This document shows positions 1-64,000 of a DNA stretch of 64,000 bases, piece after piece (within the stretch, counting starts at the first letter, position 1; every line of letters begins with the position of its first letter). This stretch comes from Clostridiales bacterium (lineage in GTDB: Bacteria; Bacillota; Clostridia; Peptostreptococcales; Anaerovoracaceae), in assembly GCA_015058275.1 (NCBI GenBank), contig SVCQ01000003.1, positions 1 through 64,000 of the forward strand, written 5' to 3'. The notes under the pieces are model-generated. The model was not told the DNA's origin. It made no database searches and saw only the letters and a list, made by a program, of their open reading frames with translations. Position numbers and translations under genes: made by a program.

Positions 1-35
1 GAGCTTGCTCTCTGTCTGAGGCTGTCTGCTGTTTA

Positions 36-75
36 CGTTAAAAGAGGCTGCCACATTTTTTCAAATGCGACAGCC
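36..75 (-). terminator. Intrinsic terminator after the DUF4015 gene
   Basis: On the minus strand a 13-bp stem (GGCTGTCGCATTT against AAATGTGGCAGCC, two wobble pairs) is followed by TCTTTT. It lies about 30 nt past the stop of the DUF4015-type gene and should end that transcript. Confidence 0.8.
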
Positions 76-103
76 CCCTCTTCATTTGTCCTGTGATCGG
101 TCC

Positions 104-2434
104 TTACTCAGCGGTATCCCAGATGCCTTTATACTCTCTGTACTTTTCGATGCTGGAGACTCCGTTCCACGGGATGAATCCTCCCGTGAGGCCCGCATCC
201 TCAAGTCCCCTCACCTGCGCCGATAATTCTTCCGTGCCGTACACCCTCGAAGGCTCCCAGTGAGGCGTATCGTAGCCTGTGATCCATGTCCTGGCGACAG
301 CCGGGTTCTCCAGCTTGTCCTGCTGCTTTTTGGCCTTCTTGCCCCAGAGGTTCATCACGCCGTACGGATCCTCCCATGCGCCGTCCACGCCCATGTGGTC
401 CGTATACGGCATCGCGCTTATGGCATCCACAACATTGGATATGCCTGCCCAGTACTGACCGTAGGCCGTCATGTATCCGTATGCGCTCTCTCCGAACACA
501 TCCACTGAGAAGTATGCTCCTGCCTCATGTATCTGATCGGCAGCGTACATGCAGAAGTTCTGAACAGCCTGCCCCTTCTCTTCTCCGTAGACATTCCTGA
601 AGTCGGCCTCACCGGACACTGACATGTCGTACGAGCTCTCAGGGAACCTGACATAGTCGAACTGTATCTCGTCGAATCCGAATTCGGCTATGGCCTCCTG
701 CGCCAGTCTGACATTATACTCCCATACTCCGCGCGAGAAGGCGCTCGGCCAGTCTGTGCTGTCTCCGTATTTGATGCAGTTCTCAGGGTGATCCTGGGCG
801 TATATCGGGTCATTGAACACGACTATGCGGCCTATGAGATACACTCCGGTATCGCGGTAAGCTTCGATGCCCTTGCGGTAATCCTCCTTCGATACATATG
901 CCGTCTTGTATGAAGTCGGCGACAGCTCCTTTGCCACATCCGACTCGTAGGCAAGAACGCCGTCCTTTATGTCTATGACAGCGGCGTTGCAGCCTGTCTC
1001 CTTGATCAGCCTGACCCAAGGTTCATAATTGACCGCAGCCTCGCAGTTTATGTACATGCCGCGTGCGTATTCACAGAAGTCCTTGCCCTGTATGACAGGC
1101 TTCTCGAACGGATAGTAGTCAAGGGACGATGCCTTGCCTCCGTAGAGCTCAAAGCTGTAGTTGTCCTTTGCGACCTTGTCGGCTATGCCGTTTTCGTTGT
1201 ATACAGCATCGGCTTTCTCCTGAGTGTCCGTCATGTACTTGCCGTACACATATCCCTCTGCCGGCTGTCCGTCGGCTCCGGTGTAGGCGATCTTGTACTT
1301 GTTGATCGATCCGTCCGGCAGTATGGTATCGTAGCCGGTCACTTCATAGTGCGCGCTCTTGGGAGCAAACGACGCGATGGCCGGGCCCTTCTCCTCTGCA
1401 TATATAGTGGCAGGAGTCCTCACGTACACCTCAGTCTCCCGGACTATGTCATCAGGTGAGAACGAAATATCCGCCTCTCTGACATAAAGCACGGGCTTGC
1501 CTGCCGCTTCGGCGCTTTCTTCGGATGCATTATCCGGGACCGGCGAATCGTCATCTTCGTCAGCGGCGATCCTGTAGTAAGACGTGTCTTCGATCCTGAC
1601 GTTCTCCGCATAGAGTCTTACAGGAGTTCCCCTTGTAAGCCTCTCGTATTCAGCAGCCTGCTCAGGCGAGGATCCGTCCTCTGCCTCCGCATTGTCTATG
1701 GTGAATACCGGCACATCCTTTGAAGTGCCGGCTATGTAGGCATTGGCGATCTTTTGCGCTGTCTTTGTATACCTGGCAGCGGCTATGACCACGAGCACCA
1801 TGGCTATGAACAGTGCGGCGAGAAGCGCCCACTGGCCTGCCGACATCTTTTTGATCTCAGGCGCGCCGTGTCTGCGGAGTTCCTCCTTTATCGAGGAGCG
1901 CGTGATCATGCCTGCAGGTTTCTTCGCCTCTTCAGGCGTCTCCTCAGAGAGTATCATGAGATTCGGCCTGGCCTGGGTCTTTTCGCTTTTGCTGTTATTT
2001 TTGGTCTCAGCGGCCTTTGCGCGCTTGTCGCCCCCGGACTTTGAGTGGCTTCCACCCTCCTTTGAAGACTTCTTTTCGCTCTTCTCCGAGGCTTTACTGC
2101 CGCTCTTATTAGCTCCGGCACTGCTGCTCTTCCTTGAAGTACTGCTCCCGGATTTCTTTGAGCTGCTGCTCTTTGCTGCAGAAGCGCTTTCTTTCTTTTT
2201 TGAACCGCTGCTTTTCTTTGAGCTGCTGCTCTTTTTGGAGCTTCCGCTCTTCTTTGAAGCAGTGCTTTTCTTTCCGGAAGCAGCTGCTCCGCTCTTTTTG
2301 TCAGCGGACTTATCATCCTTTTTATCTTCGGTAGCCTCGCTCTTTTTAGGCGCGGTCTTTTTGGTCTTCTTACCGCTCTTTTCGATCGCTGTATTTAGTT
2401 CTTCCTGTATCTTCTTTTCTTCTTCTTTTGTCAT
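104..2434 (-). CDS. Membrane-anchored putative glycoside hydrolase (DUF4015)
   Basis: 776 aa. Residues 1 to about 185 are a Lys/Ser/Ala-rich low-complexity tail, followed by one transmembrane segment near residue 205 (WALLAALFIAMVLVVIAA), so the tail should be cytoplasmic and the rest outside. After a linker of about 230 residues comes a TIM-barrel-like C-terminal domain with GCNAAVIDIKDG and FGFDEIQFDYVRFPE, which I recognise as the DUF4015 putative glycoside hydrolase family; the substrate is unknown. The ATG has AAAGGA six bases upstream. It is the last gene before a strong terminator and is separated from queT by another, so it is probably monocistronic. The charged tail is longer than I would expect for this family. 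Confidence 0.82.
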   Translation of the reverse strand: MTKEEEKKIQEELNTAIEKSGKKTKKTAPKKSEATEDKKDDKSADKKSGAAASGKKSTASKKSGSSKKSSSSKKSSGSKKKESASAAKSSSSKKSGSSTSRKSSSAGANKSGSKASEKSEKKSSKEGGSHSKSGGDKRAKAAETKNNSKSEKTQARPNLMILSEETPEEAKKPAGMITRSSIKEELRRHGAPEIKKMSAGQWALLAALFIAMVLVVIAAARYTKTAQKIANAYIAGTSKDVPVFTIDNAEAEDGSSPEQAAEYERLTRGTPVRLYAENVRIEDTSYYRIAADEDDDSPVPDNASEESAEAAGKPVLYVREADISFSPDDIVRETEVYVRTPATIYAEEKGPAIASFAPKSAHYEVTGYDTILPDGSINKYKIAYTGADGQPAEGYVYGKYMTDTQEKADAVYNENGIADKVAKDNYSFELYGGKASSLDYYPFEKPVIQGKDFCEYARGMYINCEAAVNYEPWVRLIKETGCNAAVIDIKDGVLAYESDVAKELSPTSYKTAYVSKEDYRKGIEAYRDTGVYLIGRIVVFNDPIYAQDHPENCIKYGDSTDWPSAFSRGVWEYNVRLAQEAIAEFGFDEIQFDYVRFPESSYDMSVSGEADFRNVYGEEKGQAVQNFCMYAADQIHEAGAYFSVDVFGESAYGYMTAYGQYWAGISNVVDAISAMPYTDHMGVDGAWEDPYGVMNLWGKKAKKQQDKLENPAVARTWITGYDTPHWEPSRVYGTEELSAQVRGLEDAGLTGGFIPWNGVSSIEKYREYKGIWDTAE

Positions 2435-2506
2435 TTCCGTTCCTTTCCGCTACACACTTTAACGCTTTTTGATTTGCTAATCAACACCCGCATTTTGAAG
2501 AGTAAT

Positions 2507-2548
2507 TAAAAGGCCCTGACACCATGCAGGCGGTGTCAGGGCCTTTTT
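2507..2548 (-). terminator. Strong intrinsic terminator after queT
   Basis: A 12-bp perfect stem (GGCCCTGACACC against GGTGTCAGGGCC) with an 8-nt loop has A and T tracts on both sides, so it could act in both directions. On the minus strand it follows the QueT stop by a few bases. Confidence 0.92.
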
Positions 2549-2554
2549 GTCTGA

Positions 2555-3064
2555 TCATTGCTGCTGACTTGCAGGCGGTCCGAAGATCACGTCTTTTCTC
2601 TTCATGAGGGCTGTAGCGAGAATCTCTCCGAGTATGAAGCATCCCACTATCTCTCCGATGCAGATATATACCATCATCAGAGGAAGAGCCATGTCTGCCA
2701 CTCCGTATCCGTATCTGAGTACGAAAGGTACGATCAGAGTGTTGGATACTATCGCCGGTACAGGTACGAGCCATCTGTTGCTGCGGAGCAGATATCCGAT
2801 CCACGCTCCTATGAGAGTCGCGATGCTGCCGAATATCACGTCGAGCATGATGCCTCCGCCGAGCAGATTGCCTATGATGCATCCCAGGAAGAGCCCCGGT
2901 ATAGCCGCCGGTGTGAAGAGCGGCATAATGCAGAGAGCCTCTGCTATCCTGATCTGTACAGGACCGAACGAGATCGGTGCAAACACCATGGTCAGCACCA
3001 CATAGAGCGCAGCTATCACAGCGCCCTCCGCGATCCAGCGGACTTTTGGATCTGTGTTTTTCAT
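2555..3064 (-). CDS. queT: QueT family queuosine-precursor transporter
   Basis: 169 aa integral membrane protein with five to six hydrophobic segments. The N-terminal pattern IAEGAVIAALYVVLTM followed by FGPVQIRIAEALCIMPLF is characteristic of the QueT family, S-component-like importers for queuosine precursors such as preQ1, presumably working with an ECF energizing module encoded elsewhere. ATG with AGGAG upstream. The leader carries a hairpin whose loop can pair with bases directly beside the Shine-Dalgarno, an arrangement expected of a preQ1-responsive switch and supporting the assignment. It has its own promoter and terminator. Confidence 0.88.
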   Translation of the reverse strand: MKNTDPKVRWIAEGAVIAALYVVLTMVFAPISFGPVQIRIAEALCIMPLFTPAAIPGLFLGCIIGNLLGGGIMLDVIFGSIATLIGAWIGYLLRSNRWLVPVPAIVSNTLIVPFVLRYGYGVADMALPLMMVYICIGEIVGCFILGEILATALMKRKDVIFGPPASQQQ

Positions 3065-3075
3065 TCTGTTATATT

Positions 3076-3122
3076 CTCCTTTGGTTTTTATATTTTACGA
3101 GCAGGTTTTACCAATACTGCTC
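3076..3122 (-). promoter_or_regulatory. Candidate preQ1-type H-pseudoknot riboswitch at queT
   Basis: Minus strand: a 6-bp stem GAGCAG/CTGCTC encloses the loop TATTGGTAAAAC. Loop bases TTGGT can pair with ACCAA in the A-rich 3' tail, which directly abuts the AGGAG ribosome binding site. This is the preQ1-I layout: P1, a loop whose last base before the 3' P1 strand is C (the ligand-pairing position in known preQ1-I aptamers), an A-rich tail, and P2 next to the SD. The tail is a little longer than in classic examples. The downstream gene being queT strengthens the call. Ligand binding would be expected to hide the SD. Confidence 0.6.
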
Positions 3123-3147
3123 TTCCGGTTTTGAGCCGGCAAACGCG

Positions 3148-3175
3148 ATTATACCACACTTTATCGCAATGTCAA
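3148..3175 (-). promoter_or_regulatory. Sigma-A promoter of queT
   Basis: Perfect TTGACA (3170-3175) and TATAAT (3148-3153) boxes, 16 bp apart on the minus strand. The -35 box overlaps the last codons of the glycerate kinase gene. Transcription would start near 3141, giving a leader of about 75 nt that contains the pseudoknot. Confidence 0.85.
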
Positions 3176-4282
3176 AAGGTAATCCCGCGCTCTCATGTAA
3201 TATATCTCCCCGGTACGCTCCTTTGCCTCCTTTACACTGACAGATCCGCCTGCAAGCGGGATCACTTTGTCTATGCCGCAGCTGAGAAGTCCCTCCCAGC
3301 CTTCGCCCAGGCTTCCTACTATGGCGGTAACCGGCACTCCCTGTGCTTTGGCTCTCAGGCCTATCCCCTGCATCGCCTTGCCGCTGAGGCTCTGAGCATC
3401 AGCTCTGCCCTCACCTGTTATGACAAGATCTGCGTCCTTTATCACATCATCAAAATGCGTAAGATCGAGCACGGTCTCAATGCCGGGCTTAAGCTCCGCT
3501 CCCAGCAGCGCATTGAACGCCGCTCCGAGGCCTCCGGCGGCACCCGCCCCCGGCACCCGGTCGCAGTCTGTGCCCGTGAGATCCCTGATCACATCCCTGT
3601 AATTGATCATCCCGCGCTCGAGCCTCTCAAGGCGCTCAGGATCCGCTCCCTTTTGGGGACCGTATACATATGTAGCGCCGTCAGGTCCGGTGAGAGGATT
3701 CCGCACATCGCACATGACTGTTATGTGCGCCCCGGATACTGCCGGGCTGAGTCCTGTCATATCTATGGAAGCTGCCCTCTCAAGATCGGCTCCCCTGCCT
3801 TCGAGTTCTCTGCCCGTGCTGTCTTTGAATCTTATACCAAGAGCCCTCATGCAGCCCATGCCGCCGTCATTGGTCGCAGAGCCTCCGAGAGCTATGGTGA
3901 TATCCGATGCGCCGCGCCTGAGGGCATCCATGATGAGTTCGCCTGTGCCGTAGGATGTGGCAAGAAGCGGATCTCTCATCTCCTCCGGCACCAGGGTAAG
4001 CCCTCCTGCCGCAGCCGTCTCTATGATGGCGCGGTCTCCTCCGAGGAGGCCGTAGGTTGCGCTTATCTCCCTCATAAGGGAATCGTGCGCCTTCGCCGTG
4101 ATCATCTCACCTCCGGATGCCATTGTGACAGAGCAGGCCGTCCCCTCGCCGCCGTCGGCCACGGGTATCCCGGTCACTTCAACATCGCCGAACACTTCGC
4201 GTGCGGCCTTCTCAATGAGCTCGGCCGCGCGTTCGCTCGAAAGCGTCCCCTTGAATGAATCACTGGCGCATACTATCTTCAT
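3161..4282 (-). CDS. Glycerate kinase
   Basis: 373 aa, normal length for the GarK/GlxK glycerate kinase family. It starts MKIVCASDSFKGTLSS, the conserved N-terminus, and carries PVADGGEGT, ALGGSATNDGGMGCMRALG and GEGRADAQSLSGK, all typical. It phosphorylates glycerate with ATP, giving 2- or 3-phosphoglycerate. The ATG lies four bases past the stop of the hydroxyacid dehydrogenase upstream, so the two are co-transcribed and probably link hydroxypyruvate/glycerate to glycolysis. Which carbon is phosphorylated cannot be told from sequence alone. Confidence 0.93.
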   Translation of the reverse strand: MKIVCASDSFKGTLSSERAAELIEKAAREVFGDVEVTGIPVADGGEGTACSVTMASGGEMITAKAHDSLMREISATYGLLGGDRAIIETAAAGGLTLVPEEMRDPLLATSYGTGELIMDALRRGASDITIALGGSATNDGGMGCMRALGIRFKDSTGRELEGRGADLERAASIDMTGLSPAVSGAHITVMCDVRNPLTGPDGATYVYGPQKGADPERLERLERGMINYRDVIRDLTGTDCDRVPGAGAAGGLGAAFNALLGAELKPGIETVLDLTHFDDVIKDADLVITGEGRADAQSLSGKAMQGIGLRAKAQGVPVTAIVGSLGEGWEGLLSCGIDKVIPLAGGSVSVKEAKERTGEIYYMRARDYLLTLR

Positions 4283-4286
4283 CTCT

Positions 4287-5261
4287 TTATTTATTGACTA
4301 CGTTGACAGGCTCTCCCGCGTCCCATGCGCGGATATTGTCTGCCGTAATATCCATTATCCTCTGACGCGCCTCCCTGGCCGCCCATGAGATATGAGGCGT
4401 TATGATGCAGTTAGGCGCTGTAAGAAGCGGGCTGTCGGCGTTGATCGGTTCCTGCGATACCACGTCCACAGCTGCCGCATATACCTTGCCGCTCTTAAGC
4501 GCGTCGGCAAGATCCTGCTCGATCACCAGAGGCCCTCGGCTGTTGTTGATCAGTATGACGCCGTCCTTCATCTTTGCGATATTGTCCCTGCATACTATTC
4601 CCTCTGTTTCGGGGAAGAGCGGGCAGTGAAGGAAGATTACATCAGACTGAGCAAGGAGCTCATCGAGGCTCACATACTCCGCAAGCACAGCTCCCTCATC
4701 CGATCTGTGCGAATCGTTTGCGAGCACCCTCATCTCGAGAGCTCTTAATATCTTTGCTGTGGCCTTGCCTATCCTGCCAAGGCCGATTATGCCGGCTGTC
4801 TTGCCTGCGAGCTCCATCATCGGATAGTCCCAGAAGCACCAGTCGATATTATCCTGCCATCTGCCGGCCTTGACCTCACGGTCATGATGGCCGTAGTGCG
4901 AGCAAATCTCCATGAGAAGTCCCACGGCATACTGGCTGACTATGTGGGTGCCGTATGTAGGCACGTTGATAAGATCGATGCCCCTGCTCCTTGCGTATGC
5001 GGCGTCGACAACGTTGTATCCGGTCGCAAGCACGAATATCGCCTTAAGATCCGGACAATTGTCTATCGTCGCAGCGCTGATCGGGGTTTTGTTGATGATG
5101 GCTATGTCAGCATCCCCTATCCTCTCCGCGATAAGATCCGACTCCGTGTACGAAGTGCGATCATATACCGTCAGATCTCCGAATTCCTTTATCGGATCCC
5201 AGCTCAGGTCACCGGGATTCTCCGTGTATCCGTCCAGAACCACTATCTTATGCCTGTCCAT
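4287..5261 (-). CDS. D-2-hydroxyacid dehydrogenase (glycerate dehydrogenase-like)
   Basis: 324 aa NAD(P)-dependent dehydrogenase. The Rossmann motif GIIGLGRIGKATAK lies near residue 155, and the catalytic trio is visible as Arg in NNSRGPLV, Glu in VSQEPI and His in TPHISWA. Length and motifs fit hydroxypyruvate reductase/glycerate dehydrogenases. Because glycerate kinase follows four bases downstream, reduction of hydroxypyruvate to glycerate (or the reverse) is the likeliest role; other 2-ketoacids remain possible. The ATG has GGAG upstream. Confidence 0.88.
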   Translation of the reverse strand: MDRHKIVVLDGYTENPGDLSWDPIKEFGDLTVYDRTSYTESDLIAERIGDADIAIINKTPISAATIDNCPDLKAIFVLATGYNVVDAAYARSRGIDLINVPTYGTHIVSQYAVGLLMEICSHYGHHDREVKAGRWQDNIDWCFWDYPMMELAGKTAGIIGLGRIGKATAKILRALEMRVLANDSHRSDEGAVLAEYVSLDELLAQSDVIFLHCPLFPETEGIVCRDNIAKMKDGVILINNSRGPLVIEQDLADALKSGKVYAAAVDVVSQEPINADSPLLTAPNCIITPHISWAAREARQRIMDITADNIRAWDAGEPVNVVNK

Positions 5262-5285
5262 GAATAGCTCCTTTTGAATTCTGTG

Positions 5286-5315
5286 AAAAAGCGGCAGAGC
5301 ATGATACCCTGCCGC
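5286..5315 (-). terminator. Intrinsic terminator after the 180-aa gene
   Basis: Minus-strand stem GCGGCAG/CTGCCGC with an 11-nt loop, followed by TTTTT. It separates the small helical-protein gene from the downstream dehydrogenase/kinase operon. Confidence 0.88.
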
Positions 5316-5342
5316 GATATGCCTGAAATATCTGTTTGATGA

Positions 5343-5885
5343 CTACTCTCCGAGGTCTTCGCCGAGGTCCTTGAGGATCTCTCTGGCCTTGGTGCATGCA
5401 GGGCAGTCGCAGAACTTCTTGCCCTCAGCCTTGAGAGCCTCTGCGTGCTTTTTGATCTGGTCTGCGGCCTCCTCGCCGAACTGCTCTCTTACCTTAGGAT
5501 CGCTGAAGTGTTCGATGTTCTCGTTGACTGTAGCGATGCCTTCCTTGAGCTTGGCGATAAGCTCGCTCTCTGTGATCTTGCTGACCGCAGGGGCAGCCTT
5601 GTCCATGAGCTGGTCTACCGCAGGAGCTGCTTTGTCTGCGAACTTCTCTGCGCCCTCTGTGAACTTCTCACCGGCTGTGTTCATGGTCTCGTTGAACTTT
5701 GCCGAAGCATCAGCGAAGGAATCCGCAGCATCGTTGATCTTGTCCCAGGCCTTGCCTGCCTTATCCTTGACATCGTACTTTTCGTCGGCCTCTTCGAGCC
5801 ACTTCTCTGCAGTCTCCTTGAGCGGAGCATATACATGACCGTTAAGGAGTTCTTTTACTTTATCTACTGTGTTCTTGTCTGCCAT
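5343..5885 (-). CDS. Small helical protein with a Cys-rich tail, unknown function
   Basis: 180 aa, not recognised. It is highly charged and alanine-rich with long predicted helices (DAADSFADASAKFNETM, then repeated AAPAVDQLMDKAAPAVSKI), resembling an apolipoprotein- or stress-protein-like amphipathic structure. Near the C-terminus CDCPACTKAREIL offers three Cys in a C-x-C-x2-C array that could bind a metal. There is no signal peptide or membrane segment. A very strong AGGAGG precedes the ATG and a terminator follows, so it is likely a well-expressed single gene. Confidence 0.75.
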   Translation of the reverse strand: MADKNTVDKVKELLNGHVYAPLKETAEKWLEEADEKYDVKDKAGKAWDKINDAADSFADASAKFNETMNTAGEKFTEGAEKFADKAAPAVDQLMDKAAPAVSKITESELIAKLKEGIATVNENIEHFSDPKVREQFGEEAADQIKKHAEALKAEGKKFCDCPACTKAREILKDLGEDLGE

Positions 5886-5984
5886 TTTGGTTCCTCCTGA
5901 TCTGTTAACAAGGGAATAACAAGCCCTGCGTTGCCGCAGTGAATTGACGTCTAAAGTATATCACATCTGATAATTGAAGGGATA

Positions 5985-8174
5985 TCAGAAAATAAGGGTC
6001 TTGTCGCCCGAAGCAGCCGTCTCGATCCTGTGAGCCTCACCCTTCCTGTCGATGAGCACGCCGGCCTCCACAGGGTGCTCTGTGACCATGAGCGGAATGC
6101 CCCTCACATCCGATATGCCTGTCTCGTGCGAAGGCATGTACATCTCAGCGCCGAGCTCCTCATATGCGATGCGCGCCTGGCGGTTGAATATATTGAGACC
6201 GTAGTCTCCGTATACCTTTACGCCCGCATCCCGGAATCTCTCTATCCATCCGAGATTCCCGATCAGTATGCCGCTTTCTCTGCAGGCATCCGCTATCGCA
6301 TCGAAATTGTCCCTTATGTATCTGTCGAGCCTGCCCTTGGATACATTGAGTATGTAAGGCAGCGTGCCCGCCTGTCTCTCCACCATGAATATCTCGATCG
6401 GAACAGGCTTCCTCGGATCCTTCCTGACAGCTTCATCTATGCGGGCAAGATCCAGAGCATCCTCCCCGAGAGCCTCCGACGACTTTATCTCTTCTGTCCT
6501 GTCCTTTGTAAGCTTGGGCGACCTGCCGGATATGACAGACTCAAGGCGTCTTTTGAGAAGTATGTCGGCAGCTTCTCTTCTCATCCTGTTGACCACCGAG
6601 AGCGGCATCATGATGCCCTCATCGATCTGTACATCAATGCCGGTAAGCCCCGGAGCATACGGCGTATCTCCCAGTCTGTCGAGATTGCGCTCTATCATCT
6701 CCACGTCGGTGACCGCCTTGCGGGCTGCCTCCACGACATGATCCGCGCTTATCTCCACGCTGCTGTCCGCCCTGACATCCGTCATGATCAGTACAGGATA
6801 CTGGCCTTCTCTTGCAGTGAACTGCATCGTGACCGGGAGCTTTCTCTCGGGCACATCAAGAGCCCTGTCCATGAGCTCTCTGTCTGTGACCTTGAATGCC
6901 AGATCGCCCGTCTCGACACCTCTCTCGAAGTCTCCCACCAGCACGTATCCGTCTCCGGTGTCCTTTATATATGTACAGACATTGCCCACAGGGGAATTGA
7001 CCAGATAATCCCTGTCGCTGCTCCTGAACTCGATGCCGTCGTTCATTCCGATGAAAGTGCCGCGCTCAGCCGCCGATCCGTCTATCTCGATGCAGATGAG
7101 CTCCCTGCCCCTCCTCAGGGCACCGCGCGCCGCGGACTTCTCGTCTTTGGCACTGACCTTGTCCTCGCTGTCTATGACTGCGATGACGCGGCCGAGATAG
7201 AGTCCCTGGTTTTTAGGGCTTGTACCGGAGAGAAGCTCACTGCCCGGGTTGCCGTCAAGATATCCCTCGGTGAAGTCTCCCCTGTTGAATATCTGTCTGA
7301 GCTCGAGCATGTCGCTTTCGTCTACGGAGTACATCTCCGCCGCCTTGTCTCCGTGCTCTCTCAGGAGGCTGTCAAAGAGATCTATGTACTTGCGGTATAT
7401 GCGGGTGACAGTAGCCACATACTCCGGGCTCTTCATGCGGCCTTCGATCTTGAACGAAGAAGCCCCGCTCATCACAAGATCAGGAATGCGGTCTATCAGG
7501 CAGAGGTCCTTAGGGCTGAGGGCATAGTAGGTGCGCCCCTCCCCGTCGGTATATGCATGCCTGCACGGCTGGGCGCAGGTACCGCGGTTGCCTGTCCTGC
7601 CGCTGCCTCCGCCGGTGACCCTGCTCATCTGGCACTGCCCCGAATAGCACATGCAAAGAGCCCCGTGCACGAATATCTCCACTTCGAGAGGATCCTTAAG
7701 TCCCGCACAGTATGACGAGAGTTCTCTTATCTCATCAAGGCTCAGCTCTCTTGCCGGCACAACTCTCCTGAATCCGAGCTTCGACGCTGTCTCTGCAGCC
7801 TCTGTATTGTACAGAGTGCCCTGAGTCGACAGGTGAAGAGGCAGATCCGGGAGGTATTTGCGCAGCAGTCTCACAAGTCCCATGTCCTGAATGATCACTC
7901 CGTCCACACCTATGCCGTAGATATAGTTACAGTACTCGAACGCTCTGGCAAGTTCGCTGTCGCTTACCAGAGTATTGATCGTCATGTACACCTTTACTCC
8001 GTGAGCATGAGCGTAGTTGATCGCATCAGGAAGTTCCTCATCGCTGAAATTGTCTGCAAATATCCTGGCGTTGAATGCCATGCCGCCCATGTATACGGCA
8101 TCAGCTCCGTTATTGACCGCCGCTATGAGATGCGGCTTGCCTCCTACAGGCGATAGTAATTCAGGTTTTTTCAT
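5985..8174 (-). CDS. U32 family peptidase-like protein with DUF3656
   Basis: 729 aa from the MKKPELLSPVG start; GGAGG lies about 13 nt upstream, and the 18 extra residues in the ORF track lack family similarity. The N-terminal barrel starts ELLSPVGGKPHLIAAVNNGADAVYMGG, and the signature EIFVHGALCMCYSGQC with further Cys (GTCAQPCRHAY) marks the U32 family. The middle (about 370-510) looks like the DUF3656 insert. Known U32 relatives (RlhA, TrhP) act in RNA hydroxylation rather than proteolysis, so an rRNA/tRNA modification role is more likely than peptidase activity. Confidence 0.88.
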   Translation of the reverse strand: MKKPELLSPVGGKPHLIAAVNNGADAVYMGGMAFNARIFADNFSDEELPDAINYAHAHGVKVYMTINTLVSDSELARAFEYCNYIYGIGVDGVIIQDMGLVRLLRKYLPDLPLHLSTQGTLYNTEAAETASKLGFRRVVPARELSLDEIRELSSYCAGLKDPLEVEIFVHGALCMCYSGQCQMSRVTGGGSGRTGNRGTCAQPCRHAYTDGEGRTYYALSPKDLCLIDRIPDLVMSGASSFKIEGRMKSPEYVATVTRIYRKYIDLFDSLLREHGDKAAEMYSVDESDMLELRQIFNRGDFTEGYLDGNPGSELLSGTSPKNQGLYLGRVIAVIDSEDKVSAKDEKSAARGALRRGRELICIEIDGSAAERGTFIGMNDGIEFRSSDRDYLVNSPVGNVCTYIKDTGDGYVLVGDFERGVETGDLAFKVTDRELMDRALDVPERKLPVTMQFTAREGQYPVLIMTDVRADSSVEISADHVVEAARKAVTDVEMIERNLDRLGDTPYAPGLTGIDVQIDEGIMMPLSVVNRMRREAADILLKRRLESVISGRSPKLTKDRTEEIKSSEALGEDALDLARIDEAVRKDPRKPVPIEIFMVERQAGTLPYILNVSKGRLDRYIRDNFDAIADACRESGILIGNLGWIERFRDAGVKVYGDYGLNIFNRQARIAYEELGAEMYMPSHETGISDVRGIPLMVTEHPVEAGVLIDRKGEAHRIETAASGDKTLIF

Positions 8175-8207
8175 CTCCGTAGTCCTCCGTATGTACTGAT
8201 TGTAGCA

Positions 8208-8236
8208 CATGTACTTAAGCCAGACCAAATTGTCAA
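8208..8236 (-). promoter_or_regulatory. Probable promoter of the U32 gene
   Basis: A perfect TTGACA (8231-8236) is followed after 17 bp by the weak -10 TACATG on the minus strand. The implied leader is about 25 nt and contains the GGAGG site used by the U32 gene. Confidence 0.5.
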
Positions 8237-8241
8237 CCGTC

Positions 8242-8270
8242 TTGATAAGCAGAATCGCAAGTATTAAACT
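8242..8270 (+). promoter_or_regulatory. Possible promoter of birA
   Basis: TTGATA, 17 bp, TAAACT on the plus strand, about 55 nt upstream of the birA ATG. It sits back to back with the U32 promoter. No biotin-operator palindrome was found here. Confidence 0.45.
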
Positions 8271-8325
8271 AAATATAAGATAGTAGCCACTAACCGGTAT
8301 TTACATCGAGAAAGAAGGCGTATAA

Positions 8326-9309
8326 ATGAGCACTAAGGATACGTTCCTTGAACTGTTTGAACAAAACAGAGGTTTTTTCATATCCGGCGAAAAGATCGCC
8401 AATGATCTTTGCGTCTCCAGGACAGCCGTATGGAAGGCCGTCAAAAAACTTCAAAGAGAGGGCTACGAGATCGAAGCTGTGACCAACAGAGGCTACTGCC
8501 TCGCAAAGAACTCAGACATTCTGTCAGCCCGCGGTATTACAGGCCGTCTGACAGGCGCCGGCAAAGAACTCAGGCCTGAGGTCTTTGTTACAGTCGATTC
8601 GACCAATACCGTATGTCTTGATATGGCTGTCAAAGGCGAGAGCGAGGGATATGTCGCGGTCGCCGGTGCTCAGACCAAAGGCCGCGGACGCAGAGGCAGA
8701 TCCTTCTTCTCCCCTGCCGACACCGGTATCTACATGAGCATCCTTTTAAGACCGTCATCCTACCCGGGCACTCAGGCCCTCAGGATCACAAGCATGGCGG
8801 CAGTGGCAGTCTGCGAGGCCATAGAGTCCCTGACTGACTGCAAGGCTCTCATCAAGTGGGTCAATGATATTTATATAGACGGTCGTAAGGTCTGCGGCAT
8901 CCTGACCGAGGCTCACACGGGTAATGAAGCCGGCACTCTTGACTGCGTAGTGGTAGGCATAGGCATCAACGCATATGCTCCTAAGGGAGGCTTCCCGGAT
9001 GATCTCACAGGCAAGGCAGGCTGCGTATTTGACTCGCAGTCTTCAGACATGCGTAATCGTCTCGCTGCCGAAGTCCTGAGCCGCTTCATGGATTACTACA
9101 GATCGGATTCACAGGCCGGCTACATCGACAAGTACAGAGAGCGCTCTATTGTAGCAGACAAAGACATTGAGATAAGCGGGCACGGCGACACATGCAAAGC
9201 TCACGTGCTGGGTATAGATGATGAATTCGGTCTTATTGTCAGATACCCTGACGGCAGCGAGGAAGTCCTCAGATCAGGCGAGGTCAGCATAAGAGGCATC
9301 GAGGACTAG
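8326..9309 (+). CDS. birA: Bifunctional biotin-protein ligase / biotin repressor
   Basis: 327 aa. The N-terminal winged helix (about 1-65: SGEKIANDLCVSRTAVWKAVKKLQREGYEI) is followed by the ligase domain with the biotinyl-AMP loop GRGRRGRSFFS, KWVNDIY and GIGINAY, and a C-terminal SH3-like domain. It attaches biotin to carrier proteins of biotin-dependent carboxylases or decarboxylases, and having the HTH it can also repress biotin genes. GAAGG precedes the ATG and a terminator follows, so it is a single-gene unit. The target operators are not in this window. Confidence 0.95.
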   Translation: MSTKDTFLELFEQNRGFFISGEKIANDLCVSRTAVWKAVKKLQREGYEIEAVTNRGYCLAKNSDILSARGITGRLTGAGKELRPEVFVTVDSTNTVCLDMAVKGESEGYVAVAGAQTKGRGRRGRSFFSPADTGIYMSILLRPSSYPGTQALRITSMAAVAVCEAIESLTDCKALIKWVNDIYIDGRKVCGILTEAHTGNEAGTLDCVVVGIGINAYAPKGGFPDDLTGKAGCVFDSQSSDMRNRLAAEVLSRFMDYYRSDSQAGYIDKYRERSIVADKDIEISGHGDTCKAHVLGIDDEFGLIVRYPDGSEEVLRSGEVSIRGIED

Positions 9310-9340
9310 CGTGCCTTCACATATCACGGCAAATAAATCA

Positions 9341-9368
9341 GCGGCAAGGCCGTGCCTTGCCGCTTTTG
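9341..9368 (+). terminator. Intrinsic terminator after birA
   Basis: The stem GCGGCAAGG/CCTTGCCGC with a 5-nt loop is followed by TTTTGTG on the plus strand, 31 nt past the birA stop. It lies between convergent genes. Confidence 0.85.
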
Positions 9369-9390
9369 TGTTGCCTAATATATCAGTGCA

Positions 9391-11592
9391 TCACTCCGCC
9401 TGACTGAAGTCCTCGTTATCGAGTCTCTGGCGCTCGACCAGCTCTGCAAAGAAGCCCTTCTTTGCTATGAGCTCATCGTAATTGCCGTCCTCGATTATCC
9501 TGCCTCCGTCGAGCACAAGTATGCGGTCGCAGTGCCTGATCGTCGAAAGCCTGTGAGCTATTACGATACGGGTGCAGCCCATCGCATCAAGAGCTTCGGA
9601 CACCTGTCTCTGCGTCTTGTTGTCGAGAGCAGATGTAGCCTCATCGAACATCAGGAGTTTTGGCTTAGGCGCGATAGCTCTTGCTATCATGATACGCTGT
9701 CTCTGGCCGCCGGAGATTCCTCCCTGGCCCTCGCTTATGATGGTGTGCATGCCCATAGGCATCTCGCGTATGTCATCTGCTATGCCCGCCTTCTCGGCTG
9801 CCTCCCAGGCATCATCGAGTGTCAGTTCAGGATCAGTGATGACGATATTGCTGTATATGTCGCCCTGGAAGAGCCCGCTTGACTGCATTACGGTACCGAT
9901 ATTGCGTCTCAGTGTACCGAGATCCATGCTGTTGATGTCCTTGCCGTCGAAATAGATCGCTCCCTTTTCGGGCTTTTCGAATCCGAGCAGCAGCCTCATG
10001 ATGGTGGACTTGCCGCAGCCTGTCTTGCCTACGATGGCGACATACTCGCCGGGTTTGATCTTGAACGATATGTCTCTGACGATATACGGGGTATCATCGC
10101 TGTAGCGGAATGTCACGTGATCCATCTCGACTCCACCGGATATGGACGTGACAAGCTCCCTGCCCTCTGTTGTCTCAGGCTCTGCATTGAGGAACGGCTC
10201 TGCCATCTCAAGTATAGGCTGTATCTGCGCGGCCGACAGGGCCGTGCCTGCAAGAGTTGTGAACGCTCCCATGACCATGCCGTAGGCAGTCATGAAGGCA
10301 AAGTACGACGACTGATCAATGCCGCTCTCAACCGCGAGATAGTACAGGACTATGTTCGACACGAGAGTTATTGCCGTAGTGATGACCGGGTTGATCTTGA
10401 TGAACAGCGGCGGATTGTATGTGAGCTCCGCCTCCTGTGCATAGAGATTGAGCCATCTTGCGAACATTCTCTTCTCGGCTCCGGCCAGCTTTATCTTTTG
10501 TACGCCGGATATCATGGCGTATGACATTCCGGATTCCTTGGCGGCAACCTGCAGCTGTTTGCGGTTGACGTTGATCTGGATAAGCGTGGTGATCGTCGAG
10601 AATGCCACGGTTACGAGCATGATGACCAGCGACGGTATGACGAGCACTGCGGCAAAGTGGAATATCTGTGTCACGTACAGGAGCGATGACAGAGATGACA
10701 GCGCCGAAGTTATTACCAGACCCATCAGAATGCTGCAGAGCTGACTGACCGACATGGCGCGGCTCTTGAGCTCGCCCGGGCTGTACTGCCTGAAGAAGCT
10801 CGCCGGAAGAGACATCAGTCTCATCATCATGGCCGACTGTACGGCGACCGAGGTCTTGGTATCGAGCCGCTTGGCTACAAGCCCCTGCACGCTTGTCATC
10901 AGCTGTGAGGATATCGTCACGGCGACCATGCATACTGCAATGCCGATAAGGGCTTTTGAACTGCCGCTCATACGGACAGGCCCGGTAAGAGCCTTGGTGG
11001 CACGAGGCATGACAAGCCCTATCACCGTAATGGCAAGGGTCGCTGCGATCAGCATCACGATATCAGTCATTGTAACGCTGTGCCTCATGAAGGCGATCAG
11101 GTCCGTGATCTTGAGCTTTTTCTTAGGAAGAGGCTTGTAGAGTACAAGCGCCTTGTCGCCAAGAGCTGCTTCGTTATTGCGGCCGACCTTTATGATCTTG
11201 TCGGTCTCAGGGTCCTTGTATGTATACCCACTGATGTGGTGAGGGATGAGAGCTACGACAGTCCCGTCCTCAAGGCGTCCCAGCATCGGTCCGAAGGCAT
11301 CCTTGTACCAGCCCGGTGTGAGATCGACGGTCCTGTACATGACGCCGTGCGGACGAAGAGCATAATCGAGCTGATCCATCGGATCCGTGATCGATTCAGG
11401 CACATCCACCGGTTTGTAATGGTAGTATCTCAGCACTTCATCAATTGCGTTTTTGGTGATGATGCGTTCATCACTGAACTTCTGGGCGCTTCTCTCGCCC
11501 AGTATGACTCCGGCTATCTGGAAGAAGGAATCTTCAAGAAGCTCGTTGTCGGCATTACGCCTTTCTTCGATTTGGTTTTCAAACCAGCCCAT
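9391..11592 (-). CDS. NHLM-type peptide export ABC transporter, peptidase-less subunit
   Basis: 733 aa: an N-terminal non-catalytic domain (about 1-165), a six-helix ABC exporter membrane domain (about 170-470) and a nucleotide-binding domain with Walker A GKTGCGKST, signature ISGGQRQRI and Walker B LLMFDEATSALD. The size, the unusual N-terminal domain and pairing with a C39-peptidase ABC 14 nt upstream match the second ABC protein of NHLM (NHLP-leader) bacteriocin/RiPP export systems. It probably forms a heterodimer with the neighbour. The start is ATG with GGAGG upstream. It ends the export operon; no clear terminator is visible. Confidence 0.88.
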   Translation of the reverse strand: MGWFENQIEERRNADNELLEDSFFQIAGVILGERSAQKFSDERIITKNAIDEVLRYYHYKPVDVPESITDPMDQLDYALRPHGVMYRTVDLTPGWYKDAFGPMLGRLEDGTVVALIPHHISGYTYKDPETDKIIKVGRNNEAALGDKALVLYKPLPKKKLKITDLIAFMRHSVTMTDIVMLIAATLAITVIGLVMPRATKALTGPVRMSGSSKALIGIAVCMVAVTISSQLMTSVQGLVAKRLDTKTSVAVQSAMMMRLMSLPASFFRQYSPGELKSRAMSVSQLCSILMGLVITSALSSLSSLLYVTQIFHFAAVLVIPSLVIMLVTVAFSTITTLIQINVNRKQLQVAAKESGMSYAMISGVQKIKLAGAEKRMFARWLNLYAQEAELTYNPPLFIKINPVITTAITLVSNIVLYYLAVESGIDQSSYFAFMTAYGMVMGAFTTLAGTALSAAQIQPILEMAEPFLNAEPETTEGRELVTSISGGVEMDHVTFRYSDDTPYIVRDISFKIKPGEYVAIVGKTGCGKSTIMRLLLGFEKPEKGAIYFDGKDINSMDLGTLRRNIGTVMQSSGLFQGDIYSNIVITDPELTLDDAWEAAEKAGIADDIREMPMGMHTIISEGQGGISGGQRQRIMIARAIAPKPKLLMFDEATSALDNKTQRQVSEALDAMGCTRIVIAHRLSTIRHCDRILVLDGGRIIEDGNYDELIAKKGFFAELVERQRLDNEDFSQAE

Positions 11593-11606
11593 GACTTCCC
11601 TCCTTC

Positions 11607-13808
11607 CTATTCGTTAGAGACAAGGTCTGCATAAGCACCGCCGAGCTTCATCAGCTCTTCGTGCGTACCGCGCTCTGCGACAAGTCCGTGATCGAGCACG
11701 ATGATCTCATCGCAGTCTCTCACGGTGGAGAGTCTGTGAGCGATTACGATGCATGTGATACCTCTGTCCTTGATGGATTTGACTACTTCGTATTCGGTCC
11801 TGGCATCAAGCGCGCTCGTGGCCTCATCGAGTATGATGATGGTCGGGTCCTGTGCCAGCACACGCGCGATCTCAAGACGCTGACGCTGTCCGCCGGACAG
11901 GTCCTGGCCTCCGCTTGTCAGTTTGTGTTTGTAGCCGCCCGGAAGCTGGACTATATCGTCATGGATCTGCGCATCGCGCGCTGCCATTATCATTTCGAAA
12001 TCAAGAATGGTGTCATCCCACATCTTGATGTTGTTGGCTACAGTATCCTCAAAGAGGATGATATCCTGATCCACTACAGCGAGGGATCCGGATACGATGT
12101 CTCTCGGATACGCGCTGCGCGGTTTGCCGTCAAAGAGTATCTCGCCGCTCCACGGCTGATAAAGTCCCGAAACGAGCTTGGATATGGTGGACTTGCCGCA
12201 GCCCGAAGCACCGACAAGAGCCACCCTGTCTCCTGTCTTGAGAGACAGTGAGAAGTCTCTGATGAGAGGTTCCTCAAGGCTTGAGTATCCGAATGTCACA
12301 TTCCTGAGCTCTATATTGCCCTTAAGCTTGGTGAGAGGCATATCCTCAGCAGACTCATCCGAAAGAGCCTCGTCTTCCGGATACTCCATCACGTCCTCTA
12401 CACGCTCCATCTCTGTACGCATCTCCTGTATTGTCTGACCCGCAGTGACCATTGTCATCGCAGGAGCCATGAACGCTGTCAGGAAGCCCTGGAACATTAT
12501 GACTGAACCGAGTGTGAAGTCGCCTCTCATTACCAGCCAGACACCGAGTACGAGTACGGCTGAGCCGGCTATGCTGGTGAAGAACACCGGCAGCATTCCG
12601 AGGTACTGATCGGTACGGGCTGTCTTGACATCCTGGGCATTGACCGATGCCTGATATCCGGCCCATTTGCGGAAGAAGCCGTTCTCGGCTCCGCTGGCCT
12701 TGATGGTCTCGATCATCTCGATGCCTGTAACAGTCGAAGACTCGAGCATTCCGGCATCTCTGAGCTGTACACGTGTTATGTTGATGCGCTTATCGGATAT
12801 GATGCGCGACAGAACTATGTTGATGATAAGAGTGGATAATCCGACAGCTGTGAGCATCGGGCTCTGTTTGATCATGAGCACCAGATAGAACACCATCATG
12901 ATGGTGTTGAGCAGCATCGGTCCGAATGTCTGGACGAGTATGTTCGCAATGGATGCGTTCATCATCTGTCTGGACTGGATATCTCCCGCAAGGCGCTGGG
13001 AGAAGAACTCCATCGGCAGGCGGAGGACCTTCCACATGTATGATGAATTGCCTATGACCGCCATCTTGCCGTTGATCTTGAGCGAGTATATCGCCTGCGC
13101 CCACTCAACTATGAGCTGCATCACGGCAAATGCGACCAGGGCCATTATGAACGGATAAAGCCAGTCAGGATTCCTGCCTGTCAGGAGCCTGTCCATGAAT
13201 ATCCTCGAGTTGACCGAATTGACTATTCCGAAGAGATATGTGATCACCGTGGTGAGCATAACAAAGGCGACCGCTGCTCCGGCGCCTATCAGGCGCTTGC
13301 GGGCAAAGCGGAGTGTGCTCCTGCGCTTGCCGCTTGGCTCGAAATTCTCTCCCGGCACCGGTACTATGACGACACCGGTAAATGACTCGTCAAAGGTCTT
13401 CCAGTCGACCTTTACGGTGCCTCTGGCAGGATCGTTGATGACCGCGGTATCCCCTTTGAATCCGTCCAGCACAACGAAGTGATTCATGTCCCAGTGGATG
13501 ATGCACGGATACTGTCCGTTGTCCCTGAGAGCCTCAGGGCTCATCCTGTAAGCATTGACATCAAAGCCGTAGTTGACGGCCGCAAGATATATATTTTTGG
13601 CTTTGGAGCCGTCACGGGAAACGCCGCAGTCACGGCGCGCCTGTTCGAGCGGCACCCACTTGCTGTAATAAGCCATGACCATGCAAAGAGCAGCCGCGCC
13701 GCACTCAAGTGCTTCGAGCTGCATGACAACAGGGACCTTGGCGACCCCCTTTGTCAGTGTTGGTTTGACTTTTGTCTTAGTAGCCTTATTGTTTGCTGTA
13801 TCTGCCAT
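11607..13808 (-). CDS. NHLM-type peptidase-containing ABC transporter (C39, active)
   Basis: 733 aa. The C39 peptidase domain (about 25-150) keeps its active site: Gln and Cys in MQLEALECGAAAL, His in NHFVVLDGF and Asp in INDPARG. A transmembrane domain and NBD follow (GASGCGKST, DLSGGQRQRL, IIILDEATSALD). Such proteins cut the leader after a double glycine while exporting the peptide. The Nif11-like precursor upstream, whose leader ends in VAGG, is the obvious substrate. It starts seven bases after the adaptor gene. It is the functional counterpart of the degenerate copy near 46 kb. Confidence 0.92.
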   Translation of the reverse strand: MADTANNKATKTKVKPTLTKGVAKVPVVMQLEALECGAAALCMVMAYYSKWVPLEQARRDCGVSRDGSKAKNIYLAAVNYGFDVNAYRMSPEALRDNGQYPCIIHWDMNHFVVLDGFKGDTAVINDPARGTVKVDWKTFDESFTGVVIVPVPGENFEPSGKRRSTLRFARKRLIGAGAAVAFVMLTTVITYLFGIVNSVNSRIFMDRLLTGRNPDWLYPFIMALVAFAVMQLIVEWAQAIYSLKINGKMAVIGNSSYMWKVLRLPMEFFSQRLAGDIQSRQMMNASIANILVQTFGPMLLNTIMMVFYLVLMIKQSPMLTAVGLSTLIINIVLSRIISDKRINITRVQLRDAGMLESSTVTGIEMIETIKASGAENGFFRKWAGYQASVNAQDVKTARTDQYLGMLPVFFTSIAGSAVLVLGVWLVMRGDFTLGSVIMFQGFLTAFMAPAMTMVTAGQTIQEMRTEMERVEDVMEYPEDEALSDESAEDMPLTKLKGNIELRNVTFGYSSLEEPLIRDFSLSLKTGDRVALVGASGCGKSTISKLVSGLYQPWSGEILFDGKPRSAYPRDIVSGSLAVVDQDIILFEDTVANNIKMWDDTILDFEMIMAARDAQIHDDIVQLPGGYKHKLTSGGQDLSGGQRQRLEIARVLAQDPTIIILDEATSALDARTEYEVVKSIKDRGITCIVIAHRLSTVRDCDEIIVLDHGLVAERGTHEELMKLGGAYADLVSNE

Positions 13809-13815
13809 CGGGACC

Positions 13816-14241
13816 TCACTCTACCGCCTTGAGCAGGAATTCAACAGGTTTGGTCTCGTCTGTGACCACTATCGCATCGTACTTGCCGTCAGGCAGATCG
13901 ACTTCTGCGACGCCGGTCTCCCTGCCGTAGTCGTCCTCCGAGACCGAGGCTATCATGTATTGCTGTGAGGCTATGCGAAGCGGCATGCCCGCCTCGAGCT
14001 TACTGCCGTCACCCACTACTACCATGGCGGTGTGATCGCTGATCACGGCATTTGCAGGCGTCGTTGTCTCAAGTGTGCCTACGCACGACCATACAAAAAC
14101 GCCGGCCATCAGCACGATAATGGCGATCAGTATCACCCATATCCCCGGATTTGTCACGTGCAGATAATCCGTGAGCTGCTCGGGCGAATTTATCCTTTCG
14201 AGTGTTTTCTCTCTGAATACGGATTGTTTCTTTCCTTCCAT
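13816..14241 (-). CDS. Short HlyD-like adaptor (NHLM secretion protein)
   Basis: 141 aa from the MEGKKQSVFREKTLERI start. The ORF track begins at an upstream GTG with no ribosome site, whereas AGAGGGAAG precedes this ATG. FREKTLERINSPEQLTDYLHV before a single transmembrane segment (IWVILIAIIVLMAGVFVW) is typical of NHLM secretion/adaptor proteins. The outer part is only about 85 residues and lacks the long coiled-coil hairpin of full HlyD proteins, which suits a cell with one membrane but is still at the short end for the family. It would dock on the two ABC exporters encoded just downstream. Confidence 0.75.
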   Translation of the reverse strand: MEGKKQSVFREKTLERINSPEQLTDYLHVTNPGIWVILIAIIVLMAGVFVWSCVGTLETTTPANAVISDHTAMVVVGDGSKLEAGMPLRIASQQYMIASVSEDDYGRETGVAEVDLPDGKYDAIVVTDETKPVEFLLKAVE

Positions 14242-14294
14242 ATCGCTTAATCTTCCCTCTGTCATGAAGTTATAGTTCCATTTCACTAATTATA

Positions 14295-14327
14295 CAAAAA
14301 ACGGATGACTTTTTAACAGTCATCCGC
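14295..14327 (-). terminator. Terminator between the precursor and exporter genes
   Basis: Minus-strand stem CGGATGACT/AGTCATCCG with a 7-nt loop, followed by TTTTTTG. It lies inside the export locus, so it probably lets precursor mRNA be made in excess over exporter mRNA. A TATAAT at 14289-14294 directly after it could start the exporter transcript. Confidence 0.9.
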
Positions 14328-14371
14328 CTTAATTACTTCATTATCTTAATGATTTTGTATACCTGACAGGT

Positions 14372-14899
14372 TTACATAAACTTCGGCCCCTTGTTCCCCC
14401 ACTGTATGGCCAGATTGTCGTCACCGTCACTGAGAGGATGCTCTTCCTTTTTGCCGAGCATATTTATAAGATCATATTTGGCCTGACCTATAGCGCCCAG
14501 CACTTCTTTGTTGCAGATGCCGCTCAGGATCGACGGGCTGGCGTCATAGGCTATAACGGCTATACCGCCTGCCACATCCTCTAGTTCATCAAGGTCAAGC
14601 AGCTCCATATTTGCTTTGTCTGCAGGCTTTACAGTTCTGAATGCATAGCCCAGCCCCTCGACTTCTTCGGCTGTGAGCTCCGCTCCGTGAGCGGCGAACC
14701 ACTCGCGCGCTGCCTCAGATGTCTCGATATCTGCAAGCTCTCTGACGAGTTCCCTGTCCGAAAATATCTCCTTAAGCCTGTCTGTCTTGTTACTCATCTC
14801 AAGTTCCTCTCTATTGATAATAACTCTCAATAACTCCTTGTGTCTTTCATTGGGGAATTTTGTCTCCCTAATGAGCTTTTCAATTCTGTCTTCGTTCAT
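14372..14899 (-). CDS. Nif11/NHLP-type precursor peptide with VAGG leader
   Basis: 175 aa from MNEDRIEKLIRETKF (GGAG 8-9 nt upstream); the ORF track's further 18 residues have no support. A second in-frame start, MSNKTDRLKEIFSD at 14797, has an equally good AGAGAGGA site and would give 141 aa. The stretch from this Met to ELLDLDELEDVAGG resembles a Nif11-type leader ending in a double-Gly cleavage site. The remaining 63 residues (IAVIAYDASPSILSG to the C-terminus, a single Cys) would be the exported core. It lies between the sigma factor and the exporter genes. No modification enzyme is encoded nearby, so the product may be unmodified. Confidence 0.78.
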   Translation of the reverse strand: MNEDRIEKLIRETKFPNERHKELLRVIINREELEMSNKTDRLKEIFSDRELVRELADIETSEAAREWFAAHGAELTAEEVEGLGYAFRTVKPADKANMELLDLDELEDVAGGIAVIAYDASPSILSGICNKEVLGAIGQAKYDLINMLGKKEEHPLSDGDDNLAIQWGNKGPKFM

Positions 14900-14977
14900 T
14901 GTCGCGTCTCCGTTCCGTGCCTGTTTACGCCCTTCTGTATCTTGTACAAACAAGTCATGCCTTTTGAGACATGTTTT

Positions 14978-15490
14978 TTAATAAGCATCGCCTATCAGAT
15001 CGCGGCATTTGGCCAAAAGTCTCTGATACCTCTTGTTGACGGCCTTGGCGCTGATACCGATCAGATTGGCGACCTCGGAATCCTTGAGGTCCATCACGAA
15101 ACGCATGTTGAGGAACTCTCTCTCCTCCTCTGTGAGTCTGGAGTACAGCTCCGTGATAAGGTGCCTGTCCTCTGCGTCCCGTGAAGTCTCTCCTGTGTCT
15201 GCCGGCTCGTAGTACTCAGGCATCTCGGCACGCTTTTTGTAAGAAGCTGACCTGACCACATTGATGGCCTGGTTGTGAGCTATGCGCGACAGCCATGTCG
15301 CGATCGAAGCCTTGCCGGGATCATAACTGTCGTAGTGCTTTAATGCCAGCAAAAATGTCTCGGATACTACGTCCTCGGCCATCTCCCTGTCCAGAAGTAT
15401 GGTGTAGGTGTATTTGAAGATCCTGTCATAGTACTGTTCGTATACCTCGCCGAAGTCCGGCTTCGACGGGAACTGTATCAAATTGCTCAT
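14978..15490 (-). CDS. ECF-type sigma-70 family RNA polymerase sigma factor
   Basis: 170 aa. Region 2 (about 12-80) includes FKYTYTILLDREMAEDVVSETFLLAL and WLSRIAHNQAINVVR. Region 4 (about 110-165) includes LTEEEREFLNMRFVMDLKDSEVANLIGISAKAVNKRYQRLLAKCR. No anti-sigma factor with a membrane segment is adjacent. It is first in line for the precursor and exporter genes and probably drives them. The short N-terminal peptide of the downstream ORF (MNEDRIEKLIRETKF) might be a regulator; that is speculation from position. Confidence 0.93.
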   Translation of the reverse strand: MSNLIQFPSKPDFGEVYEQYYDRIFKYTYTILLDREMAEDVVSETFLLALKHYDSYDPGKASIATWLSRIAHNQAINVVRSASYKKRAEMPEYYEPADTGETSRDAEDRHLITELYSRLTEEEREFLNMRFVMDLKDSEVANLIGISAKAVNKRYQRLLAKCRDLIGDAY

Positions 15491-15557
15491 AATGACCTCT
15501 GTTAAATAATGCTCTGTTCCGATGATAACACAATCGAAGTCATTTTTGTTTGAGTTT

Positions 15558-18161
15558 TTAACTCTCTTCTGATCTGTAGATCAAGCCCGCGCCGTCGCTG
15601 TCGCATATGAGCTTCTGTCCGTCGAGTATAGTGCCTCTTATGATGCCCTCGGCGACTTCGGTCTCTACGTTCTTTTGCAGGTACCTCTTGATAGGTCTTG
15701 CGCCGTAGTGAGGATCGTAGGCCTCATCGGCTATATAATCAAGAGCGGCGTCAGTCAGCTCGAGGTCGATATCTCTGTCCCTGAGCCTGCTGCGTATATC
15801 CGCTATGGACAGCTCGATTATGCCCTTGATCTGATCCTTGGTGAGCGGACTGAACAGGATGATATCGTCTATCCTGTTGAGGAACTCCGGTCTGAAGCTC
15901 TGTCTCAGCTGGGACAGTACATTCTCCTTGACATCATCGGCGATGGTGCCGTCATCTGTCATGTTGTCGATGAGCTCCATGCTGCCGATATTGGATGTCA
16001 TGATGACTATGGTGTTCTTGAAGTCGACCGTCCTGCCCTGGTTGTCGGTCAGGCGTCCGTCGTCAAGAAGCTGAAGCAGGATGTTGAATACATCCGGATG
16101 AGCCTTTTCGATCTCGTCGAAGAGGATCACGCTGTAAGGCTTGCGCCTGACAGCCTCTGTCAGCTGTCCGCCCTCATCGTATCCGACATACCCCGGAGGC
16201 GCTCCTACCAGTCTCGAGACTGAGTGCTTCTCCATATACTCGGACATGTCTATCCTGATCATGTTTCGTTCTGTATCAAAGAGGGATTCAGACAGCGCCT
16301 TGGCGAGCTCTGTCTTGCCCACTCCGGTAGGTCCGAGGAAGATGAACGAACCGATAGGTCTGTTCTCGTCCTTAAGTCCGGCCCTGGCTCTCAGTATGGC
16401 CTCGGATACGGCCTTGACGCCCTCCTCCTGGCCTATGACTCTTTTGTGGAGTATATCAGGCAGCCTCAGGAGCTTGTCGCGCTCGGTCTCAACCAGCTTG
16501 CTCACAGGGATGCCCGTCCAGCCGGATACCACCTCGGCGATCTCCTCCTCGGTCACCCTTGCGGTGAGCATCCTCTTCTCTTCATTTGCGGCCGCTATCT
16601 CTTCTCTTTCGTTAAGCTCCTTTTCGAGACCCGGTATTATACCGTTCCCGAGTTCGGACATCTTTTCAAAATCTCTGATACGCTCCGCCGCATTGTATTC
16701 ACGTCTGGCCTCGTCAAGCCTATCCCTTAATTCCTGTACATCACTGATGATCTTCTTTTCGTTCTCCCACTGCGCGTTCAGATTAGTGAACTGCTCGTTG
16801 AGCTCGGCAAGATCCTTTTCAAGAGCCTCAAGTCTCGCCTTTGACGCCTTGTCGTCCTCATCGGCGAGCGAGCGCTTTTCCATTTCAAGCCGGGTCATCT
16901 TGCGTTCGATCTCATCCAGCTCCTCCGGTTTGCTGTCGATCTCGGTGCGCACGCGTGCCGCAGCCTCATCCATCAGGTCGATAGCCTTATCAGGCAGGAA
17001 TCTGTCGCTTATGTACTTGTCGGAAAGCACCGCGCAGGCTACAAGCGCGTTGTCCGTGATGGTGATACCCTGGTGATGGTTTTCGTACTTCTCCTTGAGT
17101 CCGCGGAGGATGGCAATGGTGTCCTCGACATTCGGCTGATCGACCATTACCTTCTGGAACCTCCTCTCAAGAGCGGCGTCCTTTTCGATATACAGTCTGT
17201 ATTCGTCAAGTGTCGTCGCGCCTATGCAATGCAGCTCGCCCCTCGCCAGCTTCGGCTTTAGGAGATTGCCCGCATCCATCGACCCCTCGGTCCTGCCGGC
17301 TCCCACTATATTGTGTATCTCATCGATAAACATGATGATGCGCCCGTCGGACTTCTCGACTTCGTTGAGCACGGCCTTGAGCCTCTCCTCGAATTCGCCC
17401 CTGTATTTGGCGCCCGCTATGAGAGCACCCATATCCAGGGCGTATATGGTCTTGTCCTTGAGTCCCTCGGGCACGTCCCCGTCGAGTATCCTCTGTGCCA
17501 GGCCCTCCACCACCGCGGTCTTGCCGACACCCGGCTCTCCTATGAGGACAGGATTGTTTTTGGTCCTGCGGGACAGTATCTGTATGAGGTGCCTGATCTC
17601 GGAGTCTCTTCCGATCACGGGATCCAGCTTGCCGGCCTCTGCCATCTCCACAAGGTCTCTGCCATACTTTGCAAGGGCATCATAATTGCCCTCAGGGTCC
17701 GGACTGGTATTCCTCTGATTGCCTCTCACCTTTATCAGCTCCTCGAGGAATTTTTCCTTTGTAATGCCGTATCTGATAAAGATCCTCTGGCTCGGTGTGC
17801 CCCTTTCGTCGAGAAGAGCCAGATATACTGAATCTACGCCGACGTATTCGTCTCTGAACTGGTTCACGGCGATATTCTCGGCATTCATCAGGATCTTTGA
17901 GAACCTGGCTGAGATGCCCGGCTGAGCGTTGCTGCCGGATACCTTTGAGAGCTTGCCTACCTCAGTCTGTACGTCTCTTGTGACTGCTATGATGTTGACC
18001 CCCATGGACTGAAGCAGCTTTGGGATCAGTCCGTCCTCCTGTTTGAGCAGCGCGAGATGGATGTGCTCGCCGTCGATGGTAGGATTGCCTTCGACTATGG
18101 CGAGGTTCTGCGCATCCATTACCGCCTGCTGCGCGTTCTGTGTGAATTTTTCGATGTTCAT
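15558..18161 (-). CDS. clpB: ATP-dependent disaggregase ClpB
   Basis: 867 aa, full length for ClpB. N-domain about 1-150; first AAA+ with [13 protein letters not shown] and Walker [16 protein letters not shown]; a long coiled-coil middle domain (about 410-520), which separates ClpB from ClpA/C; second AAA+ with [14 protein letters not shown]; and a C-terminal D2-small domain. It works with DnaK to rescue aggregated proteins. A CIRCE element and a sigma-A promoter lie upstream, so HrcA control is expected. AAAGGAG stands five bases before the ATG. Confidence 0.97.
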
Positions 18162-18246
18162 TTAGGCTCCTTTCGCCGCGTACAGTCGCGGCTTTGTATA
18201 TATGTATTGCGTTCAAAAACGCGTCTTTAACGATTTTGCTGATTAG

Positions 18247-18275
18247 ATAATAGTACAATTTCCAAGGCTTGTAAA
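18247..18275 (-). promoter_or_regulatory. Sigma-A promoter of clpB
   Basis: TTTACA (18270-18275), 17 bp, TATTAT (18247-18252) on the minus strand. The implied leader is about 80 nt and contains a small GCGTT/AACGC hairpin. The CIRCE palindrome begins 7 bp upstream of the -35 box. Confidence 0.75.
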
Positions 18276-18282
18276 GACTTTT

Positions 18283-18309
18283 TTAGCACTCTTCTTATTA
18301 GAGTGCTAA
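18283..18309. promoter_or_regulatory. CIRCE element (HrcA operator)
   Basis: TTAGCACTC, nine bases, GAGTGCTAA: a perfect match to the CIRCE consensus. It lies upstream of clpB and just upstream of the best -35 box, rather than between promoter and start codon as is common for groE and dnaK operons. Confidence 0.96.
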
Positions 18310-18333
18310 CAATTTTGCGTTTTGGGAGCAAGT

Positions 18334-18359
18334 AAAACGCCCGCCTTGCGGCGAGCGCC
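18334..18359 (-). terminator. Weak terminator after ddl
   Basis: Minus-strand stem GCTCGCC/GGCGGGC around a GCAA tetraloop, followed by GTTTTA, about 10 nt past the ddl stop. The T tract is short. Confidence 0.6.
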
Positions 18360-18367
18360 GGATGTAC

Positions 18368-19567
18368 TTACTCGCCCTGCTTGCCGCCGAGTCTGGCGTT
18401 TGCGAGAATGTTGGTGTCGAATGTGAATGTGAGGGCTTCCTCGGTCCTCATCCTCTTTAGAGCAAGCTCTATCATCCTGCTCAGGAGCTCTTTGTACGGA
18501 ACTCCCACAGGCTCCCAGAGATAGAACGCCAGCGATCCCGGTATAGGATTGATCTCGTTGAAGTAAAGCCTGCCGCTTTCCTCATCGATCATGAAGTCTA
18601 TCCTCGATACTCCGTTGCAGCCAAGAGCCTTAAAGGCCTTTACCGCAAGCTCGCGTATCTCCTCTCTCTTGCCAGGAGCAAGCTCAGCCGGGATCTTCCT
18701 TGAGAGATTGGCCATGCCGGCTCCCTTGGAGCCGCCTGATTTGGCGCCGCCCTTTTTGCCTCCGCTGTTAACATACTTGTCCTCGTAGCTTAATATCTCG
18801 CCCGATGTCAGAGGCTCCTCGCACTCCGAAGCTATGGCTTCGTTCTCATCTCCCAGCACAGCGCAGTTGATCTCTCTGAGCTTTGAGATCGCATGCTCTG
18901 CCATTATGCGGACAGCGTATCTGAACGCATCGTCTATAGCGTCGATGAGTTCGTCCCTGCTTTTGGCTATACCGATACCTACGCTCGAGCCCAGGTTTAC
19001 CGGCTTTATGATCACAGGATATCCGATCGTCTTCTCTATATCCCCGGCGACAGCGTCTATGTCCTCGTAGTCGGACATCGTGTAGACATTGGCATCGAGC
19101 ACAGGGACTCCCGCCTCCTTGAGGACAGCCTTTGTGATCGCCTTGTCCATGCTGATGGCCGATGCCGTCACATCAGGTCCCACGAACGGGATCCCAACGG
19201 TCTTGAGATATCCCTGGAGGGCTCCGTCCTCAACGTTGGTGCCGTGCACTACAGGGAATGCGATATCTATGTCCACAGGCTTTGCACCGCCAAGCAGCTT
19301 TGCAGGATATGGCACAAGCTGTACCCTGCCTCCCTCGTTGACCATGATGACCCTCTGAGACTTTTTGAGCAGCGCAGGGATGTCCCTGTAAGCCTTGATG
19401 TCGCCGACACTGCTGCCGGTGTACATGTCGTTGTCCTTGGTCATGTATACGGGTATTATCTCGTACTTATCCGTATCCATCGCCATGATGGCCTGGATGC
19501 CGGATATCACGGATACCTCATGCTCGACGGTCTTGCCGCCGAACAGCACAGCTACTTTGGTTTTCAT
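18368..19567 (-). CDS. ddl: D-alanine--D-alanine ligase
   Basis: 399 aa from MKTKVAVLFGGKTVEHEVSVISG, with AAAGGAG five bases before the ATG; the 90 residues upstream in the ORF track are out of family and overlap murF. ATP-grasp fold with VKAFKALGCNGVSRIDFM and YFNEINPIPGS as the metal-binding end. A Gly/Lys/Ser-rich stretch (NSGGKKGGAKSGGSKGAG) sits in the mobile-loop region. It makes D-Ala-D-Ala, which MurF, encoded 16 nt upstream, adds to the UDP-MurNAc tripeptide. No signs of D-Ala-D-Lac specificity were checked beyond context. Confidence 0.94.
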   Translation of the reverse strand: MKTKVAVLFGGKTVEHEVSVISGIQAIMAMDTDKYEIIPVYMTKDNDMYTGSSVGDIKAYRDIPALLKKSQRVIMVNEGGRVQLVPYPAKLLGGAKPVDIDIAFPVVHGTNVEDGALQGYLKTVGIPFVGPDVTASAISMDKAITKAVLKEAGVPVLDANVYTMSDYEDIDAVAGDIEKTIGYPVIIKPVNLGSSVGIGIAKSRDELIDAIDDAFRYAVRIMAEHAISKLREINCAVLGDENEAIASECEEPLTSGEILSYEDKYVNSGGKKGGAKSGGSKGAGMANLSRKIPAELAPGKREEIRELAVKAFKALGCNGVSRIDFMIDEESGRLYFNEINPIPGSLAFYLWEPVGVPYKELLSRMIELALKRMRTEEALTFTFDTNILANARLGGKQGE

Positions 19568-19583
19568 ATAAGCTCCTTTATAA

Positions 19584-21212
19584 CTAGTAGTTGTCCGGAA
19601 GGTCGTTCTCGAGCAGTATGTACTTGTGCTCTTTGGTCCTGACCGCATATGCGCGGTTGATGGCGTCCTCGACCTTGTCGAATATCTCGATGTGATCCTC
19701 AGGGAAGCCCTCGCTGAGTATGCCCTCTTTGATAGGCTTTGTGTGTGCGGCTCCCACGAGGAATATCCTGTCGCAGCATGCGGCCGCGTATGTACCGAAC
19801 TTCCTGTTGTACTCGGCCTCGTCCTCGCCGAGCTCAACCATGCCCGGAGTGATGAGTATCCTCATGCCGTCCATCATGGCCAGGGTCTCAACCGCAGCCT
19901 TTGAGCCGATCGGATTCGAGTTGAACGCATCGTCTATTATGGTCACATCGCCGTGGTTCTTCATCTCCATGCGGTGCGGCACGCTCTGTATCCTCCTGAC
20001 AGGGATCCTGAGATCCGCCAGGGAGATGCCGAGCTCATGTGCGACCGCGATGGCGCCCATGACATTGATGACATTGTGGCCGCCCACGAGCTTCATCGAG
20101 AATCTCGCGCTCTCGCCGTCAGGTGCGTTGACAGTAAAGTCAGTGCCGTGATTGGTGACGGCTACATCCGATGCATAGTAGCCGGATTCGGTCCCGTCGG
20201 AATAATACATGACCGGATCATCGTAGAGAGGTCTCGTGCCCCTGCGGCGTCCGAGTTCCTCCTTTATGTACTCGTTGTCCCCGTTGAGGAAGAGCATGCC
20301 TCCGTCAGGTACGGCATCAGCAAGCTCGAACTTGGTCTTTTGGATATTCTCAAGGCTTCCGAAGGTATCGAGATGCTGAGGACCTATCGAAGTGATCAGT
20401 CCGTGATGAGGATGCACAAGATCGCAGTCCTCCTTGATCTCACCGACATACCTCGCACCCATCTCGCACACGAAGACCTCGTGCGTCGGCTTGAGGAACT
20501 TCCTTATGGTGATGACTATGCCCATCGGGGTGTTGTAGCTCTCAGGCGTCACCAGAGTGCTGTATCTCTGCTTGAGGAGAGTCTCGAGATAGAACTTGAC
20601 GCTCGTCTTGCCGTAGCTGCCCGTGACTCCGATTATCTTAAGATCGGGGTTCTGCCTGAGTATGCGCCTGGCATCCCTGATATATCCGTTGTTGATATTG
20701 AGTTCGATCGGCTTGTTGACCGTATTGGCTATCATCTCCATACCGATCTGGCAGCCAACCAGCAGCACAAGCACTCCGCTCATCACTCGCAGAGCGCCGT
20801 CCATAGTCCCCAGCATGTAGGAGATCAGGCATACAGCCCCGATGAACAGCAGGCACAGGAATATGATAGTGCCGACCATCCTCCTGACTCTCGGAGTGAA
20901 TTTGAGAGGCTTTTTTGAATTCATCTCCACCATGAGCCTGTATACCAGGATGATGACTGTGAGAGTGAGCCAGATCAGCACATCCAGCACGATGTCCGCC
21001 CAACCATACCATGACTTCGGCAGGCATATGCGCGCTATGCCGAGAACCTCAGCGAATCTCAGTATCCACTGGAGATGCCTGTTCCTTGACAGCCATGCCC
21101 TCTGCTCGTTGTTCATGTAGGTGTTGAGCTGGAACATGTGCATGTTGTATCTCATTGTCAGCCAGAATGCCGGCAGAGCCAGCACCAGCGTGATAAGCGT
21201 GCGTATTATCAT
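19584..21212 (-). CDS. murF: MurF-type ligase with an N-terminal membrane domain
   Basis: 542 aa. The first ~185 residues hold four hydrophobic segments (for example LITLVLALPAFWLTM, LDVLIWLTLTVIILVY, IIFLCLLFIGAVCLISYML) in place of the usual soluble UDP-binding MurF N-domain. The Mur ligase core follows: P-loop GVTGSYGKTS, ITSIGPQHLDTFGS, DDAFNSNP, then a C-terminal domain. It should add D-Ala-D-Ala to the muramyl tripeptide at the membrane. Its start overlaps the hydrolase gene by four bases and ddl follows by 16 nt, so one operon is likely. A Mur-like ligase acting on another substrate is a less likely alternative. Confidence 0.85.
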   Translation of the reverse strand: MIIRTLITLVLALPAFWLTMRYNMHMFQLNTYMNNEQRAWLSRNRHLQWILRFAEVLGIARICLPKSWYGWADIVLDVLIWLTLTVIILVYRLMVEMNSKKPLKFTPRVRRMVGTIIFLCLLFIGAVCLISYMLGTMDGALRVMSGVLVLLVGCQIGMEMIANTVNKPIELNINNGYIRDARRILRQNPDLKIIGVTGSYGKTSVKFYLETLLKQRYSTLVTPESYNTPMGIVITIRKFLKPTHEVFVCEMGARYVGEIKEDCDLVHPHHGLITSIGPQHLDTFGSLENIQKTKFELADAVPDGGMLFLNGDNEYIKEELGRRRGTRPLYDDPVMYYSDGTESGYYASDVAVTNHGTDFTVNAPDGESARFSMKLVGGHNVINVMGAIAVAHELGISLADLRIPVRRIQSVPHRMEMKNHGDVTIIDDAFNSNPIGSKAAVETLAMMDGMRILITPGMVELGEDEAEYNRKFGTYAAACCDRIFLVGAAHTKPIKEGILSEGFPEDHIEIFDKVEDAINRAYAVRTKEHKYILLENDLPDNY

Positions 21213-22006
21213 GCGGCACCTCCCGTCAGAAGGAAGGACCTGAGGATGCTTCGGAATTCGGCAGGCTTGTACAGGAACGAATAGTGGTTGGTCCCCTCAA
21301 GCACGACCAGGGCCGAATTCGGTATCCTCTCCTCCATGATATGGGCGTCGCCTATCGGTGTATCGAAGTCGAGATCTCCCCAGACTATGAGAGTCTCAGG
21401 CTCCACAAGAGGCATGATGTCACAGAGATCTTCGTTGACCGCCATGACAAGGCATTTCTTCATGACAGGACTTGCGTTCCTGTAGTCCTCAGAGCCCTGC
21501 TTGCTCATCCAGTAGTCGATGACCTCAGGGAAGAGCGAGTGCACGGGCCTGCTCGTGAGGAAATTCCTCATCGCCTTGTATCTCTTTACTTTGAAGTTCT
21601 GTGCGGCCGTGCGCTTTGGCATCACGCCTGCGCTGTCCACGAGCACTATCTTTGATATCTCAAACGGCAGCTCCCCTCTCGAGGCTCTCGCCGCCATCTT
21701 GATTATCATGCGCCCGCCGTAGGAATGGCCGATCAGAGCCGCGCTCCTGATACTAAGAGCATCCATGAAGTCGCAGAAGAAGTCGCAGTAAGCGTCTACG
21801 TTCCATGCCTCAGGCGGCTCCTGGCTCGCTCCGAATCCGGGCAAATCAAATTGAACGACCCTGCACGAATCATTTAAAGCAGATGCGACAGAGTCATAAA
21901 TACTGAGGTCCGTGCCCCAGCCCTGCAGCACGACTGCAGTCTGAGCGGCATCGTCAGGACCCGTTATCTTATAGTTGATTTCAAGACCGTTTATATTAAT
22001 TTCCAT
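21209..22006 (-). CDS. Alpha/beta hydrolase
   Basis: 265 aa. Alpha/beta hydrolase fold with oxyanion region LQGWGTD, nucleophile elbow GHSYGG (Ser near residue 95), acid Asp in VWGDLDFDTP and His in GTNHYSFLY. There is no signal peptide, so it should be cytoplasmic. The start codon is ATG; no clear Shine-Dalgarno is seen, and a TAGAAT box lies eight bases upstream. It overlaps murF by four bases, which ties it to the cell-wall operon, but its substrate is not evident. Confidence 0.85.
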   Translation of the reverse strand: MEININGLEINYKITGPDDAAQTAVVLQGWGTDLSIYDSVASALNDSCRVVQFDLPGFGASQEPPEAWNVDAYCDFFCDFMDALSIRSAALIGHSYGGRMIIKMAARASRGELPFEISKIVLVDSAGVMPKRTAAQNFKVKRYKAMRNFLTSRPVHSLFPEVIDYWMSKQGSEDYRNASPVMKKCLVMAVNEDLCDIMPLVEPETLIVWGDLDFDTPIGDAHIMEERIPNSALVVLEGTNHYSFLYKPAEFRSILRSFLLTGGAA

Positions 22007-22057
22007 ACATAGTTATTCTAACATATCTCATGGCTTAAGTCGCGGAGTCCGGGCCTT

Positions 22058-24406
22058 TTATCCGAGTCCGAGCATCAGCCCGATGACCCGTATCACGACG
22101 GCGGCAAGCCATGCCACGAAACACTGCCATACCACAACGTACAGCGCCCACTTGCCTCCCATCTCGCTCCTGACGGATGCAACAGCGGCCACGCAGGGAG
22201 TGTACAGCAGGCTGAATGCCAGAAGCGACGCTGCAGTCAGCGGGCTCATCACGGCGGCTACCCCGCCGCCTCCTCCGAAGAGTACTCCGAGCACGGACAC
22301 CACGCTCTCCTTGGCCATGAAGCCGCTTATGAGAGATGTGATTATGCGCCAGTCTCCGAGTCCTGCCGGCTTGAAGAGCGGCACGAAGACTCCTGCGATG
22401 GAAGACAGCATGCTGTCCTTTGAATCGCTCACGATATTGAATCCGAAGTCAAAGGTCTTGAGCAGCCACACCACGATGGTCGCAACCAGTATGACCGAGA
22501 AAGCCCTCTGCAGGAAGTCCTTGGACTTCTCCCAGAGCAGGAGGCCTACGTTCCTGAGACCCGGCAGCCTGTAATTAGGCATCTCCATGACGAAAGGCAC
22601 AGCCTCGCCCCTGAAGAGGGTCTTTTTGTACACCAGGGCGACCAGTATGGCCATCACTATGCCGAGGACATACAGGCCTATCATGATGAGCGCCCTGTAG
22701 CTGGCAAAGAATGCGTTTATGAAGAATGCATATATCGGCAACTTGGCCGTGCAGCTCATGAACGGCGTCAGCAGTATCGTCATCCTGCGGTCCCTTTCGG
22801 ACGGCAGAGTCCTTGTGGACATGACAGCCGGCACGGTACACCCGAAGCCTATGAGCATAGGCACTATGCTCCGCCCGGACAGTCCGAGTCTCCTCAGGAT
22901 CTTGTCCATAACGAAGGCGACCCTTGCTATGTAGCCGCTGTCCTCGAGCAGGGACAGGAAGAAGAACATCGTGACTATTATCGGCAGGAAGCTGAGCACG
23001 CTGCCCACTCCCTCGAATATGCCTTCGGTGATCAGGTTGTGTACGACCGGATTGACATCTCCGGCATCGAGTGCCGTCTCGACTGTATTCTGCAGAACTC
23101 CGAGTCCTGATTCTAAAAGGCCCTGGAGCCAGGCTCCTATCACGTTGAATGTCAAAAAGAACACCAGTCCCATGACGATGATGAACACCGGTATAGCCGT
23201 GTACTTGCCGGTCAGTATGTTGTCAAGCGCGCGGCTTCTTTCGCGCTCTCTGGTCTCCTTTGGTTTTTTGACGCAGGCACGGCTCACCTTCATGATGAAG
23301 GCGAACCTCATGTCCGCTATCGCGGCGCTCCTGTCCAGACCGCGCTCCTTCTCCATCTGGAGAGCTATGTGCTCGACCGTCTCCTTCTCGTTGTCGTCAA
23401 GATCGAGCTGCCTGATGACCTGCCCGTCGCCCTCGACTACCTTGTCAGCGGCGAATCTCACGGGGATTCCCGCAGCCTTGGCGTGGTCGTCTATCAGGTG
23501 TATGACCGCATGGAGAGCCCTGTGGACGGCTCCGCCGTGATCGTTCTCATCGCAGAAGTCCTGCCTGGCAGGCTTCTCCTGGTAAGTGGCTATGTGTATG
23601 GCATGCTCGACGAGCTCGTCTATGCCTTGATTCCTGGCTGCGGATATCGGTACGACCGGTACTCCCAGCATGGCCTCCATCGTGTTGACGTCGACCGAAC
23701 CTCCGTTGCCCGTGACCTCGTCCATCATGTTGAGCGCGATCACGACAGGTATCTCCATCTCGAGAAGCTGCATGGTCAGGTTGAGGTTCCTCTCTATGTT
23801 GGTGGCGTCGACTATGTTGATGATGGCGTGAGGCTTGTCCGTAAGCACGAAATTACGGGATACCAGCTCCTCGCTCGAATACGGTGACATCGAGTAAATG
23901 CCCGGAAGGTCTGTTATGAGGGTGTCCGGGTGTCCCGAGATCACGCCGTCCTTGCGGTCGACCGTGACCCCCGGGAAGTTACCGACGTGCTGCCGGGAGC
24001 CCGTGAGCTGATTGAAGAGAGTGGTCTTGCCGCTGTTCTGGTTGCCGACAAGGGCGAATCTCAGCACAGTGCCCTCAGGAAGAGGATTGCCCGTACCCTT
24101 GGGGTGGAAGCGTCCGAACTCGCCGTAGCCCGGGTGCTCCGGCTCCCTGCGCTCCTCGGCCTCTGCGGCCTCCAGCGACTCAGGAGCCTCGCTTATCTCT
24201 ATCTTTGCGGCGTCATCGAGCCTTATGGTCAGCTCGAATCCGTGGATCCTTATCTCCATCGGATCACCCAGAGGCGCGTATTTTACCAAAGTAACAAGGG
24301 CCCCCGGTATGAGGCCCATGTCAAGGAAGTGCTGGCGCAGCGCGCCCTCGCCTCCCACTTCGCTTACTATTCCTGACTCACCTGTCTTTAAGTCCTTTAG
24401 TGTCAA
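22058..24406 (-). CDS. feoB: Ferrous iron transporter, FeoA-FeoB fusion
   Basis: 782 aa. The N-terminal ~75 residues are a FeoA SH3-like domain (MTLKDLKTGESGIVSEVGGEGALRQHF region). The FeoB G domain follows with G1 GNQNSGKTTLFNQLTG, G3 DLPG and G4 NMMD, then a helical GDI-like region and about eight to ten membrane segments with GFGCTVPAVMSTRTL. It imports Fe2+ using GTP. The predicted start is TTG, with GAGG about 11 nt upstream; no better ATG exists. It sits 24 nt after the MFS gene and may be read from that transcript. No Fur box was identified. Confidence 0.95.
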   Translation of the reverse strand: MTLKDLKTGESGIVSEVGGEGALRQHFLDMGLIPGALVTLVKYAPLGDPMEIRIHGFELTIRLDDAAKIEISEAPESLEAAEAEERREPEHPGYGEFGRFHPKGTGNPLPEGTVLRFALVGNQNSGKTTLFNQLTGSRQHVGNFPGVTVDRKDGVISGHPDTLITDLPGIYSMSPYSSEELVSRNFVLTDKPHAIINIVDATNIERNLNLTMQLLEMEIPVVIALNMMDEVTGNGGSVDVNTMEAMLGVPVVPISAARNQGIDELVEHAIHIATYQEKPARQDFCDENDHGGAVHRALHAVIHLIDDHAKAAGIPVRFAADKVVEGDGQVIRQLDLDDNEKETVEHIALQMEKERGLDRSAAIADMRFAFIMKVSRACVKKPKETRERERSRALDNILTGKYTAIPVFIIVMGLVFFLTFNVIGAWLQGLLESGLGVLQNTVETALDAGDVNPVVHNLITEGIFEGVGSVLSFLPIIVTMFFFLSLLEDSGYIARVAFVMDKILRRLGLSGRSIVPMLIGFGCTVPAVMSTRTLPSERDRRMTILLTPFMSCTAKLPIYAFFINAFFASYRALIMIGLYVLGIVMAILVALVYKKTLFRGEAVPFVMEMPNYRLPGLRNVGLLLWEKSKDFLQRAFSVILVATIVVWLLKTFDFGFNIVSDSKDSMLSSIAGVFVPLFKPAGLGDWRIITSLISGFMAKESVVSVLGVLFGGGGGVAAVMSPLTAASLLAFSLLYTPCVAAVASVRSEMGGKWALYVVVWQCFVAWLAAVVIRVIGLMLGLG

Positions 24407-24430
24407 ATCGTCTGTGCCCTCTTTCTTATC

Positions 24431-25663
24431 TTATTCGTCAGCGCTCGCTTTATTGAGCAGCACCCACATCACAAGCGCTGCGACTGCAAAGCCGACTATC
24501 GCATAGAAATTGGTATCGTAGCTGCCGCCTGCCGATTCAAGAAGCGCCGATGAGATCATCGGTCCTATCGTGGCAGCCGGTATGAGGCTGAAGTTGGCTA
24601 TGCTGAAATTGGTCGGGAAGTTGGCCGGACCAAACGCCTTGTTGATATATGCGGAAGTGATGGTCGGGCATCCTCCGTAGGCAAGTCCCACGAGCACAAG
24701 GCCGCAGAGTATGAATATGTACTTGCCTGTCATGCCGCCTAGCGTCAGGGATACTCCCGCACCCAGCATGAACGCGTTATTGACTATGGTGGATACCTTG
24801 CGGCCGAATCTGTCGAAGTTATTGCCCGCCACGATACGTCCCGCTCCGTTGAAGAGAGAGACTATCATGCCCAGCACGGCGGTGCCTCCGAAGGCAACCG
24901 AGATATTGGCCGCGCTGTTGATGACCAGAAGACCTGCGGAATTAAGGAGTATGGCCCATATGGTGAATAGCCAGAACCTCGCCGTCCTGAGCATCTCACC
25001 TGCCGAGTAGTTCCTGACATCTGCAGAAGCCTGCTGTTTGCTGCCCGCCCCTGCGAGGACGGCAAGCTGAGCTGTCTCCTCCGCGTCCGGTGACTTTATG
25101 ATAACAGCCGCCATAGCGCAGACTACAGCAATAACGATGCCGAGTATCCTGAATACAGCCAGAAGCCCCATCGAGCCTATCATGGAATTGACCACAGAGC
25201 CGAGCACGAGGCCGCCCAGGCCGAATCCCATGAGCATGATGCCGGATGCAAGTCCCACCTTGTCAGGGAACCATTTATTGAGCGTGCCTATGACGCCGTT
25301 GTATGCAAATCCGACTCCGCCTCCTCCGAATACTCCGTAGAATATGTATAGCATTACGAGGCTTGATCCCGGCGCCTCAGCCCTGACAAGCGAGACCGCA
25401 AAGAAGCCCACAAAGAGCATTACCGCGGATATGAGCATCCTTACGCGTATGCTGAGCCTCTTGCTTAAAAGTCCGCCTGCGAATCCTCCGAGGCAGAAGA
25501 ATATCATCGATATCGTGAATGTCAGTGAGAGCTGGGATATGCTCCAGTCCGGGAAGAGCTCGCTGAACGGAGTCCTGAATATGGACCACGCATATATCAG
25601 CCCTAAGAAGAGCAGCGTGAGTGTCCCGGCAGCCAGATATATCCATCTTTTGTTTGATTTCAT
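24431..25663 (-). CDS. OFA-type major facilitator transporter
   Basis: 410 aa from MKSNKRWIYLAAGTLTLLFLGLIYAWSIF, with AAGGA ten bases before the ATG; the upstream 48 residues in the track belong to the end of the DUF975 gene read in another frame. Twelve predicted membrane helices. The LGLIYAWSIFRTPF start and GGGVGFAYNGVIGTLNKWFPDK are typical of the oxalate:formate antiporter (OFA) branch of MFS. The family moves small carboxylates, but the substrate here is unknown. It follows DUF975 by 13 nt. Confidence 0.88.
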   Translation of the reverse strand: MKSNKRWIYLAAGTLTLLFLGLIYAWSIFRTPFSELFPDWSISQLSLTFTISMIFFCLGGFAGGLLSKRLSIRVRMLISAVMLFVGFFAVSLVRAEAPGSSLVMLYIFYGVFGGGGVGFAYNGVIGTLNKWFPDKVGLASGIMLMGFGLGGLVLGSVVNSMIGSMGLLAVFRILGIVIAVVCAMAAVIIKSPDAEETAQLAVLAGAGSKQQASADVRNYSAGEMLRTARFWLFTIWAILLNSAGLLVINSAANISVAFGGTAVLGMIVSLFNGAGRIVAGNNFDRFGRKVSTIVNNAFMLGAGVSLTLGGMTGKYIFILCGLVLVGLAYGGCPTITSAYINKAFGPANFPTNFSIANFSLIPAATIGPMISSALLESAGGSYDTNFYAIVGFAVAALVMWVLLNKASADE

Positions 25664-25676
25664 TTCAGTTGTATCC

Positions 25677-26537
25677 TTATCTGACGAAGTCCGTCCTGTC
25701 ATTGTCATTATCTGCAGTGTCTTTGTCTGTGTTGACGTCAGCGGCTTCCGGAGTCTCAGGAGCTGCCTTGACCGGCCTGTCCTCTGCCCTAGGCACTGCC
25801 TCGACATCCACGAGGAGTGCTTCCTGAAGCTCAGGCTCCGCTACAGTGCCCGATGTCTCGCCCTTGAGAGTGCGGTAAAGCTCGGCGTCCGTAGCGTCAT
25901 GGTACGGATTGGTCCAGATGATGTTACCAATGCCCAGAGTGAGCACTCCGAGCATCACCCATCCGATGAACGAAAGGTCAAGCACGAATGCGTCCATCTT
26001 GCTGCCGTACATGAGCTGAGCAGATCTCATCCTTGCCTCAGTGCCCGTGATCTGCGGATCCTCGGCGATGATATACGGTACCATCCTCCACGAGTACGCC
26101 TTGATGATGCCCGGAACGATGAAGCACAGCGTCCACAGGAATACGAAGAGGTCTCTTGTGAACATAGCGGCCACTACGTTGGTGTAATTGCCTTCCACAA
26201 AGCCTCTGCCGATCGTATTGCGGTCGAGGCCCGTCTGAGAGTCCGTAGCGTTGAGCACGAAGAATCTCTTGAGTCCTACCTGTACCGGATTGAAAACGAA
26301 TACCGACAGCAGGAAGGCGACCACGCTTGCAAGCCCGAGGGCTGCGATGGCGCCCTTGATGACTTCCGGCGGTATGTTGTTGATGTCGATCTGCTCGTTA
26401 TTGATATTGACGGTCGTAGTCGGGATAGATCCTCCTCCTGCGACGACCGACAGTATGAACGAAGCGAATATGCATGTGACCCTGTTGGCCCTGAATGCAT
26501 TGCGTCCTCTTTCTTTAAGAATTACTCTGTTCCACAT
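25677..26537 (-). CDS. DUF975 family membrane protein
   Basis: 286 aa with four to five hydrophobic segments. TRDLFVFLWTLCFIVPGIIKAYSWRMVPYIIAEDP and GWVMLGVLTLGIGNIIWTNPY are characteristic of DUF975. The last ~60 residues are acidic and Ala/Glu-rich (DVEAVPRAEDRPVKAAPETPEA), probably a disordered cytoplasmic tail. The function of the family is unknown. AGAAGG precedes the ATG, and a TATAAT at the end of the frdB gene could be its -10 box. Confidence 0.85.
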   Translation of the reverse strand: MWNRVILKERGRNAFRANRVTCIFASFILSVVAGGGSIPTTTVNINNEQIDINNIPPEVIKGAIAALGLASVVAFLLSVFVFNPVQVGLKRFFVLNATDSQTGLDRNTIGRGFVEGNYTNVVAAMFTRDLFVFLWTLCFIVPGIIKAYSWRMVPYIIAEDPQITGTEARMRSAQLMYGSKMDAFVLDLSFIGWVMLGVLTLGIGNIIWTNPYHDATDAELYRTLKGETSGTVAEPELQEALLVDVEAVPRAEDRPVKAAPETPEAADVNTDKDTADNDNDRTDFVR

Positions 26538-26575
26538 AGTAAAATAACCTTCTTTCCGAATTGTGTCACCGAGAG

Positions 26576-26581
26576 ATTATA
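26576..26581 (-). promoter_or_regulatory. Possible -10 box for the DUF975/MFS/feoB genes
   Basis: TATAAT on the minus strand, about 38 nt upstream of the DUF975 ATG and immediately after the frdB stop codon. No good -35 is seen at 17 bp, so this is only a partial promoter call. Confidence 0.4.
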
Positions 26582-27259
26582 TCACAATCTGTTCATATAT
26601 CCTATCGATGAGAGCGTCTGTATACCTGCAGGACATATCTCCCTGCAGGCCAGGGATTTGGAGCAGCCGCGGGCAAAGTGCCGCTTGTACTCCTTTGCTA
26701 TCTCGCGCCTGCGGTCCTTTGTACTGCTGGCCAGCAGATAGCTCTCGTTGGCCATCACGGCTCCGTAGAACCTGCCCTCGGGCCCGACGTAGTTCGGGCA
26801 GACCTCAAGGCAGAGTCCGCACCTCAGGCATCCCGCGGCGGAGTACTGCTGGCCGCGCTCTTTGGCATTCGGCTCCGCCCTCTCTCCGAGATACATAAGA
26901 GCGGCCTTCTGGTGCTCTTCGATGCATGACCTGTCTACCGCAAGATCCGAGATCACCGGGAACTTGCTGAGAGGCTCCAGGAGCAGCATCCCGTCTGCGT
27001 CCGCATCGACAAAATACGAGCACGCAAGAGCGGGTCTTCCGTTGATGACCATCGCGCAGGCGCCGCAGGCCTTCTGGAGGCAGCTGTGCTCCCATTTTAT
27101 CCTGCGGGCAGGTCTTCCCTCTGCATCCCTGAGATCATCCTCTGAGTTGATGGCCTCAAGGATCTGCGAAGCGGTCGTACGGCCGCTGCCCTTATATACA
27201 AAATCCTGATAATAGCTTTCGGATGATGCATCATCCTGACGTTTTATCCTTACTATCAT
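26582..27259 (-). CDS. frdB: Fumarate reductase/succinate dehydrogenase iron-sulfur subunit
   Basis: 225 aa. All three cluster-binding sets are present: [2Fe-2S] in CLQKACGACAMVINGRPALAC, [4Fe-4S] in CLRCGLCLEVCP and [3Fe-4S] in CSKSLACREICP. It carries electrons between the flavoprotein and the membrane quinol subunit. The ATG overlaps the frdA stop by four bases, so translation is coupled. It is last in the frdCAB-type operon. Confidence 0.94.
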   Translation of the reverse strand: MIVRIKRQDDASSESYYQDFVYKGSGRTTASQILEAINSEDDLRDAEGRPARRIKWEHSCLQKACGACAMVINGRPALACSYFVDADADGMLLLEPLSKFPVISDLAVDRSCIEEHQKAALMYLGERAEPNAKERGQQYSAAGCLRCGLCLEVCPNYVGPEGRFYGAVMANESYLLASSTKDRRREIAKEYKRHFARGCSKSLACREICPAGIQTLSSIGYMNRL

Positions 27260-28881
27260 TGTCTGTCTCCGCGTATCCTGTCGTCCTCAAAACTGATGCT
27301 GAGCTCCCCGCCGCTGCATGATGTAAGCGAGCATCTGCAGTACTCATCTCTTGTGTCCGGGAAGTCCGATCTGAAGTGAGCCCCTCTCGACTCCTCCCTG
27401 GCAAGCGCGCTCATGATGATCGCCCTCGCAGTGATCAGCATATACGGGATCCTGTAGTTCTCATATGCGCTGAGGCCTTCGTCATATCTGCGCCTCTCCG
27501 CCTCCTTTGACAGCGCATCAAGTTCGGCGAGCCCCGCTCTGAGGCCTGCCTCGTCTCTTACGATGCCGAGTCTTGTGTTCATGATGCCTGCAAGTCCCGT
27601 GAGTATCTGCGACGGACCCGGCCCGTCTCCGTCTGTCCTGATGTCACTCAGTATATCCGCGGACACATCGCCGAATGACTTCTCCGGAGCTTCGCCCCTG
27701 CGCATGCAGGCCCCGGCAGCTACCCTGCCGGAGTACAGGGCAGCGAGCAGTGAATTGCCTCCCAGCCTGTTGGCTCCGTGGTACTTGGATGCACCCTCTC
27801 CGACAGCGTACAGGCCGTCGATATCCGTCATGTGATCATCGTCAGTGCGCAGACCTCCCATGAAGAAATGCACACCCGGCGCTACCGGGATGCTCTCTTT
27901 TGTGACATCGAGTCCGAGGTATTCAAGGCAGAGCTTGTATATCTCGCCCAGTCTCTCTTTGATGAGCCTCTCTCCGAGGAAGGATATGTCGAGGTATACC
28001 TGTGACGGGCACTCGTACATGCAGCGCGAGACGACGTCCCTCGGCATGAGATTGCCCTTCTCACCGAACCTGTCCTCCATGAAGTATACGCGCCCGCCGT
28101 CCTTCTCGTAGTAGAGCCTGCCGCCTTCGCCGCGGGCAGCCTCGGAGATGAGCATGCGCTTGTTGGGCGTCTCGATCGTCGTCGGGTGATACTGTATCAT
28201 CTCGGCGTTGCGAAGTCTGGCTCCCTGGCTGAGCAGCCTGCCTGCCGCATATCCGTCGCACAGGGCCGAGCCCGTGGTCTTGCCGAAAATGCGGTTCATG
28301 CCGCCCGTCGCCATGATGAGGGCATCGGCGTATATGCTCTGAAGCTCTCCGCCTGTCCTGTCTGTATATACCGCTCCCCCGCATCTGCCGTCTTTGACGA
28401 TGGCAGAGTGAAAGTCGAGTCCGGTACGCCTGTCGATCAGGCCTTTTATCTCATACTCGCGGCACTTCTGCGCCATGGCGGTCACTATCTGCTTGCCTGT
28501 GGTGTCGCCTGCGTATGCGGTACGCCTGCGGCTCTGGCCTCCGAAAGGTCTCTGGGCTATCTCCCCATCCTGCGTGCGGCTGAATATGACGCCTATGCTG
28601 TCAAGCCACCTGACTATGTCAGGCGCGGCCTCGCAAAGACCGCGGACGGCTTCTTTATTCTCTATGTAGCATCCGCCTTTAAGGGTCTCCTCTGCATGGA
28701 GGGCCGTGCTGTCGCTGCCCGGCGTCTCATCGAGCACTGCGTTGATGCCTCCTGCGGCCATGACGGACTGCGCCCTCTCCGAGATGAACGGAGAGACCAG
28801 TGTGACGCGGCAGCCTGCCTCAGCAAGGCTTATGGCTGCGCTCATGCCGGAAATACCGCTTCCGGTTATCAGTACATGCAT
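27256..28881 (-). CDS. frdA: Fumarate reductase/succinate dehydrogenase flavoprotein subunit
   Basis: 541 aa. Rossmann FAD motif GSGISGMSAAISLAEAG at the N-terminus; catalytic features include the Arg of RGEGGRLY, His in PGVHFFMGG and the HGANRLGGNSLLAAL signature. At the position where SdhA/FrdA carry the His that binds FAD covalently (SHTVAAEGG in E. coli FrdA), this protein has AQSVMAAGG, so FAD may be non-covalent. L-aspartate oxidase is similar in this region, but the FrdB and membrane-subunit neighbours argue for a quinol:fumarate reductase-type complex. Confidence 0.9.
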   Translation of the reverse strand: MHVLITGSGISGMSAAISLAEAGCRVTLVSPFISERAQSVMAAGGINAVLDETPGSDSTALHAEETLKGGCYIENKEAVRGLCEAAPDIVRWLDSIGVIFSRTQDGEIAQRPFGGQSRRRTAYAGDTTGKQIVTAMAQKCREYEIKGLIDRRTGLDFHSAIVKDGRCGGAVYTDRTGGELQSIYADALIMATGGMNRIFGKTTGSALCDGYAAGRLLSQGARLRNAEMIQYHPTTIETPNKRMLISEAARGEGGRLYYEKDGGRVYFMEDRFGEKGNLMPRDVVSRCMYECPSQVYLDISFLGERLIKERLGEIYKLCLEYLGLDVTKESIPVAPGVHFFMGGLRTDDDHMTDIDGLYAVGEGASKYHGANRLGGNSLLAALYSGRVAAGACMRRGEAPEKSFGDVSADILSDIRTDGDGPGPSQILTGLAGIMNTRLGIVRDEAGLRAGLAELDALSKEAERRRYDEGLSAYENYRIPYMLITARAIIMSALAREESRGAHFRSDFPDTRDEYCRCSLTSCSGGELSISFEDDRIRGDRQ

Positions 28882-28894
28882 CCTGCCACCTCCT

Positions 28895-29455
28895 CTATGC
28901 CGTAGGCCATGTTATGAGGAATCTGGCCAGGATGACGAATGTGAGCACGAAGAACACCGCGCTGAATGCCCTGGCTCCTATGTCGACTGCATGCTCGGCC
29001 TTTTCGGATCTGATAAGCCCCATCGTGATGAGGGATCTCGAGAATGAACACTCGAGATGTACATATATCGAAAAGAAGAACAGCATCTCGACAACGAACA
29101 CCATAAGCTTGCGTGCCGGCGTCAGCGCGCTGTGATCGTAGATGAAAGATGCAAAGATCTTGACGTGAGGATGCACCAGAGCGAGTATCATGAGGCCCGA
29201 GAGTCTCTGCATGAATGTCCTCTGATTGAGCTTGCCGTAGCGGTCGAACTTCGACCCGTCATGCATGAAGAAAACTATCCAGAGGCTGAGGCATACATGG
29301 AGTATGCACACCATCGCGAGTACCTTCGGCACAGTCATCATTACCTTGAGACTGAATATGCCTGTGGCCAGATATACAAGTGTTGTAAAGATATGTACCA
29401 GCAGCAGAGCTATGAGTATCCATGAGCATACTGCGTTTAATTTTTTTATCGTCAT
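28895..29455 (-). CDS. Fumarate reductase/succinate dehydrogenase membrane anchor subunit
   Basis: 186 aa with five hydrophobic helices. Several His lie in or near membrane segments (LLVHIFTTL, MVCILHVCL, LVHPHVKIF, SIYVHLECS), suitable for heme b. Size and context fit a single-subunit cytochrome b anchor that exchanges electrons with menaquinone. It is first in the operon, 13 nt before frdA, with AGAGGA about 11 bases before the ATG. Sequence similarity is weaker than for the other two subunits, so the call leans on position. Confidence 0.8.
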   Translation of the reverse strand: MTIKKLNAVCSWILIALLLVHIFTTLVYLATGIFSLKVMMTVPKVLAMVCILHVCLSLWIVFFMHDGSKFDRYGKLNQRTFMQRLSGLMILALVHPHVKIFASFIYDHSALTPARKLMVFVVEMLFFFSIYVHLECSFSRSLITMGLIRSEKAEHAVDIGARAFSAVFFVLTFVILARFLITWPTA

Positions 29456-29525
29456 TGCTTTTACTGTCCTCTAGCTTACCTGTAACGAATTCCAGCAAAT
29501 ACTACCATAAAAGGCCGAATAATAG

Positions 29526-29531
29526 TATAAT
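29526..29531 (+). promoter_or_regulatory. -10 box, leaderless-type start
   Basis: TATAAT ends seven bases before the ATG at 29539, so transcription should begin at or next to the start codon. No Shine-Dalgarno is present. No convincing -35 box was found. Confidence 0.55.
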
Positions 29532-29538
29532 TTTGACT

Positions 29539-30417
29539 ATGAAAATGACAGATTTACTCGAAAAAGACAAAGACAGACTCATCACCGAGCTGTCGGCCGC
29601 AGCTGCCGCTGACAAGGCCTGCGGAGTACTCGAAAAGGAAGTCGACAAGCTTCTTCTGACCTACAACGAGAGTGCCGGCAGCGATGCCGAGCGCGACGCG
29701 GCTGCTCACATGATGCAGGCCGTCCGCCTTTCGCTCCCGCTCATCGATTCGGTCGGAGATACAAAGGTCTGGGAGCGCGGACGCGGCAACGATGAGAGTT
29801 CAGGCGGGATGTCGGTCACATCCCTGCTGCTTCTTGTCGGCGGTCTTGTGCTGCTGGGCTTCGGCCTGGTCCCTCTTGTGCTGACAGGCGTCAACCAGGT
29901 CGATTCAGACTCCATGACCGACTTCATAGTCAGATGCGGGTCCATAGTCATGGGCGCCGTCATCCTCTACCTCTCAGGCTCGCTTTACGGCAGGCCTAAG
30001 GGCAGTGTCAAAAAGGACTATCAGGTCGAGCTCCATGTCGATGCAGACAGCATCTACCGCAACTTCCGCACCGTGATCCTCTCCGTCGACCAGAGCCTCG
30101 AGGAGGTGCACCTCGGCGAGCTGCAGGCTCACCGCGAGCAGGCCGGCAATATAGACGGCAGACCGGCGACAACGCCTGAGCTGGAGCTCTTCTCGGATCT
30201 TCTGGCCGCATCCTACAGCGGCGATCCGGAGTACGCGCTTGAGAAGATAGAAGCCATCAAATATTACCTGCACAAACAGCAGATAGAGATAGTCGACTAC
30301 GGCAAGGGCACCGAGGAGTACTTTGACCTCATGCCGGGTACCAAAGCCGGCACCATCAGGCCTGCAATGGTCGCAAACGGACGCCTTCTCAAAAAAGGCC
30401 TCGCTTCCAAGGGCTAA
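29539..30417 (+). CDS. Membrane partner of Hsp70-like protein, GrpE-like tail
   Basis: 292 aa from MKMTDLLEKDKDRL; the 39 residues upstream in the track run through the promoter. Residues 1-90 are helical and charged, two transmembrane segments follow (SLLLLVGGLVLLGFGLVPLVL and CGSIVMGAVILYLSGSL), and the C-terminal half is soluble. The end, YFDLMPGTKAGTIRPAMVANGRLLKKG, resembles the beta-domain ending of GrpE-like nucleotide exchange factors; this is my reading, not a search result. The Hsp70-like gene follows by 33 nt, so the two probably form a unit. Confidence 0.7.
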   Translation: MKMTDLLEKDKDRLITELSAAAAADKACGVLEKEVDKLLLTYNESAGSDAERDAAAHMMQAVRLSLPLIDSVGDTKVWERGRGNDESSGGMSVTSLLLLVGGLVLLGFGLVPLVLTGVNQVDSDSMTDFIVRCGSIVMGAVILYLSGSLYGRPKGSVKKDYQVELHVDADSIYRNFRTVILSVDQSLEEVHLGELQAHREQAGNIDGRPATTPELELFSDLLAASYSGDPEYALEKIEAIKYYLHKQQIEIVDYGKGTEEYFDLMPGTKAGTIRPAMVANGRLLKKGLASKG

Positions 30418-30450
30418 TCAATCATCGATTCGAAAGGTAGATCACAGACA

Positions 30451-32364
30451 ATGGACCGTTTTTTCGGATTCGACCTCGGTGACGCCGAAAGCGCCATCGC
30501 AAGGCTTACAAAAGACGAACAAAAGACACCTGAGATGCTCACTGTTGTCGGTGAGCAGAGTTTTATTACGGCCTACGCCCAGCTCGCAAGCGGCGAGCTC
30601 ATCATCGGCGAGAAGGCCTGCTACGCTGACAACGCCGTCAAGCGCAAGCTCAGATTCAAGAGCCGCTTCCTGACCGACAGGTCAAGCGACGCGGACGTCA
30701 GGAGCTTCGCTGCCGGAGTGCTCGGAGAGCTCTATGGGAGCGGCGATCTTGTCAAGAACGAAGAATGCAGCTTTTACATCGGCTGCCCTGCCGGCTGGGA
30801 CCGCAACACCAGAGAGCGCTACAGGGAGATATTTGAGAGCGCGGGCTATCCGCCTGCAAGGATAATCTCCGAGTCGCGCGCGGCCATGGTCAGCGCCTGC
30901 CAGTCCAAGCACCTCCAGGTCGGAGTGGACATACTCTCAAAGCCTGTTCTCGTTGTCGATATCGGCTCATCCACCACGGACTTCGCCTATATCATGGGCG
31001 GCAAGGAAGTCGAGATCCAGACGGGCGGCGAGGTGGTCCTGGGCGGAGGCCTCATGGACGAGATACTCCTCGAGGAGTCCATCGCCTCCTCCGGGCTGAT
31101 GAAGCGCAAGATCCAGTCCGTACTCGATAAGAGCGAGCCATGGAGGACCTATGCTGAGTTTGCGGCCAGGAGGCTCAAGGAGAAGTACTACTCCGACGAG
31201 GAGTACTGGAAGACACACGAGTGCCGCGAGAGCGTGGTCATCCATTACGACCACCCTGTCAGACTGACATTAAAGATGGATCACGTCACCGCGGACCATC
31301 TCATCAACAAGCCTATACAAAAGCTCGGACACAGGTCCTGGAAGGAAGTCTTCATCGCATCTCTCGAGGAGGTGCGCGACAACATCCAGGGAGCTCAGCC
31401 TGAGCTCATTTTCCTGACGGGCGGAGTCAGCAAGCTCCCTGCCATACGTGACTGGTGCGGCAGCGTCTTTACGGATTCGATCGTCGTATCCGCCACCGAT
31501 CCTGAGTTCTCTGTCGCAAGAGGCCTGTCCTACTGTGGCCGCATAGATGAGGATCTCAAGGAATTCCGCGAAGAACTCGAACAGCTCATAGATTCGAGCG
31601 CCATAGAGGACATAGTCAGCAAGCACATTCCTGCTTTGTACAGGAGTGCTGTCGATACACTCGTCGACCCTATAGTCAACGAGGTCGCCATTCCGGTATT
31701 CGAGAGATGGAGAGCCGGTGAAGTCGCAAGGCTTGCGGACACCGACCAGATACTTCAGGATGAGGTCGAGGAATTCCTCAGGACCGACAAGACCAGAGCG
31801 CTGCTGGCCGGACCTATCACGGCCTGGCTCAAGCCTGTGATCGAGGAGCTCGAGTCTCTTACGGTTCCTATCTGCATACGTCACCGCATACCGTACACCG
31901 CGCTCAGTCTCAAATCCTATCTCAACGCGTCTGACATAGATATCAGGGTCGATGCCAAAAATCTCTTCGCTGTCGAGGAGATGACCTTCCTCATCGACTC
32001 CATAGTCACCGCGATAGTAGCGATACTCATCGCCACCATCGACGTCATCCCGTTCATGGCCGGGCCTGAGGGCGTGCTGATCGGCATCGTTGCGTCGGTA
32101 GTCGTGCTCTTCCTCGGCAAGGACAAGATGCAGGAGGCGATGCTCTCTTCGGACATCCCTAAGCCGATGCGCAGGCTCATTCCTAAGAGCGCGTTCAGCT
32201 CGAGGAGCGCCAGCATAAGCGCCGACATCAAGGAGTCCTTCTATGAGACCCTCCGCAAGGAAAAAAACGACGAGATCAGCGAGCGCATGGTCAATGAGAT
32301 ATCCGGACAAATAGAAACGACCCTCGCCAGGATGGCGGAGGTCGTCGAGATACCTCTCGGTTAG
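30451..32364 (+). CDS. Hsp70/actin-fold ATPase with a C-terminal membrane hairpin
   Basis: 637 aa. Actin/Hsp70 ATPase motifs are present in order: phosphate-1 GFDLGDAESAI at the N-terminus, phosphate-2 VVDIGSSTTDFAYI near 170 and the adenosine motif FLTGGVSKLPAI near 330. It lacks a recognisable DnaK substrate-binding domain. Instead residues ~370-500 are helical and two hydrophobic segments (IVTAIVAILIATIDVIPFMAG, VLIGIVASVVVLFLG) come near 515-555. AAAGG precedes the ATG. It is paired with the GrpE-like membrane protein. The role is unknown; a membrane-localised chaperone is an inference. Confidence 0.82.
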   Translation: MDRFFGFDLGDAESAIARLTKDEQKTPEMLTVVGEQSFITAYAQLASGELIIGEKACYADNAVKRKLRFKSRFLTDRSSDADVRSFAAGVLGELYGSGDLVKNEECSFYIGCPAGWDRNTRERYREIFESAGYPPARIISESRAAMVSACQSKHLQVGVDILSKPVLVVDIGSSTTDFAYIMGGKEVEIQTGGEVVLGGGLMDEILLEESIASSGLMKRKIQSVLDKSEPWRTYAEFAARRLKEKYYSDEEYWKTHECRESVVIHYDHPVRLTLKMDHVTADHLINKPIQKLGHRSWKEVFIASLEEVRDNIQGAQPELIFLTGGVSKLPAIRDWCGSVFTDSIVVSATDPEFSVARGLSYCGRIDEDLKEFREELEQLIDSSAIEDIVSKHIPALYRSAVDTLVDPIVNEVAIPVFERWRAGEVARLADTDQILQDEVEEFLRTDKTRALLAGPITAWLKPVIEELESLTVPICIRHRIPYTALSLKSYLNASDIDIRVDAKNLFAVEEMTFLIDSIVTAIVAILIATIDVIPFMAGPEGVLIGIVASVVVLFLGKDKMQEAMLSSDIPKPMRRLIPKSAFSSRSASISADIKESFYETLRKEKNDEISERMVNEISGQIETTLARMAEVVEIPLG

Positions 32365-32373
32365 TTAATACCG

Positions 32374-33531
32374 TCAGTTCTTCCTGATCGTGAGATCATC
32401 GACCTCTCCGATCAGAGCGTCTATATTCTTTATACTTATCTCAATAAGCCTGTTGCGGTAGCCTTCCTCCCTCTCCGTATGTCTGATGATAAACGAGAGC
32501 AGGAACACAGCCGACATCAGGCGTATTTTTTTGTCTGCGGAGACAGCATCCTCCTCATTGCCGAAATACTCTCTGAGTGTCGCCTTCCACAGCCTGCCTG
32601 CGGTATCTCCGCTAATGCCGAAGAATTCCGTCACGTTGTTCGGATCAGGCTCGCTAAATCCGATATACGCGGCGTACATACCGGAGAACTCGAACACCGG
32701 GTCACCGACCGCAAGAGTGTCCATGTCGATGATAAGGCTCTCTCCGTTCTGGACCATTATGTTCTTGATATGGAAGTCTCCGTGGAGCATATGAGGATCG
32801 TAAGGCATGGCCTCGAGCATCGATCTGAGCTTTGCCACCTGTTCATCCGGGACCTTGCCCTCGATATCATTTACCATATCGAGATACGCATCTCTCCTCT
32901 CCGGCAGGAAGCCCTTGTCCGGCACCGCGGAGTGGACGCTGTGCAGGGTCTCCGCAGTCATCTTTGCTATCTCATCGACGGTCTTCTTTCCGTCTATGAG
33001 CAGAGATGCGTAGCTCTCCGCATTGAGCATCTCAAATACCGCTCCGTAATGCACCCCGTCATCTATCATCACGACATCATACGGGATGGCCGTAGGCACT
33101 CCGAGCAGGAAGGCGCTCCTTGAGAGCTCTCTCTCCCTGTGTATGGTATCGATATCATCGCTGTTCTTGTATACCTTGACTACGGTGTCCGCGTCTATCT
33201 TGTATACGATACCGTTGGCGCCCTCGCCTATCACCTCGCATCCGTCGACGGAGAGCACCCTGTATGCCCTTCGGATGTCCATCATCTGTACGAATCCGGT
33301 CATATCAAATATCTCGTATACATCGCGTGACACATTGGTCATGGTGATCCCGCCCGGCAGGGATTTGCGCGCCTTTAGGATCGCGCGAAGGCCGGCGCTC
33401 GATATATACTCAAGCTCGCCGCAGTCTATGACTGCGCTGTCTGCTCCCGCAATGCCCTCCATCAGCATCCTGCCTGTCTCTTCGGCATTGCTCGAATCTA
33501 TCCTGCCCTGCAGTTTGAGTTTAGCTTCCAT
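32374..33531 (-). CDS. STAS domain fused to aminoglycoside-phosphotransferase-like kinase
   Basis: 385 aa from MEAKLKLQGRID; AAAGGA stands six bases before this ATG. Residues 1-95 are a STAS domain (anti-sigma antagonist fold) with the phosphorylatable Ser region YISSAGLRAILKAR. Residues ~105-385 are a protein-kinase-like/APH domain with lysine in ADTVVKVYKN and catalytic HGDFHIKNIM and IIDMDTLAVGDP. The domain order suggests the kinase is coupled to a partner-switch signal. The substrate is unknown, and antibiotic phosphorylation is not implied. Confidence 0.85.
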   Translation of the reverse strand: MEAKLKLQGRIDSSNAEETGRMLMEGIAGADSAVIDCGELEYISSAGLRAILKARKSLPGGITMTNVSRDVYEIFDMTGFVQMMDIRRAYRVLSVDGCEVIGEGANGIVYKIDADTVVKVYKNSDDIDTIHRERELSRSAFLLGVPTAIPYDVVMIDDGVHYGAVFEMLNAESYASLLIDGKKTVDEIAKMTAETLHSVHSAVPDKGFLPERRDAYLDMVNDIEGKVPDEQVAKLRSMLEAMPYDPHMLHGDFHIKNIMVQNGESLIIDMDTLAVGDPVFEFSGMYAAYIGFSEPDPNNVTEFFGISGDTAGRLWKATLREYFGNEEDAVSADKKIRLMSAVFLLSFIIRHTEREEGYRNRLIEISIKNIDALIGEVDDLTIRKN

Positions 33532-33642
33532 CTTTGTTCCTTTCGCTGTACGACATCTCATGTTTATATAAATGTGTTATTATCATAACGCATACTATAC
33601 ATATATTACCATAACAAACGGCTAACGATTCAAGAGCATATT

Positions 33643-34899
33643 ATGAGATCAGACAGATATAAAGAAGACGCATCATATAATAAAAAGAAACCGCTCAGGA
33701 TACTCCTGCCCCTCATCCTCGTACTGGCGCTGGCTGTAGCGGGATCCCTGGCTTACCTGTATAAATCGACCGAGAAGTCGATCTCTCTGGAATTCAAAAG
33801 CGATCACCCCGTGATACCGTTCGGCGAGAAGCACTCCTCGAAGTTCTACGTCAGGTCAGCGTCCGGAACGGTCACTCCGGCTGCCGCCACCCTGGATACA
33901 GACACTGTCGGTGAGATGGAGCTTGTATATACCGTCACAAAGCCCGTGCTCGGAGGTCTGCTCAAGCCTTCAAAGGATTACACTCTCTCCTATACTGTCG
34001 AGGACAGAGAGGCTCCTATGCTCATATGGAGCGGAGCCGGCACCGTCATCGAGACGGGCAGCGAATTTGACATAAACAAAGTCATAGCCTACGGCGATAA
34101 CGCGGACCCGGAACCTGCCGTCAGTGTTGAGGGCAGCGTCGATACATCCGTCGCCGGAGACTATCCTCTGCGCGTCACGGTAACCGACGCATCGGGTAAT
34201 CCGACTTCATGGGATCTCAAAGTTGAAGTCGCAGACGAGCTTCCTGAGGATGAACCCGAGGAGAGCGAAAAGCTGCAGTTCAGGGACTTCGTGTCTGCCA
34301 ATAAAGGCGACGGACGCAGCTTTGGCATAGACGTATCCAGCTGGCAGGAGGACATCGATTTCGACAAAGTCAAAAAGGCGGGCTGTGAATTTGTCATGAT
34401 CAGGGTCGGATACAGCGAGGGAGACGGCAAGACCTTTGAGATCGATGACAGATTTAAAGAGAACATAGAGAAAGCAAAGGCCGCAGGTCTTAAAGTCGGC
34501 GTATACATGTACAGCTATGACAATACCGAGGACAAGGCGAGAGCATCGGCCAGATGGCTCATCGAAACCCTGGATAAAGCCGAACTTGATCTTCCGGTCG
34601 CGTTCGACTGGGAGGACTTCGGTCAGTTCCAGACATATAAGATGAGCTTCGCTGATCTCAACAGACTCTATGATGCCTTTGCGGATGAGATAAGCAAGGC
34701 CGGCTATGAGCCTATGCTCTACGGCAGCAAGCTCTATCTCGAAGAGGTATGGGAGGATACAGGCAAGCGTCCCGTATGGCTCGCCCACTACGCAGACAGG
34801 ACAAATTACAAAGGCCCGTACAGGATATGGCAGGCAGCCAATACGGGCAGGATAAAAGGCATAAGCGGCGATGTCGATCTCGACATCATGTACGAATGA
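33643..34899 (+). CDS. Membrane-anchored GH25 lysozyme
   Basis: 418 aa. A basic N-terminus and one transmembrane segment (ILLPLILVLALAVAGSLAYLY) act as a signal anchor. Residues ~50-200 are beta-rich Ig-like repeats (VTVTDASGNPTSWDLKVEV), and ~225-418 are a GH25 muramidase domain with FGIDVSSWQEDIDFDKVK, DLPVAFDWEDF and WQAANTGRIKGISGDVDLD, which includes the expected catalytic Asp/Glu positions. It cleaves the MurNAc-GlcNAc bond of peptidoglycan outside the cell. The ribosome site is weak (AAGAG). Confidence 0.93.
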   Translation: MRSDRYKEDASYNKKKPLRILLPLILVLALAVAGSLAYLYKSTEKSISLEFKSDHPVIPFGEKHSSKFYVRSASGTVTPAAATLDTDTVGEMELVYTVTKPVLGGLLKPSKDYTLSYTVEDREAPMLIWSGAGTVIETGSEFDINKVIAYGDNADPEPAVSVEGSVDTSVAGDYPLRVTVTDASGNPTSWDLKVEVADELPEDEPEESEKLQFRDFVSANKGDGRSFGIDVSSWQEDIDFDKVKKAGCEFVMIRVGYSEGDGKTFEIDDRFKENIEKAKAAGLKVGVYMYSYDNTEDKARASARWLIETLDKAELDLPVAFDWEDFGQFQTYKMSFADLNRLYDAFADEISKAGYEPMLYGSKLYLEEVWEDTGKRPVWLAHYADRTNYKGPYRIWQAANTGRIKGISGDVDLDIMYE

Positions 34900-34902
34900 G
34901 AT

Positions 34903-35151
34903 CTATAGATTGTCGGCTTTCCAGAGCAGTGTATAGCTGCCGTCGGAATTGCAGATGACCGTCTGCTCCATCTCGTCATGGGCAGGATCGTAAAGAGGCT
35001 CCGGCGCAGTATACCTGACGCAGGTGCCGCAGCTTGATGAAAGGCTTCTCGGCACGGGCATTGTGCGCGCCTCGTAGCCCTTTGACCTGCAGAGGCGCTC
35101 GAACCTGATCGAGCCGAAATGCATAAAGAATGTAGCGATATAAGTATTCAT
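34903..35151 (-). CDS. DUF3343 protein (putative Se/S carrier-like)
   Basis: 82 aa from MNTYIATFFMHFGSIRFERLCRSKG; the 17 upstream residues in the track run through the promoter. The Cys motif SLSSSCGTCVRY in the middle is the hallmark of DUF3343 small proteins, usually found with YedE/YedF-type selenium-metabolism genes as here. A TATAAT ends six bases before the ATG, so the mRNA is probably leaderless. Its stop is three bases from that of the convergent lysozyme gene. Confidence 0.8.
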   Translation of the reverse strand: MNTYIATFFMHFGSIRFERLCRSKGYEARTMPVPRSLSSSCGTCVRYTAPEPLYDPAHDEMEQTVICNSDGSYTLLWKADNL

Positions 35152-35157
35152 ACGATC

Positions 35158-35163
35158 ATTATA
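35158..35163 (-). promoter_or_regulatory. -10 box, leaderless-type start of the DUF3343 gene
   Basis: TATAAT on the minus strand with six bases to the ATG; the A of the start codon sits where transcription should begin. It directly follows the terminator of the upstream TusA-like gene. Confidence 0.6.
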
Positions 35164-35164
35164 A

Positions 35165-35223
35165 TACAAAAGAACAAAACGGGTAACCATCCTTTGCATC
35201 ACACAGCTCAGAATGGTTACCCG
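35165..35223 (-). terminator. Terminator after the yedE/tusA-like operon
   Basis: An 11-bp perfect stem CGGGTAACCAT/ATGGTTACCCG with a 22-nt loop is followed on the minus strand by TTTTGTTCTTTT. It separates the operon from DUF3343. Confidence 0.85.
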
Positions 35224-35230
35224 CCTTTGA

Positions 35231-35431
35231 TTATCTGGAGATCCTGAGCAGATATTCTCCGCCCTTGTCTTCTACTTCTACCTTGTAACCCTGGCTCTCG
35301 GCAAAACGCGTTACGTTTTCGAGAGGAGCCGGAGCATCCACCATGACTTCATAGTAGTCCTCCTTGCTCTTCATTGCCTTCTGAGTCATGATCACAGGCA
35401 TCGGGCACGAAAGCCCTCTTGCGTCTACCAT
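35231..35431 (-). CDS. TusA/SirA-like sulfurtransferase protein (YedF-like)
   Basis: 66 aa, TusA fold. The N-terminal VDARGLSCPMPVIMTQKAM holds the conserved Cys-Pro that carries persulfide (or selenium) in the family. It follows the YedE transporter gene by 13 nt, an arrangement known from selenium or sulfur uptake clusters. It probably hands the chalcogen from YedE to a biosynthetic enzyme; the identity of the element is inferred. Confidence 0.88.
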   Translation of the reverse strand: MVDARGLSCPMPVIMTQKAMKSKEDYYEVMVDAPAPLENVTRFAESQGYKVEVEDKGGEYLLRISR

Positions 35432-35444
35432 GGCACACCTCCTG

Positions 35445-36530
35445 TTATGCGGTCTCCCCTGCCTCAGCCGGAGCTTCCTTTACATATGTGTTGAGAACGC
35501 CGATAAGAGCAACGACTACGATGCCGATGACAACAGCGATCTTTCCTGCAGGTGTAGGACCGTCTGCACTTGCGGCGAGTCCGAAGTTGTGGCAGAATGC
35601 AGCACCGACCATGAGGCCGAGAACTGTAACAGCGCTGTCGGCATTGCCTTCACCGGACATAACGAGCTGTCTGAGCGGGCATCCGCCGAGAAGTACACAT
35701 GCGAATCCGACGAGCAGCATGCCGAGGCAGTTCCAGAGTCCGTCAGTGTGTGCAATTGGCTGCTCTGCGAATCCGAGCTTGAAGCCGCCGAGCACCAGGT
35801 TGGTCACGAGGGCTGAAGCGAGGATAGCGATGAAGCCCCAGAGAAGTCTTGTCTCCCTGAAGAGAGCGAGATCCCTGACTCCGCCTACCATGCACAGTCT
35901 TGTCCTCTGAGCGAGAACCCCTACGACGAGACCTGCAGCGAGGGAGAGAGCGACAGCAGCATGCATCGATCCCGGACCCTCTTCAGAGAATGCGATGAAT
36001 GCAGGCTTGGCAAGAAGCAGGATGAAGATCACTACTTCGAGTACAGGCATCCAGTAACCTTCATACTTTGTCAGGCTGTATGTCCTCTTGAGACTGTAGC
36101 CGTTCTTGAGGAAGAAGATGCCGCAGAAGATACCGATTACGAATCCAACGAGTCCGAAGATGGCGTTAAGGTCTCCGCCGGCCAGTCTCAGGATCATCCT
36201 GAACGGGCAGCCGAGGAACATGAGGCATCCTACCATCGCAAAGAATCCGAGCACGAATCTTGTCATAGGAGCGGAACCTCCCTTTGATCCGAATTCCTTT
36301 TTTGCAAAGGCTGCTACGAAAGCGCCGATGACGATACCGACGATCTCCGGTCTGATATACTGTACCGGAGGTGCCTTGTGTAGTCCGAGTCCGCCTGCAG
36401 TGTCACGAAGGAAGCATGCGATGCAGAATCCCATATTCTTAGGGTTGCCGAGGAAGGCAAGACCTGCGGCGATGATGCCGATCACGACTCCGGCTATAAT
36501 GATGAATAGCTTGTCGTTTTTCTTTTCCAT
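35445..36530 (-). CDS. yedE: YedE family selenium/sulfur transporter
   Basis: 361 aa from MEKKNDKLFIIIAGVVIG; GGAGG lies eight bases before this ATG, better than the track's earlier codon. About ten membrane segments. Two internally similar halves each bear a Cys/Gly motif (FLGCPFRMILRLAGGDLNA and LLGGCPLRQLVMSGEGNAD) typical of YeeE/YedE (thiosulfate- or selenium-type) importers. With the TusA-like protein and DUF3343 nearby it fits the putative selenium-metabolism YedE subgroup. Confidence 0.9.
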   Translation of the reverse strand: MEKKNDKLFIIIAGVVIGIIAAGLAFLGNPKNMGFCIACFLRDTAGGLGLHKAPPVQYIRPEIVGIVIGAFVAAFAKKEFGSKGGSAPMTRFVLGFFAMVGCLMFLGCPFRMILRLAGGDLNAIFGLVGFVIGIFCGIFFLKNGYSLKRTYSLTKYEGYWMPVLEVVIFILLLAKPAFIAFSEEGPGSMHAAVALSLAAGLVVGVLAQRTRLCMVGGVRDLALFRETRLLWGFIAILASALVTNLVLGGFKLGFAEQPIAHTDGLWNCLGMLLVGFACVLLGGCPLRQLVMSGEGNADSAVTVLGLMVGAAFCHNFGLAASADGPTPAGKIAVVIGIVVVALIGVLNTYVKEAPAEAGETA

Positions 36531-36584
36531 GATTAATACCTCCAATTATAATTTTTAACCACAGCGATAATAACCGCTCCGTTT

Positions 36585-36613
36585 ATTCTAGGCTTGAACA
36601 AACGGCATAACAA
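36585..36613 (-). promoter_or_regulatory. Promoter of the yedE operon
   Basis: TTGTTA (36608-36613), 17 bp, TAGAAT (36585-36590) on the minus strand, giving a leader of about 50 nt to the ATG at 36530. A second TATAAT at 36545-36550 is too close to the start to include the ribosome site. Confidence 0.55.
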
Positions 36614-36737
36614 ATTGATGGATTTGATATTCGCGGATCAACTATAAGCATTATCAATAGCCCTAAGTATTGAAATTACAGCGTATTAATTGGATTATTA
36701 GATGTCAGATAAATATCTATTATAAGGAGGATATAAC

Positions 36738-37151
36738 ATGTCTATTGAACTGGAATACGCACTTGAACACAAGAACGACCCTGCAGTACTTTGCTGCAGA
36801 ATGGAACCGGGCGAGATCTCGCATCACAACCTCGAGGACCCTGCGATCTTCCCTGATCTGGTAGATACAGGACTGCTCAAGCTCGACGGATGTCTGACTA
36901 TCGGTCAGTGCCTCGGCGCTACACTCAAGGAGGTATCCGATTCCCTGACACCGCTCACAGCTGAGATCGTCGACAACATCCAGGACCCTGACGCCGCCGG
37001 CGGAGACGCCCCTGCAGAGGAAGCAGGCGCAGATGAGGCAGCCGTTCCTGCAATGTCAGTACCTGCCGGAACACAGATCGCAGTAGGCGGCGGAGTCGTC
37101 AAGCTCTACATCGCAGAGGGCAAGGACATCGCCATCGAGTTCCCGGTATAA
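36738..37151 (+). CDS. Unrecognised 137-aa acidic protein
   Basis: 137 aa, not recognised. The N-terminal 80 residues contain paired Cys (AVLCCRMEPGEI), KLDGCLTIGQCLGATL and an overall globular pattern. Residues ~83-105 are an Ala/Glu/Gly-rich linker (AGGDAPAEEAGADEAA), and the last 35 form a short beta-rich tail. No signal peptide or membrane segment. AAGGAGG precedes the ATG and a very strong terminator follows, suggesting high expression. It diverges from yedE, which may point to a redox or selenium-linked role; that rests only on position and the Cys residues. Confidence 0.75.
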   Translation: MSIELEYALEHKNDPAVLCCRMEPGEISHHNLEDPAIFPDLVDTGLLKLDGCLTIGQCLGATLKEVSDSLTPLTAEIVDNIQDPDAAGGDAPAEEAGADEAAVPAMSVPAGTQIAVGGGVVKLYIAEGKDIAIEFPV

Positions 37152-37193
37152 GATACTGAGTACAACATATCGATCCGCCTAGGTATTACAAGA

Positions 37194-37232
37194 ACCGGCC
37201 CCCGGAATCTCCCGGGGGCCGGCTCGTTTTTG
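37194..37232 (+). terminator. Very strong intrinsic terminator
   Basis: The GC-rich stem CCGGCCCCCGG/CCCGGGGGCCGG with a 5-nt loop is followed by CTCGTTTTT on the plus strand, 43 nt after the 137-aa gene. It lies between convergent genes. Confidence 0.92.
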
Positions 37233-37246
37233 TGTTTGCCTGGTGA

Positions 37247-38608
37247 TCACTGCTCGGATCCCTTTAACTTGTTTATCTTTTCGAGTATCATCTTCTCCTT
37301 GTAGAGGAAGAACAGGCAGGCCCCGATGAAGCAGGCCGCAAAGGCTACGGCAGCTGTGGCGCGGTAGCTTCCCTCTGTGCCGGATACTGTCATGGATGTG
37401 AATACAGCAAGCGCGATGGCCTGGCCCATCTTGAAGGCGAAGGTACGGGCTGCAAAGAACATGCCGCTCCTGTCCTCTCCCGTCTCAAGACGGCTGAGCT
37501 CCGCAACGTCGGCTACGCAGGCCTGAGGAAGTATGCCGAGTATGGCCATCGGTACCGATGCTACAACGGCGACGATGAATCCCCAGACGAGGCCCTCACC
37601 GCAGAGGAATGTGATCAGGAATACAGCCGAGTAGCAGAAGAATCCGAAGATTATCATTCTCTTCTTGCCGATCTTAGGCGCCAGCCTGTTGACGATCGGA
37701 TACTGGAGTACCGACAGCGCCGTCATTGTGGCTGTCAGCAGGAATGTCCATGTGTCTTCGATCTTCATGAGCTTTGTCTCATAGAACGCAAGTCCTGTCT
37801 GGAAGAGCGTCAGAGAAAAGAAGTAGATCACATCGCTGTATACGAAGCGGCGGAACATGCCGTTCTGGAAGGTCTTGAGAAGCGACGAGAATGCCTTTGT
37901 CTCGCTCGGCTTGGCTTCGAGGTAGTCGCGCTCCTTGATGTAGAGCGACGGCGTGAGCATTGCGATGCATGCGAGGGTCGACATGACGGCTACAGCCATG
38001 CGTATCGATCCGGCCTGGCCGAGAGATCCCTGGAACATGCCGGCTACGTTAGGCAGCATGTAGGAGATCGAAAGCCCCGCGATGTATGTGAACGAGATAT
38101 ATGTGGATACGTTGATCCTGTGCTCCTGCGTATCGCCGAGCTCTGCGATCAGAGCGTTGTACGGCGTGCAGTAAATGGTCATGAACAGATAGAACGTGAT
38201 CAGCAGCACGAAGAGTATCGTGTCGTTGACCTGGATGCTGGCTGTCTGAGGCAGAGTGAAGAGTCCTATGGTCACAAGAGCGAACGGTACAGCGATCGCT
38301 TTCATGAAAGGTATGCGGCGTCCGCCTTTGAATTTGGCTCTGTCGGACCAGCCCGCGATGAGAGGGTCGGTGATGGCATCGAACACACGGCCTACAGCCA
38401 GCACGACTCCGAACAGAGTCAGCTTGAACAGGATAGGATCCTGCGTGATGCCGGATGCAAAAATACCCGTGTTTGGATTCTGGGCATTAGGACTGCCGGT
38501 ATAGTAGTATACCATCCAGTTGGATACGATGCCCGAAAGCAGGCTCCATCCGAACTGCCCTATCGCGAATATCCACAGCAGCTTGTTGGTGATAGGTTTC
38601 TTCTGCAT
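37247..38608 (-). CDS. GPH family (glycoside-pentoside-hexuronide) symporter
   Basis: 453 aa with twelve predicted helices. GRVFDAITDPLIAGWSDRAKFKGGRRIPFM is the loop 2-3 signature of the GPH:cation symporter family within the MFS superfamily. It would bring in a sugar or glycoside with Na+ or H+; no glycosidase lies beside it to suggest which. Flanked by terminators on both sides, it is a single-gene unit. Confidence 0.9.
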   Translation of the reverse strand: MQKKPITNKLLWIFAIGQFGWSLLSGIVSNWMVYYYTGSPNAQNPNTGIFASGITQDPILFKLTLFGVVLAVGRVFDAITDPLIAGWSDRAKFKGGRRIPFMKAIAVPFALVTIGLFTLPQTASIQVNDTILFVLLITFYLFMTIYCTPYNALIAELGDTQEHRINVSTYISFTYIAGLSISYMLPNVAGMFQGSLGQAGSIRMAVAVMSTLACIAMLTPSLYIKERDYLEAKPSETKAFSSLLKTFQNGMFRRFVYSDVIYFFSLTLFQTGLAFYETKLMKIEDTWTFLLTATMTALSVLQYPIVNRLAPKIGKKRMIIFGFFCYSAVFLITFLCGEGLVWGFIVAVVASVPMAILGILPQACVADVAELSRLETGEDRSGMFFAARTFAFKMGQAIALAVFTSMTVSGTEGSYRATAAVAFAACFIGACLFFLYKEKMILEKINKLKGSEQ

Positions 38609-38628
38609 AGTGATTTCCTTTCATGCAT

Positions 38629-38673
38629 AAAAAATAGCCGGTGATCAGTCTCTTTAGTCCCATCACCGACTAT
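38629..38673 (-). terminator. Terminator after the Na/Pi-PhoU gene
   Basis: Minus-strand 12-bp stem ATAGTCGGTGAT/ATCACCGGCTAT (one wobble) with a 16-nt loop, followed by TTTTTTA, 17 nt past the stop. Confidence 0.88.
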
Positions 38674-38689
38674 GATACCTTATTTGGAG

Positions 38690-40450
38690 CTAAATCGCAA
38701 AGCGCTCCTTATACTCCTGGAAATATCTCTTGAAGAGCTCATCCTGTCTGAATTCAGGATTGCTGTGGAATTCGTGTTTCCATCTGGTGCCTGTTATCGA
38801 ATCGAGTATATCCACAGCCACATTGCTGCAGTGATCTGAGATACGCTCGTAATCCGTGAGCAGATCGTTGAATACGAATCCGTTCTCGAGGGTGCAGACC
38901 TTCTGGCTGACCCTCTCGATATGATTGCTCTTCATATCGTCGCAAAGATCATCTATGACCTCCTCAAGCGGGTCTATGTGAAGCGCCAGTTCCGCATCGT
39001 CTTCGATGAACGCCTTGATGGTGATCCTTGTGATCTCTCCTATTGCATCCTCCAGTGTCTCCAGTTCTCTTGCGGCTGCATCCGAGAATTCGATCTTCTT
39101 TTCGTTTATCTCCTCTACGGCCTCGCCTACGTTCCTTGCGTGGTCGGATATCCTCTCAAAGTCGGACAGCACTCTCATATACTTGCTGACTTCATTGGAC
39201 TGCTGCTCGTCGAGCTGGCCCTCCATTATCTTGAACAGATAATTTCCCAGCTTGTCCTCGTAGCGGTCAAGCACACCCTCGAGATCGAAGACCTTTTTGA
39301 GTCCGTCCCTGCTGAATTCCTTGCGGACGCTGATGGCGCTTTCGACGCTGTCTCCCGCCTTGGCCGCCATGGAATCTATGACTGTCCTGCTCTGTGTAAG
39401 TGCGAGCGTTGGGTGATTGAGGAATCTCGGCTCGAGCCTGTCCATGTCGGCTCTCTCAGCCGCCGCCTCCTCTCCCTCAGGGAAGAGCGCGCATACTATC
39501 CGCTCGAGCAGACCTATGCTCGGCGACAGCAGTACTACGATAGCCGCCCTGTACAGGGTATTTGTAAGGGCTACCGAGACCATGTTCATCTTCATGCTCA
39601 TGAAACTGAATCCTATCACCGCGTTGAGGGCGTAGAATATGCCTCCGACGAACACGGCACCGAGTATGTCGATAATGAGATATACAAAGGCTGTACGCTT
39701 GCCGTTGGTGCTGGCTCCGAGGGCACTCAGCATGACAGGCACCGAAGCACCGATGCCTATACCCATGAGTATAGGGAATGCCATGTCGAACTCGACTGCA
39801 CCTGTGACAGCAAGAGCCTGGAGTATACCGACAGCAGCGCTCGCACTCTGGATCACGGCTGTTACCAGGACACCGATGAGTACTCCGAGCAGAGGATTTG
39901 TAAAGCTCGTCATCATGCTGATAAATCTCTCATCGGATCTCAGCGGCACTATAGCGCCGGACATCATGCTCATGCCGTACATCAGCACTGCGAATCCGAG
40001 CATTATGCCGCCGACGTTCTTCTGCGAATTCTTTTTGGCAAACATCCACAGGGCAATACCGATAAGAGCGACAACTCCCGTCAGCACCTCGGTGCTGAGA
40101 AGCGAAGCGACGCTTGAGCCTGAGCTGCTGAGGCTGTTGAGAGCGAGCACCCAGCCAGTGATACTCGTGCCGAGTATGGCTCCGAGCACTATCCCTATGG
40201 CCTGACGCACCTGCATCATGCCTGAGTTTACAAAACCGACTACCATTACGGATGTCGCTGACGAGGACTGTATCACGGCGGTCACTCCGGTACCGAGGAG
40301 TATGCCCTTGACCGGATTGCCTGCAAGCTTGTACAGAACCGTCTCCATCTTGCTTCCGGCGACTTTTTTGAGGGAATCCCCCATGACTGACATTCCAAAG
40401 AGGAACATCGCCACACCGCCGAGAAGCGATATGATGTTTGTTGTATCCAT
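38690..40450 (-). CDS. Na/Pi cotransporter family protein with PhoU-like domain
   Basis: 586 aa from MDTTNIISLLGGVAMFLFGMSVMGDSL; the 52 track residues upstream read through the riboswitch leader. Residues 1-330 hold eight to nine membrane segments with the paired QSSSATSVMVVGF and QSASAAVGILQAL motifs of the NptA/PNaS family. Residues ~360-570 are two PhoU-like helical repeats (RISDHARNVGEAVEEINEK, YERISDHCSNVAVDIL). The family moves phosphate with Na+. The yybP-ykoY-like leader would place this gene under Mn2+ control, which is unexpected for a phosphate transporter. Confidence 0.9.
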   Translation of the reverse strand: MDTTNIISLLGGVAMFLFGMSVMGDSLKKVAGSKMETVLYKLAGNPVKGILLGTGVTAVIQSSSATSVMVVGFVNSGMMQVRQAIGIVLGAILGTSITGWVLALNSLSSSGSSVASLLSTEVLTGVVALIGIALWMFAKKNSQKNVGGIMLGFAVLMYGMSMMSGAIVPLRSDERFISMMTSFTNPLLGVLIGVLVTAVIQSASAAVGILQALAVTGAVEFDMAFPILMGIGIGASVPVMLSALGASTNGKRTAFVYLIIDILGAVFVGGIFYALNAVIGFSFMSMKMNMVSVALTNTLYRAAIVVLLSPSIGLLERIVCALFPEGEEAAAERADMDRLEPRFLNHPTLALTQSRTVIDSMAAKAGDSVESAISVRKEFSRDGLKKVFDLEGVLDRYEDKLGNYLFKIMEGQLDEQQSNEVSKYMRVLSDFERISDHARNVGEAVEEINEKKIEFSDAAARELETLEDAIGEITRITIKAFIEDDAELALHIDPLEEVIDDLCDDMKSNHIERVSQKVCTLENGFVFNDLLTDYERISDHCSNVAVDILDSITGTRWKHEFHSNPEFRQDELFKRYFQEYKERFAI

Positions 40451-40500
40451 TGATCGTTCTTTCCTTTCTACCGGCCGGGGTATCTGTCCCTGCCATTTAT

Positions 40501-40541
40501 CAAAAGAGACTTTCACCGCAAATAACGACGGTAAAAGTCTC
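40501..40541 (-). terminator. Riboswitch expression-platform terminator
   Basis: Minus strand: GAGACTTTTACCG pairs with CGGTGAAAGTCTC (one bulge), followed by TTTTG. The 5' arm is also the 3' strand of the aptamer's closing stem, so forming the aptamer and forming this terminator exclude each other. Confidence 0.88.
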
Positions 40542-40627
40542 GCTACTTCGAACATATTCCGGGGCCTCGCCCGTACTGACGAAATATGTAACGCATTTCT
40601 GCGCAAGCTACTCCCTTATTTGAACCG
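40529..40627 (-). ncRNA. yybP-ykoY (Mn2+) riboswitch upstream of the Na/Pi-PhoU gene
   Basis: The minus-strand leader matches the yybP-ykoY pattern in order: AAGGGAGTAGC on the 5' side, a GCGC/ATGCG hairpin, the arm ACATATTTCGTCAGTACGGG with its partner CCCCGGAATATGT, and the 3' side TAGCGAGACTTT. The TCGTCA-N-TACG segment is the conserved metal-binding loop of known members. P1 can form from CGGT plus AAATAAG against CTTTT plus ACCG. Members of this class sense Mn2+ and turn genes on; here ligand binding would sequester the 5' arm of the terminator. Recognised by eye, not by a covariance search. Confidence 0.85.
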
Positions 40628-40632
40628 TGATT

Positions 40633-40661
40633 ACTATCACATATTAAGGACGCGATGTCAA
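40633..40661 (-). promoter_or_regulatory. Promoter of the riboswitch transcript
   Basis: TTGACA (40656-40661), 17 bp, GATAGT (40633-40638) on the minus strand with a TG in the extended -10 region. Transcription would start a few bases before the aptamer. The -35 lies just past the stop of the upstream GTPase gene. Confidence 0.7.
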
Positions 40662-40669
40662 TCAAATCA

Positions 40670-43363
40670 TCAGACATTGCGTTGTATTTTTTTGCGTATC
40701 TCGTCCTCTGTAGCCGACAGCATGTCCAGGAATTCCCCGGACGCGATCCTGAGAGAGCCATGGCCCAGTGCATCCTGCTGTACAAGCGCATCGGAAGATA
40801 CCACATATATCTGCCTGTCCTTTATGGCAGATGTCATCTTGCCCATGAGTATGTCCGCAGGTTCGTCCTCTGAAGTGAATATGACGCTGACGCCGTTGAC
40901 CTCCTCTTCGCGCGGCCCGCTGAACGGCACCCTGTATGCGTCAAAGACGACAGAGACTTCGCATCCCCTGTAGCCCGCGAAGTTGCTGAGCCTCTCTGTC
41001 AGCTGATCCCTGGCAGAGCCCATGTCCACATGGGACAGTTCCTTAAGATACTCATCGGCGAATATGAGGTTGTATCCGTCCACCAGTATGAGGACTGGCT
41101 TTTCCTCGCTGCCGGCTGAAGTGCGCGCGTGCCTGGCCCTGATCTCGAGATTGCGTTCGGCAAGCGCCTTCTCCTCCTCTTCGGAGAGGCCTTCCCTGTA
41201 GCGCTTCTCGACTTTATCCTTATATCTGCTTTTCTTTTCGGGTCCGTAGGTCTTCTCAAATATGGCTCTGAGCTCCTTTTCGGCTGCCGCTCGCCTGCGC
41301 GCTTCCTCGCGCACATCGGCAGCTCCGCCGCCCTCTCTTATGGCGGTCCTCGACTGAGCTTCATATACCAATGCGCTGCCGTGAGCGGATCTGCGCTTCA
41401 GTACGCTCGCTATATGCATGTGATCCATCGCCTCGTCCCACTTAACTATGTCGCTGCCGCTGTGGTTCACGAATACCGAGTCCGCAGGATCGTCTGTATC
41501 CCTTTCGGGATCGTACGCCGCAGCTCCGATAACCTCCTCCGCGTTGTGGCATATATCATAGCCGCACGGGATGCAGCTGAGCCTGCCGTATCCGGAGGTA
41601 TATCCCGCGAGCGTCTGCATGTAGTCAGCTATCTCAGATGCCGGCACCCGGCCTTTTATGACGGCCGTGTCTCCTCTTTGCTCCAGTCCGTCCTGGCTGC
41701 CGCCCATCTGCTTTATGTCCGTCATGGCGCGTCCCACAGAGCCCGCAGGAAGTTCGATCTCGTAATTGCACCACGGCTCGAGAAGTACAGCCTTTGAGTC
41801 TCTCCTCGCCTGCATGAGTCCCTGTCTGACGGCCCTGTATGTCGCCTCGCGGAAATCTCCGCCGACCGTATGCTTGTCGTGGGCTCTGCCCGCAGCCAAG
41901 CTGATCCTGACATCCGTGAGAGGAGCTCCCGTCAGGACGCCCCTGTGCTCCTTCTCCTCAAGATGCGTCATGATGAGGCGCTGCCAGTTGATTGCAAGCT
42001 CATCCTCAGGCACCGTGCTGTTTATCACTATGCCGCTTCCGCGCGTGCCCGGTTCCATTATGAGATGGACCTCGGCGTAATGCCTGAGAGGCTCAAAATG
42101 ACCGACTCCCTCATATGTATCCGTGATCGTCTCAAGATATAGCACGCTGCCGGCGCCAAAGCTCACATCATAGCCGAAGCGCTCCTTGATCACCGCCTGC
42201 AGGACCTCGAGCTGCACCCTGCCCATAAGTCTTATCTCTATGTCGCTTCCGTCCCTGCTCCATCCTGCGCTCAGCGCCGGGTCCTCGTCGGTCAGGAGGC
42301 TCAGATCGTCCATGATGCGGTGAGGGTCCATGCCCTCCGGGCCGTATACCGAATAGACCATAAATGGCTTTATCTCCATACCGCCCTGAGGCTCTTCGGA
42401 TCCGAGCGCATCACCCGGCAGGGCTCGTCCGAGCCCCGTCACGGCGCAGACCGTGCCGGCCGTTGCCGAGTCAGTCATCGTGCAGCGGCTGCCGGAGTAC
42501 AGCCTGATCTGATTGACCTTGGCTTCACGCGCTCCGCCGTCCGCAGCGCTCCTGATGACCACCTTGTCCCTCACCCTGAGCTCTCCTCCCGTTATCTTGA
42601 CAAAGCACAGCCTCTCGCCGTCTTCGGCATCGGCCGCCTTGTATACCTTCGCTCCGAATTCATCTCCGTACTCTGGCTCTGCTGAATACCTGCCAATAAC
42701 TTCAAGAAGATCTTCGATCCCTTCTCCCCTGAGAGCAGAGCCGAACATGCACGGCACAATCTCGCCGCGGGATATCGCCCCCGCGATCTCTTCATCGCTT
42801 ATCTCTCCTCTTTCGAGCACCGACTCTGCAAGAGACGGCGAGTACAGCGTTACGCCGTCTATAAAGTCATCACTTCTTGATGCCGCCCCGCTGAAGTCCA
42901 CAGCATCCATGCCGAGTCCGGAGATCATCTCAGAGAGTATATCCTCCCTGCTCCTGACAGCGATATCCATTTTATTGATGAACACAAAAACAGGGATGCC
43001 TCGTGATCTCAGCATCCTGTATAAGGTCTTTGTATGCGCCTGCACGCCCTCAGAGCCGCTCACCACGAGCAGCGCCTCGTCTATGACCGACAGAGATCTC
43101 TCCATCTCCGCGGCGAAGTCGGTATGGCCCGGAGTGTCTATCATGGTCACTTCGGTGCCACCTGCCATAAAGCGCGCCTGTCGTGAAAATATAGTGATCC
43201 CGCGATTGCGCTCGATTATATTGTCATCGAGGAACGAATCTCCGTGATCGACTCTGCCGGGCTTTCTGATCTCTCCCGAGGCGTAGAGTATGGCCTCGGA
43301 CAGAGTGGTCTTGCCGGCGTCCACATGCGCGAGTATTCCTATTGTGATCTTTTTATTATCCAC
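40670..43363 (-). CDS. TetM/EF-G-like GTPase fused to a YacP/NYN nuclease-like domain
   Basis: 897 aa. Residues 1 to ~650 are a ribosomal-protection-type translational GTPase: G1 AHVDAGKTT, G3 DTPGHTDF, G4 NKMD, then EF-G domains II-V. After a charged helical linker (~660-735), residues ~735-890 look like a NYN/YacP domain: LILVDGYNLIFADEY, SVVFDAYRVPF and IYVVSSDALVQQDALG keep the acidic residues. YacP (Rae1) in Bacillus cleaves mRNA in the ribosomal A site, so the fusion may couple factor binding to mRNA cleavage; that is inference. The start is GTG with no clear SD, 29 nt after the exporter gene. It should not be read as proof of tetracycline resistance. Confidence 0.87.
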   Translation of the reverse strand: MDNKKITIGILAHVDAGKTTLSEAILYASGEIRKPGRVDHGDSFLDDNIIERNRGITIFSRQARFMAGGTEVTMIDTPGHTDFAAEMERSLSVIDEALLVVSGSEGVQAHTKTLYRMLRSRGIPVFVFINKMDIAVRSREDILSEMISGLGMDAVDFSGAASRSDDFIDGVTLYSPSLAESVLERGEISDEEIAGAISRGEIVPCMFGSALRGEGIEDLLEVIGRYSAEPEYGDEFGAKVYKAADAEDGERLCFVKITGGELRVRDKVVIRSAADGGAREAKVNQIRLYSGSRCTMTDSATAGTVCAVTGLGRALPGDALGSEEPQGGMEIKPFMVYSVYGPEGMDPHRIMDDLSLLTDEDPALSAGWSRDGSDIEIRLMGRVQLEVLQAVIKERFGYDVSFGAGSVLYLETITDTYEGVGHFEPLRHYAEVHLIMEPGTRGSGIVINSTVPEDELAINWQRLIMTHLEEKEHRGVLTGAPLTDVRISLAAGRAHDKHTVGGDFREATYRAVRQGLMQARRDSKAVLLEPWCNYEIELPAGSVGRAMTDIKQMGGSQDGLEQRGDTAVIKGRVPASEIADYMQTLAGYTSGYGRLSCIPCGYDICHNAEEVIGAAAYDPERDTDDPADSVFVNHSGSDIVKWDEAMDHMHIASVLKRRSAHGSALVYEAQSRTAIREGGGAADVREEARRRAAAEKELRAIFEKTYGPEKKSRYKDKVEKRYREGLSEEEEKALAERNLEIRARHARTSAGSEEKPVLILVDGYNLIFADEYLKELSHVDMGSARDQLTERLSNFAGYRGCEVSVVFDAYRVPFSGPREEEVNGVSVIFTSEDEPADILMGKMTSAIKDRQIYVVSSDALVQQDALGHGSLRIASGEFLDMLSATEDEIRKKIQRNV

Positions 43364-43392
43364 AGTCTGTATATTGGAGGCGCGGATGCTTA

Positions 43393-45552
43393 TCAGCCCT
43401 CCTGCCTCCTCATCAGCTCGTAGAACTCACCCTTGAGATCCATGAGCTCGTCAAAATTGCCCGACTCTGCTATCCTGCCGTCCTTGAGCAGCACTATCCT
43501 GTCGCAGCCCTTTACGGTGGAGAGCCTGTGAGCGACCATGATGACGGTGCACTTCTCCGCGTATACGGATTTGAGGACCTTGCTCTGGGATATATTGTCA
43601 AGCGCCGATGTCGCCTCGTCGAGTATCATGATCGACGGCTTTGATGCAAAGGCCCTTGCCAGCAGCAGTCTCTGCCTCTGTCCTCCTGAGAAGCCTCCGG
43701 AGTTGGAGTCGGATATCTCGGTATCGTAGCCGAGCGGAAGAGCGTTGATCGTATCCGCTATGTCGGCCTTTTGGGCAGCCTCCTCAGCCTCCTCCCGGCT
43801 TACCGGATGCGGACAGAAGGCTATATTGGACAGGATCGTCCCCGGCATGACCTTGCTGAACTGGAAGACCGTGCCTATATGCCTCCTGTAGGCGCGCAGG
43901 TGTATTGAATCGATAGGCTTGCCGTCTATGAATATGCCTCCGCTGGAAGGCCTTATTATACCCAGTATGAGCTTTAGGAGAGTGCTCTTGCCGCAGCCGC
44001 TCTCTCCCACTATGGCGATCTTTTCGCCCGGGCTTATATGAAGCGATACATCATCCAGAGTACCAAAGCTGCTGTCCTCATATGTGAAGCTGACATTCTC
44101 GATGCGGATGTCTCCTCTGACCTTGCGCAGTATCGTACGTGTCTCATCGTCCTCTGCCGCTGCGTCGAGTATGCCCTTGAGCTGCGCCATCATAGGCTTC
44201 ATGAGCAGTAGCTTGCGCTGGGCGTCCATAAGATCCGTAACGGCCGAAGTGATCAGCGCGAAGGCCGAGGTAAATGCTATGTAGTCGGACTTGGCTATGC
44301 CTCCCGGCACTATGAGCGAGAGCAGTATGACCGTACCCAGAGATGAGAGGAATCCTATCGCCACATCTTCGAGCTTGAGCACTGCAGGCTGATCCAGGTC
44401 ACATGCCAGGACAGACTGGTACTTACTCGTCCATTTAGCGTATATCCTCTTTTCGGCTCCGCTCTCCTTGATGCGCTGGATGCCCTTGAGAGCCGTATAC
44501 ATGAAGGCCCTCTGATCCATCTCGGCCTCCTGGCGCTTCCTTTCGTTAGTCGCAAAGAACCTGCCGGCGACGAGAGTGTAGGCGCTCTTGATCACGAGCA
44601 CCACTATCGCAGGCAGCAGCATCAGCCTGGAGAACGACGCCATCTGAGGTATGTAGACCAGCGAGAACACCGCCGTGAGCGATGCTCCCAGGAAGAAGTT
44701 TATCATCTGTTCGGTGAGGAACCTCGCGTTGGCGATCTGTTTTGAGAGCTTGCCGGTAGAGGAATTCATAAAGTAGTTCTGCGGCAGCAACAGCACCTTG
44801 GCCATCACGGCAGACTGAGCCTCAGAGGATATCCTGACCCTCATCTTGCCTAGGAATATAGTTCGTCCGGCAGTTATGGCCGCCTTTACGATCCCGGCCG
44901 CAAGGAAGAGACCGAGGCTCTTCATAAGTATGCTGTATCCGCTCATCCCCATCGGGACGATCTCCTCGAGCACGACCTGGTTCATCTTAGGCGCTACCAT
45001 GCCGAGCAGCGAGGTCAGCATAGCAGCCGCGGCTATCGCCACTACATCTCTCATGGAGACAAGTCTCAGGACATATACGGCCATAGTCACCATATTGGCA
45101 TTTTCTAATCTGATCGGTCTGTATATCGCATAAGCCTGAGGCTGCAGCTTGATGCTCGAGGACACCCTGCCCGCGGCCCCGTCAGCCGGGCATGTGTATC
45201 TGTATCCGCTTACGGCAGGACTCAGCAGGACAGCCTCGCCGTCATCTCTGAATCCGAGTAAATACTGTGTCCTCTTGAGCCAGTCGGGATCCGTCAGATC
45301 TACGGCATCGTAGATCACGCCGAGCGGATCGAGCATCAGATCGAGCATCTCGACTATATCGCTGCATCCGCTTACTTCATGCGTCTCAAGTCCGAACTTC
45401 GAGAGTATCTGAGCCACGACAAACTGAGCTCCGCCTGAGCTGATCGCCGGATCATCCTTGCCCATGCGGTGCATCATCCGATAATCGGCTTTTCTGACAA
45501 GCTCGTTATCCTTTCGCTCTCTTTCTCTTATGACTTCGGTGTAAAGGCCCAT
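43393..45552 (-). CDS. NHLM-type ABC exporter subunit, second locus
   Basis: 719 aa. An N-terminal non-catalytic domain (~1-155) is followed by an exporter membrane domain and NBD: Walker A GESGCGKST, signature FSGGQRQRL, Walker B IMILDEATSALD, H-loop VAHRLS. It has the same layout as the 9.4-11.6 kb gene, though clearly diverged. It begins three bases after the degenerate-peptidase ABC gene, so the pair should form a heterodimer. No precursor, adaptor or modification enzyme lies beside it. Confidence 0.85.
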   Translation of the reverse strand: MGLYTEVIRERERKDNELVRKADYRMMHRMGKDDPAISSGGAQFVVAQILSKFGLETHEVSGCSDIVEMLDLMLDPLGVIYDAVDLTDPDWLKRTQYLLGFRDDGEAVLLSPAVSGYRYTCPADGAAGRVSSSIKLQPQAYAIYRPIRLENANMVTMAVYVLRLVSMRDVVAIAAAAMLTSLLGMVAPKMNQVVLEEIVPMGMSGYSILMKSLGLFLAAGIVKAAITAGRTIFLGKMRVRISSEAQSAVMAKVLLLPQNYFMNSSTGKLSKQIANARFLTEQMINFFLGASLTAVFSLVYIPQMASFSRLMLLPAIVVLVIKSAYTLVAGRFFATNERKRQEAEMDQRAFMYTALKGIQRIKESGAEKRIYAKWTSKYQSVLACDLDQPAVLKLEDVAIGFLSSLGTVILLSLIVPGGIAKSDYIAFTSAFALITSAVTDLMDAQRKLLLMKPMMAQLKGILDAAAEDDETRTILRKVRGDIRIENVSFTYEDSSFGTLDDVSLHISPGEKIAIVGESGCGKSTLLKLILGIIRPSSGGIFIDGKPIDSIHLRAYRRHIGTVFQFSKVMPGTILSNIAFCPHPVSREEAEEAAQKADIADTINALPLGYDTEISDSNSGGFSGGQRQRLLLARAFASKPSIMILDEATSALDNISQSKVLKSVYAEKCTVIMVAHRLSTVKGCDRIVLLKDGRIAESGNFDELMDLKGEFYELMRRQEG

Positions 45553-45555
45553 GCT

Positions 45556-47739
45556 CTATGCCTCTTCCGGTACCTGGAGAAGCTGCCTGTAGAGGCCTTC
45601 GCTTCTCATGAGTTCCTCGTGCGTTCCGCGCTGTACTATCCTGCCCTTGTCCATCACGAGTATGTGATCGCACGAAGCGACAGTCGACAGTCTGTGAGCG
45701 ACGACCACGCAGGTGGTGCCTTTATCTCTTATGGATTTGAACACCTCGGCCTCGGTGATCGCATCGAGCGCCGAAGTGAATTCATCAAGCAGCAGTATAT
45801 TAGGCTCGGCCGAGAGCGCCCTCGCAAGCTCCATCCTCTGGAGCTCGCCGCCCGAGAAATTGCGCCCGTTTTCGAGCATATGGGCATAATATCCCTCACG
45901 CTCGCGGATTATCCTGGAGTGTATATGCGCGTCTCTGGCCGCGAGTATCATCTCGTACTCCTCTATCGTCGGATCCCACATCGTCAGATTGTCGGCGATG
46001 CTGTCCTCAAATACCACACATTCCTGATCGACCGCAGTTATCGAGGAGTGGAAGACCACATCAGGGATCTCATCCCTTGTGAGGCCTCCGTATCTGATCT
46101 CTCCGCTCTCAGGTGTGTAGAGCGAGAGCAGACACTTAAGGAGAGTGCTCTTGCCGCAGCCGGAGGATCCCACTACGGCGATCAGATCGCCCGGTTCTGC
46201 CTTAAACGAGATATCCTCTATCGACAGAGGCTCGCCCTCCTGATATCTGTATGAGACGTGAGATACATCGAGAGTACCCGGCAGCTTGTCCGGCTCGTCC
46301 GAGTCCGCCAGAGCGCGCACAGGCATTATATCTCTCTGTCTTATATCCTCTATCCTCTCAATATCTGTACGTGTCTTTTGGAGGTTGTTGATCATGTTGA
46401 TGCAGTTTGAGAACGCGCTCCTGAAGTTGCCGAGCAGAGACTGAAGGGCCGCCATTAAGCCAAAGGTGAAGTTGCCCTGTATCATAAAGTAGGCTCCCAC
46501 AAAGAGCAGGACTGCCTGAGACAGCAGCGAGTGCATACTGTCAAGCACTCCCGTTATGGCGGTTATGTTATTACCGCTGATGCGGCTCTCGTCGAATTCC
46601 ATCTGAGTGCTGTTCCAATCAGAGAAGAACATCCTCTCTGCCCCGCCGGCCTTTATGGTCTCTATGGTATCCAGTCCGTTGAGCAGGGATGTATTCATAT
46701 TGCCTGTGCTGACAGCATTGGCCCTGGCCTGCATGCTTATGATGCCCTTGAGGCGCAGCGAAACGACGAGGTATACCACCTCTACGGAGACGCACGCGAG
46801 CGCTACCTGCCACTGGTAGCTGATCATCAGCATCAGATAGATAAACGTCATCACGAAATCGAGGAGCCTCGGCACTATCGTCCTGACAAGCGAGAAATCA
46901 AGCTTGGCGTTGTCCTCCATGCGCTGTATCAGCTCGCCGGAGCGGTACTGCTCAAAGAACTGCATAGGCTGTGCCAGTATACGGCTAAAGAGCCCCGAGC
47001 CCGAGGATGCGGCGACCTTGTATGAGGTCCTGAATATGAGAAGTGTCTTTAAGATGTTTACTATGGTAGCCAGCACGAGTATGACCGCCATGGAAATCAC
47101 GAGGATGCTGTAGACATCGATATCTACGTCGTAATGGCTCGACAGGAGCCTTGCCAGGGCATCGTCATTTGAATTCTTCGGGTCGGCCGTATCCAGCATG
47201 AGCCTTGTGGCTCTGACCATGAGCAGATTGAGGCCTACCGCCATCATGTTGAGGGCCGCAAGCCACAGAAGCGATCTCCACGTGCCCTTCATCCTGTATC
47301 TGATAAGGTCATACAGAGATTGGCGCTTGCCGCCCTTCACAAAGCCCTCACCCGGCCTCATGATAAGTATCTCGCCGGAGTACTTGGACAGGAATCCGTC
47401 GAGCGTCATCTCATACTCGCCCTTGGCCGGATCTGCCAGATAAACCACCCCGCGTTTGATCTTTTTGACGATGCAGTAGTAACGCTTCTTCCAGTGTATG
47501 ACCGCAGGGAGCTCGACCTCGGTGATACGGGATGCGTCCGCGCGGATGATCTCGGTATCAAGGCCGTAGCGCGCGGCCATGTCCTTTACCTGCTCCGGAG
47601 TGGAGCCGCCGCGCGAGCTTATATTGGATGCACGAAGCTCTGACAGAGTCTTGATGCAGCCATAATAAGAGAGCATCGTGGCGATCACCGCGATGGCATT
47701 CTCTCCCGGATGTGTCTGTACTACTACAGGCATCTTCAT
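45556..47739 (-). CDS. NHLM-type ABC exporter with degenerate C39 domain
   Basis: 727 aa from ATG at 47739 (AAGGAG 11 nt upstream; the track's GTG overlaps that site). The N-terminal ~130 residues align with the C39 peptidase of the active copy, but the catalytic Cys position is Asn (VVVQTHPGENAIAV against VVMQLEALECGAAA) and the His position is Tyr (WKKRYYCIV against WDMNHFVVL); the Asp (ADPAKG) remains. Thus it probably binds but does not cut its cargo, as in HlyB-type C39-like domains. The NBD is intact (GSSGCGKST, FSGGELQRM, ILLLDEFTSALD). The structured RNA and RT gene lie immediately upstream. Confidence 0.87.
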   Translation of the reverse strand: MKMPVVVQTHPGENAIAVIATMLSYYGCIKTLSELRASNISSRGGSTPEQVKDMAARYGLDTEIIRADASRITEVELPAVIHWKKRYYCIVKKIKRGVVYLADPAKGEYEMTLDGFLSKYSGEILIMRPGEGFVKGGKRQSLYDLIRYRMKGTWRSLLWLAALNMMAVGLNLLMVRATRLMLDTADPKNSNDDALARLLSSHYDVDIDVYSILVISMAVILVLATIVNILKTLLIFRTSYKVAASSGSGLFSRILAQPMQFFEQYRSGELIQRMEDNAKLDFSLVRTIVPRLLDFVMTFIYLMLMISYQWQVALACVSVEVVYLVVSLRLKGIISMQARANAVSTGNMNTSLLNGLDTIETIKAGGAERMFFSDWNSTQMEFDESRISGNNITAITGVLDSMHSLLSQAVLLFVGAYFMIQGNFTFGLMAALQSLLGNFRSAFSNCINMINNLQKTRTDIERIEDIRQRDIMPVRALADSDEPDKLPGTLDVSHVSYRYQEGEPLSIEDISFKAEPGDLIAVVGSSGCGKSTLLKCLLSLYTPESGEIRYGGLTRDEIPDVVFHSSITAVDQECVVFEDSIADNLTMWDPTIEEYEMILAARDAHIHSRIIREREGYYAHMLENGRNFSGGELQRMELARALSAEPNILLLDEFTSALDAITEAEVFKSIRDKGTTCVVVAHRLSTVASCDHILVMDKGRIVQRGTHEELMRSEGLYRQLLQVPEEA

Positions 47740-47769
47740 CTCTGTCGGCACTCCTTTACTATTCTAAAG

Positions 47770-47901
47770 AAAACGGACGGGGATGCATTCAGCAAATTGC
47801 GTATCAAAAGCACTCCATATAGCAGCCGCCTGCATAGCCCTTTTTAGCTATATATCATGCTTTCATGCAGGCGCGCCCACAGGGACGCACCCGTCCGTTT
47901 T
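47770..47901 (-). ncRNA. Structured RNA candidate between RT and exporter genes
   Basis: A perfect 12-bp inverted pair (AAAACGGACGGG and CCCGTCCGTTTT on the minus strand), extended by TGCGT/ATGCA after a 2-nt bulge, closes a 132-nt element. Inside are GCCTGC/GCAGGC enclosing CATG-AAAG-CATG and ATAGC/GCTAT hairpins, plus GCG-CCC/GGG-CGC near the 5' side. A T-rich run (TTTTCTTT) follows, so it may also terminate the RT transcript. It starts 29 nt past the RT stop. It may be an RT-associated RNA or an exporter leader. A 23-codon ORF (MQAAAIWSAF...) lies in its 3' half. Confidence 0.6.
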
Positions 47902-47929
47902 CCTTAGCTCAGCACGCGCAGTAAATTAT

Positions 47930-49159
47930 TTATTCTTCTCTTCTTTCGAATCCGTGGTAGTAAGCGTGGACCAGCGTACGGTATCCCCTGCGCTGCATCT
48001 CCTTATACCTTACTCTGTATTTTGCGTTTGTCTTCTTACCGCTGCCCGCTATGCGTATGCAGTCCTGGGCGCAGCTGTCCAGGCGCCTCAGGCTGTCAGG
48101 CCTTGTCAGCACCCCGAACGCCCAGTCGACCCAGTTGAGTTCGTTCTCATCTCTACGCATACCAAAGAAGTAGCGGTCTATGCGGTCGATCATCCGCTGC
48201 ATCGACTCCTCTCTGCTGATCCCGTATTTGGCCTGCCATCTGAGCAGCTTGTCTGCAAAGTGTCTGAACTTCCACTCGACCTTGCGCATCGAGGTCTCGG
48301 CTATGTCGAATTCTCCGTTCTCAAGCTGGAAGCCCAGGAGCTCGAACCTCTCTCCCGGAGATGTGATCGCGGTCTTGTCTTCGTTGAATTCAAGGCCCCT
48401 CTCTTTAAATTTACGCCCCAGTATCCTGTAAGCCTCGCGGGCCTGCTCCTCGGTCTCGGTAAACACCGCTATGTCATCCGCGAACCTGCAGTAATACGAA
48501 GCGTGCTCCCTTATTATATCATCAACATCGAGCAGGTATACGTTCTCAAAGAAGTTCGTCAGGGCGCATCCGCTGAGGGCCCCCGTATTACCATGTACGA
48601 GCTCCCCCTTTTCATAATACTCGCCCCTAGTAAGGAGGCGGTCAAAGAACCATAGCAGATCAGGATCCTTGTCCTTATATATATCAGTGAGCTGCTCCAT
48701 CAGGATATCCGCATCAACGTTATCGCCAAAGCTGTGTATATCCGTCTTGAGCACCCAGTGCGTCCTGTTGTAGCCTTGCTTCCTTATGTGTCTGAATATC
48801 CCCGCTATTGGCCTGCCGATCCTGAACGAATAAAGAGAATCGGAGAAGAGATAATCATGATCATGCATGACAAATGCCATGAGCTTGATTATCATGCTCT
48901 CCTCAGGCCTGAAGCGGTATACGGCGCGGCGCTTATCGGAATTCTTTTTGCGCAGAAGCACTCTCCGAGGTGCTTCAAAGTAGAAGTCTCTTTGTCTGAG
49001 CCTCTCGATATCGCGCTCGCAATCATCGCTGAGGATGTACCTTTCGAGCTCCCCGATCTCGGAATCCTTTGTGTTGTATGATGATCTCTTCCTCTCGAGG
49101 AAGGCCTCGCGGGTCTCCCTTTCGATCATCTTATCCAGAACCCTTATATACTCGTCCAA
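47930..49159 (-). CDS. Stand-alone reverse transcriptase
   Basis: 409 aa if started at the TTG preceded by GGAGAG; the track's earlier TTG overlaps yhbY, and an ATG at 49129 is also possible. RT motifs: basic RRVLLRKKNSDKRRAVYRF, WVLKTDIHSFGD (first catalytic Asp), GNTGALSGCALTNFFENVYL in the motif-4 position, YYCRFADDIAVF (FADD catalytic pair), LEFNEDKTAI and LLGFQL. The C-terminal ~120 residues (TNAKYRVRYKEMQRRGYRTLVHAYY) are not an HNH endonuclease and not an obvious maturase domain. It is not a group II intron protein by context. The role is unknown; a structured RNA and exporters follow. Confidence 0.88.
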   Translation of the reverse strand: MDEYIRVLDKMIERETREAFLERKRSSYNTKDSEIGELERYILSDDCERDIERLRQRDFYFEAPRRVLLRKKNSDKRRAVYRFRPEESMIIKLMAFVMHDHDYLFSDSLYSFRIGRPIAGIFRHIRKQGYNRTHWVLKTDIHSFGDNVDADILMEQLTDIYKDKDPDLLWFFDRLLTRGEYYEKGELVHGNTGALSGCALTNFFENVYLLDVDDIIREHASYYCRFADDIAVFTETEEQAREAYRILGRKFKERGLEFNEDKTAITSPGERFELLGFQLENGEFDIAETSMRKVEWKFRHFADKLLRWQAKYGISREESMQRMIDRIDRYFFGMRRDENELNWVDWAFGVLTRPDSLRRLDSCAQDCIRIAGSGKKTNAKYRVRYKEMQRRGYRTLVHAYYHGFERREE

Positions 49160-49184
49160 ATCAGTTTGCTCTCCGCATGTTACG

Positions 49185-49478
49185 TTATAGAACAATACGT
49201 CTCTTATCGGGATCAGATGACTGTCTGTAAAGCACGAACTTGCGCCCTATTGCCTGCACGAAATCCGCGCCCAGCTCGGATGCTATCTCGTTTGCCGTCT
49301 CCTTCGGATCAAGCACCGCTCCGTCCTGTATCTGTACCTTTACAAGCTCGTGTGCCTCGAGGTAATCATCTATAGCCTTTATGACCGTAGGAGTTACCTC
49401 CTCTTTGCCTATCATAACACATGGCTTTATGCCCTGCGCCATTTTCTTAAGCTCGCTGCGTTCTCTTCCTGTGATCAT
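49185..49478 (-). CDS. yhbY: YhbY family RNA-binding protein (CRM domain)
   Basis: 97 aa. The CRM fold is visible as MITGRERSELKKMAQGIKPCVMIGK, then VIKAIDDYLEAHELVKVQI, ending QAIGRKFVLYRQS. YhbY proteins bind pre-50S ribosomal particles. It is followed closely by the RT gene; whether they share a transcript is unclear. Confidence 0.93.
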   Translation of the reverse strand: MITGRERSELKKMAQGIKPCVMIGKEEVTPTVIKAIDDYLEAHELVKVQIQDGAVLDPKETANEIASELGADFVQAIGRKFVLYRQSSDPDKRRIVL

Positions 49479-49515
49479 ATCTAAAATGCCTCCCGTGTCC
49501 TGTCTGTATCATGTA

Positions 49516-50061
49516 TCAGCTGTCCTTACCGTTTCCGTCCCTGTCCCTTGACTCCTTCCACACAAGATCGTATATCAGAGGATCACGAAGGAGATGTCTC
49601 CACACTGTCGTCGTGGCCCTGACGAATCTCTCATCCAGCTCCGCTTCGTCCTCTATCATGGGACAGACATATGGCAGTTCGAAGTCGTTGAATATCATGT
49701 GAAGCCCGCCGTCCTCATCGAGGTGAGGCGTGAGCGGGAATGACCTGCACTGTATAGGTCTTAAGTGTCTCGGACACTCAGGCGGAGTCTTGCATCTGAC
49801 GAACCAGACCTTGCCCTGCCATGACTCGGGGAACTCATATTCGTTGGTTATGAGCGCCTCCCATGTCAGCCAGCCGTCATGCCTGTCGTGGATTTTGTCC
49901 TCTCCCGGCAGGAGCATCATGCCGAGGCTTTCGTCGAGCTCAGCGGCATTGCAGCAGGCCGAGCCGCATATAGTGCCGCATTCAAAAGGCACAGGCGATA
50001 CCCTGTCGAGCAGCCTGTATATAGCTCTGTATGTCCTTTTGCGTGTACTTCCCTTTATCAT
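49516..50061 (-). CDS. Cysteine-cluster protein (YkgJ-like)
   Basis: 181 aa from MIKGSTRKRTYRAIYRLLDRV, with AAGGA nine bases before the ATG; the earlier track start lies in the terminator region. Cys residues are arranged as FECGTICGSACC, ECPRHLRPIQCRSFPLTPH and YVCPMI, a pattern like the YkgJ/UPF0153 zinc- or iron-binding cysteine cluster. The function is unknown. It is located between the ABC permease terminator and yhbY. Confidence 0.75.
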   Translation of the reverse strand: MIKGSTRKRTYRAIYRLLDRVSPVPFECGTICGSACCNAAELDESLGMMLLPGEDKIHDRHDGWLTWEALITNEYEFPESWQGKVWFVRCKTPPECPRHLRPIQCRSFPLTPHLDEDGGLHMIFNDFELPYVCPMIEDEAELDERFVRATTTVWRHLLRDPLIYDLVWKESRDRDGNGKDS

Positions 50062-50118
50062 GGCGTTTTTCCTTGCAAGTATAACCCATATGACTGCAAA
50101 AATCACTCGATACGGGCA

Positions 50119-50146
50119 CAAAAAAACCGGTGCGCACAGCACCGGT
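50119..50146 (-). terminator. Terminator after the GntR/ABC operon
   Basis: Minus-strand stem ACCGGTGC/GCACCGGT with a 5-nt loop, followed by seven Ts, about 25 nt past the permease stop. Confidence 0.92.
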
Positions 50147-50172
50147 CTGATTTAAGCATATCTATACTGTCA

Positions 50173-50967
50173 TTATGCGAGATTGAGATGCTTCTCCATG
50201 AGGTACTTGCAGACAAAGAAGTATACTGCCGAGAATGCCAGCGTCATGAGCATTGCCGGGATGAACAGTCTGTTGAACATCAGTATCCCGTCCGGCCCAT
50301 AGAGATCCGCATTGTATTCACCCTGCATCATTACCTGTGTGAACACCGGGACCACTCCCGCAATGATCCTGCCGAGAGCGCCCTCGAACATGAGCACTAC
50401 TATGTATGCGCCTATGGAAGCGAGCGTCGTGTGGTTCTGAGCCTGATGCCCGATCGTTATGGCTGCGTATATCTGCATCACCATCTTCACTATCCCCGCT
50501 ATCATGATCAGCAGGAATTCGAAGGCGTATAGCCAGAAGCGCTTCGGCACTTCGATATTCGCCATGTCATATCCTTCAAAGCCCGTCGTAATGCCTATGC
50601 CCAGCAGTACCAGCAGGCCGGTCAGAAGAGCTACCAGCATGGTCACGGTCACCCATATCACGGCGGATATGAGCTTGTTGCCTATGTGAGCCGATACGCT
50701 CACAGGCAGTACGTGGCTGAAATAGCCTTCATCGTCGAGCAGACTCGTGCTGTATCTCTGGATTATCATCACGACCGACAGCACCATTATCGCCACAGTT
50801 ACTCCCACGTAGAGCAGTATGCTGAGTATCGCCATGAGATCGGATTTAGAAGCCGATGCCTGAGTGCCTATCCCGAGTATGATCGCCGTCACGGCCCATG
50901 CCGCATACATCGGCAGCAGCTTGCGTCCCATTGCCGGGAGCTCGTATTTCAAGAGTTTAGCTAACAT
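50173..50967 (-). CDS. ABC-2 type permease
   Basis: 264 aa with six hydrophobic segments; starts MLAKLLKYELPAMGRKLLPMYAAW, as in many ABC-2 permeases where a cytoplasmic N-terminal stretch precedes the first helix. It overlaps the ATPase gene by seven bases. With the GntR regulator it forms a YtrA-type operon, a class often induced by cell-envelope stress; its cargo is unknown. Confidence 0.87.
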   Translation of the reverse strand: MLAKLLKYELPAMGRKLLPMYAAWAVTAIILGIGTQASASKSDLMAILSILLYVGVTVAIMVLSVVMIIQRYSTSLLDDEGYFSHVLPVSVSAHIGNKLISAVIWVTVTMLVALLTGLLVLLGIGITTGFEGYDMANIEVPKRFWLYAFEFLLIMIAGIVKMVMQIYAAITIGHQAQNHTTLASIGAYIVVLMFEGALGRIIAGVVPVFTQVMMQGEYNADLYGPDGILMFNRLFIPAMLMTLAFSAVYFFVCKYLMEKHLNLA

Positions 50968-51656
50968 TTGAACACCTCCCTGAAGAGTCCGTCTATGCTC
51001 TCGCCTTTTTCCTCACGGATCTCATCCGCAGCCTTGTGGAGCACCACTCTTCCTTCTTTCAGGAATATGACATCATCCAGAACGGATTCGATGTCGGATA
51101 TCAGATGCGTCGAAATGATCACGACGGCATCTTCGTTGTAATTTGAGATTATCGTCTTGAGTATGTAGTCGCGCGTCGCAGGGTCCACTCCTCCGATAGG
51201 CTCATCGAGCAGATATACCTCCGCCCTTCTTGCCATCACCAGGCAGAGCTGCAGCTTCTCCTTGGTGCCCTTCGACATCTTCTTCATGGCCTGCTTGCGG
51301 TCGATCCCGAGATCATCCAGCATCGCTTCAGCCCTGACCCTGTCGAAGTCTTCAAAGAAGTCCGCGTACATGCCTATGAGCTGATCCGTTGTCATGTAGT
51401 CAGGAAGCGCGTTCCTGTCCGGCAGATACGCCACGATCTTTTTGGTCTCGACGCCCGGCGCATTGCCTTTGATCCTCACTCTGCCGGATGTCGGCTGGAG
51501 AAGCCCGTTCAGTATCTTTATAAGAGTAGTCTTGCCGGAACCGTTAGGCCCGAGCAGCCCCACAATGCGGCCCGGCTCAAGTGATATGCTTATATCATCA
51601 AGGGCAGTCAGGCTGCCGAAGTTCCTGGTGAGACCGTTTATCTCAATTATTGCCAT
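50961..51656 (-). CDS. ABC transporter ATP-binding protein
   Basis: 231 aa NBD with Walker A GLLGPNGSGKTT, a signature in KKMSKGTKEKLQLCL and Walker B VYLLDEPIGGVDP. The LSGGQ motif is replaced by MSKGT, as is common in this branch of drug/bacitracin-type exporters. Partner of the overlapping permease. AGGAGG precedes the start. Confidence 0.93.
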   Translation of the reverse strand: MAIIEINGLTRNFGSLTALDDISISLEPGRIVGLLGPNGSGKTTLIKILNGLLQPTSGRVRIKGNAPGVETKKIVAYLPDRNALPDYMTTDQLIGMYADFFEDFDRVRAEAMLDDLGIDRKQAMKKMSKGTKEKLQLCLVMARRAEVYLLDEPIGGVDPATRDYILKTIISNYNEDAVVIISTHLISDIESVLDDVIFLKEGRVVLHKAADEIREEKGESIDGLFREVFKC

Positions 51657-51671
51657 GTCTCTTACCTCCTG

Positions 51672-52037
51672 CTATAACGCGGCCGTCCACTTTTTGACGG
51701 CTGCCTTGATCTGATCATCGTCCATGCCTATCTTGCGGAGCTTTCCGGTCAGTTCATCAAAGTACCTGGCCGCAAGCTCCTCATGAAGACCCGACAGCAC
51801 GGACTCATCCTTGGTAACAAATCGTCCGCTCGTACGCTCAGAATAGACAAGCCCCCTGCGCTCGAGCTCCGCAAGAGCCCTCTGCATCGTGTTGGGGTTG
51901 ACGCCCGCATCCAGCGCGAGATCACGCACCGAAGGAAGCTTGTCGCCCGGCGCGTATGCACTTGATGCGATGCGCATGGTCATCTCATCTATTATCTGAG
52001 AGTAGATCGGGATACCGTTTTTAAAATTCCATTCCAT
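51672..52037 (-). CDS. GntR family regulator (YtrA type)
   Basis: 121 aa: an N-terminal winged helix (GIPIYSQIIDEMTMRIASSAYAPGDKLPSVRDLALDAGVNPNTMQRAL) and a short ~45-residue C-terminal helical dimerisation part, the YtrA subclass. First gene of the ABC operon. Two palindromes upstream, one covering the -10 box, look like its own operators, so it is probably an autorepressor. Confidence 0.93.
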   Translation of the reverse strand: MEWNFKNGIPIYSQIIDEMTMRIASSAYAPGDKLPSVRDLALDAGVNPNTMQRALAELERRGLVYSERTSGRFVTKDESVLSGLHEELAARYFDELTGKLRKIGMDDDQIKAAVKKWTAAL

Positions 52038-52067
52038 AGCCGTGTCCCTTTGTAATGATCTTAGGTA

Positions 52068-52081
52068 TAGTTTGCAAACTA
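52068..52081. promoter_or_regulatory. Second palindromic operator
   Basis: TAGTTTGCAAACTA, a perfect 14-bp palindrome downstream of the promoter and about 30 nt before the GntR start codon. Its sequence differs from the larger palindrome, so it may bind another regulator. Confidence 0.5.
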
Positions 52082-52125
52082 AAAGTGTATTATTGTATTA
52101 ACTGATTAATACAATAATACACTTT
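52082..52125. promoter_or_regulatory. GntR operator, 20-bp-arm palindrome
   Basis: Two perfect 20-base arms (AAAGTGTATTATTGTATTAA and its complement) around a 4-base centre. It contains a GTGTATTA/TAATACAC core of the kind bound by YtrA-type regulators and covers the -10 box. Confidence 0.85.
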
Positions 52126-52139
52126 GCTTTATCTGTCAA
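52111..52139 (-). promoter_or_regulatory. Promoter of the GntR/ABC operon
   Basis: Perfect TTGACA (52134-52139), 17 bp, TATTGT (52111-52116) on the minus strand. The -10 lies inside the palindromic operator, so bound regulator would block RNA polymerase. Confidence 0.8.
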
Positions 52140-52159
52140 GCCCCCATAGGGAAAATTAT

Positions 52160-53332
52160 TTATGCCGCGTCTTTGAGCTCCTCTGCATCATCCTGCGATG
52201 TGCCTGCGCTTCTCTCCTTGTACTGGACAGCAGCCTTGGTGATACCCTCAGGATAGATGGCCTTGAAGTCGCTCTTCATAGATATCGGAGTATATCCCAT
52301 TGCAGACCACTCAGCGGATTTCTCTTCCCAGCTCTGGCTGCCCCACTCTCTTTCGCTGTCATCGGCTACGAGCATATACGCCTGAGCGGGATATGGATTC
52401 CTGCTGTCTATGGTGTAGTTCATCATGCTCGTGTCGCTGCCGCTGTTGCCGAATGCCAGGACCGGCCTGCGTCCTATCTCTCTTTCGATATATATGGACT
52501 TATTGCCGTTTAGATTCTTTTGTATGAAGCCTCCTGTCAGCACCAGCTCATCGCCGTTCTCGTACTTGAAGTCCATGTTGGAGGATACATCCTCGTATCC
52601 CCTCTGCTTGACCTCAAAGTCCGTTCCGATGATGTGATCGCTGGTCACGTATTTACTTATAGGCGAGCTGCTGATGATCGCACGCGTAGTCGTCCTCTCG
52701 GTGCCGCTCATGACGTAAATGGTGAAGCCGTTGTCATAGAGATACTCCACGAGCTCTGTCATCGGCAGGTAGAAGCCGTCGATGTATCTCATGTTGTTGA
52801 AGCTGTCGGTCTTCCTCTGTCCGAATTCCTTGGCATAGGCCGAAAATTCCTCGACAGTCATGCCTGCATAAGCCTTGGCGAAGTTCCTTGCGAGAGACTC
52901 ATCCGCCGTGTATCCCGGCTTGATGGCTGTCGCCGTCTCCCTGAGTTCATCAGACACCTTGTCAGGATGATCGTCCAGGCAGTACTCGATGAACATCATG
53001 GTATCGAAATATGTATAGAAGGTCTCGCATGTGAGAGTGCCGTCCATGTCAAAGACAGCTATGCGGTCCTCGACAGGTATGAAGTTCTCCGCATCATCCG
53101 GATCAGTCACCATTTCGACATAATCCCTTAGCTGCTGCGCAGGAGCGGAGTCCTCAGCCCAGTACTCGGTCAGGGCCGTGCCTCTTGTCTTGGTATCTTC
53201 GTCCCAGGTGAACTTAACTACACCCGTAGCAGCGAGTATGAGGCAGATAACGAGCAGCGCGGCAGCTGCTCCACCTGCAAATATGAGTATCTTTTTGCTG
53301 TTTTCGTTTATTATCTTGTTGCTTTCTTCCAT
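52160..53332 (-). CDS. Membrane-anchored HAD family phosphatase
   Basis: 390 aa. An N-terminal transmembrane anchor (ILIFAGGAAAALLVICLILAATGVV) is followed by an extracytoplasmic HAD domain: motif I VFDMDGTLTCETFY near residue 95, motif II in YVMSGTERTTT, and the acidic motif LAFGNSGSDTSMMNYT near 300. Substrate unknown. It follows the PFL gene by 15 nt. Confidence 0.85.
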   Translation of the reverse strand: MEESNKIINENSKKILIFAGGAAAALLVICLILAATGVVKFTWDEDTKTRGTALTEYWAEDSAPAQQLRDYVEMVTDPDDAENFIPVEDRIAVFDMDGTLTCETFYTYFDTMMFIEYCLDDHPDKVSDELRETATAIKPGYTADESLARNFAKAYAGMTVEEFSAYAKEFGQRKTDSFNNMRYIDGFYLPMTELVEYLYDNGFTIYVMSGTERTTTRAIISSSPISKYVTSDHIIGTDFEVKQRGYEDVSSNMDFKYENGDELVLTGGFIQKNLNGNKSIYIEREIGRRPVLAFGNSGSDTSMMNYTIDSRNPYPAQAYMLVADDSEREWGSQSWEEKSAEWSAMGYTPISMKSDFKAIYPEGITKAAVQYKERSAGTSQDDAEELKDAA

Positions 53333-53347
53333 GTCTCTTGATCCCCT

Positions 53348-54706
53348 CTAGTTCTTGAGGCTCTGGAGAGGTGCAGGTATGCGTCCGCCGCGGTTTATCA
53401 TGACAGACGGCGACTTCGTGCGCAGCTTCATCACAGGGCCGTATCCGAGCAGGCCGCCGAAGTCGAGTTCCTCGCCCTCCTTAAGGCCTATAGCCGGTAT
53501 GACTCTGACTGCCGTGGTCTTGGAGTTCACCATGCCTATGGCAGCCTCGTCGGCTATTATCGCGGATATCACATCGGCAGGCGTATCTCCCGGAATGACT
53601 ATCATGTCAAGGCCGACCGAGCATACGGCCGTCATGGCCTCGAGCTTCTCTATGGAGAGAGTCCCCTCTCTCGAAGCATCGATCATGCCTGCATCCTCGC
53701 TCACCGGTATGAAGGCTCCGGAGAGTCCTCCTACGGCAGATGATGCCATGACTCCGCCCTTTTTGACTGCGTCATTGAGCATCGCAAGCGCCGCTGTGGT
53801 GCCGTGAGCTCCTACCTGTTCGAGTCCTATCTCCTCGAGTATGTGAGCGACCGAATCGCCTATAGCAGGCGTAGGGGCAAGCGACAGGTCAACTATGCCG
53901 AACGGCACTCCGAGTACCGAAGCCGCTTCCGAGCCTACCAGCTGTCCTACTCTTGTGATCTTGAAGGCGGTCTTTTTGATAGTCTCGGCGACTACATCAA
54001 GAGGCGCGTCCTTCGGCATGTCTGCCAGCACCGATCTTACTACTCCAGGGCCGGAGACTCCTACGCTCAGTACAGTATCGGCCTCGCCCACTCCGTGGAA
54101 GGCTCCCGCCATGAACGGATTGTCCTCGACGGCGTTGCAGAAGACGACGAGCTTGGCTGCTCCTATGCACTGCCTCTCAGCTGTCAGCTCGGCTGCCTGC
54201 CTGACCTTTTGTCCCATCAGCCTTACGGCGTCCATGTTGATTCCGGCTCTTGTGGATCCCACATTTACAGACGAACATACGAGCTCCGTCTCACAAAGAG
54301 CCTGGGGTATGGATTCGATCAGCGCCAGATCTCCTGCGCTGAAGCCCTTCTGGACGAGGGCCGAGTAGCCGCCTATGAAGTCCACGCCTATCTCGTGGGC
54401 CGCGCGGTCAAGAGTGCGCGCATATTTGACCGGATCTCCTCCCGATACTCCCGCGAGCATCGCTATCGGCGTCACCGACACGCGCTTGTTGACTACAGGG
54501 ATGCCGTACTTGTCGCGTATGTCATCGCCGGTGCGGACGAGATCGCCCGCCAGCCTGCAGATCTTGTCATATACCTTTGTGCACGACTTGTCTGTATCCG
54601 GATCCGCACAGTCGAGCAGGGATATGCCCATGGTGATGGTGCGGATATCCAGATTGTTGTCTCTTATCATGGAGATGGTCTCCATGATGTCATTGGTGTT
54701 ATACAT
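53348..54706 (-). CDS. PFL family protein (UPF0210/DUF711)
   Basis: 452 aa, full length for UPF0210. It starts [30 protein letters not shown] and contains [14 protein letters not shown] and [20 protein letters not shown], all typical. Distantly related to pyruvate-formate lyase-like folds but without a known reaction. The ACT-domain gene 33 nt upstream is its usual partner in Firmicutes. Confidence 0.92.
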
Positions 54707-54739
54707 TGTATGTCTGACCTCTCTTCTTAAGTGCTGATC

Positions 54740-55015
54740 CTAGATGCTGTGCATTGAATTGAAGATGTTCTCGTGCATCACGTGAATCTCCATGCCCGGC
54801 AGCCTGTCCTTGAGTTCGCTCTCAAGGCCCGGTATATTGCCCTCCATGGATGAGATATCTATCAGCATGTTCATCGTGAAGTACTCGTCCATTACGATCT
54901 GGGATACCTGCACGATGCTGGCCTTCGCCTCAGCTATCGCTGTCGCGACCCTGGCGAGTATGCCGATGTCGTTCTTTCCTACCACCGTTACAACGGCCTG
55001 TTCTTTTTTGTCCAT
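54740..55015 (-). CDS. ACT domain-containing protein (UPF0237)
   Basis: 91 aa single ACT domain: VVTVVGKNDIGILARVATAIAEAKASIVQVSQ is the ligand-binding front half. Probably senses an amino acid; usually paired with the UPF0210 protein that follows here. Confidence 0.93.
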   Translation of the reverse strand: MDKKEQAVVTVVGKNDIGILARVATAIAEAKASIVQVSQIVMDEYFTMNMLIDISSMEGNIPGLESELKDRLPGMEIHVMHENIFNSMHSI

Positions 55016-55047
55016 TCCTGAATTCTCCTCTTAAATAATTACTGTAT

Positions 55048-55210
55048 GCTTTGAACGCTCCTCCACTTAGTCTGGCGACTTGAAGTGGGGGATTCCTGCT
55101 TCATCGAGAACCGCGCTCGCTCCTTGGAGCTAGCGTCTCACATTCTCTCGACAGGCTTGAATTCCCGTGCGACCCACGGTATTTGTTTTAACTTATATGT
55201 TTTGCCTCAG
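55048..55210 (-). ncRNA. Probable omegaRNA and right end of the TnpB element
   Basis: Directly after the tnpB stop on the minus strand comes a hairpin-rich ~160-nt segment: GCT-GCTCC/GGAGC-AGC, then a terminal stem of CCCCCACTT against AAGTGGAGG (one mismatch) followed by AGCGTTCAA. This is where TnpB elements encode their guide RNA scaffold, running to the right end. The exact boundary and the guide sequence just beyond it need comparison with an empty site. Confidence 0.6.
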
Positions 55211-56310
55211 GATGCGAGCATCTCAAGGCCTTTGGCTAGTATGTTGACCGCGGCATTCACGTCGCGGTCATGTACTGCTCCGCATTCCGGACATGTCCAG
55301 GCGCGTATCGACAGGTCTTTCACTTTGCTGTTCTGACTGCCGCAGCAGCTGCATAGCTGACTCGACGGATATGTCTTCGGCACCCTGATCAGTATCCCTC
55401 CATGATCTTCCATCTTGTACTCAAGCTTGCGGAACAACTCACTCCATGATGCGTCGGATATCGACTTTGCAAGTCTGTGGTTTCTCATCATTCCTTTCAC
55501 GTTCAGATCCTCTATACAGACGACTTGGTTATCGTTCGCCAGTCTATGTGTCATCTTATGCTGGAAGTCATTCCTGATGTCCGCCACTTTCTCGTGTTCT
55601 CTTGCCAGTCTTTTCCTTGCCTTCTCTCTGTTCTTCGATCCCTTCGCCTTCCGAGACAGTGACCGCTGTAGTCTCCTGATTCGCTTCTCATGCTTTGTCA
55701 GCGTCTTAGGGTTCATGATCTTATTACTATTTGAATCTGTGCACAGATCGGTGAGTCCTGCGTCTATACCCAGCATGCCGCCCTTGTTTGGAAGGATCTC
55801 ATATTCCTCTTCCACCTGGAGTGATATGTAGTATCTCCCGCTTGCAGTCCTCGTCACTGTCGCACCGGTGATGCGTCCTTCGAATGTTCTTGTGTTGACG
55901 ATCTTCACTCTCCCTGCCTTTGGCAGTTTTATGTGATTGCCTTCTATGCGGATGCTGTTATTGTTATTCATCGTACGGTAGCTCTGTACTGACCTTTTCT
56001 TCTTGAACTTCGGATAGTCGGATCTTTTCTTGAAGAAGTTCTGATACGCATTGTCCAGATGTCTCAGGCTCTGCTGCAGCGCACTGCTGTCTGCTTCTTT
56101 CAGCCATTCCTTTTCTTTCTTGAGTTCATTTGCAAGCTCCCTAGAGGTTTCACTAAATGACATGGTGTCATGCCATTCTTCCCACGTTGCTTTTCTTTTC
56201 GCAAGGTAGTGATTATACACAAAGCGGCAGCAACCGAAGTTCTTCGAAAAGAACTCCCGTTGCTCTTTATTTGGATATGCACGATATTTGTATCCTCTTT
56301 TTCGCACCAT
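55207..56310 (-). CDS. tnpB: IS200/IS605-type TnpB RNA-guided nuclease
   Basis: 367 aa. N-terminal helical region (YKYRAYPNKEQREFFSKNFGCCRFVYNHYL); RuvC catalytic residues Asp in GIDAGLTDL, Glu in VCIEDLNVKG and Asp in DRDVNAAVN; a four-Cys zinc ribbon CSCCGSQN...CPECG near 325-350. All look intact. There is no tnpA nearby, so the element cannot move on its own. A strong promoter and GGAGG precede the start. Confidence 0.95.
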   Translation of the reverse strand: MVRKRGYKYRAYPNKEQREFFSKNFGCCRFVYNHYLAKRKATWEEWHDTMSFSETSRELANELKKEKEWLKEADSSALQQSLRHLDNAYQNFFKKRSDYPKFKKKRSVQSYRTMNNNNSIRIEGNHIKLPKAGRVKIVNTRTFEGRITGATVTRTASGRYYISLQVEEEYEILPNKGGMLGIDAGLTDLCTDSNSNKIMNPKTLTKHEKRIRRLQRSLSRKAKGSKNREKARKRLAREHEKVADIRNDFQHKMTHRLANDNQVVCIEDLNVKGMMRNHRLAKSISDASWSELFRKLEYKMEDHGGILIRVPKTYPSSQLCSCCGSQNSKVKDLSIRAWTCPECGAVHDRDVNAAVNILAKGLEMLAS

Positions 56311-56334
56311 GATATACCTCCGAACTTATGTTCT

Positions 56335-56363
56335 ATTATATCACGGAACCTCAGTGTTTTCAA
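56335..56363 (-). promoter_or_regulatory. Promoter of tnpB
   Basis: TTGAAA (56358-56363), 17 bp, TATAAT (56335-56340) on the minus strand. The leader is about 20 nt and carries GGAGG. Confidence 0.8.
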
Positions 56364-56542
56364 GGGTTTTAGTCCTGCAATTATTTCGCCGAAAACTGCC
56401 TGAATGCGCCAAACTAGGAGCAATTTTGTGCTTTCTGCGACCCTGCGGGACGATCATTACTGTTCTGACGATTTTCACAAAAGCATCCCTCAACCATATG
56501 CCGGGATCCTGATCTTAGCTGCGGTCCGGGCGATTCATCCCA
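56364..56542. other. Intergenic DNA, probable left part of the TnpB element
   Basis: No gene is visible between the tnpB promoter and the lipoprotein stop. It should contain the left end of the transposable unit, but I could not identify a terminal hairpin or target site with confidence. Confidence 0.35.
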
Positions 56543-57469
56543 CTACCTACAGAGGATAGGGGCTTTCTCGCCTATTTTATGGTAAACGAAGACCTCATGG
56601 ATCTCCTCATCATAGCCATCGTAAAAGCCCTTAGGCATCCCCTTCACTATCCTCGCGCCTCTGTTGTAGCTGATCAGCATCTGATCATTGGCGCGGTCAA
56701 AGGATATGCCCTCTATCTCTCCCTGGCGGGTGACATCGTCGAGGGTCTTCTCTAGGGAGACCTCAAATTCATCGAGGGAGACATCCGCCCTGCATTTATA
56801 CACATGATCCGGAGCATCATCATCCGCATCACCGTCATCGGATGTTATGTACAGGAAGCCGTCTTTATATGCTACTCCCTGTATCAGCTGAGGCGGCTTG
56901 TCCATGCGGTACCTGCCGAGATACTCTCCGCTCTCAAGATCATACCTGTAAAGATAGCTGCCGCTCTCACCCTCAGCCCAGGAGCACATCCACATCGAAG
57001 CGTTATCAGGATCGACCGCTATGCCCGAGACCTCAGTCTGGCCGCTTGCAGGATCGAACATGTAAGTGCGCTTAAGCTCAAGCGTATCCGCATCATAGAC
57101 AGCCATCTGGATGTTGGATGCCTCGCCGTCCATGAAGTACTCTACGCCTGCGTATATCTCACCCTTGTACACATCGATGTCTCCGATGTGATTGACCTCG
57201 GCGTCGAATGCGGTGAAGGGTTCAGTCTGCGTCCTGACGAGTTTCCAGTCGGCGTCATAGACAGACAGTGTAGTACTGCCGCTGACGTAGTACATGCCTT
57301 CCTCACATGCTATGCCCTGCCTGCCGTCCACGGCGTGTGAGGATACAGGAACATAGACGCGCTCTTTGGTATCCGCCTCTCCGCTGCCGGATGAGCAGGC
57401 GCTCATGCCGAAGGCCGGGACCATCAATGCGGCTATCACTAATGTCAGTAGTCTTTTGGTGTTCTTCAT
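56543..57469 (-). CDS. Secreted lipoprotein, beta-propeller-like
   Basis: 308 aa. A signal peptide with lipobox is present (LVIAALMVPAFGMSACSSG), Cys near residue 25 being the lipidation site. The rest is beta-rich with recurring blades such as GIACEEGMYYVSGSTTLSVYD, GDIDVYKGEIYAGVEYF and GVAYKDGFLYITSDDG, and an acidic DDGDADDDAPD loop that may bind Ca2+. Function unknown. It follows the NhaC-type antiporter by nine bases and is probably co-transcribed with it. Confidence 0.78.
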   Translation of the reverse strand: MKNTKRLLTLVIAALMVPAFGMSACSSGSGEADTKERVYVPVSSHAVDGRQGIACEEGMYYVSGSTTLSVYDADWKLVRTQTEPFTAFDAEVNHIGDIDVYKGEIYAGVEYFMDGEASNIQMAVYDADTLELKRTYMFDPASGQTEVSGIAVDPDNASMWMCSWAEGESGSYLYRYDLESGEYLGRYRMDKPPQLIQGVAYKDGFLYITSDDGDADDDAPDHVYKCRADVSLDEFEVSLEKTLDDVTRQGEIEGISFDRANDQMLISYNRGARIVKGMPKGFYDGYDEEIHEVFVYHKIGEKAPILCR

Positions 57470-57478
57470 GATATCTGA

Positions 57479-58837
57479 TCAGTCGTTTACGACTCTGTTC
57501 TCTTCCCAGTCCCATCTGCCCTTGAGGGTGATCTTTTCGTACCAAGGTACGAAGTACGAAAGTATGGCAAAGAATGCCAGGAGGAAGAGGTACCAGTTGT
57601 CAGGTATGATATCCATGGGACTTACCCTTCCCTCGCACAGGCTTGCAACTACCAGGAACTGAGCCCCATAAGGGATGAGTCCCTGAACGATGCAGGCAAA
57701 CACATCCAGAATGGATGCAGTCTTCCTAGGGTCAACGCCGTACTGCTCGCTTATGCCCTTTGCCATAGGACCGTCAACGATGATCGCAACAGTGTTGTTG
57801 GCGGTGCAGGCATCTGTCAGCGCAGCAAGTGCGCTGAGTCCCAACTGTGCGGATTTCTTGCCTTTGATGGTCTTTGAGATCTTTTCGATAAGCCAGTTGA
57901 TGCCACCGTACTCCTTTGCCATCTCAGCTATGCCGCCTACCAGCATCGACAGGAGGAAGACTTCGATCATGCCCTGGAAGCCTTCCCAGATCCTGACTGC
58001 GAAGTCCAGGAATGTGAGGTCTCCGTAGGCCATCCCTATGATGCCTGCGGAGAAGATCCCTATCGTCAGATCAAGATATACATTGACTCCGGCAAGAGCC
58101 AGAACGAGGACCAGGATATACGGTATGACCTTTATGAATGAGAACTGATCCACCACGATGGCCTGGCTGGATTCGGGTCTTCCGAAGATCACGAGAAGGA
58201 TTATCGTGACCACGGCTGCAGGAAATGCGATCCAGAAATTCGTGCGGAACTTGTCCCTGAGCTCGACGCCCTGAGTCCTTGTAGCCGCGATGGTGGTGTC
58301 CGAGATCATCGAGAGATTGTCTCCGAACATCGCACCGGATACGACAGCTGCCATGACAAGCGGCAGGCTGAGTCCGGCCTTGTCGACAACGCCGAGTGCG
58401 ATCGGCACGAGAGCTCCGATGGTACCCATCGAAGTGCCGGTAGCCGTTCCGAGGAATGCGGCTATTACGAATAGTCCCGCAGTAAGAAGGGATGCAGGTA
58501 TGATCGAAACGCCGAGGTTTACCGTAGCGTCGACACCGCCCATGGCGCCTGCTACCGACGAGAAGCCTCCCGCGAGGAGGAATATCATCAGCATGCACAT
58601 GATGTCCTCGCTTCCGGCTCCTTTTGCAAAGATCCTGAAGTTCTCGTTGATCCCTGCCTTGTAGTTGATCGCAAATGCCGTGAGCACCGAGATGAACATC
58701 GCCACCACTGCCGGGAACTGATAGAATGCCATCTCCACTCCCCTTGACTGGAGGACGATGCCCGCTCCGAGATAGATCACGATGAATACCAGGAACGGTA
58801 TAAGCGCAAGACCGCTGCTTTTTTTAGTTTTATCCAT
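57479..58837 (-). CDS. NhaC family Na+/H+ antiporter-type transporter
   Basis: 452 aa with about eleven helices. GTATGTSMGTIGALVPIALGV, SGAMFGDNLSMISDTTIAAT and ALTDACTANNTVAIIVDGPMAK are hallmarks of the NhaC branch. Members exchange Na+ for protons, or malate/lactate in some cases, so the substrate is not certain. AGGAG precedes the ATG. Confidence 0.9.
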   Translation of the reverse strand: MDKTKKSSGLALIPFLVFIVIYLGAGIVLQSRGVEMAFYQFPAVVAMFISVLTAFAINYKAGINENFRIFAKGAGSEDIMCMLMIFLLAGGFSSVAGAMGGVDATVNLGVSIIPASLLTAGLFVIAAFLGTATGTSMGTIGALVPIALGVVDKAGLSLPLVMAAVVSGAMFGDNLSMISDTTIAATRTQGVELRDKFRTNFWIAFPAAVVTIILLVIFGRPESSQAIVVDQFSFIKVIPYILVLVLALAGVNVYLDLTIGIFSAGIIGMAYGDLTFLDFAVRIWEGFQGMIEVFLLSMLVGGIAEMAKEYGGINWLIEKISKTIKGKKSAQLGLSALAALTDACTANNTVAIIVDGPMAKGISEQYGVDPRKTASILDVFACIVQGLIPYGAQFLVVASLCEGRVSPMDIIPDNWYLFLLAFFAILSYFVPWYEKITLKGRWDWEENRVVND

Positions 58838-58876
58838 TATTGTTGCTCCTGAAAAATAATTTGTACGGCTGATTCA

Positions 58877-59491
58877 TCATTCTCTCCCGAGCAGGTCTTC
58901 TATCTTGTTCCTGACCAGATCGAATGCTATGTCGTTCATGCCGCTGTTGGTGATTATGTCCGCAAAAGCCTTTGTAGGCTCTACATACAGATAGTGCATC
59001 GGCTTGACCGTGGACAGATACTGCTCCACGATGCCCTCCACGTCGCGTCCGCGCTCCTTTACATCTCGCACCACGCGGCGCAGTATGCGTTCATCGGCAT
59101 CCGCTTCAACGAAGACCTTGATATCCATCAGGTCCCTGAGTTCTTCGTTCTGGAGAGCAAGTATCCCCTCCACTATGATGACCTTGGATGGCTTCAGCAG
59201 GACCGTCTCGTCCGATCTGGTCCTCAGGGTGTAGTCATACACCGGGCCGTATACCTCATTACCCTCCTTGAGCTCCCTGAGCTGCCTGACGAGAAGATCC
59301 GTCTCGAACGCATCCGGATGATCGTAATTGATTTTATTCCTTTCTTCGAAAGGCACATCATCATGCGGCCAGTAATAGTTATCGTGATATATGACCGTTA
59401 CCCGGTCGCCGAAGGCTTCTTTGAGGCGGTTTGTAAAAGTGGACTTGCCTGAGCCCGTACCTCCCGCTATGCCTATGATGGTTGTCTTCAT
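58877..59491 (-). CDS. udk: Uridine kinase
   Basis: 204 aa from MKTTIIGIAGGTGSGKSTFTNRL, with AGAGGAG eight bases before the ATG; the track's first 16 residues are upstream sequence. P-loop GGTGSGKST, HDNYYWPHDDVPFEERNKINYDHPDAF and VIIVEGILAL are typical. It phosphorylates uridine and cytidine for pyrimidine salvage. Confidence 0.96.
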   Translation of the reverse strand: MKTTIIGIAGGTGSGKSTFTNRLKEAFGDRVTVIYHDNYYWPHDDVPFEERNKINYDHPDAFETDLLVRQLRELKEGNEVYGPVYDYTLRTRSDETVLLKPSKVIIVEGILALQNEELRDLMDIKVFVEADADERILRRVVRDVKERGRDVEGIVEQYLSTVKPMHYLYVEPTKAFADIITNSGMNDIAFDLVRNKIEDLLGRE

Positions 59492-59604
59492 GCTGGTCTC
59501 CTCTGCTGATTCATTATCCTGAATTACAATCTCATACATTATAACATCCTCAGCACTGTTCCCGCCCGATTAATTTACGATAGGTTAATACTCAATGAAT
59601 TTGT

Positions 59605-59610
59605 TATAAT
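59605..59610 (+). promoter_or_regulatory. -10 box, leaderless-type start of the acyltransferase gene
   Basis: TATAAT ends nine bases before the ATG; no Shine-Dalgarno is present between them. No good -35 at 17 bp. Confidence 0.55.
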
Positions 59611-59619
59611 AAACTTACT

Positions 59620-60945
59620 ATGAAGAAATCTATGATCAAAAAACCGAATTTCAAAAGGCGTACGCCCGGAGAGATCCTCAAGGAATACGTTCCGGACATC
59701 CCCCGCAAAAGCGCTGCTGTGCTTACAAGGACGATAATGCGGCTGAGTACCATCGGCAGGCCTGCAGTCATCAGCTACGGCTTTGACAAGCGCGAGATGA
59801 AGGACAGACAGGTGCTCATACTAGCTCAGCACGCATCGAGAGATGACCCGTACTACGTCAATGCGGCTTATCCTTTCGTGCAGCCAAACGCGGTAATGGG
59901 CATGACCAATGTGCTCATCCCCGTGATGTTCCGTCTGCTTCTGGCTGACGGCGTCATACTGAAGTCGCTTTTCGAACCGGATCTGACTGCGATGCGTCAT
60001 CTGATGCGCCTTCACAAAAAGGGCGCGTCATTCCTGCTCTTCCCTGAGGGCATCCAGTCCGTTGACGGGACCACGCAGCCTATCCACCCTGCCACCGCAA
60101 GGCTCATCAAAAAACTCGCAATGGATACCGTGCTGTGCACAAGTCACGGCGCATATCTTTGCACTCCGAGATTTGATGCGGACAATAAGCGCAAAGGCAG
60201 GATAGAGTACAGCTTTGAGATGCTGTTCACCAAAGAAGAGCTCAGGGAGATCTCCGAAGAAGACCTGTATGCACGTCTTCTGGAGAAGTTCGTATACAAC
60301 GATTTCGAATGGAACAGCGAGAAGCAATACAGTTATAAGGCTAAGGTTCCTCTGGCTCACGGCATAGACAATATGCTCTTCATCTGTCCGCGCTGCGGCA
60401 GGAAGTTCACCATGCACGTGGAACACGACAGGCTGCTTTGCAGCTGCGGGAGCGCCGTGACCATAGACGACAGGTATAATCTCATACCCGATGACAGCCG
60501 GGACTTCCCTTTCAGACGCATAGATGAGTGGTACCGCTGGCAGCAGGACACGATCGCCGAGGATGTTCGCCGCGAAGACTTCCTCCTTACAGAAGACGCG
60601 GTATTCAACAAGCTCAACACCGAAGATCTCAGGAGAGGCCGCTTCATCACTGCCGGAGAGGGCCGCATCGAGATCGATCGCGATCACTTCCGTTATACCG
60701 GTACAGATGACGGAAAGGATGTCGATCTTAAATTCGAAATATCCCGGATGCCGTGCGCATCAGTCACAAAAGCCATGGCAAACGAATTCTATTATGACGG
60801 CGTATATCATCAGTTTGCAGTAAAGAGCGGACCGGGACATGCCATGAATCTGATGATGACGGTGGAGGCTCTGCACGACATGACCGATGCAGACCGCCGC
60901 AAGGCCCGAGAAGACGTACGCAGAGGAGCTGAGAAAGGAGTATAG
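59620..60945 (+). CDS. Lysophospholipid acyltransferase-like protein with zinc-ribbon insert
   Basis: 441 aa. The PlsC/LPLAT motifs are HASRDD (HX4D) near residue 70 and LLFPEGIQS near 140. After ~250 comes a four-Cys ribbon (FICPRCGRKFTMHVEHDRLLCSCGS) and a C-terminal soluble region, an addition not found in ordinary PlsC. It probably transfers an acyl chain to a glycerol- or lipid-type acceptor. It starts a plus-strand group with the following membrane-protein genes. Confidence 0.85.
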   Translation: MKKSMIKKPNFKRRTPGEILKEYVPDIPRKSAAVLTRTIMRLSTIGRPAVISYGFDKREMKDRQVLILAQHASRDDPYYVNAAYPFVQPNAVMGMTNVLIPVMFRLLLADGVILKSLFEPDLTAMRHLMRLHKKGASFLLFPEGIQSVDGTTQPIHPATARLIKKLAMDTVLCTSHGAYLCTPRFDADNKRKGRIEYSFEMLFTKEELREISEEDLYARLLEKFVYNDFEWNSEKQYSYKAKVPLAHGIDNMLFICPRCGRKFTMHVEHDRLLCSCGSAVTIDDRYNLIPDDSRDFPFRRIDEWYRWQQDTIAEDVRREDFLLTEDAVFNKLNTEDLRRGRFITAGEGRIEIDRDHFRYTGTDDGKDVDLKFEISRMPCASVTKAMANEFYYDGVYHQFAVKSGPGHAMNLMMTVEALHDMTDADRRKAREDVRRGAEKGV

Positions 60946-60953
60946 AAGAGACC

Positions 60954-61724
60954 ATGGAACTGCTGGACAAACTGAACTCACCTTTCATGTATATCGTATG
61001 CGGCAGCATCGTCGCATTTATCGCCGCGGTCTGCGTGGTATTCCTTGTGCGCGCATACCGTGCCGGTATCGCCATGGGCATAGACAAGGCCAGGCTCAAC
61101 AGAGTCATCATCTCCAGCGCTTCATTCACGCTGCTGCCTGCCGTTGCCATACTGCTTGGCGTAATAGCACTTTCGGGAAGCCTGGGCGTACCGTGGCCGT
61201 GGCTGAGGCTGTCCGTGATCGGCGCCCTGCATTATGAGACGCAGGTCGCTTCGGCGGCGGCCGAGGCTACGGGCATGAGCAGCCTTTCGGCTGCGGAGAT
61301 GACGGCGGGCAGCTTCAGCACGATATGTCTGCTGATGAGCGTATGCATCATATGGACCCCGCTGCTCACCGTACTCCTCAACAAGAGATACTCCGGACGT
61401 CTGAATGCCTCGGATGAGAACGGTAACCGCAAGGACAATATCTTTACAAGAGGCTTCGGAGACCTGGCGATCACCGCCATGTTCATAGGTCTTGTGAGTG
61501 CATATATCGGGAGCTACATAGGCGGCATCGTATCAGGAGACGGGCTCTTCCGCTTCAGCGGCAACTGGCTGCCGCTCGCCGTGGCGATCGTATCCGCCAT
61601 AGCCATGGCCTTCTTTGTATGGCTCAGAGAAAAGAAAGATCTTGTATGGGTCGAGAGCTTTTCGGTATGCGGCAGCATGCTCATCGCTATGGCAGCCGCC
61701 ATACTTATGGCTCCCCTGGTGTAA
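60954..61724 (+). CDS. DUF5058-type membrane protein
   Basis: 256 aa with six to seven helices; starts ELLDKLNSPFMYIVCGSIVAFIAAVCVVFLV. I recognise this as DUF5058-like. Residues ~140-150 form a cytoplasmic loop. It is followed three bases later by a second membrane protein, and the two likely work together as a transporter, but the cargo is unknown. Confidence 0.78.
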   Translation: MELLDKLNSPFMYIVCGSIVAFIAAVCVVFLVRAYRAGIAMGIDKARLNRVIISSASFTLLPAVAILLGVIALSGSLGVPWPWLRLSVIGALHYETQVASAAAEATGMSSLSAAEMTAGSFSTICLLMSVCIIWTPLLTVLLNKRYSGRLNASDENGNRKDNIFTRGFGDLAITAMFIGLVSAYIGSYIGGIVSGDGLFRFSGNWLPLAVAIVSAIAMAFFVWLREKKDLVWVESFSVCGSMLIAMAAAILMAPLV

Positions 61725-61739
61725 GGAATGGAGGACGAC

Positions 61740-62420
61740 ATGTCAGAGAGCGATAAAAACAAACTGTTCGAAAACTACACCGCCCGCACTCACGTGCTCG
61801 GACGCATTTGCAACGCGGCCGCTCTTGTGCTGCTTGTCGGAGCACCTTTCGTCATAGGTGCATATCTCGGCGCCCTTCCGAATCTTACGGCTGCGGCCCG
61901 CGCCTTCCTTGCGGTAGGTCTTGTGTGGATGATAAGCGGGATCGTGGAATTCCTGGTATATACGCCGATGCTCGGCTCCGGCGGCAGCTATCTCGCCTTC
62001 ATCACGGGCAACCTCGTAAACCTCAAGATACCATGCGCCGTCACGGCAAGAGACATCGCAGGCACAAAGACAGGCACACCGGAGAATGAGATAATCTCCA
62101 CCCTGTCCATAGCCGCCTCATCTCTCGTCACCATCCTGGTGATAGCCGCCGGAGTGGCGCTTTTGATACCGCTCCAGCCTGTGCTGAGATCTCCTGTGCT
62201 GCAGCCTGCGTTTGAGCAGGTGGTACCTGCGCTGTTCGGCGCGCTTGCGTATAAGTACTTCCGCGGCAATCTGGACATCGCACTTCCGCCGCTCATCATG
62301 ATAAGCCTGCTGTTCTGCTTCGTTCCGTCGCTCAGCTCAGCCACAAGCTTCATGATACTGCCTTGCGGCGCAGTCGCGATCGGCATCGCATGGTTCAAAT
62401 TCCGCAAAAGCGAAAGATAA
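61740..62420 (+). CDS. Partner membrane protein of the DUF5058 protein
   Basis: 226 aa from MSESDKNKLFENYTARTHVLGRICNAAAL; GGAGG lies five bases before this ATG, and the track's ATG four codons earlier overlaps the site. Six helices, with GSGGSYLAFITGNLVNLKIPCAV in the middle. No named family assigned. It lies tightly between the DUF5058-type gene and the MMPL transporter gene. Confidence 0.75.
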   Translation: MSESDKNKLFENYTARTHVLGRICNAAALVLLVGAPFVIGAYLGALPNLTAAARAFLAVGLVWMISGIVEFLVYTPMLGSGGSYLAFITGNLVNLKIPCAVTARDIAGTKTGTPENEIISTLSIAASSLVTILVIAAGVALLIPLQPVLRSPVLQPAFEQVVPALFGALAYKYFRGNLDIALPPLIMISLLFCFVPSLSSATSFMILPCGAVAIGIAWFKFRKSER

Positions 62421-62423
62421 GCA

Positions 62424-64000
62424 TGAAGAAACGCTTTTACTCAGGTGTTATAAGATATCGAAGAGCGATAATGCTGCTGTTTGCTGTCATAACAGCAGTC
62501 AGCGCTTTTATGATACCCAAAGTAAAAGTCAATTACGATCTGGCAGACTACCTGCCTCAGGAGTACATTTCCACAAAGTCCATCAGTTTCATGAAGAGCG
62601 AATTCGGAGACATGCCGAATGCCCGTGTAGTCCTCCGAGATGTCAGCCGGAAGGAAGTCATGGATTACAAGACCAGGCTCGAGGCTCTGGACGGAGTGGA
62701 GTCCGTAACATGGCTGGATTCGGTCATGCCCGCAAGCATACCCGAGGACGTATTGCCTGAAGGAATAACTGATGTATTTTACAAGGGCGGCAATGCTCTT
62801 CTCATACTGACCGTAAATGAGGACAAGCAGTATCAGACCATACCTGAGATCTACGATCTTATCGGGGAGGACAACCAGCTGTCCGGAAATGCCGTCACCA
62901 CAGTCGTAGCCGCCGAAAACACCGTAAGCGAAGGCATAGTGATAACCATAGCAGCGATCCTCATCATGCTGCTCGTGCTGACTGTCACGACAACATCATG
63001 GCTTGAACCTCTTGTCATAATGTTCGGGCTCATCGTTGCCGTTATCATCAATACCGGCACGAATCTGATCTTCGGAAGCGTTTCATTCCTTACCAGTGCA
63101 ACGGGCATGCTGCTCCAGATAGCAGTGGCGCTCGACTACTCGGTATTTCTGATACACAGATTCGAATCCTGCCGCAGCGGCAACACAGATCCGGAAGAAG
63201 CGATGGCCGAGGCTCTTACCCTCTCGTCATCCTCGATAGTCTCCAGCGGTCTTACGACCATCATCGGATTTCTTGCGCTTGCCACCATGAAGTTCCTCAT
63301 CGGAAAGGATCTGGGGCTCGCCCTGTCAAAGGGCGTCGCCATATGCCTCATAACCACCCTCGTGTTCATGCCGGGAGTCATACTCGGCACATACAGGCTG
63401 ATGGAAAAGACCCGTCACCGCAGGCTGGTGCCTTCATTTGATAAGTTCGGCAGATTTGTGCTCCGGGTGACAGTACCGCTGATGATAGTATTCGCAGTCC
63501 TGGTGATCCCGTCATATATCCTGAGCGAGCGCAATACCTTCTGGTACGGCGGATCACACATGTATGGCCCTGAGACCAGAGAAGGCGGCGACAGATTAAA
63601 GATAGCAAAGGCTTTCGGGGATATCGATTCGTACGTGATCATGGTGCCGCGCGGCGATACGGCAGGAGAGATCAAGATGATCGAAGAGCTCAGGGAGGAT
63701 GAGCGCATCACCATGATACTCTCAGCAGAGTCCTTCATGGGCCTGTCCCTTCCTTCAGATGTACTGCCTGAGTCTCTCATCGGACAGCTTCAGTCCGATG
63801 ATTACGACAGGCTGGTACTTACTGTGGCCGAACCGCCCGAGGGTGATGAAACATTCGAGCTTGTAGCCGATATATGTGATGTCGCAGACAAGTACTATCC
63901 CGGCAGCTACTATCTGACAGGTTCGGGCGTCATCAATTATGACCTCCGGAGTGTGGTAACAAGCGACAGGCAGAGGGTCAACCTCATAGCCATACTGGCG
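62424..64000 (+). CDS. MMPL/RND family transporter, 3' truncated by the window end
   Basis: Open from ATG at 62424 to the window edge (about 525 codons) and missing from the ORF track because it has no stop here. It starts MKKRFYSGVIRYRRAIMLLFAVITAV. A soluble loop with MKSEFGDMPNARVVLRDVSR follows, then helices with LLQIAVALDYSVFLIHRFESCR, the RND transmembrane-4 region with its Asp. The family exports lipids or other hydrophobic molecules by proton motive force. It follows the membrane-protein pair by three bases. Confidence 0.88.

Follow-up and report, generated by a model that had tools for sequence, protein, structure and literature searches.

The window, by which is meant the whole 64-kb stretch of DNA that was analysed, encodes a reverse transcriptase (RT) and two ABC proteins, ABC1 and ABC2, all on the minus strand (Table 1). 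The 178-nt gap between the RT and ABC1 holds a pair of inverted arms. As placed in the original prediction, the element closed by these arms is situated 3' of the RT, flanked by the RT stop (47930) on one side and by the exporter start (47751) on the other; it shares the strand of the RT. Perfect arms of 12 bp had been described there; they are in fact 13 bp long (47769-47781 with 47890-47902) and reach 18 bp with one non-Watson-Crick position, a G·U (47764-47781 with 47890-47907). The multi-hairpin character ascribed to the element was also borne out, in that helices P1, P2, P4, P5 and P6 were modelled, to which a further pairing, P3, is added here.

The 132-nt fold beat 200 of 200 dinucleotide shuffles on each strand, with z-scores of -4.5 (plus) and -3.4 (minus). 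The arms alone are unremarkable, since about 0.5 perfect inverted repeats of at least 12 bp at such spacing are expected by chance per shuffled 64 kb, and it is comparative evidence that decides. An Rfam scan of the 64-kb window at gathering thresholds returned zero matches. Stops are present in all three RT-strand frames of the four RNA copies checked, and the opposite strand has open frames in some copies; a DRT2-like endless ORF within the RNA is unsupported and would seem unlikely.

Table 1. Features of the RT-exporter locus and of the RNA element, with positions in the window.
Feature	Position	Strand	Basis
ABC2, NHLP-type exporter permease/ATPase partner	43393..45552	-	NHLP model match
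ABC1, NHLP-type exporter, C39 domain degenerate (Asn for the catalytic Cys, no His)	45556..47751	-	linked to UG26-type RTs elsewhere
ncRNA gene, probable cognate RNA of the UG26 RT	47764..47907, core 47772-47899	-	model R1 match, covariation
P1 closing helix, 3' arm	47764..47781	-	inverted arms and covariation
P6 mini-hairpin (GCA/UGC), then conserved unpaired UGAAUG before P1 3' arm	47786..47800	-	UUNAANG-like segment conserved in alignment A9
P4 two-part stem (AAAGCA/UGCUUU and AUAUAGC/GCUAUAU), encloses P5	47807..47863	-	covariation
P5 apical hairpin GGCU[AUGCAGGC]GGCU	47824..47839	-	motif GGCUNNGCAGRC.GCC common to both RNA types
P3 3' segment (P5 loop)	47828-47835	-	complementary to 47865..47872
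P3 5' segment GCCUGCAU, complementary to P5 apical loop	47865..47872	-	98% paired, two-sided changes at 4/6 pairs
P2 hairpin (GCGUCC/GGGCGC)	47873..47888	-	two-sided changes at 2/6 pairs, window-type set
P1 closing helix, 5' arm	47890..47907	-	11/12 modelled P1 pairs vary on both sides, 26 RNAs
Reverse transcriptase, UG26-type, YCRFADD motif intact	47930..49195	-	PADLOC RT_UG26, E 1.3e-102

The reverse transcriptase and the exporter pair

The RT matched the PADLOC RT_UG26 profile at 341 bits over residues 18-415 of 421, the next-best UG profile reaching 98 bits; a full-length match that is by far the best places the protein in the UG26 family. The UG17/DRT10 profile was among the best of the non-UG26 PADLOC matches. 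Four records, RUG13917, Lachnospiraceae JC7, Oribacterium C9 and Mogibacterium RGIG5722, contain close relatives of the RT (57-63% identity), and in a tree drawn against group II RTs these and the window RT formed a clade with 100/100 support, on a long separate branch beside canonical UG26. The clade is rare. Samples of genomes at order level (395), class level (391) and phylum level (399), searched at E 1e-70, added only canonical UG26. Scans of viral_contigs with the RT and with alignment A1 gave no relative, and searches of phage and plasmid proteins gave only distant RTs, of less than 30% identity among the matches listed. The predicted fold of the RT (mean pLDDT 69) is nearest to those of group II, G2L4, DRT9, DGR and DRT2 RTs. 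A group II intron was considered and rejected on the basis of the group_II_RT_mat score (110 bits against a cut-off of 300) and the empty Rfam scan of the window. The start codon of the RT is overlapped by yhbY, which encodes a CRM RNA-binding domain (49185-49478, minus strand); other genes occupy this place in other loci.

The two ABC proteins resemble the NHLP/NHLM bacteriocin exporters in that TIGR03796/TIGR03797 are their best-matching models, but differ from them in scoring under the curated cut-offs (575 against 853 and 494 against 709), in the loss of the C39 Cys and His, and in that no obvious precursor-peptide gene was found in the compact cassette. In all six RT-linked ABC1 proteins that were checked, the catalytic Cys of the C39 domain is replaced by Asn and the His is lost, ECG being changed to EN(A/S/G) and NHF replaced; two paralogues without an RT keep both residues. 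Among 47 genomes of the genus, a UG26-type RT is adjacent to the close ABC1 homologue (about 44% identity or more) in five of five cases (G000, G282, G1253, G1262 and G1250). The exporters of G1262 are 65-69% identical to those of the window and its RT only 33%, and the exporter linkage therefore spans diverged RTs. The link need not be functional, as insertion sites in common or hitch-hiking within an operon could also account for it.

A second NHLP-type exporter pair, retaining the C39 catalytic Cys and His, is encoded at 9391-13808 on the minus strand of the window. Directly downstream of the exporters (40670-43363, minus strand) lies a gene for an EF-G/Tet-like GTPase of the ribosomal-protection type, with an NYN_YacP domain fused to its C-terminus. 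At locus L033, ABC1 is represented by two overlapping ORFs (7726-10006, plus strand) in a metagenome-assembled genome (MAG), the result of either a frameshift or an assembly error.

Homologous RNAs at other UG26 loci

Searching with the window gap in nhmmer revealed homologous elements 3' of every RT of the clade, on the RT strand. The RT is followed by a single copy in both L034 and L035, by a tandem pair in L036 (the G1253 contig) and by three copies in tandem in L033 (the G282:C23 contig); as L034 and L035 are near-identical, the window-type set represents four independent lineages only, and most of the genomes compared are MAGs. Visual inspection of L033 showed a truncated further copy of the 5' half of the RNA shortly ahead of the exporter start (7801-7870, plus strand). 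When the upstream flanks of canonical UG26 loci were aligned, a conserved structured RNA of ~130 nt was found immediately 5' of the RT. Often just upstream of the canonical RNA is a conserved gene for a protein of ~190 amino acids (for example L045, 8301-8882, plus strand), which begins MGLFDKL, has a C-terminal LRYYYDHHGWWNTR-like motif and gave no Pfam match above cut-off. This protein is likely to be a partner of canonical UG26.

Covariance model R1 was built from ten canonical upstream RNAs, without any sequence of the window clade. Applied to the 64-kb window, it gave exactly one match at E values up to 10, on the minus strand at 47772-47899, covering model positions 1-129 of 129, i.e. 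the full length. The score of this match (36.9 bits, E 3.5e-7) is far under that of most canonical members (62-140 bits); the match nonetheless identifies the element as a UG26-associated ncRNA. R1 also recovered every RNA copy in L033, L034, L035 and L036; in canonical UG26 it located the RNA on the 5' side of the RT at 21 loci, among them loci in genomes from other families of the class. The reciprocal model R2, made from window-type RNAs, recovered canonical RNAs in the right places (L050, E 1.1e-7; L054, E 0.0011; several weaker), the E-values of both models being rough because the calibration was short. Across 298 genomes of the family, R1 found the RNA in 17, with one copy each, and all 17 also carry a strong UG26 RT match; these 17 are canonical members, since the stricter filters of the scan missed weak window-type ones.

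The search for further genomic copies that had been proposed with the original prediction returned a single copy in the element's own genome. Conservation with the RT, on which that prediction hinged, extends to UG26 RTs across several families of the class, and the position 3' of the RT, which had been regarded as atypical, was confirmed and appears to be a clade-specific relocation from the canonical 5' position. The 5' position would be ancestral in UG26, a polarity taken from its wide occurrence in canonical loci and not from a rooted reconstruction. Comparison of the loci establishes three traits of the window clade: an RNA located 3' rather than 5' of the RT, its presence in one to three tandem copies, and linkage to two exporters.

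Arm-closed RNAs were additionally assigned by hand beside more diverged RTs, where they lie on other strands. In G1262, two such RNAs (AAGGAAGG/CCTTCCTT) are situated 3' of two UG26-type RTs, in L083 (~6388-6505) and L097 (~6550-6670). They show the canonical topology only when read on the strand opposite to that of the RT, with P3 altered to GUUUCAGA/UCUGAAAC; all eight of the eight loop bases are complementary to the upstream segment, a result matched by 0/200 and 1/200 shuffles. In G1250, an RNA closed by AGAGGAGGG/CCCTCCTCT and containing GGCUUCGGAACAGCC is flanked by the exporter pair on one side and by a divergent UG26-type RT on the other (L084, 7188-7305, plus strand), with weaker loop complementarity (16/200 shuffles).

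RNA structure and covariation

All members share the P1 closing arms, a GC-rich P2 hairpin, a two-part P4, a P5 with a loop of ~8 nt and a P6, the last being short in window-type RNAs. The P5 loop is complementary to the single-stranded segment between P2 and P4, and this complementarity constitutes P3. The covariation analysis envisaged in the original prediction was carried out on alignment A9, comprising 26 RNAs aligned to the structure of R1. In A9, 94.3% of cells pair and two-sided changes occur at 37 of 44 pairs, as against a mean of 24.8 pairs in shuffles (0/500 reaching 37) and 13-20 with slid structures; since the alignment follows R1, the counts for R1 helices lean towards that model. 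The count for P3 is independent of this fit, because P3 is absent from R1: 98% of its pairs are kept, and four of six show two-sided changes (C-G to U-A, U-A to G-C, G-C to A-U). Separate counts on MAFFT alignments agree, with two-sided changes at 19/44 pairs in the canonical set and 17/43 in the window-type set. In MAFFT alignments mixing the two RNA types (A4 and A5), the P1 arms of one subgroup were placed wrongly; the groups were split and the covariance model used.

Homologous elements 3' of related RTs, together with this covariation, put the element beyond chance. Its functional strand is the minus strand, as judged from homology and pseudoknot topology. The comparison across loci thus demonstrates that the RNA exists, fixes its strand and architecture, and ties it to UG26 RTs. 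The P5 loop and P3 segment can pair, as a pseudoknot or as a switch; both readings are retained because the full P4 and P3 together look sterically strained.

No clear case of an A-B-A' repeat-template motif conserved across the UG26 RNA family was seen. The best, if speculative, candidate for a template is the conserved unpaired UUNAANG-like stretch that separates P6 from P1. A TTGA-N11-TTGA direct repeat flanks P6 in five of eight copies; it is not claimed as a template, since it is imperfect in the window and in L034/L035. A strict motif descriptor recovered many of the RNAs and flagged L084, and was dropped as evidence after yielding scattered matches elsewhere; it missed the window RNA because of two G·U pairs in P5.

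Function of the RNA and comparison with known systems

The locus joins a UG-type RT to a cis-encoded, covarying structured RNA, the combination by which Class 2 UG systems (DRT2/3/9/10) are recognised, and the evidence suggests that RNA and enzyme make up an uncharacterised system with a membrane pump coupled to it. The element is probably a separate ncRNA gene of ~130 nt whose product is the cognate scaffold/template RNA of the UG26 RT, in a DRT10-like set of RNA, RT and membrane partner. The transcript would fold into the closing helix P1, P2, the two-part P4 capped by P5, and P6, with the P5 loop pairing to the P3 segment. The RT would bind this RNA as a scaffold and may use a limited stretch of it as template for cDNA, as is the case for DRT9, DRT10 and DRT3a (PMC12632851, PMC13174585). 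The exporter pair would then be the membrane partner, gated or fed by the activity of the RT, much as has been proposed for SLATT in DRT10. Physiologically, the system may serve phage defence or secretion. An RNA serving the RT as template or primer had been among the original suggestions; partnership with the RT is strongly supported, since the RNA and this type of RT are conserved together in several families of the class, the copying step itself being proposed by analogy.

The RNA might instead belong to the exporters, as a leader, attenuator or terminator-like element of their mRNA that regulates ABC1/ABC2 and is merely beside the RT. In the window, L033 and L036 it does lie directly upstream of ABC1 on the same strand, and a short T-run follows the P1 3' arm in some members. 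In L034/L035, however, the RNA keeps its place behind the RT although the exporters are encoded on the other strand, upstream of the RT, from which it is concluded that the RNA is not a leader of exporter mRNA. The homologous RNAs 5' of the RT in the 21 canonical loci have no adjacent exporter pair, and L033 has three full tandem copies; the terminator-leader hybrid originally entertained thus fails and a leader role is highly improbable. Retron-like behaviour, where the RT would copy part of the RNA from a 2'-OH branch to give msDNA and P1 would represent a1/a2, is scarcely more probable. The long terminal inverted arms and the compact structured RNA beside an RT recall retrons, and to that extent the a1/a2 resemblance noted at the outset stands by analogy; the RT, however, is of the UG26 family and scores only 41.9 bits with the retron St85 model against a cut-off of 235, the RNA is 3' and not 5' of the RT, and neither an msd hairpin nor a branch motif was identified in it, nor any match in Rfam. 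Least credible is a MITE-like mobile or repeat element with terminal inverted repeats. Its terminal arms and the tandem copies in L033 and L036 are what such an element would offer, but its own genome has one copy, among the 298 family genomes it occurs only in UG26-RT carriers at one copy each, none being found in genomes lacking a UG26 RT, and its internal pairs covary, so that selection acts on RNA structure. The small mobile repeat suggested earlier can be set aside on these grounds.

A purely structural role deserves more consideration, though it too is improbable. The RNA would be neither template nor primer, and the RT would make untemplated or protein-primed DNA or repair DNA in the manner of G2L4. 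The lack of a clear A-B-A' motif is consistent with such a cofactor, as are the G2L4 and group II RTs that rank among the nearest folds besides DRT9 and DRT2. On the other side, in those Class 2 DRTs with a cis-encoded RNA that have been studied to date, the RNA serves as the template (PMC12632851, PMC13174585), and UG17/DRT10 is one of the RT's best non-UG26 profiles. Rather unlikely, finally, is an RT-RNA system coupled to secretion, in which the UG26-type RT would copy its partner RNA and the product, either protein-primed cDNA or a peptide read from cDNA, would be exported by, or would control, the NHLP-type pair devoid of its peptidase residues. Were this true, a bacterial transporter would be fed or gated by reverse transcription.

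The preferred reading, a cognate RNA of the UG26 RT, relates the locus to several known systems. DRT10 consists of a UG17 RT, a 137-nt ncRNA and a SLATT membrane protein (PMC12632851). It shares with the window a UG-type RT, a cis-encoded RNA of ~130 nt, a long closing stem with smaller stem-loops and a linked membrane protein; here, in contrast, the RT is UG26 and the membrane component an ABC exporter pair, and the RNA, which follows the RT and may occur in tandem, showed no identifiable template repeat. DRT3, made up of UG3 and UG8 RTs and a downstream ncRNA (PMC13174585), is similar in having its RNA downstream of the RT operon and differs in that the window has one RT only, has exporters and is without the conserved ACACAC template. 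Canonical UG26 loci have the same RT family and a homologous RNA with the same helices and pseudoknot, but their RNA is 5' of the RT, often after the MGLFDKL-type gene, no exporter pair is adjacent, and the window clade stands apart on its long branch. In retrons, too, a structured RNA next to an RT is closed by inverted arms; they differ in RT family, in RNA position and in msr/msd features, which are absent here.

No description of a UG26 RNA was found in Rfam 15 or in the literature searched, and UG26 as the name of an RT family apparently occurs in that literature only in a virome survey. UG26 is among the prokaryotic RT families for which, to our knowledge, no mechanism has been worked out. 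A covarying partner RNA with a testable pseudoknot opens the family to direct study of RNA binding and cDNA synthesis. In the exporter-linked clade the RNA is relocated and present in more copies and the C39 domain of the exporters is degenerate, which suggests that RT-RNA systems may have a new type of membrane partner besides SLATT. A UG26-like RT also occurs in fused form in G282, where a protein of 1112 amino acids (L056, 3142-6480, plus strand) carries it at the C-terminus, joined to a region that matches PADLOC ZacB and, weakly, PLDc.
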